A stretch of 64,000 nucleotides of DNA from Odontesthes bonariensis (taxonomy: Eukaryota; Chordata; Actinopteri; Atheriniformes; Atherinopsidae). Each line of letters begins with the position of its first letter. Within the stretch, counting starts at the first letter, position 1. Shown here in pieces: positions 1 through 64,000 of the stretch. The DNA is taken from positions 27,087,209 through 27,151,208 of the forward strand of contig NC_134510.1 in the NCBI RefSeq assembly GCF_027942865.1, given 5' to 3'. The translations under genes and the position numbers were made by a program. Under the pieces are notes generated by a model. The model had not been told where the DNA came from, ran no database searches, and saw nothing but the letters and a program-made list of their open reading frames with translations.

Positions 1-177
1 GTTATCGCTCGCTCTCTCTGCCCTAATTTATTGTCAAGCAACTTTCCGATAAAAGGCCGCTCGTGCTAAAATTGATTTAAAAAAAAAATATATATGAAAA
101 TCTTGTAAGAGGATGCAATGATTACAAGAAAAGCATCTCAGTTGATTGAACTGGTAGTTTTTTATCACTTTCTCCAG

Positions 178-5003
<4,826 letters not shown>

Positions 5004-6475
5004 TCAGCGGAGCACCTTTGCTCGAGCCCCTTACATCTTCCACTCATTTCTCCCCCGTCACTCCATCCTTGGCAAGACACATCTTCAGATATCCCTCCCC
5101 TTTAAAGACAAAAACCGCTTTGAAGCAATTTTCATCACAACTGCCCCAAAGATTAAAAACAGCAAAAGCACCTTTACAACTTTGTACACTGAACTGCCCC
5201 CTCTGCCCCCATCTCCTATGATACTCTTTGCATGTGTTCTCTCACTGCTGTGTACTTAAACCAATATATCTACGAAACGGCAGCTGCATATTGTGTATGT
5301 AGATTCGAATGAGCTAAAGATACAAAGGGAGTGTCTATGCTCTGCAAAAAAGGGCCATCCAGCTCCTTCTCCTCCCTGCTCTCCTCCCGTTGTCTTTGTG
5401 AACCTTTGTTTCCCTCTCCCTTCCCTCCTTGCCAACCCATTGCTTCTCCTCAAATCACACACAGATAAAGATCACACAGTGTGATCCCACCGCCGACACC
5501 ACATCGACTGCCACCTCTCGCCTGTGTCTCCTCTCTGCAGACAACCACCAGAGCGGTCATCTCTCTGACGTTCTCACTGCGCCCATTTTCCCTCTCTTCT
5601 GTTCTCGACAGCCACAGTGTTGTTGTTTTTTAAAATACGGGGTGGTATGGGGAAGCGGTTTTTCTCGATGACTTTATTTGTCTTTTTTATTTCTGATCTG
5701 GGAGAGAAGGCGTGTGAGAGCTGCTTTTCCTCATTTAGGCTTAACAAAGCACACCCCATGGCGTCCTCTCCCTCTCCCTGTCTCTCACACCCTTCCTCTC
5801 CCTTCCCTTCTGCCCCGTTTGTCTCTGTTTGTGTGCACAGTGTGAACCATTGTTCTTGTTAATAACTATTACAGTACATCCCCTCTCCCCCAAGTTGGTA
5901 AAGACAACTCAATCTTTCTGTGTGCTCTAGGAAATCTATATAATTCTATACTGAATTTAAATGAAACAATAAAAAAACATGCTGAAAAACAATGCAAGAG
6001 AGGCATTCATGAAGACCATCAACAATATTGGTGAGATTAAAAAAAAGTGAGGAGATCTGTCTCTCTTTTTGTATTTAATTTGGTTTCAGTTATTTTTTGC
6101 TGGTTTCTCAGGAGGCTACTCTACAGTGTAACAGCAAAGCAGGGTTTCAGGTTGTGTTTATACCAAAAGGCTTCAGGTTCCTGTCACTGCATGTGTGCAG
6201 GTATGACGTGGTGAAGTGTGCTGTGATGTGGTGAGTGGTGACGATGAGTCCGTGTGCCTGAGGTCTAATGCCCGATCGGATCCATGTCCGGTCCCGATAT
6301 TGATCAGTCCGACCCAGGTCTGTGTGCGTGTATGTGTTGGAAACCAGTGAAGGGCCAGTGGTCTCAGCTGTGTCCATCTCAAATGGCTGAAAGGGTTGAG
6401 ATTGAAGAAGAAGAAAAAAACACAACTATTAGAAAATGTGTGTGTCAAATAAATGAAACCAACACCAATAAAACA
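5004..6475 (+). other. atp1a3: atp1a3 3' UTR (inferred)
   Basis: Follows the atp1a3 stop codon with no new splice-compatible coding sequence. It is strongly CT-rich from about 5340 to 5900. Polyadenylation hexamers AATAAA occur at 5968-5973, 6448-6453 and 6467-6472, so a transcript end near 5.99 kb or 6.49 kb is likely. Short open frames here are low complexity and give no recognisable protein. Confidence 0.6.
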
Positions 6476-6489
6476 TCTAGAACATTTAA

Positions 6490-7920
6490 TACAACCTAGA
6501 CCTGTCTGTGTGTCATTTCTCTTGTTTTTAATCACCTCCTATCCTTTCTGCTTTTCTTGTCCTGACTTGAATGCAGTTTAAAAGTACATTGGAAAGATTA
6601 TTACTCATCATTGATGGATGCACAATAGGATAATCTAATGCAATAAGCTATTAGTTACTGTGAAACTCCCAACAAAAAATAACGTTTGATGCTTGCAATA
6701 CTCATCATCACCAATAGAAGGATATTTGAAGTGTGAATTTGTCCTTTCGTATCAGACTGCAGTCACGGACAGATTTTAATCTTACTACCTCCATTTTCTA
6801 CTTCCTATGGCAAAGCCTTTTATAAACAATACTAGCAGCAATGCTCAAGTTTTAAAATAACAGTTTATTGATATACAACAGCATAAACCTTCCATTTGTG
6901 CTGCAACCTTGTGGCCATGGTTGTAACAGTGAGGTGTTGTATAAAACAGCAGAAATGACTGAGCAGGAATTTGAGGACGAGATGCCACCTAGTGTTGCAC
7001 TCCAACCTGCAAACTGCATCAGCTGCCATGGGGGATGAGTTGGCAGCAGCCCAGGGTAATGCACCAAAAACCACCTTGTATGCAGTACATGTCAGACATG
7101 CCTGACATCAACATAAATGAGTTCCAGGTTGAGAACGACAGACTTGCAAAAGGAGCAGCCTTCTGCTATATCCCAAAAGTCATTGAGTTTCTATAAAAAT
7201 AAAACGTGAGACATGACATGTTTAAGATGGAGCAATAACTTTGTTATATCCCTGCAAACAAAGCTGTATATATCTCTCACTTTTAGAGAGCAGACTGTAA
7301 TTGTGCCACCTCTCAGGGGTCATCTATTTTAAATTAACTTCTTACTGCCCACCTAGGTCAGAAATAGAATAAATTATACGTAATATAATATTCTATGATG
7401 TGATAAATACAGATCTGGTATTATGGGAGACCATATCCAGGAAAAAATTGGGACACGACCCTTTGAGAAACACAAAAACTTTCTGGGACCGGTGCAACAC
7501 TGTCCAATGATAAACGCACTGCTCGTGCATACACACACAAACACACACCCACTTTCTGTCACTCTCACTGACAAACACCCTCTCACTCTCACCCTTGTTC
7601 TAATTTCCCCCGTGTCTCTGCAGTGAGCTCACTGCAGTGCAACTCTCCTCTCCCCCCTCACCGCCCTACGTATAATAGAATATCGATCGTTTTCCTTTGC
7701 CGCAGTGTGTAAGCGAGTGTTCCTGTGGACGGGTGTGCGCTTGACTGGGGCCCTCCAAGGTCATTGCCATGGCAACCTGAGCATGGGGTCCTCTCGCTGT
7801 GCTGTCACAGAGCACAGGTCACTGGGGTTACATGAAGAGGGGGACCAGAGGGGGCTGGTGAGCGCTGCAGTTTGGTTTGGTGTGCCACAGATAGAGAACA
7901 GGAACCACAAGGGTTATTCC
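6490..7920. other. Intergenic region between atp1a3 and rabac1 3' ends (convergent genes)
   Basis: No coding exon seen. The two flanking genes point toward each other. The stretch holds a short CA-rich patch near 7530-7560 and a palindromic X-box-like site at 7763-7776. An AATAAA on the minus strand near 6862 suggests a possible extra transcript end, but no matching gene is visible. Confidence 0.5.
7763..7776. promoter_or_regulatory. RFX X-box-like palindrome
   Basis: ATTGCCATGGCAAC matches the palindromic RFX X-box GTTGCCATGGCAAC at 13 of 14 positions. It lies about 2.8 kb downstream of the atp1a3 stop and 1.2 kb beyond the rabac1 stop. Binding is inferred from the motif only. Confidence 0.45.
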
Positions 7921-8951
7921 ACCGTTTATTTAGACTGGACAGGAATTATAAAATAATGTACAGACTAAGTGCTGAGAGCCACTGAGTTTATTGAAGCTAC
8001 TGTCATGTACAAACAGATGTCAACTGCATTATTAAGTGGATAGGATTTAATAATAACAATTAAAAGAAGTGGATCTCAAAAGACCTCAACACATTAGTAA
8101 CAAGACTCACACTGGGGGTTTATTGCACTTTGAAAAACTAAATACAAAACACCCAAACTTAATCAAAATGTAAAAAAAAAAAATGAATTTCAGAAACATA
8201 TTTCATGTTTTCATGACCTTCAGACCTGAATGTTACAAGCGAAGCTGATAAATGTACATGCAATCAGCAAATCATTACCCCAAACACAAAATATCGTGAT
8301 TAAGTACTGACCTTTCCTGACATCTTCCTCTCAATTGATCTAAAAGTCTATCTGAATTACCAAAATGTGGTTTTGCGTTCAATTAATTTTTTTCTGATGC
8401 ATGATCATCAGGCATTTTTTTAAAGCTTAAAATGTTACTTAACCTTGGTAGAATGATTCAGCACAAGTGTGAAAATGACATATACACATACATTCCACAT
8501 TCCTGTCAAACAGAATCATTTTCCCAGGTTATCTCCAGCAGAGGGTGCAGCGCAGATGCTTCATTAATAGGTTATGGGGTATTTCCTTATATAAGAGACA
8601 CAGCAAGAGGCTTTATTACACAAACCAGAGGCATCATAGGCTTAAAATATGTAGATAAAGGCAGAAAATCTCACAATAGAGTGCTATGATACGCATTCAG
8701 AAATTAATTACTTGTACATTTGGCAAGATATGTGCATGAATGGTTTGTCTGTAACATGTTTTTTTTTTATGAGGCAAAACAAGGTGCATTATTGATACAA
8801 TGCTATAGGTAAAATACAGGGAATACAGTATACACATATTATAAGGGAGCAGGTCTCAGCACAGTTCCCCCCAACCCTTGTGGGCTAACGCAATTACAGG
8901 GTCAAAAAGATGACTGATCGTCGACCAGCACCTGCTATGAGTTCCCGGTCT
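7921..8951 (-). other. rabac1: rabac1 3' UTR (inferred)
   Basis: Downstream of the rabac1 stop on the minus strand. Minus-strand AATAAA signals occur at 8119-8124, 7987-7992 and 7925-7930. The sequence is AT-rich and non-coding. A CTCF-like CCAGCAGAGGGTGC lies at 8535-8548. Which polyadenylation site is used cannot be told from sequence. Confidence 0.5.
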
Positions 8952-10476
8952 TTACACAGGCTCCATGAGGAGCTCCTCCAGGTCAGATCCCTCAAGTTCA
9001 CGGAACGCAGCATGAGAACCAATCACAAACAGCGTTGCTCCTGAGAGGAAACAAGACAAACGGGAAAAACAGGGAAACACGGGAAATCAGACCATCAAGT
9101 ACTTATAGTTACACTAATGCCATTTCCATTTCCTACATAGATCGAAACAAAGAAAAAGGTCAAACTAAAATTATAACATTGTAAAAACACAATAAGAGGA
9201 ACTGGGACTTGAGGTATTTGCAGGCCCAGACTAATGATAATCCACAGCAAGATGAACTAATGTGGATTAGCTTACCAAGAACCCAAAACACAGCTGCTCC
9301 AGCTCCAGCCAACCAGAACACAGGCAGTGAGACAGCTCCAGCCAGACCCATCTGGTGAGGGAGATTTAGCTCTTTGCCTGGTTCATGAGAAAATTGCAAA
9401 TATGAGAAATCATAAACCAAGATGATTAATTAAAGAAGTCATGTGTTGCCTCATCCTTGCAAACTAAGGAAATATTTGACCATCTCATTTTACCACACTG
9501 ATTATAATCTATTTTTCAAACAGAAAAAACAAGTTCTAGTACACTTTAACACAAAGGTTCATCTTAATTGCAGATGATTTGATAATTACTTACATAATTA
9601 GGCAAATATGTGAAGGCATGTGCATTCAACTTTACTCACCAAGAACAACCAGTTTGGACTCCAGAGACTTAAGGTGAATTATGTAGAAAGCACCAGCAAA
9701 CACAGCCAAGGCAATCAGGAGCATGGGCGAGCTGATTCTAATGAGTGGAAACACCAAAAAGCAAATCAGGATGGTCTTATTTATAGCATCATGTGCAGAT
9801 TTGATCTATTTCTTAGAAATGACCGGATTTTTAAAGACAAAGTTCACGCCGTTTCCCATTTTCATGACACTTTAATGGATGCAGAAGCTGTTAGTAAAAA
9901 CATTCTTTCTGACAAAACAATGCAACAGATCACTATCAAACTCACTGTTGGCCTTACATGCAGTAGAGGATGAGACCCAAAAAGATGAAGGTGTAGTTGC
10001 TGTTGTAAGTATCCACATTTTTCACCACCCTCTGACACAAGTCTCCAAAGTTGCGAGGTTTTGAAAACTTGCGCTGGTCTACAAAGCTGGCCCATGGTCG
10101 AATGGACACTCGACGCCTGTCGATCCACTCTTTAGCCATGCTGGCCGAGAAACCCTTGGGCAGCCAGAGCCTGTGAAAAAAAGCCAAGATTAAAAAATAA
10201 AAACAGAATAAAGTATCAAGACATGATGACAAATATTGATAGCAGATTTGAGCAAGAGAGAAATGCAAGACCTCTTTATGATACCTTTCATATAACTACT
10301 TTGTAAGGTATTTGGTGTAAGTGGCATTAAAAATAAAAACGTAGTGGTCCATACTTCGACAGCACTCCAGCTCCACCTGTGCCAGTTGGATGAGCCTCCT
10401 CAGCACTGAACGGATCTCCAGCCTTGCTGTCCATGTCCACGAGACAGTTCTCCCCCTTTGGCGCTACAGATGGCAT
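8952..10476 (-). CDS. rabac1: Prenylated Rab acceptor 1 (PRA1 family, RABAC1)
   Basis: Small integral membrane protein of the Golgi and ER that binds prenylated Rab GTPases and helps their membrane delivery. Five coding exons on the minus strand: 10355-10476 (ATG 10474-10476), 9958-10170, 9640-9737, 9276-9377, 8952-9040 (stop TAA 8952-8954). Phases join exactly to 207 aa; human RABAC1 is 185 aa, and the extra length is in a poorly conserved N-terminus. Family hallmarks: RRRVSIRPWASFVDQRKFS, then two long hydrophobic hairpins (TFIFLGLILYC-IISSPMLLIALAVFAGAF and VSLPVFWLAGAGAAVFWVLG-ATLFVIGSHAAF), then an acidic tail ending EELLMEPV, very like the human tail. The ATG at 10476 was chosen because the exon begins at an acceptor just 14 nt upstream (10490) and the frame runs on into the conserved domain. 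Confidence 0.95.
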
Positions 10477-11457
10477 CTACAGACTTTCTGCTGAAAGGCA
10501 ATATTAAGCAAAAAACATCTTAAAAGCATTTCATTACAACACCATTTCCTTTCACCTTCTCAGTCTTTGGTGTTGTACCCACATAGCGGGTTATCTTAAA
10601 GGAAACAAATAATCATGGCGCTGACATTGTTGGGTATCAGGAAATGTTTAGTCTATACTTGGAAAAGTCAGATATTATAATGATAGCTTTCTTATACCAA
10701 AACTAAACTAGACTGACAATGTGTGCTGTACATAACTTCACAAAAGTGAGGAACGGCTTGAATTACAGATTTCCCACTGGTTTGTTTTTCCTGGCAACAC
10801 TTGAAAAGAAAAATTAAAACAGCACTCTGAAGGATCCTACAATATGTAATTACTAACAAATCACTCTCTGGATATCTCAAAGTGAAATAATCGAAGCCTC
10901 AACTGGCCCATATTTCTATGAAAACCTCACTAAGTAGGTAAAAGCAGATTTTCTACATAACAAAGTATCCTAAACAAAAACACAAAACAAATAAAAAATA
11001 GATCAACTGCTCATAGAAAAGCTGTTTTATTACTAACATTTAAATAAATAAACCTCACAAGGGCTGAATAGTGATACTATAGAAATACAGCAACAGTGCA
11101 GTTATTTGAGCAGTGGAAAATTTTAGTCAGCATTAGGCTTGGCCACTGCCACATCATTAAACAAACAGGATATACGAGAAAACAGCAGCGCGTTTATTTA
11201 TCAAGCCATTTAATGGTTATAATCTAAACACATGTGTCTATATATATATATACTAAATGTGTGGTAACCATACTGGATGTTAAAAATGCTACTAAATCAG
11301 GCTTCTCTGCTAATGTTTATGTCCACTGAGTTACAGGCTGATTGACTATTTTAACATCGCTTTACTTTAAACTCTTATTTTAAACAAATTAAAATAACAT
11401 CGAACCTGTCTGAAGTGTCCAATTAAATCTAATCGTTTAACCAATCCAGATACTCAC

Positions 11458-11514
11458 TGCTGAAGTTTTATAGAAGAGACTCAATTCTTTTCCTGCTTTT
11501 CTTGCTCACGGATG
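11458..11514 (-). other. rabac1: rabac1 untranslated first exon (candidate)
   Basis: On the minus strand a good donor, GTGAGTATCTGG, sits at 11457 and below. The sequence above it has no coding potential. It would splice to the acceptor before 10490, giving a 5' UTR exon. Its upstream side runs directly into the target duplication of the transposon at 11523, so the start site must be close to, or inside, that insertion. The 10.5-11.45 kb stretch between is AT-rich intron. Confidence 0.5.
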
Positions 11515-11522
11515 TGATGTGG

Positions 11523-12057
11523 TAGCCTGACTACGTCATACTCACGATTCTAGTCAGAATGTGAGTCTGATACCGCTCAATAGAGATTTGAGTATGTGGC
11601 GTGTTTCAACCGAACCAGGAGAAAAAATGCCTCTTCGCTCAATTGGATAGACCTACAACCAATCAGAGCAACGTAGTATGTGACGTAGATTAAGCAACAC
11701 ACACTTGTTGTAGGAAGGACGGCAAAAACATATTTTCTATCGATAAAAGCCTTTATCACGTTCCTCTGTTCGTCTTTCAAAATGAATGCAATGTGGAGAT
11801 CCTGTAGAACAGACTCGATGGCAGAATCTACACACCCTAGCTCTCCAGCGGCAGCCATGTTCAGCTCTTTAGTGACGTACTCGATAATGTCCCTGTTGAT
11901 CATCTGTCCATCATCGTATAAAGCCCGCCCTGGCAATCTGATTGGTCCGACCAATTCTTGGTCGGGCATAATGATTTCCCAACTGAGCAGAGCCAGACCG
12001 AACTTCCCGACCAAAACTTTTATGGGCGGGGCTAAGTTCGGCTGGCACCCAGGCTAG
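11523..12057 (-). mobile_element. Non-autonomous DNA transposon, 8-bp TSD, carries helicase-like ORF fragment
   Basis: Flanked by a perfect 8-bp duplication TGATGTGG (11515-11522 and 12058-12065). The element begins TAGCCTGAC and ends CAGGCTAG, so it has short terminal inverted repeats (TAGCCTG / CAGGCTA). It is 535 bp. An 8-bp duplication is typical of hAT or P-type transposases, but I cannot assign the family from termini alone. On the minus strand a 438-nt open frame (11577-12014) includes LKDEQRNVIKAF and DRKYVFAVLP. This resembles the start of a RecQ/DEAD-type helicase domain just ahead of the Walker A loop; the Walker A itself is lost. It is therefore a deletion derivative, or a captured gene fragment, not a working gene. 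Confidence 0.8.
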
Positions 12058-12369
12058 TGATGTGGCCGTAGAAGAAAAAAAAACTTCCTATTGCACTCCT
12101 GACAAACAGCGCCACCTATTGACCGCATCAAAAACCTCGAAATCCCCTTCAAACGTTTGTCATGACGTACATTTGCCTCTGTTCGTATCAACTTGTCGTT
12201 AACTCGAGCTCAATTTTTTTTTTTATTCCTCAGGAATCTAACATCTGAAAATATTTCTTTGTTCTTTATTAATTTAGGTCACAAAGAACCGCTTTGGGAT
12301 CGGCTGCCTATTATCTGTCGCGCCTGCTAAGAACGGAGCTTGCACACGAAAAACTGACTCCAGATCAGT

Positions 12370-12509
12370 GATGGAAAAACGTGACGTTAAATCACGTAGC
12401 AAGAAGAAAGGCGGTGATTGGCCAGCTTCCCAGCGTTGTAGTGCTGACGTCGCGGCACAGTAACAGTTGCCAGATCCACCAGCGCAAGAAAAGAAACAGT
12501 ATTTGGGAG
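12370..12509 (+). promoter_or_regulatory. dedd2: dedd2 promoter and untranslated first exon (candidate)
   Basis: A CpG-rich stretch contains GTGACGTTAAATCACG near 12380, an inverted CCAAT box (ATTGG, 12417-12421) and a CRE-like TGACGTCG at 12445-12452. It is followed by a strong donor (GGGAG|GTGAGT) at 12509. This would splice to the acceptor at 13499. A second possible leader exon ends near 13010 (ACAATAG|GTAGG). There is no TATA box at a useful place. The remaining 12.51-13.50 kb is leader intron with nothing else recognised. Confidence 0.5.
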
Positions 12510-13558
12510 GTGAGTTGCAGTGAGTTACAGTATTTTCCTAAGCATTGCTTTCAAAATGCGTTGAATACTTTTATATTCATGCAATTTTACTGTATAATTG
12601 ACTGATGTTATGAAGGCCTTGCGAACGTTATTGTTCCGCAAGTGATATTCGTTCTTGTAAATAAACGCTTTAAAGCTGTCAAATATTGCACCATTGTGAA
12701 AGGTATGTCTGTTATCGATGTCACAACACACCAAATGTGGCTTTACGTGTCCACTCGGGTTTGTTTATTGCAGCTTAACAGCTGTCTGCAGATTTTTACG
12801 TCTTGTTTTTGTTCGCTCTCACAGAGAAACGTGAGTGGTTACGTAAGCTCGTCAGGGGAGGAATTTGCTACACCAGGTCGCTGCAGGGCGTCAAAGGAAC
12901 AACTCGTATCTTTGGCCTCCAGCTGGTTTGGCACATATTGTTTGGCACGACGACAGAAAAATAAGACATTTACAGCTGTCAACACAGCGTCGAGCTGAGG
13001 ACGACAATAGGTAGGTTTGCCAAAACGGACATTAGAAACATTGTCGACCAAAAAGGGCGAACGAACCGTGAACATTAGCCGTGTGTGCTAAACAGCGAAG
13101 ACAACTTAAAGATAAAGTCTCAATAAAATGTATTGTGTGGGTTGCAACACCACTTTTACCCTTCATTTTTAAGCTTTTCTGTCTCTTTAAACACATATAC
13201 CAAAAAAATGAATGTATTTACAACATAGCACACATAACAGAGGAAGTTACAACATGGAAGGAAGTAAAGGTTGAGCAGGATATGTTAAACAAGGACACTG
13301 TCTCTGCAAGAGAAGGGGAAAAACCGTAACATCTAAGTGTATTTATTGCTATACCATTCAGCTTTTGTATTTGCTTTATTTGACTAATTGGAAACCCCTG
13401 AACTAAGCTAATAGGTTCTGTGACTATATTAAGCTTTTTTGGCACTGGCAGATTTAATTGTTTAAAGTAATGTTTGTTCTAATGTTTTTGTTCCTTCAGC
13501 TCCTAGAGAGTTTCAGCAAAGAAAGGAACGTGGAAAGGGCTTCAGGCAAACCCCGATC

Positions 13559-16500
13559 ATGGCTGCCATGCATTGCCAAGGATATATGGCCAGGGACTCG
13601 CTCTACTGGGATGAAACAGAGTGCCTGAACTACTACGGGATGTTGTCTCTCCATGAGATCTTTGAAGTAGTTGGATGTCAGCTGACAGAGACTGACATCG
13701 AAGTGCTGTACTTCCTTTTGAACGAAACCTACTCTGCGCCACACCCTCTTGACCCATCAGGCTGGACAGTTAAACCTTCTGAGGACAATCCAGAAGACTC
13801 AGGTGTGACTCCGAGTCCGCAACTGCTTAAAGCATGGAGGAGGTTAAAGCCTAAGGGATCCCAGCAGCTCCTAGTGGATTCAAAGCCTAAGAGTGGCCTT
13901 GGGCTGTTGCTAGAGCTTGAGAGGAGAGGATACCTCAGTGATGGAAACCTGGAACCTCTGCTGCAACTACTGAGAGTCCTCACTCGCCATGACCTGCTGC
14001 CTTTAGTGTCCCACAAGAGGAGGAGGACGGGTGAGGATTTTGTAATTATGTTCAATGCTGCTTTGTGGCAGAATCTTGTCTTTAATCACTGAATTCATTT
14101 CCTGGTAATACTGGCTAAAACACTAATTAATCCTTGTATTTATGTTTTTCAGTATCTCCAGAGAGGGTTGGACAGAGGTATGAAATTAACAGCGCAGAGT
14201 TGGTGTCTGGATTACAACATACCTGCAGAGAAACAGAAATGCCACTTCCATCTTTCACACAACAATTGAGAACTAGTAAGTGCAACGTGCTGAGGTAGGG
14301 CTGTAACTTTTACTCTGTACTGAATACCTGTACTTATAGTACCTTGACTATCCTTCTGTTTTATAAGAAATGTGTTTTTTTATATATATATATATATGTT
14401 ATTTAATAATTGTGTTCTCCTTGGCTCTTATATAATCTATGCTTGTGGCGGACATCTCATGGGGAAAAGGGTGTGTTGATCAGATATGGGAAGAAATGTG
14501 CTGTTTTTACTCCTAAAGTAGCATGTAGCATATACCTCTACCTGCCAGAGGACAGGAGTATCACTGCGACAGTTAAAGACCTTACTCTGATGATCATGAC
14601 TGAGACAATCAACCTAGTTTACCACATTTGACTGTACTTTGGATGCCATCCCCGGGGAGTGTGACAGAGAATAAGCTTCGAGCTGTCTTGATGACAGATT
14701 AAACAAATAGAAATTAAGAGAATTAAATAGTAGTGATGACGATAACATTAGGAATAATAGTAATTGATAAAATGTTTTAGAAAAGGGGAAAAACTATCAG
14801 TCTGAGTAAATGCATGTTTCTGTAAAGAAAATGTGAGCTGTACCCATCCTCTGTGAAAATTAGCGTTTGCACTCTGGTGTAATGATCTCACTGATGTTGA
14901 TCTGTGCTGTGGAGCTGATTAAAATCCGCGTCAACTGCAAAGTCATTTGACGCGAGAATGACTGCTTATTAAAAACTTTCTATTGCAGCCAAGAGCCAGA
15001 TGCTAGTGGATGTTTGCAGGTTTTATCACCAGTGTAAAGAGGGCAATAGATAAACATGGAGCAGCAGGATGAAACTAAGATAACGAGGAACAAACATAAC
15101 AAAGTAAATGTTATTGCTGTTCTTGTTCATGTCTTGCAGGTCATATTTCACAAACTTTTTTTTATGTGTTTTTAGACATTTACTCTCCTGTGGCTGCGTC
15201 ATCTACAAGGAGGCGGAGGAAGAAGCGAGGAAATGGCTGGAGCCGTAGGTCCAAGAAAACAAGCAGACAGGTCCAGCCACCACCTTCAGCACCACAGAAA
15301 GTGTCATGTGGTAAGTGCATCATATGCATATTTAGCCTCTCTTTTAGTTTTCACCCATTGTCTTCAGTAGCGCCTTCATTCTTTTTCTCCTCTCAACTAT
15401 CTCCCCCTCGATTGGATGATGATGATAATACACATGCATTTAATTGTCGGCCTTTTAACATCTTCTCAAGTCCGCCACATTTCCTGTTGTCTCCCTAATA
15501 CTGATGTTCATCTGCTTGAGTTTTTTTTTTTTTTTTCACCTGTCATCCTTTTAAAAAAAAAAAAAAAAATGTTTTTGCTTTGTCATATGTTTAACTTATA
15601 CTTATACAACAGAGCAGGGAATTTAACTTTTTGCTTATTTTTGGTTTAAAAAAACAAAACAAATTGATGGCACCAAACTGTTCTTAAATGACAGAGAACA
15701 ACACACCAGCTGTTTAAACCAGTCAAATCTATGATAAAGACGGTTCGGCTGAATTTCAGCTCACTTTTATGGCATTTAGAGCCATCTTGTCTTTTGAAAA
15801 GAAATGTTCCCTTTGATCAGTTCAATAGCTGTCCAGAAATGAGGGGACAATCGTGATTATGTCCACTCCCCTTTGGGGGACTTAATATTCTCCCTTTTCA
15901 GTGTCGTTGACATTGTTAAATCATACGGTATCTCATTAACTGCCTTTATTAAACATACGACATCATCGATATTTCGTCATATCTGTTTCTCCACCTGGCC
16001 CTTTTTTACATTCTTGTCCACTCATTTAACCTTTTTGCTAACCCTCTGGACTATGTTCAGCTGCTGCCATTAAGAGTGCAGACTGGTGGCTGTTTCCTGT
16101 CCTTTTGTTTATTCTTTTAATACACGTGTGTGGTCCAGTCTCCACCAGATGAATGCCTTTGTTCTGCTTTGTTGTCAAGCTTAATACCAAGTTATCACAA
16201 GTTGTTCTGGCAGCTCTCAACCTTGCATATCACCCTGGAAATATGTTTTAGGCTGTTCTTCACAACAGACGTAACTCCACTGAAAAAGTGCTCTGCATAC
16301 TCCGTGTCAATGTCCTGTTTTTATATTTCAACTATCGCTTTCCTTTTATTAGGGATGGGTATCGAGAAATTGGCACATGTTCCTGACTCAGTATCAAAAT
16401 ATTGATAAACGGTTAAAAAGGGACGTCAACAACTCGTCAGTGTTTTCTAGTAAAGGCTTTAAAGTGCAATATTGGCATTGACCCAAAATTAACTTCAACG

Positions 16501-19500
16501 GGCAGATAAAGTTGATCAGAGAGCTCAATCTGAGCATCTCAAAGTTTACAGTCTTTTATTCTTCCACAAAAATACAAATCTCATGTAATTTGAAGTAGTT
16601 TTATTCTCCCCATTAAATGTGTACAATTTAAAAGCATCAAGTTAAATGAAATATTAGAAAAATATCAACTTATTTGATGTTTATACATCCCTTTTCTTGG
16701 ATAAATATGATTACTTCTCGTCTTTATGTCATGTTTATTTTAAACACGGCAGTTGTTTTTCTGTTTCCTGATGATGAGGAAGCTGCCAGCATCATGTGTC
16801 TGTTTACTTTTTGTGCTCTTCAGACATGGCTGATGAAGTAAATGATGGGAATTTAATTGAATTAAAATGAAGGGAAATTTGTTTGCACGCGGGTAATACC
16901 AGTAATCTCCTGCAGTATAAATGAAGCCTCCTATTAATCGGTAGCTGTTTAGCATATTCGACTGCTTTAGGAAAGCAACTGCTGCACCAGCTTCATCAGT
17001 GTAGCAAACCGGCTCTGATGCAGATGGGACTGACCCAACTTAAAATGTGTCCGTTTCTTCTCATGACATCATGGTAATACTCACTAACATTATAGGAATT
17101 TAAGTTATTAACTTGGGGCCCTTCTTATTAATGCTCCAAAGTGATCCCACGGATATTAAGGGCATACTGCATAAATCCTTTGATTTCTGTTCATATCTTG
17201 TCTTTATTTTATTTTATCTTAGAATTATGGAAAGAAAACCTTAACGATACCCATCCCTACTGTTAATCATGTAATGCTTGATTCTCTCAGCATTAAAAGA
17301 CGAGTTACGCTAACATTAAAGGACAAGACCGTTTTTTTGACATTGGGCCCTTGATTTCACATTATAACATGATGTTCTACTCACCCCTGCTTGTTGTTGG
17401 TAATTTGGAGCTGTTCCGAAGATATTCGAGAGGCGTCTGGCTGCTCTCTTGAGATATTCGGCCATGAAACGGTTTCCTATGGGCAAGCTTATACAGGCAC
17501 AAACTATGCTGTTTATAATTTATTAATTACTCTACACTAGCACTGATAACGTGGAGGTGCGTCGCTTACTTAAAAAAATCCGGGTTACTGTAATTTTAAA
17601 TTTTTGTCGTAAAGTCTGTGTGTGTTTGTCTGTGGGCTGTCTGTGGTAGTAGCACGATGATGACGTCAGTAACACCCACTTTACGACAAAAATTCAAAAT
17701 TACAATAACCCGGATTTTTTTAAGTAAGCGACGCACCTCCACGTTATCAGTGCTAATGTACAGTAATTAATAAATTATAAACAGCATAGTTTGTGCCTGT
17801 ATAACGTTGCCCATAGGAAACCGTTTCATGGCCGAATATCTCAAGAGAGCAGCCAGACGCCTCTCGAATATCTTCGGAACAGCTCCAAATTACCAACAAC
17901 AAGCAGGGGTGAGTAGAACATCATGTTATAATGTGAAATCAAGGGCCCAATGTCAAAAAAACGGTCTTGTCCTTTAATCTCCCTTTGTGAGAAGTTTGCT
18001 TAGTCATGCAGACTCAAACATTTCTGTTAAATGTCTTTCACTACCTGCAAGTCAGAAATACTTATTACACCACATCCTGATGATTCTGACTTGATTTAAA
18101 AGAAGAAAAAAAAATCTAACAATGACGATAGCAATAATAATGAAGACAGCCCTTCTTAGCTATTCAGGTTGAGTGATGTGCCTGTGACTATAAACGTGTT
18201 GCTGTCTTGACTCCGCATTTGATTCCACCAGGTTGACTCCGATTGTGACTCAGATCGAGTAACCTAAGACACAATGGATCATGAAGACAGAGATGGAGAC
18301 TGAGGAACAAAACAAAAAAGTCTGTCACTCCACTCTGTCCATGCATACTGCAGTGTGCGTGATCAACTCAGTCATGTGCTCTCACAAGTCTGGGCCGATG
18401 CCTAAGGTAAAAAGAAGCTCTCCCCCTTGTTACAACAGGGGTTGGTGCTGCTACTTTGTTCTGTATGCGATGCTTGTCTATCATAATTTAGCTGCTCCTC
18501 TCCTGGTCCCCATCATCCAACGTAATTTGCTCAGAAAGTCATCCTGTGATGTTCTTTAGTGTTGTGCACTGTGGAAGGGAATACAATCTGGAATTCTACC
18601 TGTTCTGTTAAGAGTTGTTGGTGTCAGTGTTTCACAGAACTGACAGAGTCCTCAGCAGTAAGTCACAAACGCCTCTAAGAAGTCCGCAGCTGATGTTTAA
18701 GGCAAACATGCCAAACAACAAGAATCTCTGGAAAGAGCTCCTTAATTTGATCTCGCTAAAATCATGCCCATTTGAAAATATGTGGTGAAAATATGCTTGG
18801 AATAAACAACAATCTGTATGGACATCCGGTGACAGATTATTGCAAACATGGCCAACATAATTTTTTCTGTTTCTATTTTCTTTTATTTGAACTGTGGGTT
18901 TAAAAAAAATATATACTTTAACATTTGACACCCATGAATCTTAAGTGTGAAATATGACAGGAGAAATGCTAACTTTGATACTTTCATTTCAGAACTTGCA
19001 TCATTTTGCATCTCCAGAAACTGAAATTACGTTTTGAAATGAAGCAGAGATAACACATACCTTTTGTTTTCTATTTCTCATCTTAATGGGGACTAAATTC
19101 AGACATGTAAAGAGGCTCATAAGTGCACCGATGAACACTAATTTAGCGATGCCTTTGTCAATAAGCAATAATTCACTGGGGAAATTAACTTGGAAAAATA
19201 GAGTTCAAGCTATAACTTGCGAAGACAAAAATTTGTTGGCCATGATTGTGGAAGAGCAGGTTTATCACTGCATGTGGGGAAATAATTTGGACCCATCCTT
19301 TTCCCTCCTTCTCTTAACAAAGGCTTACACACAATATGAGATCCAGTAATGCAAATTACCTTGGCTTGCTAGATCCTCACATAAGCAAGCTCACCCTGAA
19401 GTCTCATGTCACAAAAGTGCTTATTGGGCATGTTTACCTGTCCATCTCTGAGGACTGGCCTTGTATTCAATTCCAGAGTATCTAAAATGGCTGCCAAGAG

Positions 19501-22500
19501 ATGGCTTTTTAATGAAATGCCTCTGCAACTTCTTCTCAAAACAGTTCTGAGGAAAGTAACTGAACAAGTGCTCTGCTGAAGGAAGCTCATGCTGTATCTT
19601 ATCTCTGTGCCCCGTGTGAGCCCTGGTGTGTGTGTGTCGAGACGGAGCAGAGATAGATGGGGCGGTTCAGTCCAACGCTGGCCACTAGCATTTCAACAGA
19701 CATAACTCATCTCTGAAATTAATTTTCAACTAAGTGTCTGAAATTAACTCTGACAGTGACAACTGCTCAGACTAATTTCCATCAGCTCAGTAGCGTTTTT
19801 TTGTATTTCCTTAATGGGGTGCTTGTGGAGGCCCTTATTTGGTTTAACAGAGACAGATGATTAATGTTACAGTTAAGGATTTACATATTTAATTAGTTAA
19901 GGTAAGGGCATTGGCCTTGGTAAGAGTAATCCCAAGCCTCCCACTGTTTTCTGGAGCTACAGTAAAAGTATTTCTGGGCTGATTAAGTTGTAAATGCCAA
20001 CTACTGGCCTGATTCAAACCCCATTACAACTGAGAAGTGCCTGCTTGATGTTGAGGAACAAAAAAAAAAGCAACCCAGTCAACCGATATCCAACCCACTT
20101 GTGCTTGTCTCTTTTTCTCTTTCTCTCCTTTCTCTGTATTCACAGTTCTAAACAGACCAACCTGTGTGTCAGGGAAACAATATCCTTGCACACAATGAGA
20201 GAGAGAGAGAGCGAACACTAAATGTTCGAACTACGCAAAACGGTAAAGAGTGATCTGTCTATGGGGTTAAGAGAGATTTTTGTCTACCTGTCTCTCAATA
20301 CTTCCGTAGCTTCCCACTCTCATGGTCAGTCTTTCAGCAGAAAAATGGATCGATAAAGAGTTGACGCTCTCCGTGCCAAGTGACTCCTCGTAAATGGGTG
20401 CTTAAACTTTTTTCTTTTTCTTTTTTCTTGGTGGGATGAGATGAGGAAGCCAAACGGGCTTGGGGTATAAAGTGAGAAAATGAAAGCTGTGCCTCCTAAT
20501 GTCCTGTCTAAGTGGATGTCTCTGTGTCTGACGAAGCGTGAAGTGCTCTGTAACCCTAACAAAATGACTATCACTGTGTTCCTGTGATTTTAAATGGCCA
20601 CCTTCTTAGTGTCACTACCTCTACCTCCATCCTGCTCAGTATGAAATGGGAAAGTGAAATGGAGGCCATCCATAAATGCAGTAATTGCGTGAAGGGCAGG
20701 TGTTTATCGTAGCCCCAGCCCTCACACGGTGTAATGACCAAAAAGGTCAATTAACGAGGCGGAGACTTAAACTGGATTCCTCACTCGGACCACACCAAAC
20801 ATGAAAAAATGTAGGTCATCAGCAGTCATTTGGTTCCCTCTCAAGATGAACTGATTCTTTTCACCACAAAAGTCTGACGTGAATGAGCACGTCACTGATG
20901 AAAAGTCAGTCCATTGTTTTTATTACACACCATGAAAGCAGATGCACTTTAGAAAGTGATTAATCAAAAGGAGTTCTGTTGGATTGTAAGTGAATCAACA
21001 GATTTGCTGATTATTGTTCTGAAAAGGAGGTCATACTGCAGCAGGTTCCATTTATAATTATACTGAACGGAGGTTTTTTTTGTACCTTTTCCCCCGACTG
21101 ATGCTAAAGTGAACAAATGTTGGTCTTCATGATACATTCTTGCCATGAGTTACACTTACCAGCTGTTACTAGTCCACTGTTAATGCTGTAAAATAATAGA
21201 AGATAAAATCAGGGGAATACACAGTCCATATAGCTGCTTTACATTCTTCTGACCATCATGATCTGTGGTTTAACGAGGTATTTTGACCTGATGTGTTGTG
21301 AATAGATCAACCCGAAGACCAATGTTAGTTATTCATAGATTGTAAACAAACAGGATTTGATCATTTTCTGCAGCAATCGAATGTATTACTGTAAAATGTT
21401 CGTATTTCATATTTTTGTACCATAATACTTTTCTGGAAAAAAAAAAAAAAAGAGAGAGAAAAAAAACGTTTTGCCTTCATCTTTTTTATGCAACGCACTA
21501 AAGTGTGAATCAATGGTGCTCTGGAAGTGGGGTTTGTCCAGTTTGATCTTCTTACCAAACCTGAATATTTAAAACATTTCATAAACCACATTGATTAAGT
21601 GTCCCCTATGATCCGGTCTTCTGTTTGTATAATAACCTAATTACAGACTTGTGAAGCGTGCAGCCGAGCAAACCCATTGTTTGATTATCCCTCTTCCACA
21701 AATGTTAAGAGATGCAAAATCAATTCCTTAATTCAACATTTGCATTTCTAATGTTGGCATTTTCCAAACCATCCCTCTCGAGTCTTGTGCCATTCCCTTT
21801 AGCCTCAAACAAAATATGGCTGCAGAGAATGTAGATGTGACTCAAGAACTGAAAATGAACCGTTTATTTGTTGTTTCAGCCACTCTGCAGTTAAAATGGT
21901 ACATGTGTATCTTGACAAAGGCTCATTATGCTCCTTGGAGTTCTCTTGTGCTAAGTCCCCATTTTGAACACAACCATTGTCTTTCCATGAGTCACAAATA
22001 TGAGCTGCACACGTAACTAACTCTTGATCCACGTGATGAGTTATTCTATTTCTCCAAAAAAAAAAAGTTTTTTGAGGTAATTGTAGCATTTTAAAGCTGT
22101 GCTGATACAATACTCTCAGCCTCTGCATTTTTTTTTTGCTCAAGATTTCAGCCAATTAAGTTTGATTTCTTAAAAGTGTCAAATCGGTTTTACAAGAGCT
22201 CAGATTTCCTGACTGTGAAAATGTTGCTGCACCCTATTGCAATTAGACTCTGAGAATGTTTCTGGAGGAATGGATGTCACCGGTGGCAAATGTTTACGTC
22301 TCCTGAAAGGGTTTGAATGGGAGAGATGGATTTTTGTTACAGCAAAAGTCGCCCGCTGCTGGTTTCCACTTGGAGCTCTGGAATAATGACATGAGGGATG
22401 ATCTCAGCGTTGCTCTTGCTCAGTACAGTATGTATCCTCTAATCTTTCTCGCTGTGCTGTTGCATGACCACCAATCCAGATAACTGAGGACCTCAAGAAA

Positions 22501-23730
22501 CCATTAATTTTCAGCAATATACATTTAGATTTGAATGAATCCTGAGGACAGAAGCTCTCTTAAGGTCTCTTTATTACTCTACTCTGATATTTGCTCAGCG
22601 TCTCAAGTCCATTTGACTTATCTTATTTACATGAACGCTACAGCCATGATTTATGTGGACCTTAAAAGCTGTCATGTTGAAACTTCTCATGCACCAGTGT
22701 CCTCTGATTCAATCATTTTGTTGACAGCTGGCAATGATTCTCAAAATGATAGAATTGCCCGACCAAGAAATGGAACTGCACAACTGAATCAGATGAGTAT
22801 TTCTTTCATTGCTCCGACTTGTCAAATTCATTTTCACCAAAACCAACAGTGGGGCCGTATTTAGCGCAAAAAGGCTCACAGACGGCTTGGCCTAGTTCCA
22901 GTACCGTGCATAATTCAGCTTGCTCTGCCCTGCTGTACCATTATGTTTGTTTTGTCAAGTTTCTGATCAAAAGAACTATCCTGAAGTAGTTCAGTGTATA
23001 ATTCCAAGTCCAGTAAGAAGACAGCCTATTGGGTCACAAGCTGCTTATGGAAACTGCCCCTTTTTTATTAAAATCCTTACTTAATTTAATGCAATGATTA
23101 ATTATAGTGTAAAGAGCCATGTTTTAACTCTTTGTCATGTTCCTCTTTCTCTTCCCTTTATTTTGACTTCATCACCCCTCTTAAACTTTCCTCACACTCT
23201 CTTCGGTCTTTCTACCTTTCCCCCCCCTCTCACTGTTTCCTTCATAATTCACTTGGTGTCTTCGTGGTCACTTTCCCCTCACTCTCTCCCACCACCTCTC
23301 CCACTGTTTCCTTCACCTTCTCCCATTATCAGATATCCGCCTGCGTGTTCGTGCGGAGTACCTGGAGCACGAGTCAGCACTACGTGACGGTGTCTCCTCA
23401 GACAAGCGTCAGCCGCTGGAGCGACAGTTTGATTTATTCAGTCGAGCCAGCTCGCTGCTTCGTGCCAGAGACCTGGGTTCCATTGTCTGCGACATAAAGT
23501 TCACAGAGCTGGACAACCTCGAGGCCTTCTGGGGCGACTACCTGAGTGGAGCGCTGTTGGAGGCCCTAAAGGGAGTTTTCATCACCGACTCCCTGAGGAT
23601 GGCAGCGGGTTCGGAGGGTGTCCGTCTCCTGATCAGTGTGGACCAAGATGACTACGAGGAGGGCCGGAGGCTGCTGAGAGCCAGGAAAATGATGCCATTA
23701 AGTTATGGTGGGCGCATAGAGAATCCCTAG
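13559..23730 (+). CDS. dedd2: Death effector domain-containing protein 2 (DEDD2)
   Basis: DEDD2 is a nuclear/nucleolar adaptor that binds DED proteins such as caspase-8 and -10 and promotes apoptosis. Coding exons: 13559-14030 (acceptor 13499), 14153-14275, 15176-15310, 23333-23730 (TAG 23728-23730); phases join to 375 aa. The first exon encodes the death effector domain (CLNYYGMLSLHEIFEVVGCQ ... LLLELERRGYLSDGN ... LLRVLTRHDLLP) ending in HKRRRT. The third exon gives a basic nuclear-localisation stretch, TRRRRKKRGNG. The fourth gives the conserved C-terminal module DIRLRVRAEYLEHE ... RARDLGSIVCDIKFTELDN ... LKGVFITDSLRMAAG. CLNYYGMLSLH fits DEDD2 better than DEDD. Human DEDD2 is 326 aa; the extra length is mainly about 45 residues between DED helices. 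The last intron is 8 kb and holds transposons. Confidence 0.95.
14350..15175 (+). other. dedd2: dedd2 intron, nothing further recognised
   Basis: Intron between exons 14153-14275 and 15176-15310. It holds a short (TA)n run near 14380-14398. I see no other gene or repeat that I can support. Confidence 0.4.
16350..17259. mobile_element. Degraded hAT-like MITE
   Basis: Starts TAGGGATGGGTATCG and ends ACGATACCCATCCCTA, a terminal inverted repeat of about 14-15 bp with the TAGGGxTGGG look common in non-autonomous hAT elements of fish. The flanking octamers CCTTTTAT and CTGTTAAT agree at 5 of 8 bases, consistent with a decayed 8-bp target duplication. The 910-bp interior has no transposase frame. 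Family assignment is from the termini only. Confidence 0.6.
17316..17977. mobile_element. 662-bp foldback (near-perfect inverted repeat) element
   Basis: The left arm 17316-17615 and right arm 17678-17977 are 300-bp inverted copies of each other, with about 6 mismatches by eye (98% identity), around a 62-bp spacer. Both outer ends read TTAAAGGACAAGACCG (inverted on the right), so TTAA is either the end of the arm or a TTAA target duplication. There is no open frame. It is a MITE or foldback element in the dedd2 intron; as RNA it could form one long hairpin. Confidence 0.85.
17990..23330 (+). other. dedd2: dedd2 last intron, remaining part
   Basis: Non-coding by eye. Apart from scattered poly-A/poly-T runs and a GA run near 20200-20212, nothing is recognised. 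A long polypyrimidine stretch, about 23140-23330, leads into the last exon's acceptor. Short open frames in it are CT-rich and not protein-like. Confidence 0.4.
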
Positions 23731-23877
23731 GCTTCTTAGCCTGATAAGACTCTTTCTGATGTATTATATTTACCTTGAAGGAAAAAATATTACAGACTGT
23801 AAGTGAAAGTTGTGAGTTCGGGCAGAATTTGGGAGCACTTTTAAGGCCCTGTGTTGTCGTTGCAATCCATGTAACGA

Positions 23878-23891
23878 CCACTAGATGGCAG
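23878..23891 (+). promoter_or_regulatory. CTCF core motif
   Basis: CCACTAGATGGCAG fits the CTCF core CCASYAGRKGGCRS at every position. It lies 150 bp after the dedd2 stop codon. Occupancy is inferred from sequence only. Confidence 0.5.
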
Positions 23892-24526
23892 AACTTACCA
23901 TTGGCTGTTTATGTTAGAAACAAGTTGGAACATAACCATTATTTGTGAATGAAAGATGAATAATTATGGATCAATGTGCTCTCCATTTGGATCCATGCAC
24001 AGGTGCTAATTTTTTAGACGCCAAGATGAAACGGTATAGATCCAGATTTCTCTTCTTTGTCGCAGTGAGAACATGAACAAGCAAGCCAGTGCCACCTGAT
24101 CCAGTGGTAAGCCCCCCCATGACATTTTCTGTTATTCAGTAGATAAAATGAAGGCAACAGGGATTCCACAAATGAAAGAATATTACAATATATGGAAATA
24201 TGATGTCACATTAACAGATACTGGTTATTAATGGACCATAATCATACCAGACTCTTAATATTGATGCAAAGACGAGCGAATATTCAGATTTCAAAGTGGT
24301 GCTTTATAATTTCAAGTACAACTGGACCACTGTAACCAAACAATTTGTGTCATTGTTGGGTTCACTTTTGATTTAGATGGAACTTGAAACTTTTTCTTAT
24401 CAAAACGAAGAAATGAAAGAAAGTAAGAAGTTTTTGATCTCCTGAAAAAGGAAAAATCAAGCACATAAAGAAAAGTGGCTGCTTACACCCCAGTTGGACT
24501 TAAGTGTGCAACTTTGGAGAGCCTCG

Positions 24527-24529
<3 letters not shown>

Positions 24530-24561
<32 letters not shown>
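24530..24561. repeat. (CA)n microsatellite
   Basis: An uninterrupted CA dinucleotide run of about 16 units in the dedd2 3' region. Confidence 0.95.
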
Positions 24562-24565
<4 letters not shown>

Positions 24566-25255
24566 ATAACTTAACACTGGAATTCTTGGCCCTGTGTGCC
24601 ACGATAACCTAACTTGTGATTGCCATCGTCAGTGGATACGGCAGTCACCAGTAGATGAAAGCAGTGATTAGGAATAGGTCTCAACGGACCATGGAAAATT
24701 CATCATCACAAGCTTGTCAAGAGTGGCCTGATAATGCAGTGGTGGCTTGTATCTGGGCTTCCAACTAGGCCATGGCAAGTGCTTCTCTCAGCAAGTAAAG
24801 TACAGGACAGTGCGTCGGTCAATAGAAGTGATGTTGGGGAGATCAAAATCAAAAGTGCACATCCCAGCTCCACTCAGCCCTGCTATGTAGGCCCAGTAGA
24901 GGGGCTCACGGACAGCTGTCTACTCACCCTGCTGGAACTAATGCCTGGACTTCACTCATAGAGGACGATCAATAAGGCCCCTCACTCCTAAGTCCCTTCA
25001 TACTGGCGCGACTTAAGCAGGCAGACACTGTCTGAAGCGTCGGTCTCTGCTGGACGGGCCAGAGAGGAAGACAATGGACATATTTCCATGTTTACTTTTG
25101 TGAGTTTTGGTAAAATAATTAATGTATGTTTGTACTGTTCACTGATTCAGGAGAACATTTTTCTTTAAAAAAAAAAAAATTGATTTTGAAAGAATATCTT
25201 TATATTAAAAAAAAATTATTTCTGGTGAATAATAAAAGGTTTTGATGGCTCCAAC

Positions 25256-26977
25256 TTGTTTATGCATGTTTTTTTTTAAAACTGGAATAGATTTTTTTCT
25301 GACAATTCAGTGAGAAAATAATCATCTTTTTAAAGTCTCTTTCAAAATGTCATTCAAAAAGTCTCGTGCAGTGAAGCTCTGCATTATACCGATGAGCAAT
25401 TGTATATTTAATGTAAAACAGTAACCAGTCAGCACATGTTCGCAACTTTGATGTTCCCTCTGCCTTCCCCAGATGGTCAACTGAACACTCATTATTAAAG
25501 CTGCATGCTTCAATGTGATATTACAACAGCATGTTAATCCACAGGAAACACAAGTTTCTAATCTATATTTATGGAAGTGAAAGGAATAAGATGAGCTTAT
25601 TTTTCCTTTGTCATGTTGTGTTTGTTTTAAATCAGAGATTTTATTTTCTTGCTTGCAGCTAAGATGAGCCAGAGGGGCTCAGAGGTTATGTCGTCTGTTA
25701 CGCTATAACATTAAGGAGTATTGATTTGATGCAAATGAGGGTTAAAATTCATCTCTGCACCCCTTCTGACAAAATTGAAGCGGCCAACACTCCTCAAGCA
25801 GATGAATAAATAATGTAAATGTTGGTAAAAGGGCACTTAGGAAAAAAAGCCCTGACATTTTCTAATTGTCTCATGTCCTTTTAAACCAGGAAAAGGATCT
25901 GAAAGATGACCAAGTAGAAAGGCAGGGTGAATACACCTATTTATCTCTGATTCACAATTGATTTCTTAAAAGTTTGGATGCAATCTGTGTTGATTCTCTA
26001 GTGCCTGCAGAAGGCTGTAATTTGTGGTCGGTAATACAGCTAAAAGCAAATCTCTAATCTTGTAAATATTTGGTGCATCGTTGCTTCCACATCAGTGTCG
26101 GGCTGCCTTAAGGATGCCACCCCTGGGTCTGTTTAAGAGCATTCTGGTAGCAGCCCCATGTCTAAAAAAGCTGCTTTGTGTACAAATGAAGTTATATTAT
26201 TGACCTGCCATCATGTAGAAAACAGTAAGAGGGTCCAGCCCTCTGGGAGAAACCTGATGGGGCCATTTCTACCATGTTAAGAGTGCCTTGTTTGATGGCC
26301 GTCTAAACTGCCCCAGGCCTGCTTCTGGGAAAACTGATTTTTTTTTTTTTTTTTTACAGCCCAGTTCTCGCCACACCCAGCCTTAAAGCATGATCAGCAG
26401 TGTGGAGGTAGACTCAGGCACTGAGAAGTCTGCAGAAGTACAAAGGTCCAATTTGACCGAAGCAGCGATGTTCATCCTCAAAACAATCACTCCCTGTTGG
26501 ACGACCCTGCCACTATGAGAGATTTGTTTGTCTGAGAAATTGGGGCGTATATATGGAGCGCTCAGGAACGTTATGCTCACAGATATCCAAGGACAAGACG
26601 CATGCAGAGCATCAACACGATTCTTTCCATCAGGCTGCCCTTCTTTTGGGTGTCTGCAACAACCTCTTCTTGTTTTTTTTAACCTTGCTGTGGAACTTGC
26701 AGTTAGTAAGGACATTCCTGAATTCCCCCCGCCCCTTCCAGAAATGGGCCTCTGAGATCTGTGCAGAAAGCCAGCATCTCTCCCAGTTATACCACAGTCC
26801 TGCCGTTATAGCTGCCTCGCCTACCAGCACCTCTAAAGCCCACTAAATTAAACAAATGACACCAAAAATGGTTGCTTTTACAGATGATCATGTGTGGGAC
26901 TGTTTTTCTGGCAAGGCCCAGTGGCTCTTGATGACTGAGCTTTTGGGGAGCCGTTAGGTGAATTTATCACCTCGTAA
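25256..26977. other. Intergenic region upstream of the retrovirus
   Basis: No gene recognised. It includes an octamer ATGCAAAT at 25729-25736 and a poly-T run at about 26339-26356. The text of the region resumes after the retroviral insertion at 37014, so it was continuous before insertion. Confidence 0.4.
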
Positions 26978-26981
26978 CTAT

Positions 26982-27291
26982 TGTGGGAGAAGGATGTCAT
27001 GACATGCTCATGACTTCTGGCCTAGTTACATCCTGGGCCTTGTTGACTGGTTCATATGAATATTGTTGATAGTTAGAATGAGCGTGTTTATGATAAACTG
27101 CGAAAGCTAGGCGCCTCCAGAGAGGGCCACGTACACTTGTTATGATAAAACGGTATAAAAGGGGTGTCACAAAATGAGCTCGTCGGACATTTTGTACATT
27201 CTGTATGCACATTTGCTGTGACGGTTTGTTCAATAAACTCCCCAATGGACGGCTGACCAACGCGGGATTCGACTCTAATTTCTCCACAACA
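26982..27291 (+). repeat. 5' LTR of the retrovirus
   Basis: 310 bp, TG...CA. It contains a TATA box (TATAAAA, 27154-27160) preceded by GATAAAACGG, and a polyadenylation hexamer AATAAA at 27232-27237, giving a U3-R-U5 layout with transcription start near 27180-27185. It differs from the 3' LTR by T/C near 26999 and C/T near 27180. Confidence 0.95.
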
Positions 27292-27293
27292 TA

Positions 27294-27312
27294 ATGGTGA
27301 CCCCGAATTCGT
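27294..27312 (+). other. Primer binding site, tRNA-Trp-like
   Basis: Two bases after the LTR comes TGGTGACCCCGA. This matches the complement of the 3' end of vertebrate tRNA-Trp, as I recall it, for 12 bases. It is followed by ATT and then CGTGA, where the tRNA complement would continue directly with CGTGA. So a 3-base insertion splits the site. Confidence 0.65.
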
Positions 27313-29644
27313 GAGATTTTGCATCTGGATCCCGGCGGAGCGTGTCCTCTGTGCCCCGACAACCGACATCAGCTGTAACAAGCCGGCAGGTGGGATTTTG
27401 TTCCTACCATTACAGTTGATCTCTGTTAGTGGAGCACAGCTGACGGCTTCTTCCGGCTTCCCCAAATTTAAAAGAACACAGGAGAGAGACGGATCCTGCA
27501 TTCGGTAAGCATTTCATTGTTACTTCTGCGCAGGGGGGCTGCTGAAATTGTAATTGTTGAAATTTTGGGCCAAGAGGAGCCATATGTGTGAATTGGGATA
27601 AAAATTGGGTAAACAGCAGCTTATGTGAGTTGTAAAGCAGACAGCTGTGGTCAGTTGGTCTGGCTTGTGTGGTTGTTGTATTTTTGGGGTAATTAAGAAG
27701 GACTATAGTCGCTGCGCTCCGGCCAATTGTGAATCGGATGAATTCAAACTGGATTAATTAATAGCTGTAAAGAAGCGGGTAGGTTGTTGAGCAACCACCA
27801 ATAGTACCTCTTGCATCCTATCAGCCATCCTTCAATGCATTGGGGGGAGGAACACTGACGGGAGTACGGGGTACACTAGACTCATTAAACATACGTGAAA
27901 ATTATTTTCACTAGTCAAGGAGTAAAACGAATACTGATAATTGATTGACTGGCGAACATTAAAGTTCAACGATTGAATCAATCAGGCTTTCAAAAAAAAC
28001 TCTGAAATGAAAAAATCCAGTTCTATGAGGAGCACATTTTAAGTATATATGTTTATATCATTTTATATATCTGCCTAGAACTCTTTGGAGTTATCCGAGA
28101 CCTCAGTATAAAGACATTTAGAAGAAAGTTCAAATTCGTTTATGAAATAGGCCACAGGAGATTTTTATTAAGAGGTCACAGCGAAGCTGATAAATACACG
28201 TCAGCATCTGTTGCTTTGGTCAGAGACCATATCACAAGGCTTGTAGGGAAAACACATTTTGTATTCCATATATTGCCGACACCAACATCTCCTGAAAAAT
28301 TAAAAGTCTAAATGAAAGAAATTGATAATTTAAAAATGTGAAGATTTGAACGGTGACTGACAAAACTTTTATCGACTGACTTGGTGTGAGTGCGTGGGAC
28401 CGGTCTCTGTTTGTCTGTCAATGTGTGTGTCAATGTGTGTGGAGTCCTGCTGGTTTGTGTGAATCAAGAAAGAGAAGAAAAGGAAAAAGTTCTAACTCAT
28501 CTCATCCCTTGACTTTTGAGTATTCGTAGTATTTTAAGTTAAACTCAGATTTGCCTCATTGTTATAATTTGCTTAATTGTTATAGTTGCCACATTAATAA
28601 CTTGGGGAGATAAGGAGTTGTTGCAGTAATGTGCTGTGATTTTTAAACGCTGAGTGTTTATTTCTTTAAGATTCTGTATTTTCGTTGAGTGCATCTTGTT
28701 ATTATTGAATTATTGAATACTGCTGTGATTGGTGTTAAGTTTCTAAAGTTCTATTCTCAACAGGCAAGTGAAGGTGTTTTGGCTTTCAGGGGGACAGAGG
28801 GTGCTGCGCGTTCACGAGGCTGGTGTGAAGGAGCGTGGTCTGTCCTTGACATTTTTCTGCTGCTGCAAATGTTCGTGTGTGATCACACTTTCTTTCCTTG
28901 TGTCTTCCAGGGGCACTTTATGGTTGAACTGTAATAATTATTAGTTTTCTTTAGGTAATGTGCTAATTGCGGAGTTGTTATCAGTCGAGTAATGAGGGTT
29001 TCGCAATTCTAGAGGAGAGGTTCTGTCTCTAGTCCAGTTGAATGTGACATTCCTGATAAAGAAAGTTTTTCGCTTATGCATTGTTTCTGTATCTTTTGAT
29101 TTGTAGTTTCCCTGTCCACAGCGTGTTAAATTGTATTTCTTTCTCTTTCGTAACAAATGCCATTTTGAGGTGAAGAATAGTGCAACTGTTATTTCTGTGT
29201 TGTTTGGTTTGGATTTTTTCTCTGTCCAGCTGGAAAGTTTGTATTTCTTCCTCTTTCTTAACTTGTAACAAAAAGTGTGACAAACGCCATTTTGAGTTGG
29301 GGTGTGGTTCAATTGTTATGTCTGGTTCAATTGTTATGCTTGGGAGGAGTTAATAACAGTCTAGGAAGTAGATGTAATGGTGTGTTCATATTTGGTTGGT
29401 TAGAAATTCACGTGGTTCATTGGAGGCGGGCTTAGAGGTGTGTTCAGATTTCATTGGTCAAAATATATATTTTTATTTCATTGGTCAGAATTGACGTAGC
29501 TGTGACGTACATTGGATCATCTGGATTGGTGGAGGACATTGTGTGTGGATTGGATCGGCAACATCCGGATGTGAGCAAAAGTTGGGGCAACGCCTTTAGC
29601 CTGAGTCACTTCAAACAGAGTAAGCATTAACTGAGCTTTCGATT

Positions 29645-30300
29645 AGCAATAAATTAACATTGGGTAGCATTAGCAATACAGCAAGTATTGATTAGCAATA
29701 ACTAGCATTGTTTAGCATTGATTAGCGTTGATTAGCAATCAATAGTATTGATTAGCAATACCTAGCATTGATTAGCAATCACTAGCGTTGAATAGCATAA
29801 TTAGCATTCAATTAGCATTGGTCAACAAGGAAGCTAGTATTGATTAGCAATAAGTAGCATTGATTAGCAATAGTTAGCATTGGTTAGCATTAGTAGCATT
29901 TGTTAGCATTTCGTTAGCCATAATTAGCATTGATCAGAAAGACAATTAGCATTGATTAGCAATAGCAATAAGGCAAATATTGGTTTAAATCTTAATTAGC
30001 AAGAGGTTAGCATTTATTAGCAACAGCTAGGAAGCTAACATCAATTGGCATTGGTTAGCAAGCATTAACATTAGCAATAATAGTAACCGAACTCCAAACC
30101 ATAAGTCAAAAAGCTAAATTAGCCTAACATTGAATTAACATTGGTTTAATTTAAGAAAAACCAACCTAGAGCATAAGCTTTCAAAGCTAACGTAGGCTAA
30201 CCTTAACATTAGCATTGACAACATCCAATCCAATAATTAGCTGCATCTAAGCTAAATTTAGCCGAGCATTAAATTAGCATTGATTAGAGTTAAATAATTA
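29645..30300 (+). repeat. Degenerate TAGCA array (ATTAGCATTG-type units) in the retroviral leader
   Basis: About 31 copies of TAGCA, nearly all on one strand, counted by eye over some 620 bp, mostly as ATTAGCAAT, TTAGCATTG and GTTAGCATT units spaced about 10 nt apart. By chance fewer than one would be expected on this strand. It is too regular for random AT-rich DNA but too variable for a simple microsatellite. It ends 150 bp before the gag frame. Confidence 0.8.
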
Positions 30301-30319
30301 GTTAATTTAAATTGACTTT

Positions 30320-30345
30320 CAAAAAAAAAAAAAAAAAAAAAAAAA
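30320..30345. repeat. poly(A) run
   Basis: An uninterrupted run of about 26 A followed by GGGGG, located between the TAGCA array and gag. It is inside the proviral leader, so it may be a tract inherited by the viral RNA rather than a retroposon tail. Confidence 0.9.
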
Positions 30346-30446
30346 AGGGGGAATACGAATAATAAATAAGGAAAATTTAGAAAATAGATAAGTAAATAAA
30401 AAGAAAAAGTCAAAAGTCAATAGAAGGGAACTAACTAGTCGAAACA

Positions 30447-30962
30447 ATGGATGTAACACCAACAATAACCATTAGCGCCAAACATCCTGAACATTCCAAA
30501 GATATTAAAAAGATATCTCTAAAATGGGAAAAACGAACAAAAAATAACGTCTCACCCTGGCCAAAAGGGGGCACTTTTAATGGAGCTACCTGTAAGATTA
30601 TGGAACAAAGGATTAAAGCTTACAAACCAAAGGACAAAAGCAAAAAGAGACAGGAAAAGAGAGAGCTTGAATTAAAAGTTCTACATTTCTTTGAAAATGC
30701 AGAGCTATATCCAACACTGCCAGGAGCAGCAAACATACAAGGAGATTCTGAAATAAAAGATCATAAAATATCTCATGAACGTCCAGAACCACAAATAGCT
30801 ACATCAAGCAGTCATGGAGCTCCTGAGCCAGACGCCGTCTGTAATTCAGATCAGGCAAGGGGACAGCTCCCACAATACCAAAAATCACCCGAACTGGCAC
30901 CTCCGTTCAAAAGGCATTGTCTGAAGAACATAAGAGTCCAACAGCGTCAGCACCGAGTTTGA
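30447..30962 (+). CDS. gag: Retroviral gag, 5' (matrix-side) open frame
   Basis: 171-codon frame beginning at an ATG just after the leader. It is lysine-rich in its first 80 residues and proline/serine-rich later, as for the matrix and linker part of Gag. It has no close motif I can name. It ends at TGA 30960-30962 and overlaps the next gag frame by 46 nt in a different frame. Either a one- or two-base indel has split gag, or the two parts are translated separately. Position and composition, not homology, support the matrix call. Confidence 0.55.
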   Translation: MDVTPTITISAKHPEHSKDIKKISLKWEKRTKNNVSPWPKGGTFNGATCKIMEQRIKAYKPKDKSKKRQEKRELELKVLHFFENAELYPTLPGAANIQGDSEIKDHKISHERPEPQIATSSSHGAPEPDAVCNSDQARGQLPQYQKSPELAPPFKRHCLKNIRVQQRQHRV

Positions 30963-31918
30963 TAGAAATGACGCAGGGACAGTATGTGCCGTGGCAGACG
31001 CTCGACCTAGGGGGGCTGGTTGCTCGATTGCCGGACATTCACACAGGTGCAAGCAAATGGATAAGAGCTTTTGAACAAGAGACTGTGCATAAACTGTTGT
31101 CTGTGGGACACATTAAGGCAGTGTGGGCACTGTGTTTTGGAACTTCTACCATGGAGGGCATGTTGAGACACAGTGAGAATGACTGGATGTTGAGCCACCG
31201 AGCTGATGGAACTGATTTTAATGCATATCGAGCTGCACTCTGGAGAGCGTTACGAGCTGAGTTTCCTGTGGGAGTGGACCTCGAAGCATTAAAGGGGGAG
31301 CCACTGTCAGGAACAGAGAGTCCAGCTGTGTACATTGCACAACAATTGAAGAAATGGAGACAAGAGTCTGAGGGAGAAATCGAGAAGAGCCCAGCTTGGG
31401 TGACATTGTTCAGAGTTTCCATCAAAGAGGCTCTGCCTGCCCCAGTTCAGGGGAGGCTGGAGGATGTGGTGGGGTTGAATTCAATGTCACATGGACAATT
31501 CCGAGACCACGTGGTGCATGCAGTAAACAAATACAGAAAAGAACTGAAACGGAAGGAGCAGGAGGAGGGTATGCAAAGGGAACTTTCACGGTTGCAGTTA
31601 GAAGAACTGCAAGCGAAGCAAGAAGTACGAGATGAGGCCATGACAGCGGGGGCCGCTGAACAGCCATTACAGGGGCAAGTCCATCGTCGACCCTGTCAAA
31701 GGTCAAGAAGAGGTGCACCTGGAGGACGAAGGTCCTCGGGGGCATGTTGGGCCTGTGGCGAGAGGGGACACTTTGTTTACAGCTGTCCGAGAGCACCGAG
31801 AAACCCGAGTGTTCGGCAGGACCGTGGCCAGTCCCTGGGGGGCGGAGCAAGTGGCCCGGCAGGTCCATGGCGTTCCTCTGGCAGAGGAATCCCAGTATTG
31901 GTTTACATTGACATATAG
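30917..31918 (+). CDS. gag: Retroviral gag, capsid-nucleocapsid open frame
   Basis: 333-codon frame. The middle third has the gammaretroviral capsid (p30-like) pattern: a short ESPAVYIAQQL segment, then a long charged coiled-coil-like helix (about residues 200-240: KYRKELKRKEQEEG). Near residues 277-290 is one CCHC zinc knuckle (CX2CX4HX4C, at 31745-31786). An arginine- and glycine-rich basic patch sits just before it. One knuckle is usual in gammaretroviruses, two in most others. The frame is uninterrupted, in contrast to pol and env. Its last about 30 codons run into sequence that looks like reverse transcriptase in another frame. Confidence 0.8.
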   Translation: MSEEHKSPTASAPSLIEMTQGQYVPWQTLDLGGLVARLPDIHTGASKWIRAFEQETVHKLLSVGHIKAVWALCFGTSTMEGMLRHSENDWMLSHRADGTDFNAYRAALWRALRAEFPVGVDLEALKGEPLSGTESPAVYIAQQLKKWRQESEGEIEKSPAWVTLFRVSIKEALPAPVQGRLEDVVGLNSMSHGQFRDHVVHAVNKYRKELKRKEQEEGMQRELSRLQLEELQAKQEVRDEAMTAGAAEQPLQGQVHRRPCQRSRRGAPGGRRSSGACWACGERGHFVYSCPRAPRNPSVRQDRGQSLGGGASGPAGPWRSSGRGIPVLVYIDI

Positions 31919-31970
31919 AGGTAAGAAGTACACTTACACCAGACGTACTCAAAAGGGTTTAAAAACCGCC
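31860..31970 (+). pseudogene. pol: Reverse transcriptase remnant
   Basis: Directly after the gag nucleocapsid region, in a frame different from the capsid frame, about 35 codons read like the substrate-binding part of retroviral reverse transcriptase (a YWFT...GKKYTYTR block). Protease and the N-terminal half of the enzyme are missing, and the match ends before the YxDD catalytic box. This is what remains after at least two internal deletions. Confidence 0.6.
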
Positions 31971-32570
31971 CTCAGGTGTGTCATTATTACAAAACAAAAC
32001 AAAGTTTTCAAGTTAAATGTGTCACGACTACTAAGTTTCTAAAACTTGAATTTAAATAGGTCACTGTTACTAGGACAAAACAAAACAAAGTTTCTGAATT
32101 TAAAATTTAAATGTGCCACTATTACGAAGTTCTAAAATTTGAACGGAACAAGTTTCTAATTTAAATTTTAGCATTGATAGCCTAAATTAGAGTATCTATT
32201 TAGCCCATAGGGAATTACTGATATCTCTCTATCCCACTTGGAGGGAGTAAGAAAAGCGCCATGTCCAAAATAAATAAATAAATATCTAATGAATAAATAA
32301 GTAAAATTAAAATACAACAAGTATGATCTTCTTTTGGGAGGATTATGCAATAAAATGCGCTTCCTCTGGAAGGAATCATGAAAAATCCACAGATCAAAGG
32401 TTGAAAGCAAAACTGGAGAGGACAACCGAGGCTAAGTTAGCCTTTGAAAATTTGAAACGAAATTAGCAAAAGTCATCCAAAACGGCCAACACTAGTCTAT
32501 GAGAAGCCATTTTTCTTATATGTCTCCAATAGACACCATAAGATTTCAGAATTAATAAATCAGAGTAGGT
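31971..32570 (+). other. AT-rich non-coding spacer replacing most of reverse transcriptase
   Basis: About 600 bp, strongly AT-rich, with repeated AAACAAAACAAAG and AAATTTAAAT segments. It has no long frame and no pol similarity. It occupies the place where the catalytic part of reverse transcriptase should be. Its origin is unknown. Confidence 0.55.
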
Positions 32571-32572
32571 AT

Positions 32573-33300
32573 GTTGTGACTCGGACAGGATGTTTGCAGG
32601 TTGTGCATCTTTTGACACGTCCGGATGTGAGAATACAGAAGGGTACTACATCGGATCCTGCAGATGTCATTCCACGTGAGTTTGAAGGAGAACCACATGA
32701 GCGTGTGTCAGAAGCTGTGGGGTACATTAAACTGAGACCTGACTTAGGAGCAACTTCACTTGTGCAGGCTGATGTCACTTATGTTGTGCATGATTCATGT
32801 TGTGAGATCATTTGGGTAATCATGCAGGTTTTGCAGTTATGAAACAGGAAGGTGGAAAACTTTGTGACGGTGAAAGCTGAGAAGTGTGAACGGCCATGTT
32901 CGGCACAGTTGGCTGAACTGAAGGCATTAACAGAAGCATGTTGACTGGTGAAAGGTAAGGTTACGAATGTGTACACAGATTCTGCATATGCTCATGATAT
33001 TTGCTATTTGTTTGAAGCAGTTTTGAAGCAGAGAGGGTTCAGGAGGTCAGACGGGAGTCCAGTGCGACAGGAGGTCCAAATGAAGGAGCGGATTGCAGTC
33101 ATGAAAATTGAAAATTGGCAGTGATAAAGTGTCAAATAATCGTAAAGGTAACAAAATGGTCGGTAAAGGTAATAACGCGGCTGATGAAGCAGCGAAAGTA
33201 GCATCAAAGGGCCAGCTTGCTGTTTTGGCACCAATGGTGTTACTGGAGCCAGAGGTCGCGCCATCACAAGGATATTGGTCATACATATTGGATAAATAGT
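32573..33300 (+). pseudogene. pol: pol connection and RNase H remnant
   Basis: Reads like the thumb/connection segment followed by a retroviral RNase H domain: an AQLAELKAL block with its conserved glutamate and a YTDSAYAHDI block with its conserved aspartate. The first catalytic position has changed (VHDSC where an acidic residue would be expected). A frame break near 32842, an in-frame TGA at 32942-32944, and a further frame break near 33120 interrupt it. It is not translatable as one protein. Confidence 0.75.
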
Positions 33301-33335
33301 CGTAAATTTTTTTTGGTAAGAGAATTGATTCATCT

Positions 33336-33606
33336 GTTTGTCATTCCATCAGAGATTAGCTCAAATAATGGTTAAGTGTTTGTTTAGAAAAGTGCAAGAG
33401 GCATTCTGCAGCAGCTGCGAATCAAGCAGCGCTGTGGGGCCGTTTATCATCCACAGAGTCAAGGGATGGTTCAGAGGATCAAAGGAACCTGGAAAGTGAA
33501 ATTGAATTGAATCTGTGCTTCAACTAAACTAACTAGATGCTTTGCCGCTTGCACTAATGAGATGTCCTATGCAGACTCATAGAGTCACGCCCTAACACCG
33601 CATAAA
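33336..33606 (+). pseudogene. pol: Integrase core remnant
   Basis: Short stretches in changing frames match the integrase catalytic core (an SEISS block where the second catalytic acid falls, here replaced by Asn, and a CGAVYHPQSQG block). Much of the core and its zinc-binding N-terminus are deleted. Stops and frame changes make it a pseudogene. Confidence 0.65.
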
Positions 33607-33966
33607 ATGCTAACGGGTCGACCCAGGCCGGCACCTCAGTTCCCACTTGAGCAGGTGCAAACAGAGTGGACAGCTTACATGAAGCAACTAACTGCAATCC
33701 ACAGAACAATCTATCTACAGGAGGAGTTCAGAGACTTGAGTCTCGAACAGCTGGTTGAGAGACCAGTGGTGCCAGGCGACCAGGTGCACATCGAAGTGTT
33801 CCGGAGGAAGTGGCTTGAGCCAAGACGGAAAGGACCGTACACAATGGTGCGAGCAACATCAACAGCAGTTCAAGTGGAAGGTAGCAACACATGGTACCAT
33901 TTGAATCACTGCACTAAGGTTCGGACTAAAGACACAGACGGAGTTAAGTCCGAGGGAAAGGATTAA
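33607..33966 (+). CDS. pol: Integrase C-terminal domain (open fragment)
   Basis: 119-codon open frame starting at MLTGRP. It holds the integrase C-terminal SH3-like domain with the GPY/F-type motif (RRKGPYTM) followed by WYHLNHCTKV, as in gammaretroviral pol. It is intact in itself but cut off from the rest of pol. The start codon is only the first Met of the fragment, not a real initiation site. Confidence 0.75.
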   Translation: MLTGRPRPAPQFPLEQVQTEWTAYMKQLTAIHRTIYLQEEFRDLSLEQLVERPVVPGDQVHIEVFRRKWLEPRRKGPYTMVRATSTAVQVEGSNTWYHLNHCTKVRTKDTDGVKSEGKD

Positions 33967-34119
33967 CAAAAGGAAGAGGTTAAGATTTCTGACACTGTGA
34001 GCATCCAGGTGTGGGTGTTGGCCGACAGCATGGGCTCAGGAGAACGAAGCCTGGAGATGTTGGACGGGATCCCGCAGACAGGAGAGGCTGGAAGGGTCCC
34101 GTGATGAAGCCACCCTGCA

Positions 34120-34960
34120 GGGGAAGTAGCCAGCCTGGATCGGATGAGTATGATGCAACAGTACACACCCACTCAGACCATGCCACGCCACAAACTTTGC
34201 CAGCAATACACACTAGAGCTAGTCGTGAAGAGGTATCTGCTAAGCTTGAATTTAAGTTCATGGAAGAAACGATTTGAGGAAGTGTGGATCATGGGTCCGG
34301 TGGAGGAGACGACCAAATCACCGCCTCTGGACGCCACGACAAAGGGGCAATCTGGTAAGATCATGTCAGATTGGGTCAGAAGGAGTTGTTCACAATGGTT
34401 GTAAGAATAGAAAGATTTTTCGGGAAAGGCTAGGGGGATTTGATACCATTAGCACTACAGGATAGAATAATCATGTTAATCCAAGAACAGACGGAGTGTA
34501 CATGCACAGGTGGAGTCGGGAAAACAGTGTAACTGTGGAAAATGGGTTAAGGCAGCACAGGATATGTGGTATAGATGGGCATGGTACACTACGAGAGAAC
34601 TGACAGCGACGGAGTGTCTCGTATGTGCAGACGCTCCAGGAGCATTGCCTGTTGTTGTTCCGGAGCCACTTACCTTCAGGGACTGTGCAGTGGTCCAGCA
34701 ACGGGAATGCAGGAAAGGTAGGTTCACATCGGCAGAGGATAAATGGTTATTGTTTCCTATGTGTGGTATTAAGTGCAGATTGATGTTTGGGCCAAATAAA
34801 TTACATAGTCATTTTCAAAATAAGGGAGGGCCACAAATTTGAGTCTTCTTGTGCGGAATTTAATCATAGTACATCACAGGATGGGCCTCCCACTGATTAT
34901 AGAGTAGATTACGATGGTGAGTTTGAATGCTTTTGGAACTCGCGTAGGTAATACTACTGT
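34120..34960 (+). pseudogene. env: env surface-unit region, broken
   Basis: Between integrase and the transmembrane part of env, three short frames (34144-34404, 34274-34465, 34510-34842) overlap in different phases. Position and scattered Cys/Trp-rich pieces suggest the surface subunit. No intact signal peptide to furin-site frame exists. Confidence 0.5.
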
Positions 34961-34963
34961 TAA

Positions 34964-35479
34964 ATGAAAACAAGATTTATTGGGATTTATTTATTTGGAT
35001 CATTTTGTGAAAATATAGAAATGATCATTTTAACTCTATATCTTTTTGGGGATCAGACACACCCAGTAGCTGAGAGTTACTGGATGTGTGGAGATGATGT
35101 TTTGTTAAATGTGCTACCCAACAGGTGGATAGGTCTTTGGGCACTGGTGAGGAGGAACACATCAGTTGTGTTAGTGTATGACAAGGTAAACGAGATGCGA
35201 GGTTTGGATGTGGAAAAAGGGAGAGTTAAAACATATAGTGGTAACTACATCATGGATAAGCACGTTTACTTGGATGCAATATGGCAGCCGAGAGGGGTTC
35301 CCTTTGAGCTCAAAGCACGCAGGGAGATTGCGGCTGGATTTGAGTCTATTTTGCCGTGGATCATATTTAACAAAATGGGGAATGGACTAATTACATATAA
35401 TACAACCAACAGGGAATTCTTAGCTACACGAGTGAAGGGCTTGCAGGCTTTGGAGAACAACTACATGAGACGAGTATGA
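34964..35479 (+). pseudogene. env: env, distal surface / proximal transmembrane part
   Basis: 171-codon open frame. It starts with a hydrophobic segment and has the layout of the end of the surface subunit into the heptad-rich region of the transmembrane subunit (ATRVKGLQALENN near its end). It ends 5 nt before the next env frame begins, so the two are separated by a stop and a phase change. Gamma-type env by position; exact subunit limits are not visible. Confidence 0.55.
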
Positions 35480-35483
35480 TGGC

Positions 35484-35873
35484 TTGGTAGAACAGACAAG
35501 TTTTAGAATGTATATTAGAAGGGAAAATTGGTGTTCGCCAGATGGTTGGGGAAAATGTTGTACATTTATACCCGGGAACACTGCAGCTCATGGAGCGTTT
35601 ACAACGGCCGTGAAGGAGTTCAGAGAACGGAGAGAGGAGCTGACGTGTGATGCTGGTGGAGGTGAACGGTGGTGGACTGGTCTGTTTGGGATTTTGGGAG
35701 AAGGGGGAGCGATGACAGTTAAGGCGGGAATAGCAATATTGTTGATAGTGAGGATGGTTTCCCTATTGGGGTGTTGCATTATACCCATTCTGAGAAGGTG
35801 TTTGCTGCAAGTGATGTTCAAACGAACAGTGGAAGGAATCAGGAGGCAGATGACCATGCGAGACCAGGTCTGA
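35484..35873 (+). CDS. env: env transmembrane subunit, C-terminal part (open fragment)
   Basis: 129-codon frame holding a C-X7-CC motif (CSPDGWGKCC) as in the disulfide loop of gamma-type env transmembrane subunits. It is followed by a membrane-proximal segment (WWTGLFGILGEGG), a hydrophobic anchor of about 25 residues and a short basic cytoplasmic tail. It lacks its N-terminal half in the same frame, so it is a fragment. Confidence 0.65.
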   Translation: MVEQTSFRMYIRRENWCSPDGWGKCCTFIPGNTAAHGAFTTAVKEFRERREELTCDAGGGERWWTGLFGILGEGGAMTVKAGIAILLIVRMVSLLGCCIIPILRRCLLQVMFKRTVEGIRRQMTMRDQV

Positions 35874-36688
35874 GGACCAACGCATGGGAGAGCGGGTCAA
35901 CGAATGAAGGTTATCAACGGACGGTTCACAAGTTTCTTTCCTCGAGGGTGGAACCAAGGTTAGTCTAATAGGGAGAAGAGATGCTGAAGATCTCTTTGAT
36001 TGGGAGTGACGTACTGGCGACCTCTCCTCCCAGAGTTAGCTTAGCAGTTCCAGACCCAGCCGGACGGATGTTCGGCCAGAAGCAGACGACACCAGAGTAC
36101 AGGAGATGGGACGGGACTGGAGGAGCTGCATTACATTGCATTTTATTACTATTGTTGTGTGATAATCCATAATTTTATGTATTGTACTTGATACAAAACG
36201 GTGATTAACTGATTTGAAGGTGGTGTATTCAGTCTATGTGTATTATCAATCAAAACTGATCACTGATATGTCCATTGCCAATTGTGTCAGTCAACTGTTC
36301 GGAGTGCGACCTTGGTAAAGTGGTCGGTCGCCAGTGGGGGGGGCCGTAGGTGAATTTTCCCAAGATAAGAACATGAGTTACGAAAGTAGCAGCCGGTGGG
36401 TTTTTCGCACCTATGCACTGCGAACAGTGGACGAGTGTGATGGCAATGTAAAACTTGTAGTGTTGTTGAATTCAATATCGTGTAATTTAATTTAATCATT
36501 TAATGTGATTCGAGTACACGCATATGTATATTCCTTTTCATTTATTCAAAATGGTCCCGTTGATTGATATTGTAGAATTATTAGAATAATTTAGTGTTGA
36601 TTATGTTAATTAATTCTTAATTAACTATGTGGGATGATTTTCTTTCATTTTAGATTATTTCTTTATTAAATCACTGATAAGTGATTTC
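35874..36688 (+). other. Retroviral 3' non-coding region
   Basis: About 800 bp between env and the purine tract with no convincing reading frame. It includes two short frames (to 35968 and 35981-36172) without recognised similarity. It is AT-rich from 36480. Confidence 0.5.
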
Positions 36689-36697
36689 AGGGGGGAC
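36689..36697 (+). other. Polypurine tract
   Basis: AGGGGGGAC immediately before the 3' LTR, the expected place for the plus-strand primer. Confidence 0.7.
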
Positions 36698-36699
36698 TA

Positions 36700-37009
36700 T
36701 GTGGGAGAAGGATGTCACGACATGCTCATGACTTCTGGCCTAGTTACATCCTGGGCCTTGTTGACTGGTTCATATGAATATTGTTGATAGTTAGAATGAG
36801 CGTGTTTATGATAAACTGCGAAAGCTAGGCGCCTCCAGAGAGGGCCACGTACACTTGTTATGATAAAACGGTATAAAAGGGGTGTCACAAAATGAGCTTG
36901 TCGGACATTTTGTACATTCTGTATGCACATTTGCTGTGACGGTTTGTTCAATAAACTCCCCAATGGACGGCTGACCAACGCGGGATTCGACTCTAATTTC
37001 TCCACAACA
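36700..37009 (+). repeat. 3' LTR of the retrovirus
   Basis: 310 bp, same length as the 5' LTR with no indels. TATA box at 36872-36878; AATAAA at 36950-36955. Followed directly by CTAT, the target duplication. Confidence 0.95.
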
Positions 37010-37013
37010 CTAT

Positions 37014-38670
37014 TCAGCTCTCACCGTTGGTCTCTGCTTGTGAGGTTTGAAGCTGTCCCATCCCAAACTGCATCACCACTACAATCACCCCTACTTCAGC
37101 CAATAGGGTCCCTTTGCGCCTGGCTGATCTACATCCAGGTCAAGGATTCAACAGACGGGGTCAAACACCCCTTTGCTGTGGAGACAGAGACAGTGGCAGC
37201 CTTGTGCTGTGTTTGGCTGGGAACTCGAACCATGATTAGAAGACATGGCAAGAGGGGAAACGTTGATGGAGCCAGTAGTGCAAATAATAAAACCATATAT
37301 ATACTTTTTTTTTTTAATGAATCGATCAGTCTCAACTTGTGTTTTCACTTTCTATTACCTGTCTTGGGGAATAACTTCAAATACACAATATAAAGCTGCC
37401 CTTCTTTCAAAAAATGTTTTTTTTATTTTTTTCTTGACATATCACTGTGAACATTTGATGAAGTGAATGTTCAGTTTATTGCCTAAACGACTTCACAGAG
37501 ACATCAGAGGTGGTTTTGTGTTTCATGGTGCAAATAGTATTGGGTGCGAAAGCTAATGTCATGCTGGTTTGTGTGGCAGGGGACTGGCCATCATCCTCCT
37601 GTAGACTTTATTCCACTGTCCGCAGGTGTTCCTCCTACTGCCTTGATTGGATGGAGACTCGAGTCATCTTGTGGTAGCTCAAGCTTAAATCAGTCTCCTA
37701 TCGAAACGTGTCATCTAAAGCTGATAGACACTATAGCCTTCTGCCAGCCCACTGGGGCCGCTGTTATTGTATGTATACCCTGCAGCATATCGTACATCCT
37801 TCTGATGGGAGAAATTCTCTGCTTTTATTGGGGAGAGAGAATTAGATAAGGTGATCTTCTCGGAAGCCTTCTTCCGTGGTGCACCTCTGCACTATGTGCG
37901 TTTTTGGTCAGTCGCTACAGATTCTAAAGCACAGTTTTAAAATATGAGGACATTTTGTTAAAAAACCGCAAAAGCAAGATGGAATTTGTTGGGTCATTTG
38001 CTTCATGTTCAATTTCTGAATCAGAAAATGTATTTTGTGTATGAAACTGAGTTGTTGCTGTTTTTTTTAAGCTGCTCAACACAATTTTCAAATGGCGGTG
38101 TTTCCAGAGTTGTTGTTGAAATTTGCTTCATTGGTTTTGTCAGATCTCGTGGGTTTGATCAATCACACACAACGTTGAGGGAAGTTAAGTGAGTCACCGT
38201 GCTGATTTCGCCTCACGTTGAGCAGAGGGCATGTTTTTTTTCTGTGGCCTGCAGGTGGCAGCATATTGATGCATAAACATTTTCAGGAGGCCTCATATTC
38301 AAAGCAGTGCAGCTCTGAATAGCCTCTCAGCTGTGAGAGTCCTGTGGAAAAGTTGGAAAACTTCCCGGAACACCTCCTTTAGAAACAGACTGTTTCTAAA
38401 ACTGAACTGAAACAACTGTATTTTATTTGTTTGATACAAACACTTTCATCCAGAATCCGTCCACACCAGAAACATAATCATTGCAAACCTATGTTTTTTT
38501 TTACAGAAAGATGAGATGATATTAGTGCTGATAGTGGATCCTACAAACGCTGTCGGCCATTAATTACCTCGGATGTTTTCTTGACCCGCGCCTCCTGCAC
38601 TCCCAAATGACCGTCTCCCTTGGCTCCCTCTTGTTTCCACTGTCATGCACGCGCCCCTTTCTCTGTTGCA
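37014..38670. other. Non-coding region downstream of the retrovirus
   Basis: Continuation of the pre-insertion locus. No exon recognised. A CTCF-like CCTGCAGGTGGCAG lies at 38248-38261. Confidence 0.4.
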
Positions 38671-38671
38671 G

Positions 38672-38722
38672 CACCACAGCCACCGGGTCGTCATGGAAAC
38701 CACTGAGAGACACACGTCGAGG
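38672..38722 (+). other. Candidate small 5' exon A
   Basis: A pyrimidine-rich acceptor (CTCTGTTGCAG) and a donor (GTGAGG) bracket 51 bp that contains ATGGAAACCACTGAGAGAC. If coding, it would start METTERHTSR. No protein family is recognised; it may be an untranslated or spurious exon. Confidence 0.25.
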
Positions 38723-38938
38723 GTGAGGGATGGAGAGAGAAAGAGGAACAACGAGGGACACGGCGAGAGAGGGAGACATGAAAGGTTATGGTGTTACCAG
38801 ATCCCACCCAAACACCCCCACCTCCCGGTTTAATTCTGAGCCCCCAACCCACACCAGCCGGCCCCCCTTTCACCTACCTCTGCCTCCCCCGTACCCTCTC
38901 CCCCATCTTTTTTTGCTCTCCATCCCTCTCTTGTCCAG

Positions 38939-38988
38939 ACAGGCTGCTCGCATGGCGGGGATGGAGACGTTCACCGATGGAAGCACTG
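38939..38988 (+). other. Candidate small 5' exon B
   Basis: A long pyrimidine tract with TTGTCCAG precedes 50 bp containing ATGGCGGGGATGGAGACG and ending at CTG|GTAAAT. If coding it would begin MAGMETFTDGST. The splice sites are better than average, but the short peptide matches nothing I can name. By synteny it could belong to the gene after dedd2 (pou2f2 in human). Confidence 0.35.
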
Positions 38989-39559
38989 GTAAATTTTCAC
39001 ACCCACAAAAAAACAAACAAAAACAGGAGCGTTATTCTTGGGTTGGGGTGCGGGGATTTACTTTCCTCCATGTGTCTTTTAACCTCTCATTAGCTGCACT
39101 ACACACCACCCCTTCCTCCTCTCACCTTCTCAAATCACAAATCGTTCTGCTCTATTCAAAACGGAAAAGGTTTGAGTCCACTTGCAGGGGAGTCCGACTT
39201 CCCTCCCGGCTGCGTCCCGGGGAGAGGCACCAAGAGAGAGGAGAGAGGAGTAGAAAAATATCGGTCCTAATGATTTTTCTGTGCTGGGCTGGGCTTTTTT
39301 CTTTTTTATTGATTAGAAAGAAATTAATTCATGGGGGCAACCCTCGTGTTCTGACTCTCACTCTCAGCTCTACCTCACTCCCTCTCCTGTCCTCCCTTGC
39401 TCCTTTGCTCCGAGGACGAATAGCGTTGTGTCTTCTTGGCTGCTCTGCATGTTGTAATATCGCGGGAATATTTGATTCGTGTTATGCATGGGCTGTACGC
39501 GGAGGGCTCGCGGCACACCTGCACCTGTAATGCTCTCAGCACCAGCGTCGTCATCTCTG

Positions 39560-40330
39560 TCTCTTATAAGCGACTGGAGGGAATGTGTGTAGGTTGTCAT
39601 TGTTGCCGAGCGCATCGCTCACACTTGAATTCACGCGTTTCTGCGGGCACGGAGGTTTGGTTCGAGGGGAGAAAAGATGAGAGACAAGTCACGCAATTTG
39701 CACAATTTAGCCTCTCCTGCTCTTTGTTGTGTGAATCCTGACGTGTGAAAGGCCAGGAGGTAGCCTACTAGCTCTCTCAGCACATGTGGGTGTGCGCGCA
39801 GGCCGGTGCGTCAGGGGGCAACCGGTGCTTTTATTTGTGCATATTCTAACCGGTAGTTTACAGACAGACTCACCTGCCCTGAGGGGTTCTTAATCAGTGG
39901 GGTCGATATCTGCTCGTTGCAGTCCCGATGCCCGTAGACAGCACAATACCACCTCAGGATGGAGGGTTTACACGCCGCCGAAGGGAAATCGATGGACAGA
40001 CTGAGTTAATTATGAGAAAATCAATTAAAAGGAGGGGAACTATGGGCTTTATAAGGCCGAGAAGCGGGCTCGCACCGACAGAGGAGAGGGTGAGAGCAGC
40101 CGGAGGAGAGCCTTCCAGCCGGTGCTTCCCTCTCTGCCTGGCCGCTGCGCTCCTGTTCTCCGCCGGCTGCCTGCACGGTGCTCGGTTGGTTCCGTGCTGC
40201 AAACACGTGGCATAGCCCTGCATCCTATATCACATGGCACCAACATGTTTAACCACCCCGAAAACCATAGGATATCTGCGACTAATGTGATCATTTGATT
40301 GTCGCTCAGCCTTGCTGCTACACACACCTC
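39560..40330 (+). promoter_or_regulatory. CpG-rich, promoter-like region
   Basis: CpG-dense sequence with a TATA/CArG-like CTTTATAAGG near 40049-40058, followed by GCGGGCTCGCACCGACAGAGG. Open frames here are arginine-rich artefacts of base composition. It may be a 5' exon or promoter of the downstream gene. Confidence 0.35.
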
Positions 40331-40339
40331 AGATATTAA

Positions 40340-41278
40340 TCCCCGATTATCGCCGCTGATGTGAAGTTTGGGTTTGTTTCCCAGACACGTTTCTGCCCGC
40401 ATGACCTTTGCTTTGCCAGAAAACCAGCCAACTGCTGTGAGATGCTCTTTCGGCCCGTGTGTCAAATAAGACCTTAGGCTAATGAGCAGACATGTGGTTT
40501 GATACGACACGTTCATCCTTTAAAAAAAAAAAAACAAAAAAAAACACACACCATCAGATATCTCACGGTGTGCGTTTTTTTTTCTTTCATTTTTGGTGGT
40601 AAATACAGCATTTTGAGGTATTGCCTCAGATTATCTTAATTATGTGTGCCGCAGGGAAGAACCACGTGTGCTTCCAAGTTTGCAGGTGTGTGTGAAGTCT
40701 TACGTTACACGTGGTACTGTGAGTGTGCGTCATCATACAGTGTCATGTAAATGAACTGAACAATGTGTAGCCTCCCGTAGCCTTAATGTTAACACTTTAA
40801 AGTTGTGATTTTAAAGGTGAAGAAGTAAACCGCAGTGTCCCTATTACGGGACTAATGATCTAATGATCAGCTTTAAGGGCCCAGCTCACATCTCTCTCTC
40901 TCTCTGTTTACGTATTTTCAGTGGCTCCAAAAATCGTCTCATCAAAACTGACGACTCTGTTGCATGTTCGTTTCTGCTGCTCTGTGAAGCACATCATGCA
41001 GAGTATTTCCACTTTATTCAGAGGATTGCTCTTTAAGTTGCAGTTAAAAGGAAAAGCGTGACAATGCATGCATGCATACAGCCTGCTGTTTGTAGGCTAC
41101 TTTGGTTCGTTTTGGGGTTTTTTTTTTTGTTGAAGGCTTTTCTTAAAGTGGGCACCATTATGATTGATTTGATTTCTTCTCAAAGTCTTCTACAATAACA
41201 TGAATAAATGGCTTAAGTCGGATAAATATATTGCCATTGGGAGCTGTAGCCTCGTCCTTAACTTTTCATTTGTATCTG

Positions 41279-41350
<72 letters not shown>

Positions 41351-43370
41351 TGTGTGTAATAGGTTAATAATAAACCTGTGTTTTTGTATTTTCTCAGTAA
41401 ATCCGTGAAGATTTGTCATTTAAATATCGCTTAAATATGATCTGAGGCTAAGCTAAAACCAAGAGATGAAAGTCAGTGGAATTATTTTTGTGTTGCACTT
41501 GAAACGAGAACTTTGAACACCGTTTCTTTGCTTGAAATGTAAAATAATTTAAATGAAATACGTTTAAAAATAGCTGCGTTACCTGCTTGACAGAAACACC
41601 CGAATCTCAGTTATCAAGTCAAACATTTTGAAGCTCATTCCGCTTTCCCGGTGGACACGTTCACACTTTATATTTAGATCTCATCAGCGAATATGTAAAC
41701 ACGGATGCAGATTGTTTCACAAATTGATATTTCAATGCCACGTGTCCGAGTTTATTTTTCACTCTTTTTGAGTGTCAGTGCTCGTCTTTGCAACCCCCCC
41801 CCCCCTTTTTTTTTTTTTTTGCGAAGGCCGTATGCATATAATTCAAATAAAAAACATTATTCAATATCTATTTCTAATTCAGTTGGTTAGGGAAAACAAA
41901 GAGTGTAATCTACTATTTAGTGGAGTTAATATTTGATGATTTCGAGTTTAGCTTTTTGAGAAGTTCAGTGAGATTTTGAAACTGTCATTTCCATATTTAA
42001 CCACCAAGGCCCCATTTTTGTCCCTCGTTTTCCTGCACGTGCGATACTTTTAGTTCAGTGATCATCACAACTGTAAAGCTGTTAATTACAGATGTTTTCA
42101 GCTCCAGGCACGTGACACCATGCAATCTCATGCGGGTGTGTTTCTTTTTGAAAGAGCTGTTAGATCATCTTTGCATTAAAGGATGGAGTCACAGCTGTTT
42201 GAGAACACATTTTTGTGTATTTCCTTTTCTTAAAAAAAAAAAGAGGAAAATTATGTCCAAATGTCCCCGCTTATAAGAAAAGCTTAAGAGCTCCAGATTT
42301 GATCATTTCCCCGCTTACAATAAAAATGTTCTAATAATGTTTCGTAAATGTGATCGGTTCCTCAGGATATGGGCAGTTTATTCATCCACGAACCAACGTA
42401 TGTACATTTAAGGACATCTGAAATTGAATTTCTTAAATCGCAATTTGCTAATTCTGCATGATTAAAGATCGTTTTACGGGGGAATTGTCCCATTTCATCG
42501 GTTATCAAGTCCCGCAGATGAGCTGAGGCTGTTCTGGAGAACCTGACATCCTATCCTGCATCTTATCGACTTCCAACAGACCGTCACAACCGATACGTTC
42601 AATTTTACGGTTTATGTAAACGTCTGTCCCAAAGCTCGCTTCATAAACGGATTGTTAGCTCAGTTTTGATGTTACACAGCGACGTCGCTCCTGTAAGGCT
42701 TTGATGTAGTTTTTTTCTATTCATTATCGCCATTTCTGCGCACGACTCTCCTCCCAGAGTTCAGTTTGTAGGCTATCAAACAGCAGAGGCCACACGAAAT
42801 GAATCCATTTTTCTGCGCACGGCTCTCGTCCCAAATGGTGCGGCAGCTCTCCGTGTCCCGGCGCACAATGAGCTAATGACCTGCGGGTCAAAGGTCGTTT
42901 GGCCAGTTCCTCAATTAAGGCGGAGAGATTGCAGTTGCACGACGCATCGTTTTTGTGACAAGAAGGGTGCCAGCAGTGGCCGGTACACAGAATATATGAA
43001 TGTAGGATTTGACCGAACTGGCAAACTATTAGACAAAACGTCAAACGCTCTCCACAGTGCACAGATGTTTTCAAAGGCAATTCTGAAAGAGTTCGGTTTT
43101 TTAAAATTTTATTTGTAGCATCATACTGAAAAATATTAATTTCTAACGCTCACATTTTTCATGTTTTAAATTCAGTCTGTGTTCCCAATGTGATGTTTTA
43201 CTTTAATAAGCAATGTGTTGAAAAAAATATTCATTTTAAAAAGCTCTGATACATGAAACATAAAGAGGAACAGCACAGCCAAACACACTGACCATATTTA
43301 GGTAGGAAATGACCACAAAAAGTCAGGAGCAATGTAAAAAAAAAAAACTAAATTATGTATTGTCTATATG
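40340..43370. other. Non-coding region, possible long intron
   Basis: No gene recognised. It contains the GT/GA microsatellite at 41282, a C-run/T-run junction near 41792-41820 and a CpG-richer patch about 42480-42900. Confidence 0.35.
41282..41351. repeat. Compound (GT)n(GA)n microsatellite
   Basis: About 28 GT units followed by about 6 GA units. Confidence 0.95.
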
Positions 43371-43375
43371 TGGTT

Positions 43376-43450
<75 letters not shown>
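43376..43450. repeat. Compound (GT)n(GA)n microsatellite
   Basis: About 12 GT units followed by about 25 GA units. Confidence 0.95.
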
Positions 43451-43457
<7 letters not shown>

Positions 43458-44221
43458 GGCTGTCTTTCCCCTGCAAGATTGTGTTTTTTCCCCCCATAGT
43501 CATGTATCAATTGTGGTTATTGAATGTAATCAATGGGCAATTCAAAATCATCGTTGCATCGATTAGCTGATAAATGGTGGTAGGATTAATCATCTGAGAA
43601 ACATCCCGTTATCGATAGCGTTGTCTTTCTTAACTTGACCGCACAGCCAGTATGGCAGCTGCACAGGCCGAGGCTTCAGCCTCGCAGACAGGACTTCAAT
43701 AAGTGACAAAAGAGAGGTGATAAATTGATCAAAAATGACCACAATGAAACAGGCCTCTTGTGAGGCCACACATGTCCATTATGTGAGAGTGTCTGCGGGT
43801 TTGTGGTTGGAATACATCAAGGTTTCAGGGTCAAGGTTCAGCTTCATCCCAGACTGATGACCCTGCAGACTGACTGACCTCTGAGGCTGTAACAGCTGGG
43901 GGAGGAGGCAGCGTACTGGACCAGCCAGGGACCAGAGGGAAAAGGTGGACTGTGAGGATGTGAAATTTAGGACAGAAGGGAGAAAAGTACGAGCAAATGG
44001 GGGGGTTTAAAGAAGAAACAGATGTGTATGGAGCCTTGGTGGAACTTGAATATTTCCTTTTGGATTTTGTCGATACATCCCGCTTTGGTCTCCCCTGGTT
44101 TTTGTGCTCAGCTTTAGTTTGAAGCAGTGAATTAACACCTGACCCCAGATTCTGACCCCACCCCCTACATTCGAGCTACCCCCTCCAGATTAGCAAATAT
44201 GTGCTATCTAGCCTGGACACG

Positions 44222-44223
<2 letters not shown>

Positions 44224-44310
<87 letters not shown>

Positions 44311-44311
44311 G
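44224..44311. repeat. Compound (CT)n(CA)n microsatellite
   Basis: About 36 CT units followed by about 8 CA units, the reverse complement of a GT-then-GA array. Confidence 0.95.
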
Positions 44312-45828
44312 TATACACAGCTACAGCAACACATAAACACAATCACACATGAACACACGTAACTACTCAATGTAAAGAGAGTAAAAAATCAAACACTGCA
44401 GCGTGCGTATAATATCCACACAACCTTCTCACATCTCATCGTCTGTCCACATCTAATTCTCCAGAGTGGAGCTTCAGTGTGTCACTGCTTGTCACCCTAA
44501 CGGTCAGTCTGTAATAGCTATCTCCCCCCACCACACAATGTCCAGGGAGGCAGTCTCAAACACACACTGACCCTCATCCATTTTACCTGCAAGGCGTAGC
44601 TCTGCTGCCTCACTCGTGGACCCGGGACGTGCTCCCACCCTGGCATCCCGACACCACCCGTAGCTTTCCTTCATACCAATTTATACCTCAGTCCTTTCGA
44701 TTTATTCCAGTTGATAAGCACAACTACTGAAGAAGTGGTTCGATCTGATGTGTCTGCAGTATAGTCGGAAGTTCAGACGAGCTATAAAGGGCAAAAAAAA
44801 TCCTCGTGCCGAAAGAAACTTTTTTAGTAGAACGACTGGTTTATAGCTGCACACTGTGATGCAGGGAGCTTGTGTTTAGTTGCAAGAATAAGCATTTACC
44901 AACATCTTCCAGGCACACCTAAAGAAATCTGCAATTTAAAATAAAATGAGCTCATCTCTAAACAACAGGAGTATCTCAAATATAGTGTAATAATATACAG
45001 CTTAGAATGAAGTCATTTAACTGAATTTGTAATTCAGCAGTTTTATTTCTTCTGCTGTAAAGCTTCAGAGTCTTTATATGTCAGCATTGTACATCTCAAC
45101 CAATCTGCTATGAATAGTTTTCTTTGTTTATTAAGCAAATATTATTTTTAAATTAAATTAAATTCAGTCTAAAACATAAGAAATTGTGGCAAATGCTGAA
45201 GATGCCAGAATTGTTGGGTTGGTTAAATGTTTATCTTTATCCTCATTTCTAAATATGAGACAGGCACCAGGTCCATTCTCAAAGCGGTGCAGATATAACC
45301 AGTAGTGTTTAGTAATTTTCCTTGTCAGATAATTGACATTTTTTTTAATATTTAATTAAACTGTTTGGTGTCCATTTTATACTTTGAATTGAGAATTTGT
45401 CAGAGGAGGACTGAGGGGAAAGAGAGGGCAAAATGAATGCAGCAAAGACCACCGGCTGAACTTGAACTTGACATGTTGTGGTTCACGGTCGGCACACCTA
45501 TCCCCCTACCATCCTATTATTAGATTAGTCAGAGATAATTTGATGATCACAATCAGTTTTTCTTCTCACGAAATAATCAGCGAATTGACAAAAATGTTCC
45601 AGCACTGTAAGATTAAGTGTGAATCAGCAGTAGAAATTAGTTTCTACTTACTTATAGAAGAAACCTTTTAGTGGATTTTGTACACTTATGGTTACTGGTA
45701 CTCTCAGCACCTTTTAATTCCTCTCATCCCAGCAAGTATTCAGGTTCTGTTTTTTGGCTGCGTCATGTGTAGTACCCACTGTGCACTGCAGGACCACATC
45801 CTCTTCCTTTTCATCCCATCTCCCTCAG

Positions 45829-45875
45829 CTTCCTCCGGGCTATTGTACCGAACTGATGGCCGCTCAGGCCGACAG
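45829..45875 (+). other. Candidate small exon C
   Basis: 47 bp between TCCCTCAG and GTGAGG, containing ATGGCCGCTCAGGCCGAC. Splice signals are good, but there is no recognised protein. Base composition is richer in GC than its surroundings. Confidence 0.25.
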
Positions 45876-46919
45876 GTGAGGGGGGTTCTTGGCTTGGCTG
45901 GTCAGCAGAATTTGTAGTGCCCATCCACTGCCTGTGAGTGTCAGCAGAGAGCAGCCAGTGTGTCTGGCTTGATTAGGTTTCCTACCTATCTTCCCACTGT
46001 GTCAGACAGAGGAGGAAGGCGGCAGAGAGGGGGAGAGCAGCGGGAAGTTGCCCAGAGGAGAGGGAGGACAACAGAGGAAGCAGGAAAAACACATCTTTTT
46101 ATCCCTGCTCTCTCCGTCAAAAACCCTGTAGCCTACAGTTTCCTCTTGCTGTGTCTCTTATTCTCTAGTTTTGTGCTTCTCCATCCCGCCCGCCTCTTAC
46201 TTTGTCCTCATCTCACCAAAACCCCTAATCCTCCTCCTTTTACCCCACACTCATTCCTTAATCCCAAATCTCCTTTTCCCTCTCTACCAGCCCTTTTTCA
46301 ATTGTTCTCCATGTACCTCTCTTTCACTTCACCCCCCTTTTCTCTGTCGATCACATTGGAACATGCTCCCTTTCAGCATAACTCTTTTACACACTCCAGA
46401 TGACTGCGCTTATTTTCTCCTCAGCATTTTTTTTCCCTCCTGTTCACGCTATCACCCACACATTCTCTATTTTCAAATACCTCTCTGCCTGGCCTTTCTT
46501 TTCACTGTGTTACTTCCTGTTTACACCACTGTTTCGTTTAATTGTTTCCGTCAAAGTCAAAACTAATTTCATGAAGACTTGTTGCGAGATCATTTTTTCT
46601 TTGTAGAAACAACTCCGATGCAGTTGTCAGAAAGCGCCTGCCGGTGACAGCCCCCCCCCCCGTCCCAAGCAAGCTCACACCAATTTTACTCAGTGCAGCC
46701 ATTTTGTTGGATGTGGTCAATTTTCTGTGATTTAGCCTCAGTGATTTTCAGCTCATCAGTTTCTCTGTTGTGTGAGAGTTCAGCTGCGTTGCCATGTACA
46801 CCTCCACATTTTAGCCTTATGTGAGGACTAAATATGAAGATTTGGAGCATTTCCCATCATGAATTACATTACAGAATCACTGAGTATCATCAGTTAGTGT
46901 TACACACACCAGGTGCAAA

Positions 46920-48270
46920 CTCAGTGTGCTTAAAAACAGCTCAAAGCAACAAAAAAGTACAAATGATAAAAACATAAATAGAAATGAATGTATGAAATAT
47001 GTAAGAACAAATAGGATAGAAACATAAACATTTTACATACACACTTTAAACCAAACTGAAAGCACAATAGAAAAAACATGTTTTCAGGGTTCTTGTGGCA
47101 GAGAAATTTAAAAAACAGGATCATAATGACTGAAAGCACCATGAGCCAAATTAGGTTTTATACTCCATAAGATGAGAAGACCTTTACATGATGATCTTAA
47201 GGCTTTATCAGGAAAGTAATCAGTGAGCATTTCAACAGGATAGGAGGAAACCAGGCCATTCATATGTTAAAAATAATCCATATTATTTAAAGATATTAAT
47301 ATTAAGAATACATATCTTAAAATAGATTAATTGTTTAAGCCAAATCCAGCGAGGAGAGGTCAAGATAGGAGTGATTTGCTTACTCCTTTAATATTTTTAT
47401 GCTTTACTAACAAGTATGTTAGAATAATAATCAACTTGAAATAAAAGCATGATCCAACTTTGCTGAATCAGACTGTGACTGGAGGGATCTAACTTTAGAT
47501 GTGTTTCTAATTTGATACAAAGCTGTCTTAGAGATATTACAGATCACTTTACAGATTAGGCTTTGGTTTTTGACACGATCACTGGGTTTAACCAACATAG
47601 GAGTTGGTCTCAAAGACTAAAATATTCTCTGTTTTGTAATCATTCGGCTGTAAGAAATTCATGGACATATTTTATATGAGAAATTAATTGGATGATATCA
47701 TTCACAGGGTAAAGTTGGTTGGCAGAAACAGATATGTGTAACTGCGTGTCATCAGTACTGTCTAATAACAACCCAAAGGGGAGCACATACAAATTTAACA
47801 GTACAGGACCAAGAATTGATCCTTGTGGGACTCCATGAATAATGCCGACTTTGTCAGATTGAAAGTTACCAGTAGACTCTGGGAAGGTTCTACCAGCAGG
47901 GGTTGATAGTCAGTTAAAAACACTGCCTGCATTACAGGATCAACTGTTATCACAGACTGCTCTGAGGTCAAGAAGTACCAGGATAGAAATGTAGTTGTCT
48001 GAACTAATTTTCGGATCAATAACAACTTTGACCAGGACTGTTTCTGTGCTGTGATTAACTCTAAAGACTGGTGAATCTGTGTAGTGTAGATATATGTGTA
48101 ACTGTTGATAAACAACTGTTTGATTGAGCATTTCTTTCACTAAGATGATAAATGAAAAGGGAGAGAAATTAAGTAGAAGTTGGAACCTCAGTGAAAAAGT
48201 AGTTTCACGGCTCAAGTTTTTTTTTTTTATGAGAGCAGGCGGTAATTTCACCCCTGAGTTTAACCGCACA
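46920..48270 (-). mobile_element. Decayed LINE reverse transcriptase (L2/Rex1-like), minus strand
   Basis: Minus-strand translation gives, in order from 48.27 kb downward: a FRVNHSTETVLVKVV block and LVLLDLRAV (about 47.94-48.07 kb), GVPQGSILGPVLLNLYVLP (about 47.78-47.84 kb), a DDTQLHISV block (near 47.74 kb) and a late region ending AKLDHAFISS (about 47.43 kb). These are the conserved reverse transcriptase blocks of L2/CR1/Rex1-group LINEs. Stops and frame shifts between blocks show it is dead. The catalytic Y/FADD box has decayed before its DD. The plus strand here encodes nothing. Confidence 0.85.
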
Positions 48271-48279
48271 ATGTTTCAC

Positions 48280-50388
48280 AAATTGTGTGCCATGCCACCT
48301 CAGCATGGCTCATATTATTCAGATAACACGAAAGCTTCTGTCACATTCAACAAAATAGGATATGTTTCCTTAATCTGTCAATGGCTGCGGCCCTGAAAGA
48401 CTTCACTTTGGCTGAGCAATGAAAGGCTCAAAAACATCAATATGGCTGAGCAGGATAAGAAGAAAGGGGCCATATTCCTGGTCTGTATCACATTCCCTCC
48501 ATATCCCCCTATTTGTATGGTGCAGATATTGGGTCTCAAGCGAGAAATCAGGATTGCGTTCTCCCTGAATGGCAGCATTCGTCTGTTGAAGTGGAATAGG
48601 AATGTTATACGGAACCAATGCATCCGGACTTGCCTGGACATCTCAACAATAATAACACTTCACACTTTCTCCTCTTCCTCTCTATCGCTCTCCCCCCATG
48701 ACTCTCCCCCCACAGTAAGTTTCTCACCCTCCATCCCCATCATAACCACGACAGTGTGGCGGAAGAGGTTTGGATTAGGCCTAAACATACAATCATGTCG
48801 GCCATGACTGCCGGCTGCTCCTGTGGGGTCCACCATGAAAATAAAGTAGGCTATGTGAGGAGGAGAAAAGAAAAAACAAACAGGAAATCCAGTCAACTTC
48901 ATACACCTCTCACTTCCATTTTCTTTGTGCGTTTAATGTGTGAAAAAGGATTGCTGAACGGATGTCAAGAAACTAGAAGAAAAGGGAAAGGAAAAGGCAG
49001 TTATCCTTGCTTTCCCTCGCCTGTCACACTACAATGTGCATGGTTGATAACTAATTCAGAAAACATGCATGGGCTGGGTTTAGCTTTTCAAATAACTTGT
49101 ACGTCTGAATGCGATTTAAAGGGTGTTTTATGCAGCTGCCTGTAGCTGATCAATGCTGTTCCTCTTGTCACACTGTAAGGATATCACATTGATATACAGT
49201 AATTCAACACAGGGCGAAGGAACCCTTTTGCTTTGTCTACAGATAACATTTGGTTTGCAGAGTATGATGTATATGGATGGAGTTTGCGACTGTATTGTAG
49301 TCAGTAACTGTCAGTGCAGAGAACAACCCTGCAGACAGTGATTTCACCAATGCACAGTCGCTGCCTTTGCCTCCTGTCTTTTTTCCCCCTCGCTCATCCT
49401 ATTTTCAGCCTTTCATTTTTTACACAAGGGGAAAATGAGGAAGAACAAAACCAACATATGAAAACTAAAACACGACAGAAAGGGAAGGGATGGGGAGGGA
49501 GGGGAGGAGGAACAGAGGAAGGAGAGGCAATCTCAGAAAACAAGAGGGCTTTCAAAAGTAAGGGATGAAAGCTAGTCAGGCTGTTATTTTTGAAAAATGA
49601 TCCTTGTGTAGTGCTCCTTTTAAGAGCCAGGTACATATTATTTTATCTTCCTGAGGAGACTCTGCAAGGTGTTTTGGCACAAAAGAACTCAGCAATGGTT
49701 CCCTTTAAGTTGTTCACTTTGTTGTCCTTCATATTATTTTTGACAGGTGCATTTCAAATTATTTCGCTTCTCTCTGAAGTCTTTTTCTAATCAGCTCTTT
49801 TGGTTTCTTTAGCAAGGTAGTGGAATGCATAATTTACTGCCCTTTACTATCACAATGCTTTGGGAGCACATTACTGAGAAATGGTCAAATTCACGCTGAA
49901 CTGGAAACGTGCCACCATGTTACGAACGCACAGACACAGGCATGCTCTGCACCTCTTACCGCTCCCCTTAATGGAGGCCGGTGCTGGCTGGCCGGTGGCG
50001 TCAACAGAGTCGTTTTAGCCCCCTCCTCCCTTGACCCTTAAAGCTTAGGATCCCATTATTTGCCTTGTTTTTAATGCGACATCTGACTCAGAAAAAATAT
50101 ATATATTGTCACGATTACTACTGTTTAAGCACCTGCTTAAATCAGCTCAGGAATCATGGTTTCTTTACCACGCTTCAAGGGAGGGTGTGTAAACAAATAC
50201 AAATTGGGACCAAATAATTATGAACATCGATATTCAGTGTTGTATTTATGTGAAATAATTTGCTAAATGAGATGCTTTCTCCTTTGTGGACACAGCAATA
50301 CCTTCAAAAGACCTTTGAGTGTGTGCGTGTTCTCATCCTGAGGAATTTCCCACATCATTACAGCTGCACAGATGTTTGTATTGGAATG

Positions 50389-50444
<56 letters not shown>

Positions 50445-51330
50445 CAACACGTGCCACCCGTATCAATAGGTTAATAGCTGAGATGTCAGTTTCAGTGACT
50501 AGCTGATTAGTTGTGTGTTCACTAATCCACTCTGGGGCGGGGAACTATTGGCTTTCCCATTGATTTTAACGTGGTGAGTAGGCAGAAGATAGAGAGAGGG
50601 GAGATCTATTGATTGACCCCAAATTAGCCTCCCTACCACCACCCACCAACCCAACCTGCCATTCCTGCACTCAGACGCAGCTTCCTCATTGGGTGACCAC
50701 GCTGACAAACATTCGTTATGATTGGCTGCTTTGATGGGGAACAGAAAGTCTCCTTTTTTGATGTTTTGCTGATTTGGGAGTGCTGCTTTTTTTGTGATTT
50801 GGCTGTCACTTGATTGGCTGTCTTGTGAGGATGAGTGCTACGCTGTACTGTGTCTGACCGTAGGGAGCGGCTGGTCTGGAAGCCTTTGATGAGCGGAACA
50901 GCAGCACTTCCACAGGGAGGGTATTACTTTTGTGTTTCTCATCACAAAGCATGACTTTATGTTTGTTTTTTTAATTTTATTTCTTTGACAAAGAGTATTC
51001 ACACAAAAGAAGAAATTTGAAAACTAAAAAAAAAAAAACAACTGTGCCTTTGTGTCCAGATTCTTTATGACTGTCAACCTGCTGCATCAAATTGTTCTTT
51101 TTTCTGCTCTTTATCTCACTTTCTGTCCTTCACTCTGCACTCCTCCCTCCAATTTCTCTTTTCTTTTCTTGGCTTTAAGCTTTGAGTTTCCTCTCCTGAG
51201 CCTTTCCCTCCCATACATCACTCCATCTCATCCCTCTGTGTCTACCTCTGATATTCCTCTCTAGGCTTTTCTTGTTTTGCCTCTGTCACTCTTTCCCTTT
51301 CTCCCCCCTCTGTCTATGTAAGCAAGAGAG
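48280..51330. other. Non-coding region with (GT)n at 50389-50443
   Basis: No gene recognised. It includes a GT microsatellite of about 27 units (50389-50443) and purine-rich stretches near 49430-49560. Confidence 0.4.
50389..50443. repeat. (GT)n microsatellite
   Basis: Run of GT units with one early GC interruption. Confidence 0.95.
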
Positions 51331-51440
51331 GGTTGTTAAACATTTTTCTTCCCTCTTAATTGTTTTGACTGGGCCGATTGGCATCCCGATTAGGCCCATT
51401 GATTTCCTGACGCTAAGTGCATTGATTTTTAAATTTCTTA
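51330..51440. other. Candidate conserved non-coding element 1
   Basis: A balanced, complex stretch (TTTTGACTGGGCCGATTGGC ... CCATTGATTTCCTGACGC) bounded by CT-rich and purine-rich low-complexity DNA, with homeodomain-like ATTGATTT sites. No open frame. Conservation cannot be tested here. Confidence 0.25.
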
Positions 51441-51444
51441 TTGA

Positions 51445-54400
51445 TCCCCGCTCTAAATCTCTTGCACACTCACTCACACAGGCTCACCGTTCGCAGGGGC
51501 AGAGATGGAGAAAAGGGTTGAAAGAGGAGGACAAAGGGGAGCAATTGGTGTTAGGTAAATACACTGATCGGCAAGAGTGGAGTGAATTAACAGAGTGGGA
51601 GAAGAAGAGCAGGTGGTGAGGAGGAAGAAGAGAGTTATGAACTGTGAGGGAAGGTCGAGTGGAAAGGCTTCACAAAAAAAAGCAAAAAGCATTAAAAGAC
51701 TGATATTTAATATAAAACATTAGACTGAACATACACAATGTTATGAAGACTTATACCTTTTTTTTTTTTTATCTTTAGTCCACCTGACTATAGCCAGCAG
51801 AAATCTGTCAAACATAAAAAGAATCAATAATTTAGTAATTGTTACAAGCATCAGGAAGCACTGTCGGTACAGTTTCCAGCCTGGTAGCCGCCTGGATGGA
51901 ACATGTTCATCTGAGAAGAATGAGACACTTTATGGGTGAACAGAGGTTTATGAGGGATAGACAGATATTGGAAATGTCAGAGATGGAATGGAGTGTTTTG
52001 TCTTTGCTATGCTATTTCACATGGTCTGCAGTGCCTGCTGGAGACCCGTGTGTGTGTGTTATTTCTGGCTTATGACTGTGTTAGGTTTTAGAGGCCTGCT
52101 AGACTCTGAATCGTACATGCCCACTGGTGTTTCTCAGAAGGCGGTGGACCTAATTGGCTGTATCCGAGGCTGTGTGTCTGTGTGTGCAAGTCTCTGTGTG
52201 CACTTGTGTGTGTGCATGTGTGTGTGAGCTCAACTACATTTGAAGTAAAAATGATGTATTCTGTCGGGGTGCACAGGAACATGTATGTGCTTTTACATCT
52301 GTTTGTATATTTTTCTGTGTGTGTTTTTGACCTTTTCTTGGCTTAAGTGTTGAGGCTCACACTCAGACATTCAGTTGATAGCATTTTCTTTTTATATCCT
52401 TCGTACTTGACAAAATTGTGCTAACCTTTTCTAAAGTCATTTGCTACTTTTCTGTCTCAGTGTGCAGCTGAGTGCCTTGCACAACTCACAATATATGAAC
52501 CATATGTAGCATTACTGTGTTGCAATTACAATTTACTCTGCGTAGACCCACTTAAGATAAGTGCTTTGAAAAGACAAGCAAAGAGAAGCAACCACTGTCA
52601 GCAACACTGAAAGAAAAACTTCAGTATCACTGCTGTTGTCAGAGATGCTGTAGTGCCGCTCTGCTGCGACATTAAGTATATGTTTTTTTCTTAAAGCTTT
52701 AATGGTGACTCTATTATGACTGCGGTGAATGACAGTAATTATGATGCCACTGACAGGGGAGGCTATTTGCCTAAGCTTTCATTCCTTACTTCTCATGCTG
52801 CGAGTTTGCATCTGCAGAAACGATAAATTAGCATATTTCATGGTTGCACACAACGTTTGTTGGCTAAACAATGCAAGATAAAGCGTTTAAAATGCATACC
52901 CTGGGCCGAGCTGCTGTTTGCTTTGCAGTGATGGGGCTTCTGTTTGCCCTGATGATAGGGAGGGCCTACATGCACACGCTCTTACACGTTCACACAAGCT
53001 GCTTAAAAAACTCACGCATGAATTAAGAAAACGTGTCTGCTCATTTGTGATTACACACGCTTAGTCCGGCGGACAGCAATGTTCAAACGGCCTGATGGTC
53101 ACTCTTACTGCTTCAGATGAGAGGCTGGAACCTGCAGACTCAGCACACACAGCCACATCGAAGGCTCACACACACGGCCCTCTCAGCTAATGCACATATA
53201 CACACGTATGTGCAAGACAAACACACACACACTGTCCTTGGGCTCACAGGCACCTCACACACACACAACCTTGACCTGTCGTACTCCCAGCCTGCAGTCT
53301 CATACATACTTCATATGTTCACTGAGGGATGTCACACACGCTGACACACACCTTTGAGCACATATCGATCACATAAGCATTGAAAAATACTAATTCAAAT
53401 CAGTACCTGTGAGAGATTTGCGTAAAACTTCTGCACCGACAACAAAACGGAAAGAAACGGTTGGAACGGCAGATTGATGGTGTTTCATGGGCTTGATCAT
53501 TCTTTTCTTTTTTCATTAAATGTTTAATCTATCAAATGCATGAATGTAGCAAACTTGTTTTATTAGACCAAAAGGGAAAAGTTTAAAACTCAAAAATATT
53601 CAAGTCACACAGATTTAAAGCTGAACACAAGAAATATTACAGATTTTTTTTCTTTTTCTTTTACCAAGAGACTTAAAAAAAAAAACAATTGAACATCTCA
53701 ATTTTCCCCAATTACCTTTCTGGCAATTCACTAATTGACTAATAAAACAGTCACAATAGCTTCAGATTTATTTCTCACGAATTTGGACCGTGGCTCCTCA
53801 TTTTCATCCAAAATTGTCCATAAAATTAAAGCGTATACAGGCCTATTCAGTGATGAATTTCACTGTCAAAGACAAATTCGAAATAAATCTCTCGCCATGG
53901 ACTTCCAGCGTGTGTCGCACTCTGATAATTTCCACAATATCCTCTACAAGCCCCAGGGGCAGATTTTTTTCCCCCTCCCGTTATTTCTCTCTCCATCCTC
54001 TTATGTTTGTTTCTATCCCTGTAAAATGCTGGTTGCTTTACTGAAATACTGCAGTGCTTTATCTGCCCTCGTTTTCCTCCCTTATGTTCCACCCCACACA
54101 CACCTTTAGTTGTTGTTGTTGGAGATGCTGTGGTGGTGGAGGTGAGGAGTTGTGGGGCGGGCGGGGGGGGTGGAAGGGTGAGGCAGAGAGGGGAGGAGGT
54201 GGTAGTAGAAGCAGCCAGGACCCAATGACGTGGGTGCGACATGTAACCGTGGCGCAGGAGAGGAAATCAATACATGAAAGGATGAGGAGCACTGGGGTGG
54301 ATTACCGTCTGGGGCCCTGGCTACTGGAGGGATGGAGGGAGGTGGAGGGGGTGTAGATGAGGCCTGGGGGGGAGACGTTGGAGGGTGTGTGTTGGAGTTT

Positions 54401-54610
54401 GTGTGTGTGTGGAGAAATAAGGGGGGAGGAGGGATGCGGAGGGCGAGAGGCCAGATTGTCCAGTCCTCTCTCCTGCATCCCCTCCCCTGACCAAGCACTG
54501 TTTGAATCTTGACCCCTCCCATCAACCCTCCCTTGGCTTCTAAACACTGCTCAGTGCCGGTAGGCTGCCATAGGTGAACCTTCAGCTCTCCACACACTCA
54601 CACACACATG
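51445..54610. other. Non-coding region
   Basis: No gene recognised. CA- and GT-rich patches are scattered (52160-52225, 53200-53275). Complex AT/GC-balanced blocks occur near 52700-52790 and 53855-53960. A G-rich/C-rich asymmetric stretch at 54110-54540 produces long proline-rich spurious frames. Confidence 0.35.
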
Positions 54611-54614
54611 GAGG

Positions 54615-54960
54615 AGCAGAGGACTCTATAATGTTGGGTGAATACATAGACGATTGCAGCCACTGCGTGGTAACGATAACCCTGCACTATCTGTATGGGG
54701 AATAATCGCCCCATATTACCAGTGTAAATTAAAGAGTCCCAGAGAGATTGTGTGTATGTGAGGAGAGTTTACCGGCATGTAAGTCTTCTGCAGGGTGCAT
54801 CTGCAGCGCTGCCACAAACCCAGATAATAAATATCTATTATAAATATCATTATTATTGGGCCAATCTCCCCCAATAACAGAGCCTCGGTGAAAGATGGCA
54901 CGAGGGACTGAGCTGGATATTGGCAATATATCAGCATTGATTATTGAGAGTGCTGACAGA
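54615..54960. other. Candidate conserved non-coding element 2
   Basis: About 345 bp of complex sequence without stop-free frame, containing GGTAACGATAACC, TAATAAATATCTATTATAAA and CATTATTATTGGGCCAAT. Its texture (homeodomain-like AT cores set among unique sequence) differs sharply from the purine/pyrimidine runs on both sides. Confidence 0.3.
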
Positions 54961-57403
54961 GAGAGGGAGGCAAAGTTAATAAAAACTAATAAAAAAAGAC
55001 AAGGAATACCGAAAGAACAAGGGCTTTAGCTGGATCAGGCGATTGTTCGCTGTAGGAAAGAGAGAAGTGAAGGTGGAGATATGAAGGGAGTGGAAGTGGG
55101 GAGATAGTGCTGTGGACTTGTGGTTTCTGTGCTGTATTTTCTCTCTCAACACGTGTATCTCCGCACAGGAGTGTGTGTCTGAATTTAAGTTTTATCATTC
55201 CTGGTGGGGCATACGGGACTGGTTTTGTGCAACTGTGAATTGGCATTGACATCTCCATGCTTGCATCCGCACGCATTCAGCCAACTCACTTTTCCTCCTC
55301 CTGTTTGTGTGTCTTGAATTGAATGAATCTCGGCTGGATCTGAACTCTGCAGTTTGGATCCGAAGCCTGAGCAACCTTGTGCCTTCCCACACACCAAGAG
55401 GCACAAACTGAACTTACCCACCCACTCACAGACGCACGCACGCACTGACGAAGACACAGACAGAAAAACCTCATAAAAGCACATGCATCATATCCATATC
55501 ATCTTGACAAATCTATACATCATGTCATAGCATAGTTTATGTGAATATTGCCTTTTACAGTGTGTGTTATTGGTATGTGTGTGCAGAGAGGATATGAGGG
55601 GCGCGTTGGCACTTCATGCTGCTGGTTTGAGATGGGACAGGGTGACAGTGAGACAGCGCTGTCCATCCTAAAAGGGCCTTGTTAGGCCCCCGACAGAGCC
55701 AGCAACGCCACTGTTGGCTGCTATTGATTCCCGACCAAAGCTGTTATTGATGAGTTAGAATTTAATTCAACCAGCTCGTTTGTCATCATGACATCACCAT
55801 TTAACTATGACCATGACATGGATACGAACACCCAAAGACGAGATGGGTCACACACACGCAGAAACCGGCGTGAGCGAACACACACGGCAATAATCTCCAC
55901 TCAGACACACACACATATCTAGGGTGATAAATACATACTCTGTCATAAAGCCAAAATGTATGTTTTCTTCATGTTAGGAATTGGTGTTGCCTTTTTTTCT
56001 TGCACCATTTACACATGTTCAGTATTCAAACACTGTGTTTTAAAGCAGTCAAATCAATCATTTCAAATAAATAACAGGCAATTACCAAGGGTACAATAAA
56101 CAATATGACTAATGTGTAGCCTAAGGATACTTTTGGCCCTTTTTGATTGGATAAATATTTCATGCCACTTCCTGACCTACAGCACATGACATGGAGAACA
56201 TGTTGGGAGAAGTTGAACAAATTGCTTTGAATATATTTGTTTTGTAATGTAAGAGAAGAAAACACACAAAAAAAATCACATCTGCAAATAAGGTACAAAA
56301 AAACTGAACATTTTACTGTATAAATACTACACATCTGTCTAGAACAGGCTGATATACATGTTCAAAGATTCTAACTGACTATGTGCAAACTATCATATCA
56401 TCATTTATCTTTTTAAAAATTGCAGCATAAATTAATTTAACAATAATAACAAGACAAAGGATGTGATTGATTTTTTTTTTTTTACTTCTTATAGATTTTC
56501 ATTTGTGACTTTGTTTATTATTGTTTCTTTACCTTTCATACATTGCATAGTTTTAATGAAATTTTATGCATTTTACAAGATTTCCATAAATCAAGAGATA
56601 CTACAGAAATGTGTATTTACTAGCACAGGATAATCCAGGAATAGCTTGTGCTCTAAAAGTAGCTGATGTATTTAGTAGAAAATTAATAGCGATGCTGTTA
56701 CAATATGACATTTAAAAAAATTCAAACATTTTAGAGTAAATTCAGAAGTAAAAGAGTACATTTTGAAATAGAACACAAAAAACTTTGTAATTTCTAAGTA
56801 TAAGCATTATTCATTTAGTGATTTACAGAAATGGTACACACTGAAATATATCTTTTGCGATTTCTTTGATGATGACAAAGATGATAAAAAGTACAGCTGG
56901 AAGACAACTAAAATGCAGCAATTATCCTTAATCCATTAACTGTACGGCTGGCATCCACTATCCAATATTTCATCCAATACAGTGTGTTTCTCTGAAAAGA
57001 AAAGAAGCAAGAAAAAGACACGGAGACAATTTTAGAGGAGCATTTTTCAATAGAGCACTGTGAAGGTAAAGCATTGAAAACAATGGTGCCAGCTATATAT
57101 CTGTATGGATTGGAAGGCTTGATAGGGAGGGAGTTGGACAATCAGGATCATGGGCTTTCAATGAGAGCGGTCCAGCGGGGGCTATTGGCTGGAGCCCCCC
57201 CCCCCAGGGGAGCTCTCCCTCCAGCAGGTCTCTGGGGACTGAAACTGTAGAGACCGACTTGCTGCAGGGGCCCTATAGGCTCCAAGCGAGAAACACACCG
57301 AGGGGGCAGTCTGCTGAATTTAGGTGGTCGGCTTGAGGTAGACAGATGGACAGAATATGAAACTATGGATGTCATCCGGTATCATAGGCTTTGTATTCAG
57401 CTA

Positions 57404-57427
57404 TGTGTGTGTGTGTGTGTGTGTGTG
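57404..57427. repeat. (GT)n microsatellite
   Basis: About 12 GT units. Confidence 0.9.
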
Positions 57428-58229
57428 TTTTACTTGTCAAACAGCACAAAGATGTGTCGAAGACGATGAGGGGAAATATTTCTATCTAATTGGCTAAAAA
57501 TCTAAATTCAACACATGGTCATATTTGTGAGGAAGTCAGTCTGAAAGAGAACAAGAGAGTTTGTTGAAAGTTTTTTTGCTGTAGGATAATGAGATCCAAT
57601 CATAATCTGCCGGTTTGTGAAGACCTGAAATCCATAGAAGTGTTTATTGTCTTTCTACATGTGTGAATACCTGGATGACAGTTTGTATGTCAGATGGACT
57701 CAAAAGAAGAGTTTGGTAAGTGGAGGAGGACAAATGGGTGGATGCTGTACGTGTAAGCACCCCCCCTTCCTCACCTCCTCTTCCTCACCCCTCCAACACC
57801 ATCTTATTTTCCCCTTCTTCAATCTCACACACCCTCCCTCCATCCCTCTCTTCCACAGACGCGCACAACCACACTACATTCTACAAGAAATAATTGCTTT
57901 TGTCTGGAAGGAGTGTAGGGAGGAGGGAAAGGGGGCGCGCATGGCTCCCTTTGTGGAGAGAAGGGGGTCTTTGAAGGACAACTAGTCACTTCTACCTTCC
58001 CTTCCTTCTTTCTCCTCTCTCCTCTTCTTCCCTCACCTCTCATCTACCCCTGCTCTCCCATTATTAGCTCCTCAATCCTTTCTATCAGTTTTTCTTCCTT
58101 CCTCCTCTCATTCCTCCCTGTTCTCGGCTCCTCTTGCTCCCATCCCCTCCTCTTCCTCACTGGACCTGCGGATGTCATCTGTCATATGTGAAGCGGAGGG
58201 AGAAGGACAATAAAACTTGGTTGTCTACC

Positions 58230-58640
58230 ACAGGGAATGACACATTTTTCATAATTAAGAATATGCCAGTTTAGTGTGCAGCACACATTTCTTGGCAATA
58301 TGGCTGTCTCTTGATGACTGAGTGAATGACGAGTGGGGTGATGATGGGCAGATCATTCACTGTACGTTCAATTTCCATTAAAACAGGCCTAATCACCCAC
58401 AGCATTAAGCAAGCAGCCACAGACTGTCCTGCGGGATGGAGCTCTCAGGCCCAACAGGAGCAAAAGTACGCTCATTCCTATTGATTTGCCCGTATTGACT
58501 GTGATGTTTAAGGTATAGATTTTTCTATTTAAAAATCTATATCGACAATAATCTGGTGTGTAAGCGGCCAGCGTTGAATGATGCTGGCCTGTAATTGACA
58601 GCATGTAACATGTCAGTGCCGAGGAAGGAGAGGGCACAGG
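58230..58640. other. Candidate conserved non-coding element 3
   Basis: About 400 bp of complex sequence containing TTCATAATTAAGAATATGCC, CAGGCCTAATCACCCACAGC and TGTAATTGACAGCATGTAAC (a PBX/MEIS-like TTGACAG). It lies between pyrimidine-rich (57.8-58.16 kb) and G-rich low-complexity DNA. No coding potential. Confidence 0.3.
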
Positions 58641-59399
58641 CGTGGGGAGGCATGTTGGGGAGGCCGGCGAGCGTGGCCGGGACAGAGGGAAGCAGATCCG
58701 GGGGCAGGAGGGCTGTGGTCCCCTCTGTACGGGGGCTGCTTTTTACCTACAGCCTGAATGCACTTGAAATATTAACTTAAAATTCAGCCTTAAGAATGAA
58801 TCATGCATACATTTACTTATTGTATCCTTATTACTTATTTACCTATACTTTATTTTTTACTTTGAAGATAATAAATGAGGTGTATACTTAACCTGCCCCC
58901 CCCCCCCCCAAAAAAAAAAGCTTCACGTTTCTCATGCATGGGGCAGCAGTGGTCGCTCTTGTCCTTCTGTATCTATCTGAATAACCTTATGATCCCCACC
59001 TCGTCCGCTCAGGAGGGTTTGTTAAAAGCAGCAGTGATGAGATAATTGTGTCCATCCTGATTGACATTAACTCCAAGCACTTATTGGTGTACATGGACTC
59101 TCTTATCAGGACTTCATCCCTTCCAAAGCAGGCCAACAGTAATGCACTGATCACCACTTGCATTATTATAGCCGGTATTATTAAGAAAGGGGGGGTAAAA
59201 AAAAAATCCAGAAATCAATACAGGATACCTTTTGCAGCGGTAGAGAAAACGAGGGAGATGGTGGGGAGGCAGGAGGGAGGGATTGAGGGATGGAGGGAGG
59301 TGCGGGGGTGGGGTGGTGATGTGTGAGTAGTAGCGGGTCCTCTCTCGCCTCAATGTTGCGGCCAGCCTAGTGGCAGATCGCTACAATTCTGGAGGGAGC

Positions 59400-61330
59400 C
59401 GGGTCGAATGAGCTATTGGGGTTCCCAAATAATAACGGGGACAAACAGGCAGACTAAAAAAAGACACACAGACGGATGGACGGAGATAGGCAAGTGTTCC
59501 GATAAAAACGCGACACCATGATCGGATTCTAGTACAGCCGCGCTGTCTTAGTCCCGCTGTTTTTTTTCTTTTGTGGTTTACTCTTTCTTTTTATTTATTT
59601 ATTTTTGTTGCCGTGTTTATTTATCGATTGATTGCGTTTTAATTACTGCCTTGTGACAGAGAGCGAGGGAGGAGGAGCGTCAGGGCCAAGCGCGCGCGTT
59701 GTCTTTTCTGTTTGTTTGTGTCCGTGCAGCCTTGTCCCCCCCTGCCCCCCAACCCAACCACCCACCCCCCCACCCTACACTTTTTAATTTTCTTTTTAAT
59801 TTCATTACTTGGTGAAAGGCTTTAATTAAGCTGTCTTAAATGTGCTCGCGACGCGATTCGCAGCTTTGCGCGAGTGGATGAATGTAGACGTAACCCTCGT
59901 GCAGAAGGAAAGAAGGAGCGCGTGCAGCTTGAGACCAAATACTACAATAGAACAAACCAAATATTAACAGAAATCCAAATAAGATTTTATAACTCTGCCG
60001 GCCTTTAACGCTGTCTTTTCTGTTGCTATGTGTCCTAATTTATGGTGTTTTAAACTGCAAAGCGAATACCAAAGCTGAGCCCGGCCGGGGATGCCACAGG
60101 AATAGGCTAGCGACTGTTCTCATGCCTTTTTCACACCTACAGGAAACAAAACTGCTGAGGAGTGAGAGGATAAAATAAGCTCCGGGCTCTCTATGTTTAC
60201 TCAAGGAGAAAGCTTTAGCAGTGCAAAGGTAACAGGGAGACGCAGGTGCATCAACGGCAGACAGGTGACTCTCAGCCTTTTATTAGAAAGCGACAGTAGT
60301 AGGCCTGTAATTGTGACACGATTGTAATACACAACTTTTCATGTAGCCTGCAGAAGTGAGTGCTGATCTCCTCTCTATCCGTCTGTGTGTTAGTCTGGAC
60401 TTTTAGCTAACTGCTCCACTCAAGGGACCATCCTACATATATGTTCTATGCACATTTAGGCTACACCAAAACTAACGCCGACCGCCAGTCGACAGCCACA
60501 ACTGTAAATAAAAGTGCGCAGCTGGGCTACATGTGTACACACCTAACGGCGAATGTTGTGAGCTCTTCAAGACAAACATCTCCCCAAAGCTCCCCGACAG
60601 AGAAACGGACGAAGATACAGAAGCTTCAGAGGAGGACAGAGCTGGTTTCAGCGCTCCTGTCAGATTATTTGCATCAAAACGAGAAGCAGGAGGAAGATCA
60701 TGTTTGTTCCCTTGCCGGTGCCGTTCGTGTTTCAGAGAGCTGCCCCTGACCTCAACGCCTGGCGTCTCAAGTCCCCTCTGGCTCTCCGCTCCAACTCCGG
60801 TAAGACATTCTTTCTCTTGTCCCGGCTGCACCTCCTCCACGTCGGCCAGCCTTGCAGACCCGCCCCGCCTTGCTCTGTGCCGATGCGCTTGCAGCGGGGA
60901 GAGCTGTCGACGCGCACACCCACTTACACACACACAGAAACACACACACTTCGGTCCCTTTTTTGAGGTACATAAACAGAGTCATTTGCGAGAAGATTTT
61001 CCTATCTTCCTATCACTACAGTGTCGAGAATGAGGGAAAACTAATGTCACAAAATGTCTTCTTTTTCCGCTGTCCAGTCTGTGAGACTATGCGCTGCTGT
61101 TCCATCGCTCTGTTGGTTGATTCCCTCGCCGGCTATGTGTTCTTTTCTCCGGGTATTTTGCTCTCCTGTCTCCGTCCCCGTCCTTCCCTTCCTCTCCACT
61201 GCCTGCGCCTGAGCCTCAGCCTCCGACTCTCCCCAACTAGACTCTCGGCAGGCAGGGAATATTCATGCCAACTTATCGATCCTGCGGAGATCGATTCCTG
61301 GGCCGCTGGAAGCAGTGAGAGGGGGAGATA
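59400..61330 (+). promoter_or_regulatory. CpG-rich promoter-like region
   Basis: CpG-dense patches (GCGCGCGTTG near 59690, CTCGCGACGCGATTCGCAGC near 59846, CCGGCCGGGG near 60081, and 60780-61260) span this region, with GC-rich 5' UTR-like sequence. It resembles a CpG-island promoter of a developmental gene reading rightward. The open frames through it (for example 60533-61033, 60852-61331) have no recognised domains. Confidence 0.45.
60700..60799 (+). CDS. Candidate first coding exon, product not recognised
   Basis: ATG at 60700 in AAGATCATGT context, 100 nt ending at a good donor (CTCCG|GTAAGA). The encoded start is MFVPLPVPFVFQRAAPDLN and continues about 14 residues (WRLKSPLALRSNS). It lies in the CpG-rich region, with an octamer ATTTGCAT at 60667-60674 just upstream. 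I do not recognise the protein. No second exon could be joined inside the window. Strand and position fit a gene running out of the right edge. Confidence 0.35.
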
Positions 61331-61334
61331 GAAG

Positions 61335-64000
61335 GAGAGAGTAGGTGCACGGAGGAGTATGACCATTCAGAAGGAGACTGGGGAAAAAACACACACTTTT
61401 CTCTCGTTTTATGTCAAAATATTTTGTGTTTGTGCTCTTTAGTGACTCTGCTTTCTGCTCGCTGTGCCACTGTTTGTCTGCGGTTAGCGCTTTTACTCTG
61501 ACTTGTATGCAGGTTGGCAGTCAATGCTCCCATTTTTAGTAAACCCCTCTAAGAATATGCTTGGAGTGACTGCGTCTGTCTGTCCCGTTTCCTGGCTGCT
61601 GCACGGTTGGAAGCAGAATAGCAGAGGGAGTCAGGGGGGAGGGTGCCGGCTGAGGCTGTGGCGCCGTCTGCGTTTCATCTGCGCTGAGGTGGAAGAAAAG
61701 GAGTCATGGTGGGAGCAGCCAGGCCGGCTTCAGTGTGTCACTGACTGTCGTTGTCAGAAAGCTTTAGTTCAGTCCCGCCCTGCCTGTTTCTCTGACATTC
61801 AACAGCTGCGCAGCTCTTTACCCCCTTGACATCTTTCTGTTCTTTCTGTTCACACTGAAGGACTTATGTGATGATGGAAAGAGGAAAATTAGGTCATTCG
61901 AGTGGGTATTTGTTAAAGTTATTGATTAATGCTTACACAAGCAGCAGGTGGCCTATAGGTAAATTGGTTTTGGTGTGCACCTTGGCTGTGGATGGGCTCT
62001 TAAAGGGCCAGCTCCTATGCCCCCAGTGCATAACAGCTTCTTCCTCACCCCCAGATCAGTTCAAACCCATTTAGTTCCAGAGGTGCCCAGCTTCACACTT
62101 AGTCCACATACTCAGTCAACTGTGCACGACATATGACAGTAAGAGGACAGGTGATAGAAGGTGGAGAGGAAAAAGAATAGAAGGATGAAAGAGACCTGTT
62201 ACCTGCCATATCTCTTGAGAGGAGAGAGGGGAGACATTGGACGGAGGATGAGGCAAAGGCGCAGGGGCCGGGGAGGAGGAGTGAAAAATGGTGAATGTCA
62301 GAATGAGATAAAAGAATGTGGAAAGAGTGAGCAAGAGAGGAGAGAAGTGGGTGAAAGAAAGAGCGGATGACAGAGTGAAAAACGAGGAGGGAGAGGAAAA
62401 CCCAGTCTGAGCTTGAGAGGTGAGAGTAAACCACGGATGAGCCATTATGTTGCAGTGTCCCAGGCCAGCATCTGAATAAGCAGGCAAACTGATGGGACAC
62501 TGGGACGCATACACAGGCTGGTGAATACATGGAGGGATAACAGTGATTCACAATGCTTTTCTGATTTTATTCCGTTTTGATAACACTGTAAGACATGCCT
62601 TCCTTCCTTCCTTCTCAGAATTATTAGTGCTGGGTCAGTTCAACATCTTCAGGACCAAAAGAGCTGTTGTTTTTCCACGAACCTCTGTCTCTTCAAACAG
62701 GAGGCACATCACAGAATGATTTAAAACAACCTCCTGTCTAGTTATGCATATTGCCCTTGATGTAGCTCTCGTGTATGTTTTCCCAACCGTCACTGGAGCC
62801 CACACACAGATTACGCACACACACATTTCCCGTGCAGTTGTAGAGCTCTTGACTGGAGCGCTCAGTTAACTTGTCTCTTTGACTGGTGGCAGCTACTTGA
62901 CTCCTCTGCATTGGAGCTTTGTGTGGGGTCAGAGGTCACTGCAGGAGTGTTAGACTCAGCCCCACCTGACCTTTTTCTGCCCCCCCTGTGTTTTCCTTCT
63001 CTTTTATGTTACAACAGGCCTCGAGCACTCATGCACAGCCCCTGTGGGGGCTCACACACGCGGACAGACACACACACACACACACACATTGTCATGAAAC
63101 AGACGGACCATCACATACGGTAGCATAAAACAAGCATGTTAGAGTGTTTTCCACCTGGATAGTGAGCTGCTGTAACCGATCCAGGTTTTGTTCTATTTTT
63201 AATGGCATTGTGTCTGTGAAGGTACAGGTCAGTGGCACTTCTGTGTGAACTATTTGTGTAAGTGTGTGTGTTCGTGTGGTAAAGTGGTTTGTGAAGCCAT
63301 CAGCATTAACTGGCGTATGAAAGTTTAATGGGACATAGACCAGAAACCGCAGGTTTCCCACACAGAGCGGGGCTTGATATGATATGATGTGATATGATGG
63401 CACATCAAGGAGACTCAAGACGGCTTTTTTTTTTTCTTTCTCCTTATCTCTCACACATAGTTACACACACATACACCTAGATTTAGTTCATCTCAGCTAT
63501 GCACCTTCTGTCACACACCATTAACCAGCGTCTCCCGCCGTATACTGTCTGACTCTCTCTTTCACGCACACAAGCACTTAGACTCAGATACACTTCAGAT
63601 TTTAGACATTTATACAATGCTTTATTTCTGTCTCTGCAATTCAGACACGATAAAATTCAACCACACAGTTATCGATATATGTTTTCCTGACATCACTTGC
63701 TGACCTTATACTGTAGGGGACATTCTGATGTGGGGTATTCCAAAAAAACGTTTCTATCACGTTCACGTGGCAATGGCACACATCTTTAATTGCTGCATGA
63801 TGTAAGTACATGCACATGCTCACCCATTTGCTCTGCGTGTGTGACAAAGAGGGAACGAGTGTGTATGTGTGCGCACAAGCATGAACACATGTGCAAACTA
63901 GTGTGTGTGGGTATGGATTGGTTTGTGGAGGGGAGCATGCGAGTTGCAGTGTTAACATGATTGCAAATGACAAAATGTCAACCTGGGTTTGTTAGCAACA
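61335..64000. other. Non-coding region to the right edge
   Basis: Probably first intron of the gene suggested by the exon at 60700. It contains purine-rich patches (62.15-62.40 kb), a CA run at about 63068-63088, and a small TGATATGATATGATG repeat at about 63374-63397. No exon or RNA gene recognised. Confidence 0.35.

What the first reader, a model, noticed from the sequence alone, without database searches (positions are those of the whole stretch)
26982..37009. Near-identical LTRs around a badly decayed interior: a retrovirus apparently copied while already defective
The two 310-bp LTRs differ at only 2 sites (0.6%) and the CTAT duplication is perfect, so insertion should be recent. Yet the interior lacks protease and most of reverse transcriptase, has stops and frameshifts through RNase H, integrase and env, and has changed catalytic residues. 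Decay at the LTR rate cannot produce this. The simplest reading is a non-autonomous ERV lineage mobilised in trans (gag is the best-preserved part). LTR gene conversion is the alternative.
Basis: partly seen in the sequence, partly recalled or inferred. Interest (0 to 1): 0.8.

Follow-up and report, generated by a model that had tools for sequence, protein, structure and literature searches.

The report
Fish retrovirus copied while broken
A fish genome carries at least 40 copies of a retrovirus with the same large gap, which matches an intron excised at its splice sites, so the family was likely founded by a spliced viral RNA and is predicted to spread with enzymes borrowed from a relative that still has them.

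Summary
The LTRs differ at 2 of 310 sites with a perfect CTAT duplication. The interior joins are not private: probes over 31.86-31.97 kb and over 32.57 kb match full length in 40 of 40 scored copies each, and in RNase H/integrase 16 of 19 indel rows are shared by at least 14 copies. Window-private changes (17 of 3,169 interior sites) fit the LTR clock (2 of 620; p = 0.76), so LTR conversion is not needed. A relative with a 1,426-aa open pol frame shares LTR type, leader, primer site and gag. New: the gap at 31870 removes exactly 1,403 bp of that relative, from GTGAGT to TTTTTCAG, so the lineage was likely founded by reverse transcription of a spliced RNA. The lineage keeps a 490-aa gag (intact in 8 of 18 copies) and shares U3 modules with relatives, as co-packaging predicts. 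Trans-mobilisation itself is inferred. Helper-dependent ERV lineages are known in mammals; the spliced origin makes this a new variant. Host: very likely Odontesthes bonariensis.

The parts
26982..27291 (+). 5' LTR, 310 bp, TGTG...AACA, preceded by target duplication CTAT
27295..27306 (+). primer-binding site TGGTGACCCCGA, the same 12 bases in 6 of 6 defective copies and 2 of 2 open-pol relatives looked at; resemblance to a tRNA-Trp site is recalled
27307..30446 (+). 3.1-kb leader without ORF of 60 aa from a Met, with a degenerate 10/20-bp minisatellite; 79-85% nt identical to the leader of the open-pol relatives in the aligned stretches
30447..31918 (+). gag of the defective lineage (490 aa in intact copies, zinc knuckle, new tail after the join at 31870); the window copy has one private frameshift
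31869..31871 (+). join that equals an exact GT-AG splice junction; 1,403 bp of the relative (end of gag, protease, RT to its first catalytic motif) absent
31872..32532 (+). RT remnant; 31.98-32.34 kb rearranged and expanded
32532..32533 (+). join lacking 198 bp of the relative, between short ACAC repeats; full-length probe match in 40 of 40 scored copies
32533..33263 (+). RNase H remnant with shared stops and frameshifts
33263..33310 (+). join region lacking most of about 470 bp of integrase (zinc-binding segment and start of core)
33310..33963 (+). integrase remnant with the MLV-type C-terminal domain
33964..36689 (+). env and 3' region, broken into short frames; 85-92% nt identical to the relatives in 35.3-36.7 kb plus LTR
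36690..36699 (+). G-rich polypurine-like stretch before the 3' LTR
   Evidence: name by position
36700..37009 (+). 3' LTR, followed by CTAT; U3 core 36782-36891 is the module exchanged between lineages

Best explanation
This provirus is one copy of a defective endogenous-retrovirus lineage that carries the same joins in at least 39 other places of the genome, was likely founded when a spliced viral RNA was reverse transcribed, and is predicted to spread with protease, reverse transcriptase and integrase supplied by a relative with open pol and the same LTR type. Shown: the joins and most RNase H/integrase lesions are common to the copies; each dated copy has near-identical LTRs; five of six LTR pairs carry their own 4-bp target duplication; the largest gap runs exactly from a GTGAGT donor at the end of gag to a TTTTTCAG acceptor in RT of the relative; gag stays open in 8 of 18 copies; two U3 types occur in both the defective and the open-pol group while U5 separates the groups. 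Inferred: the RNA was spliced and packaged because leader and gag, upstream of the donor, were kept; helper enzymes copied and integrated it; helper and defective RNAs were packaged together and recombined in U3; the lineage's own Gag helps its RNA into particles.
For: Same joins: 40 of 40 scored of 452 first-look candidates and 40 of 40 of 419, window included; 6 other LTR-paired copies match the window through 31.2-34 kb or nearby at 96.6-97.2%. Shared lesions: 16 of 19 indel rows in at least 14 copies, stops in 18, 21, 9 and 21 of 21. Young insertions: LTR differences 2/310, 1/310, 0/309, 0/319, 0/319, 0/306. Post-insertion changes agree with the LTR clock, p = 0.76. Relative: 8 of 150 scored integrase hits have a 1,426-aa open frame; LTR 92-93% over full length, first 155 nt of one 99.4%. 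Splice join; chance of one join being as good 4e-6 in the piece examined; donor in 6 of 6 pieces, acceptor in 8 of 10. U3 exchange: 38 consecutive swap sites between lineage sites. Gag: 8 of 18 intact, dN/dS against the relative 0.42-0.44.
Against: No RNA was seen, so neither splicing nor packaging is shown. The donor GTGAGT encodes Val-Ser in the relative's gag and the acceptor lies in conserved RT codons, so their conservation does not show that splicing is used. 12 of 32 other fish gags end in a conserved motif that in its typical form (Trp-Gly-Gly) does not encode this donor at that point, so the splice may be lineage-specific or accidental. The acceptor could not be located in 2 of 10 pieces. 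The gag selection test on shared against singleton variants is not significant (p 0.056-0.079). No relative was shown to be functional or to be the direct parent; gag differs by 19-24% nt. Only 40 of 452 and 40 of 419 candidates were scored; the exact count did not complete.
Confidence: 0.8

Rival explanations
1. The same defective, helper-dependent lineage, but the 1,403-bp gap arose by a template jump or DNA deletion that happens to sit on splice-like bases.
For: Two other gaps are not intron-like: the 198-bp gap sits between ACAC repeats and the 390-bp gag gap lacks GT-AG. A bare GT-AG join has a chance of about 0.9%.
Against: With donor and acceptor as strong as seen the chance is about 4e-6 per join, some 4e-5 if ten joins are allowed for. 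Only two placements of the join are possible and one is the exact GT-AG one.
Confidence: 0.13
2. An old insertion decayed in place and its LTRs were homogenised by gene conversion.
For: LTRs differ at only 2 sites while the interior is badly broken.
Against: The lesions are shared by copies at other sites with their own target duplications. Window-private interior changes are 17 of 3,169, like 2 of 620 in the LTRs.
Confidence: 0.02
3. The copies multiplied as DNA, by segmental or tandem duplication, not by retrotransposition.
For: One copy (C13:38.96 Mb) lies directly behind another copy's 3' end.
Against: Five of six LTR pairs have different, matching 4-bp duplications (CTAT, GTGG, GTAC, GGCC, TTAC), and copies lie on many contigs.
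Confidence: 0.02
4. The helper is a different, unsampled retrovirus, and the open-pol family found here only shares ancestry and LTR modules.
For: Full-length LTR identity to the sampled open-pol copies is 92-93%, gag 76-83% nt by stretch; other open-frame subfamilies exist (L049, L053-L055, L059).
Against: U3 modules, leader and primer site are shared with the sampled families, and recombination needs a common particle or cell.
Confidence: 0.2

Closest known systems
IAP I-Delta-1 elements of mouse
   Same: A deletion of part of gag and pol in a multi-copy line, a new fused reading frame, helper enzymes needed in trans, most new insertions by the defective form (passages of PMC6466679)
   Different: Class II, mouse; gap is 1.9 kb; those passages do not say that the gap is a splice junction
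MLV splice-donor-associated retroelement (SDARE)
   Same: RNA spliced from a donor in gag to an acceptor in pol, packaged with genomic RNA, reverse transcribed and integrated (passages of PMC2925334 and PMC10496198)
   Different: Made afresh in infected cells; here a germline lineage with many insertions, a donor at the very end of gag and an acceptor inside RT
Bovine ERVK[2-1-LTR] C-type and D-type pair
   Same: Autonomous and defective forms with common LTRs, most new insertions defective, recombination between forms, proposed trans-complementation (passages of PMC10924933)
   Different: Class II; the defective form has a swapped central segment and no intact gag; here gag is kept and the gap looks spliced
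ETn/MusD of mouse
   Same: Defective form outnumbers its coding relative among new insertions (passages of PMC6466679)
   Different: ETn has retroviral genes replaced by unrelated sequence (recalled); here genes are recognisable and gag open
Plant TR-GAG elements
   Same: Non-autonomous LTR elements that keep only gag (recalled; listing only)
   Different: Plants, LTR retrotransposons without env history

Membership tests
Non-autonomous ERV lineage mobilised in trans | The same coding defects in many independent insertions | tested here: met
Non-autonomous ERV lineage mobilised in trans | Cis elements kept: two LTRs, primer site, polypurine stretch, leader | tested here: met
   packaging signal not identified
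Non-autonomous ERV lineage mobilised in trans | A coding-competent relative with the same LTR type in the same genome | tested here: met
   open frames only, function not tested
Non-autonomous ERV lineage mobilised in trans | Recombination between defective and competent forms | tested here: met
   (4 sequences)
Non-autonomous ERV lineage mobilised in trans | Movement demonstrated with helper proteins | not testable with these tools
   needs cells or pedigrees
SDARE-like spliced retroelement | Gap equals a GT-AG intron of the parent genome | tested here: met
SDARE-like spliced retroelement | Retroviral, not LINE-type, integration (full LTRs, short duplication) | tested here: met
SDARE-like spliced retroelement | Spliced RNA observed and packaged | not testable with these tools
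   no RNA data at hand
Class I (gamma/epsilon-like) retrovirus | MLV-type integrase C-terminal domain | tested here: met
Class I (gamma/epsilon-like) retrovirus | Amber gag stop with pol in the same frame in the relative | tested here: met
   (one piece, L068, for the frame; the TAG letters in 6 of 6 pieces)
Class I (gamma/epsilon-like) retrovirus | RT closest to MLV among solved structures; placement by a tree | tested here: inconclusive
   met for the first part; no tree was built

The most novel reading that the evidence does not exclude
A germline retrovirus family that was born by splicing: a fish retrovirus's own alternative splice spawned a gag-only satellite that then became a stable parasite of its parent, kept its own Gag under selection, and renews its promoter by taking U3 modules from whichever helper lineage is active.
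Probability: 0.3. Interest if true: 0.8.

Novelty: new variant of a known kind. Interest (0 to 1): 0.58.

Why it matters
The paradox of young LTRs around an old wreck is resolved by observation: the wreck was inherited from copy to copy. If the splice origin holds, RNA splicing is a one-step route from an autonomous retrovirus to a helper-dependent parasite that keeps leader and gag and drops the enzymes. MLV shows this step in infected cells (SDARE); here it would have founded a germline lineage. The pejerrey genome holds both partners, several U3 types and young insertions, so parasite-of-parasite dynamics outside mammals become testable in families of one fish.

Tried and rejected
LTR gene conversion: rejected by shared lesions and by agreement of private changes with the LTR clock. 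DNA-level duplication as the general route: rejected by different target duplications in five of six pairs; the sixth copy lies in tandem with another. Splicing as the cause of every gap: rejected; the 198-bp and 390-bp gaps lack GT-AG boundaries. An accessory gene in the 3.1-kb leader: one leader piece of one relative has a 128-aa frame, a leader piece of a second relative and the window have none of 60 aa from a Met; not pursued. Structured RNA in the window: no Rfam family reached its cut-off. tRNA genes: none found. Exact copy number by a 27-base junction pattern: not completed. Literature: nine listings searched; within those nine listings I saw no title or abstract start that describes a germline lineage founded by a spliced retroviral RNA; subscription journals are largely not held.
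Full report
What is there. The element lies at 26982-37009. Its two 310-bp LTRs differ at 2 sites, start TGTG, end AACA and sit between perfect CTAT duplications. The window is part of contig C6 of a 945-Mb, 187-contig genome. The host is very likely the pejerrey Odontesthes bonariensis: a gag of this lineage on contig C4 (43,251,469 bp; L100) is 100% identical over 490 aa to a protein named from that species on a contig of 43,253,418 bp.

The same wreck in many places. A 421-bp probe over the joins near 31.86 and 31.97 kb matched 40 of 40 scored places (of 452 first-look candidates), full length or all but one base, at 98-100%; a 401-bp probe over 32.57 kb matched 40 of 40 scored (of 419) at 96-100%. 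One of each 40 is the window itself. The unscored candidates are not counted as copies, and an exact count did not complete. Pieces of six other LTR-paired copies match the window end to end at 96.6-97.2%; two shorter copies on C2 match at 92-94%.

Lesions are inherited. Against the open pol frame of one relative (piece L084), 21 rows (the window and 20 copies) were compared over RNase H and integrase. More diverged or barely covered loci (L015, L016, L037, L057, L058, L060-L062, L064) were left out. Of 19 indel rows seen in the window, 16 are shared by 14-21 copies, one by 10, and two by none (a pair that cancels). Rows inside the integrase gap are alignment fragments of one loss. Four stops in that frame are shared by 18, 21, 9 and 21 of 21. 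Five further stops are absent from the window, two of them in more than one copy.

Young insertion, old lineage. LTR pairs of six defective copies differ at 2/310, 1/310, 0/309, 0/319, 0/319 and 0/306 sites; five have matching 4-bp duplications, and the sixth sits in tandem behind another copy. Changes found in the window alone are 6 of 1,469 gag sites (19 copies) and 11 of 1,700 pol-remnant sites (21 copies); together 17 of 3,169 against 2 of 620 in the LTRs, p = 0.76. At 1.46e-8 per site and year, a rate quoted in PMC8672886 (passages), the window inserted some 0.2 million years ago, with a wide error. Between copies gag differs by 1.2-3.8% and the pol remnant of 20 copies from the window by 2.5-4.5%. 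LTR conversion is thus not needed.

The relative. An integrase-domain search of the genome scored 150 of 711 candidates; 8 of them lie in an open frame of 1,426 aa. Pieces of such copies share the LTR type (92-93% over the full length; the first 155 nt of one 99.4%), the leader (79-85% in the main aligned stretches), the 12-base primer site, gag (76-83% by stretch), the integrase C-terminal region (77-81% aa, other open-frame subfamilies included) and the 3' end (91-92%). Gag of four such copies is open over 699-705 aa, ends in TAG, and in the piece examined pol follows in the same frame. The nearest solved RT is that of Moloney MLV. These copies were not shown to be functional, and one of the eight (C2:45.1 Mb) has an LTR of another type where gag should begin.

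The gap at 31870 is a splice junction. The relative reads CCCATGG|GTGAGTCC on the left and TTCTGCATTTTTCAG|CGTTCC on the right; the defective copies read CCATGG|CGTTCC. The removed 1,403 bp hold the end of gag, the protease and RT up to its first catalytic motif (the motif name is recalled). Only two placements of the join are possible. In the 3,001-nt piece, 10 sites score as well as the donor and 2 as well as the acceptor, so one random join would look this good with a chance near 4e-6; a bare GT-AG join has a chance near 0.9%. The donor is present in 6 of 6 pieces of relatives and the acceptor in 8 of 10; in two pieces from other subfamilies it could not be located. Other gaps are not intron-like. 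Against use of this splice: both sites are also codons of gag and RT, so their presence may be by-product, and no RNA was examined. 12 of 32 other gag homologues, where a host is named mostly from other fishes, end in a motif like GPVNPWGGPNQGY, while only the pejerrey lineage protein has the tail made by the join.

Gag is kept. 8 of 18 defective copies encode exactly 490 aa with the same tail; the window and the other ten copies have lesions. Variants shared by two or more copies have a non-synonymous to synonymous ratio 0.62 of the neutral expectation and no stop (4 expected); singletons have 1.11. The contrast is suggestive only (p 0.056-0.079). dN/dS against the relatives is 0.42-0.44, among the relatives 0.22-0.33. 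Part of the first figure belongs to the relatives' own branch.

U3 exchange. Of 17 5'-end pieces of defective copies, 15 contain an LTR: 10 of the window type (94-99%) and 5 of a second type (80-84%). All share one U5. In a four-sequence site test (window, L128, relatives L067 and L074), 13 sites upstream group the defective copies, then one site each of the two other patterns, then 38 consecutive sites (36782-36891) group each defective copy with a different relative, then 6 sites in U5 group the defective copies again. L074 belongs to a copy with a 591-aa open frame, not a complete one. In gag, 1,176 of 2,775 pairs of informative sites show all four combinations, which also speaks for recombination between copies, though recurrent mutation adds to it. 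This is what co-packaging of helper and defective RNA predicts.

Mechanism. Shown: joins, shared lesions, splice-site identity, open gag, U3 mosaic, own target duplications. Inferred: a spliced RNA that kept leader and gag was packaged and reverse transcribed by its parent's enzymes; its descendants spread in the germline with helper enzymes; heterodimers let them take up U3 modules; their Gag may act in cis, as passages on IAP I-Delta-1 report for its fusion protein (PMC6466679).

Known or new. Defective ERV lines mobilised in trans are known (IAP I-Delta-1, ETn/MusD, bovine ERVK D-type), and MLV makes a spliced retroelement in infected cells. A germline lineage whose founding gap is a splice junction did not appear in the nine listings searched. 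I file this as a new variant of a known kind.

Noticed in passing
27307-30446: The leader between primer site and gag is 3.1 kb long with 26 ATG triplets and is shared, at 79-85% nt identity in the aligned stretches, with the open-pol relatives; how gag is translated behind it is unexplained.
   Followed up: partly
29669-29964: Degenerate minisatellite in the leader (unit about ATTGATTAGC, also 20 and 112 bp); repeats align with the leader of the relatives too.
   Followed up: partly
L112 and L128 (C13:38.96 Mb): A defective copy lies directly behind the 3' end of another copy, which explains its missing target duplication.
   Followed up: yes
L001-L003 (C19:26.752-26.766 Mb): A copy with 13.1 kb between LTR starts, GTGG duplication and 1 LTR difference; its extra DNA was not examined.
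   Followed up: no
L015 and L016 (C2:2.99-3.08 Mb): Two shorter copies (7.6-7.8 kb) in opposite orientation, 92-94% identical to the window; a different deletion form of the family.
   Followed up: partly
L058 and L064: More diverged copies (89-91%) that already carry the integrase gap, so the defective line is older than its recent cluster.
   Followed up: partly
L125 (C2:45.10 Mb): One copy counted among the 1,426-aa open-pol hits has an LTR of another type lying where gag should begin, so an open pol frame does not mean a complete provirus.
   Followed up: no
window 41282-41338, 43399-43455, 44224-44296, 50387-50443: Four long dinucleotide runs in the flanking host DNA.
   Followed up: no
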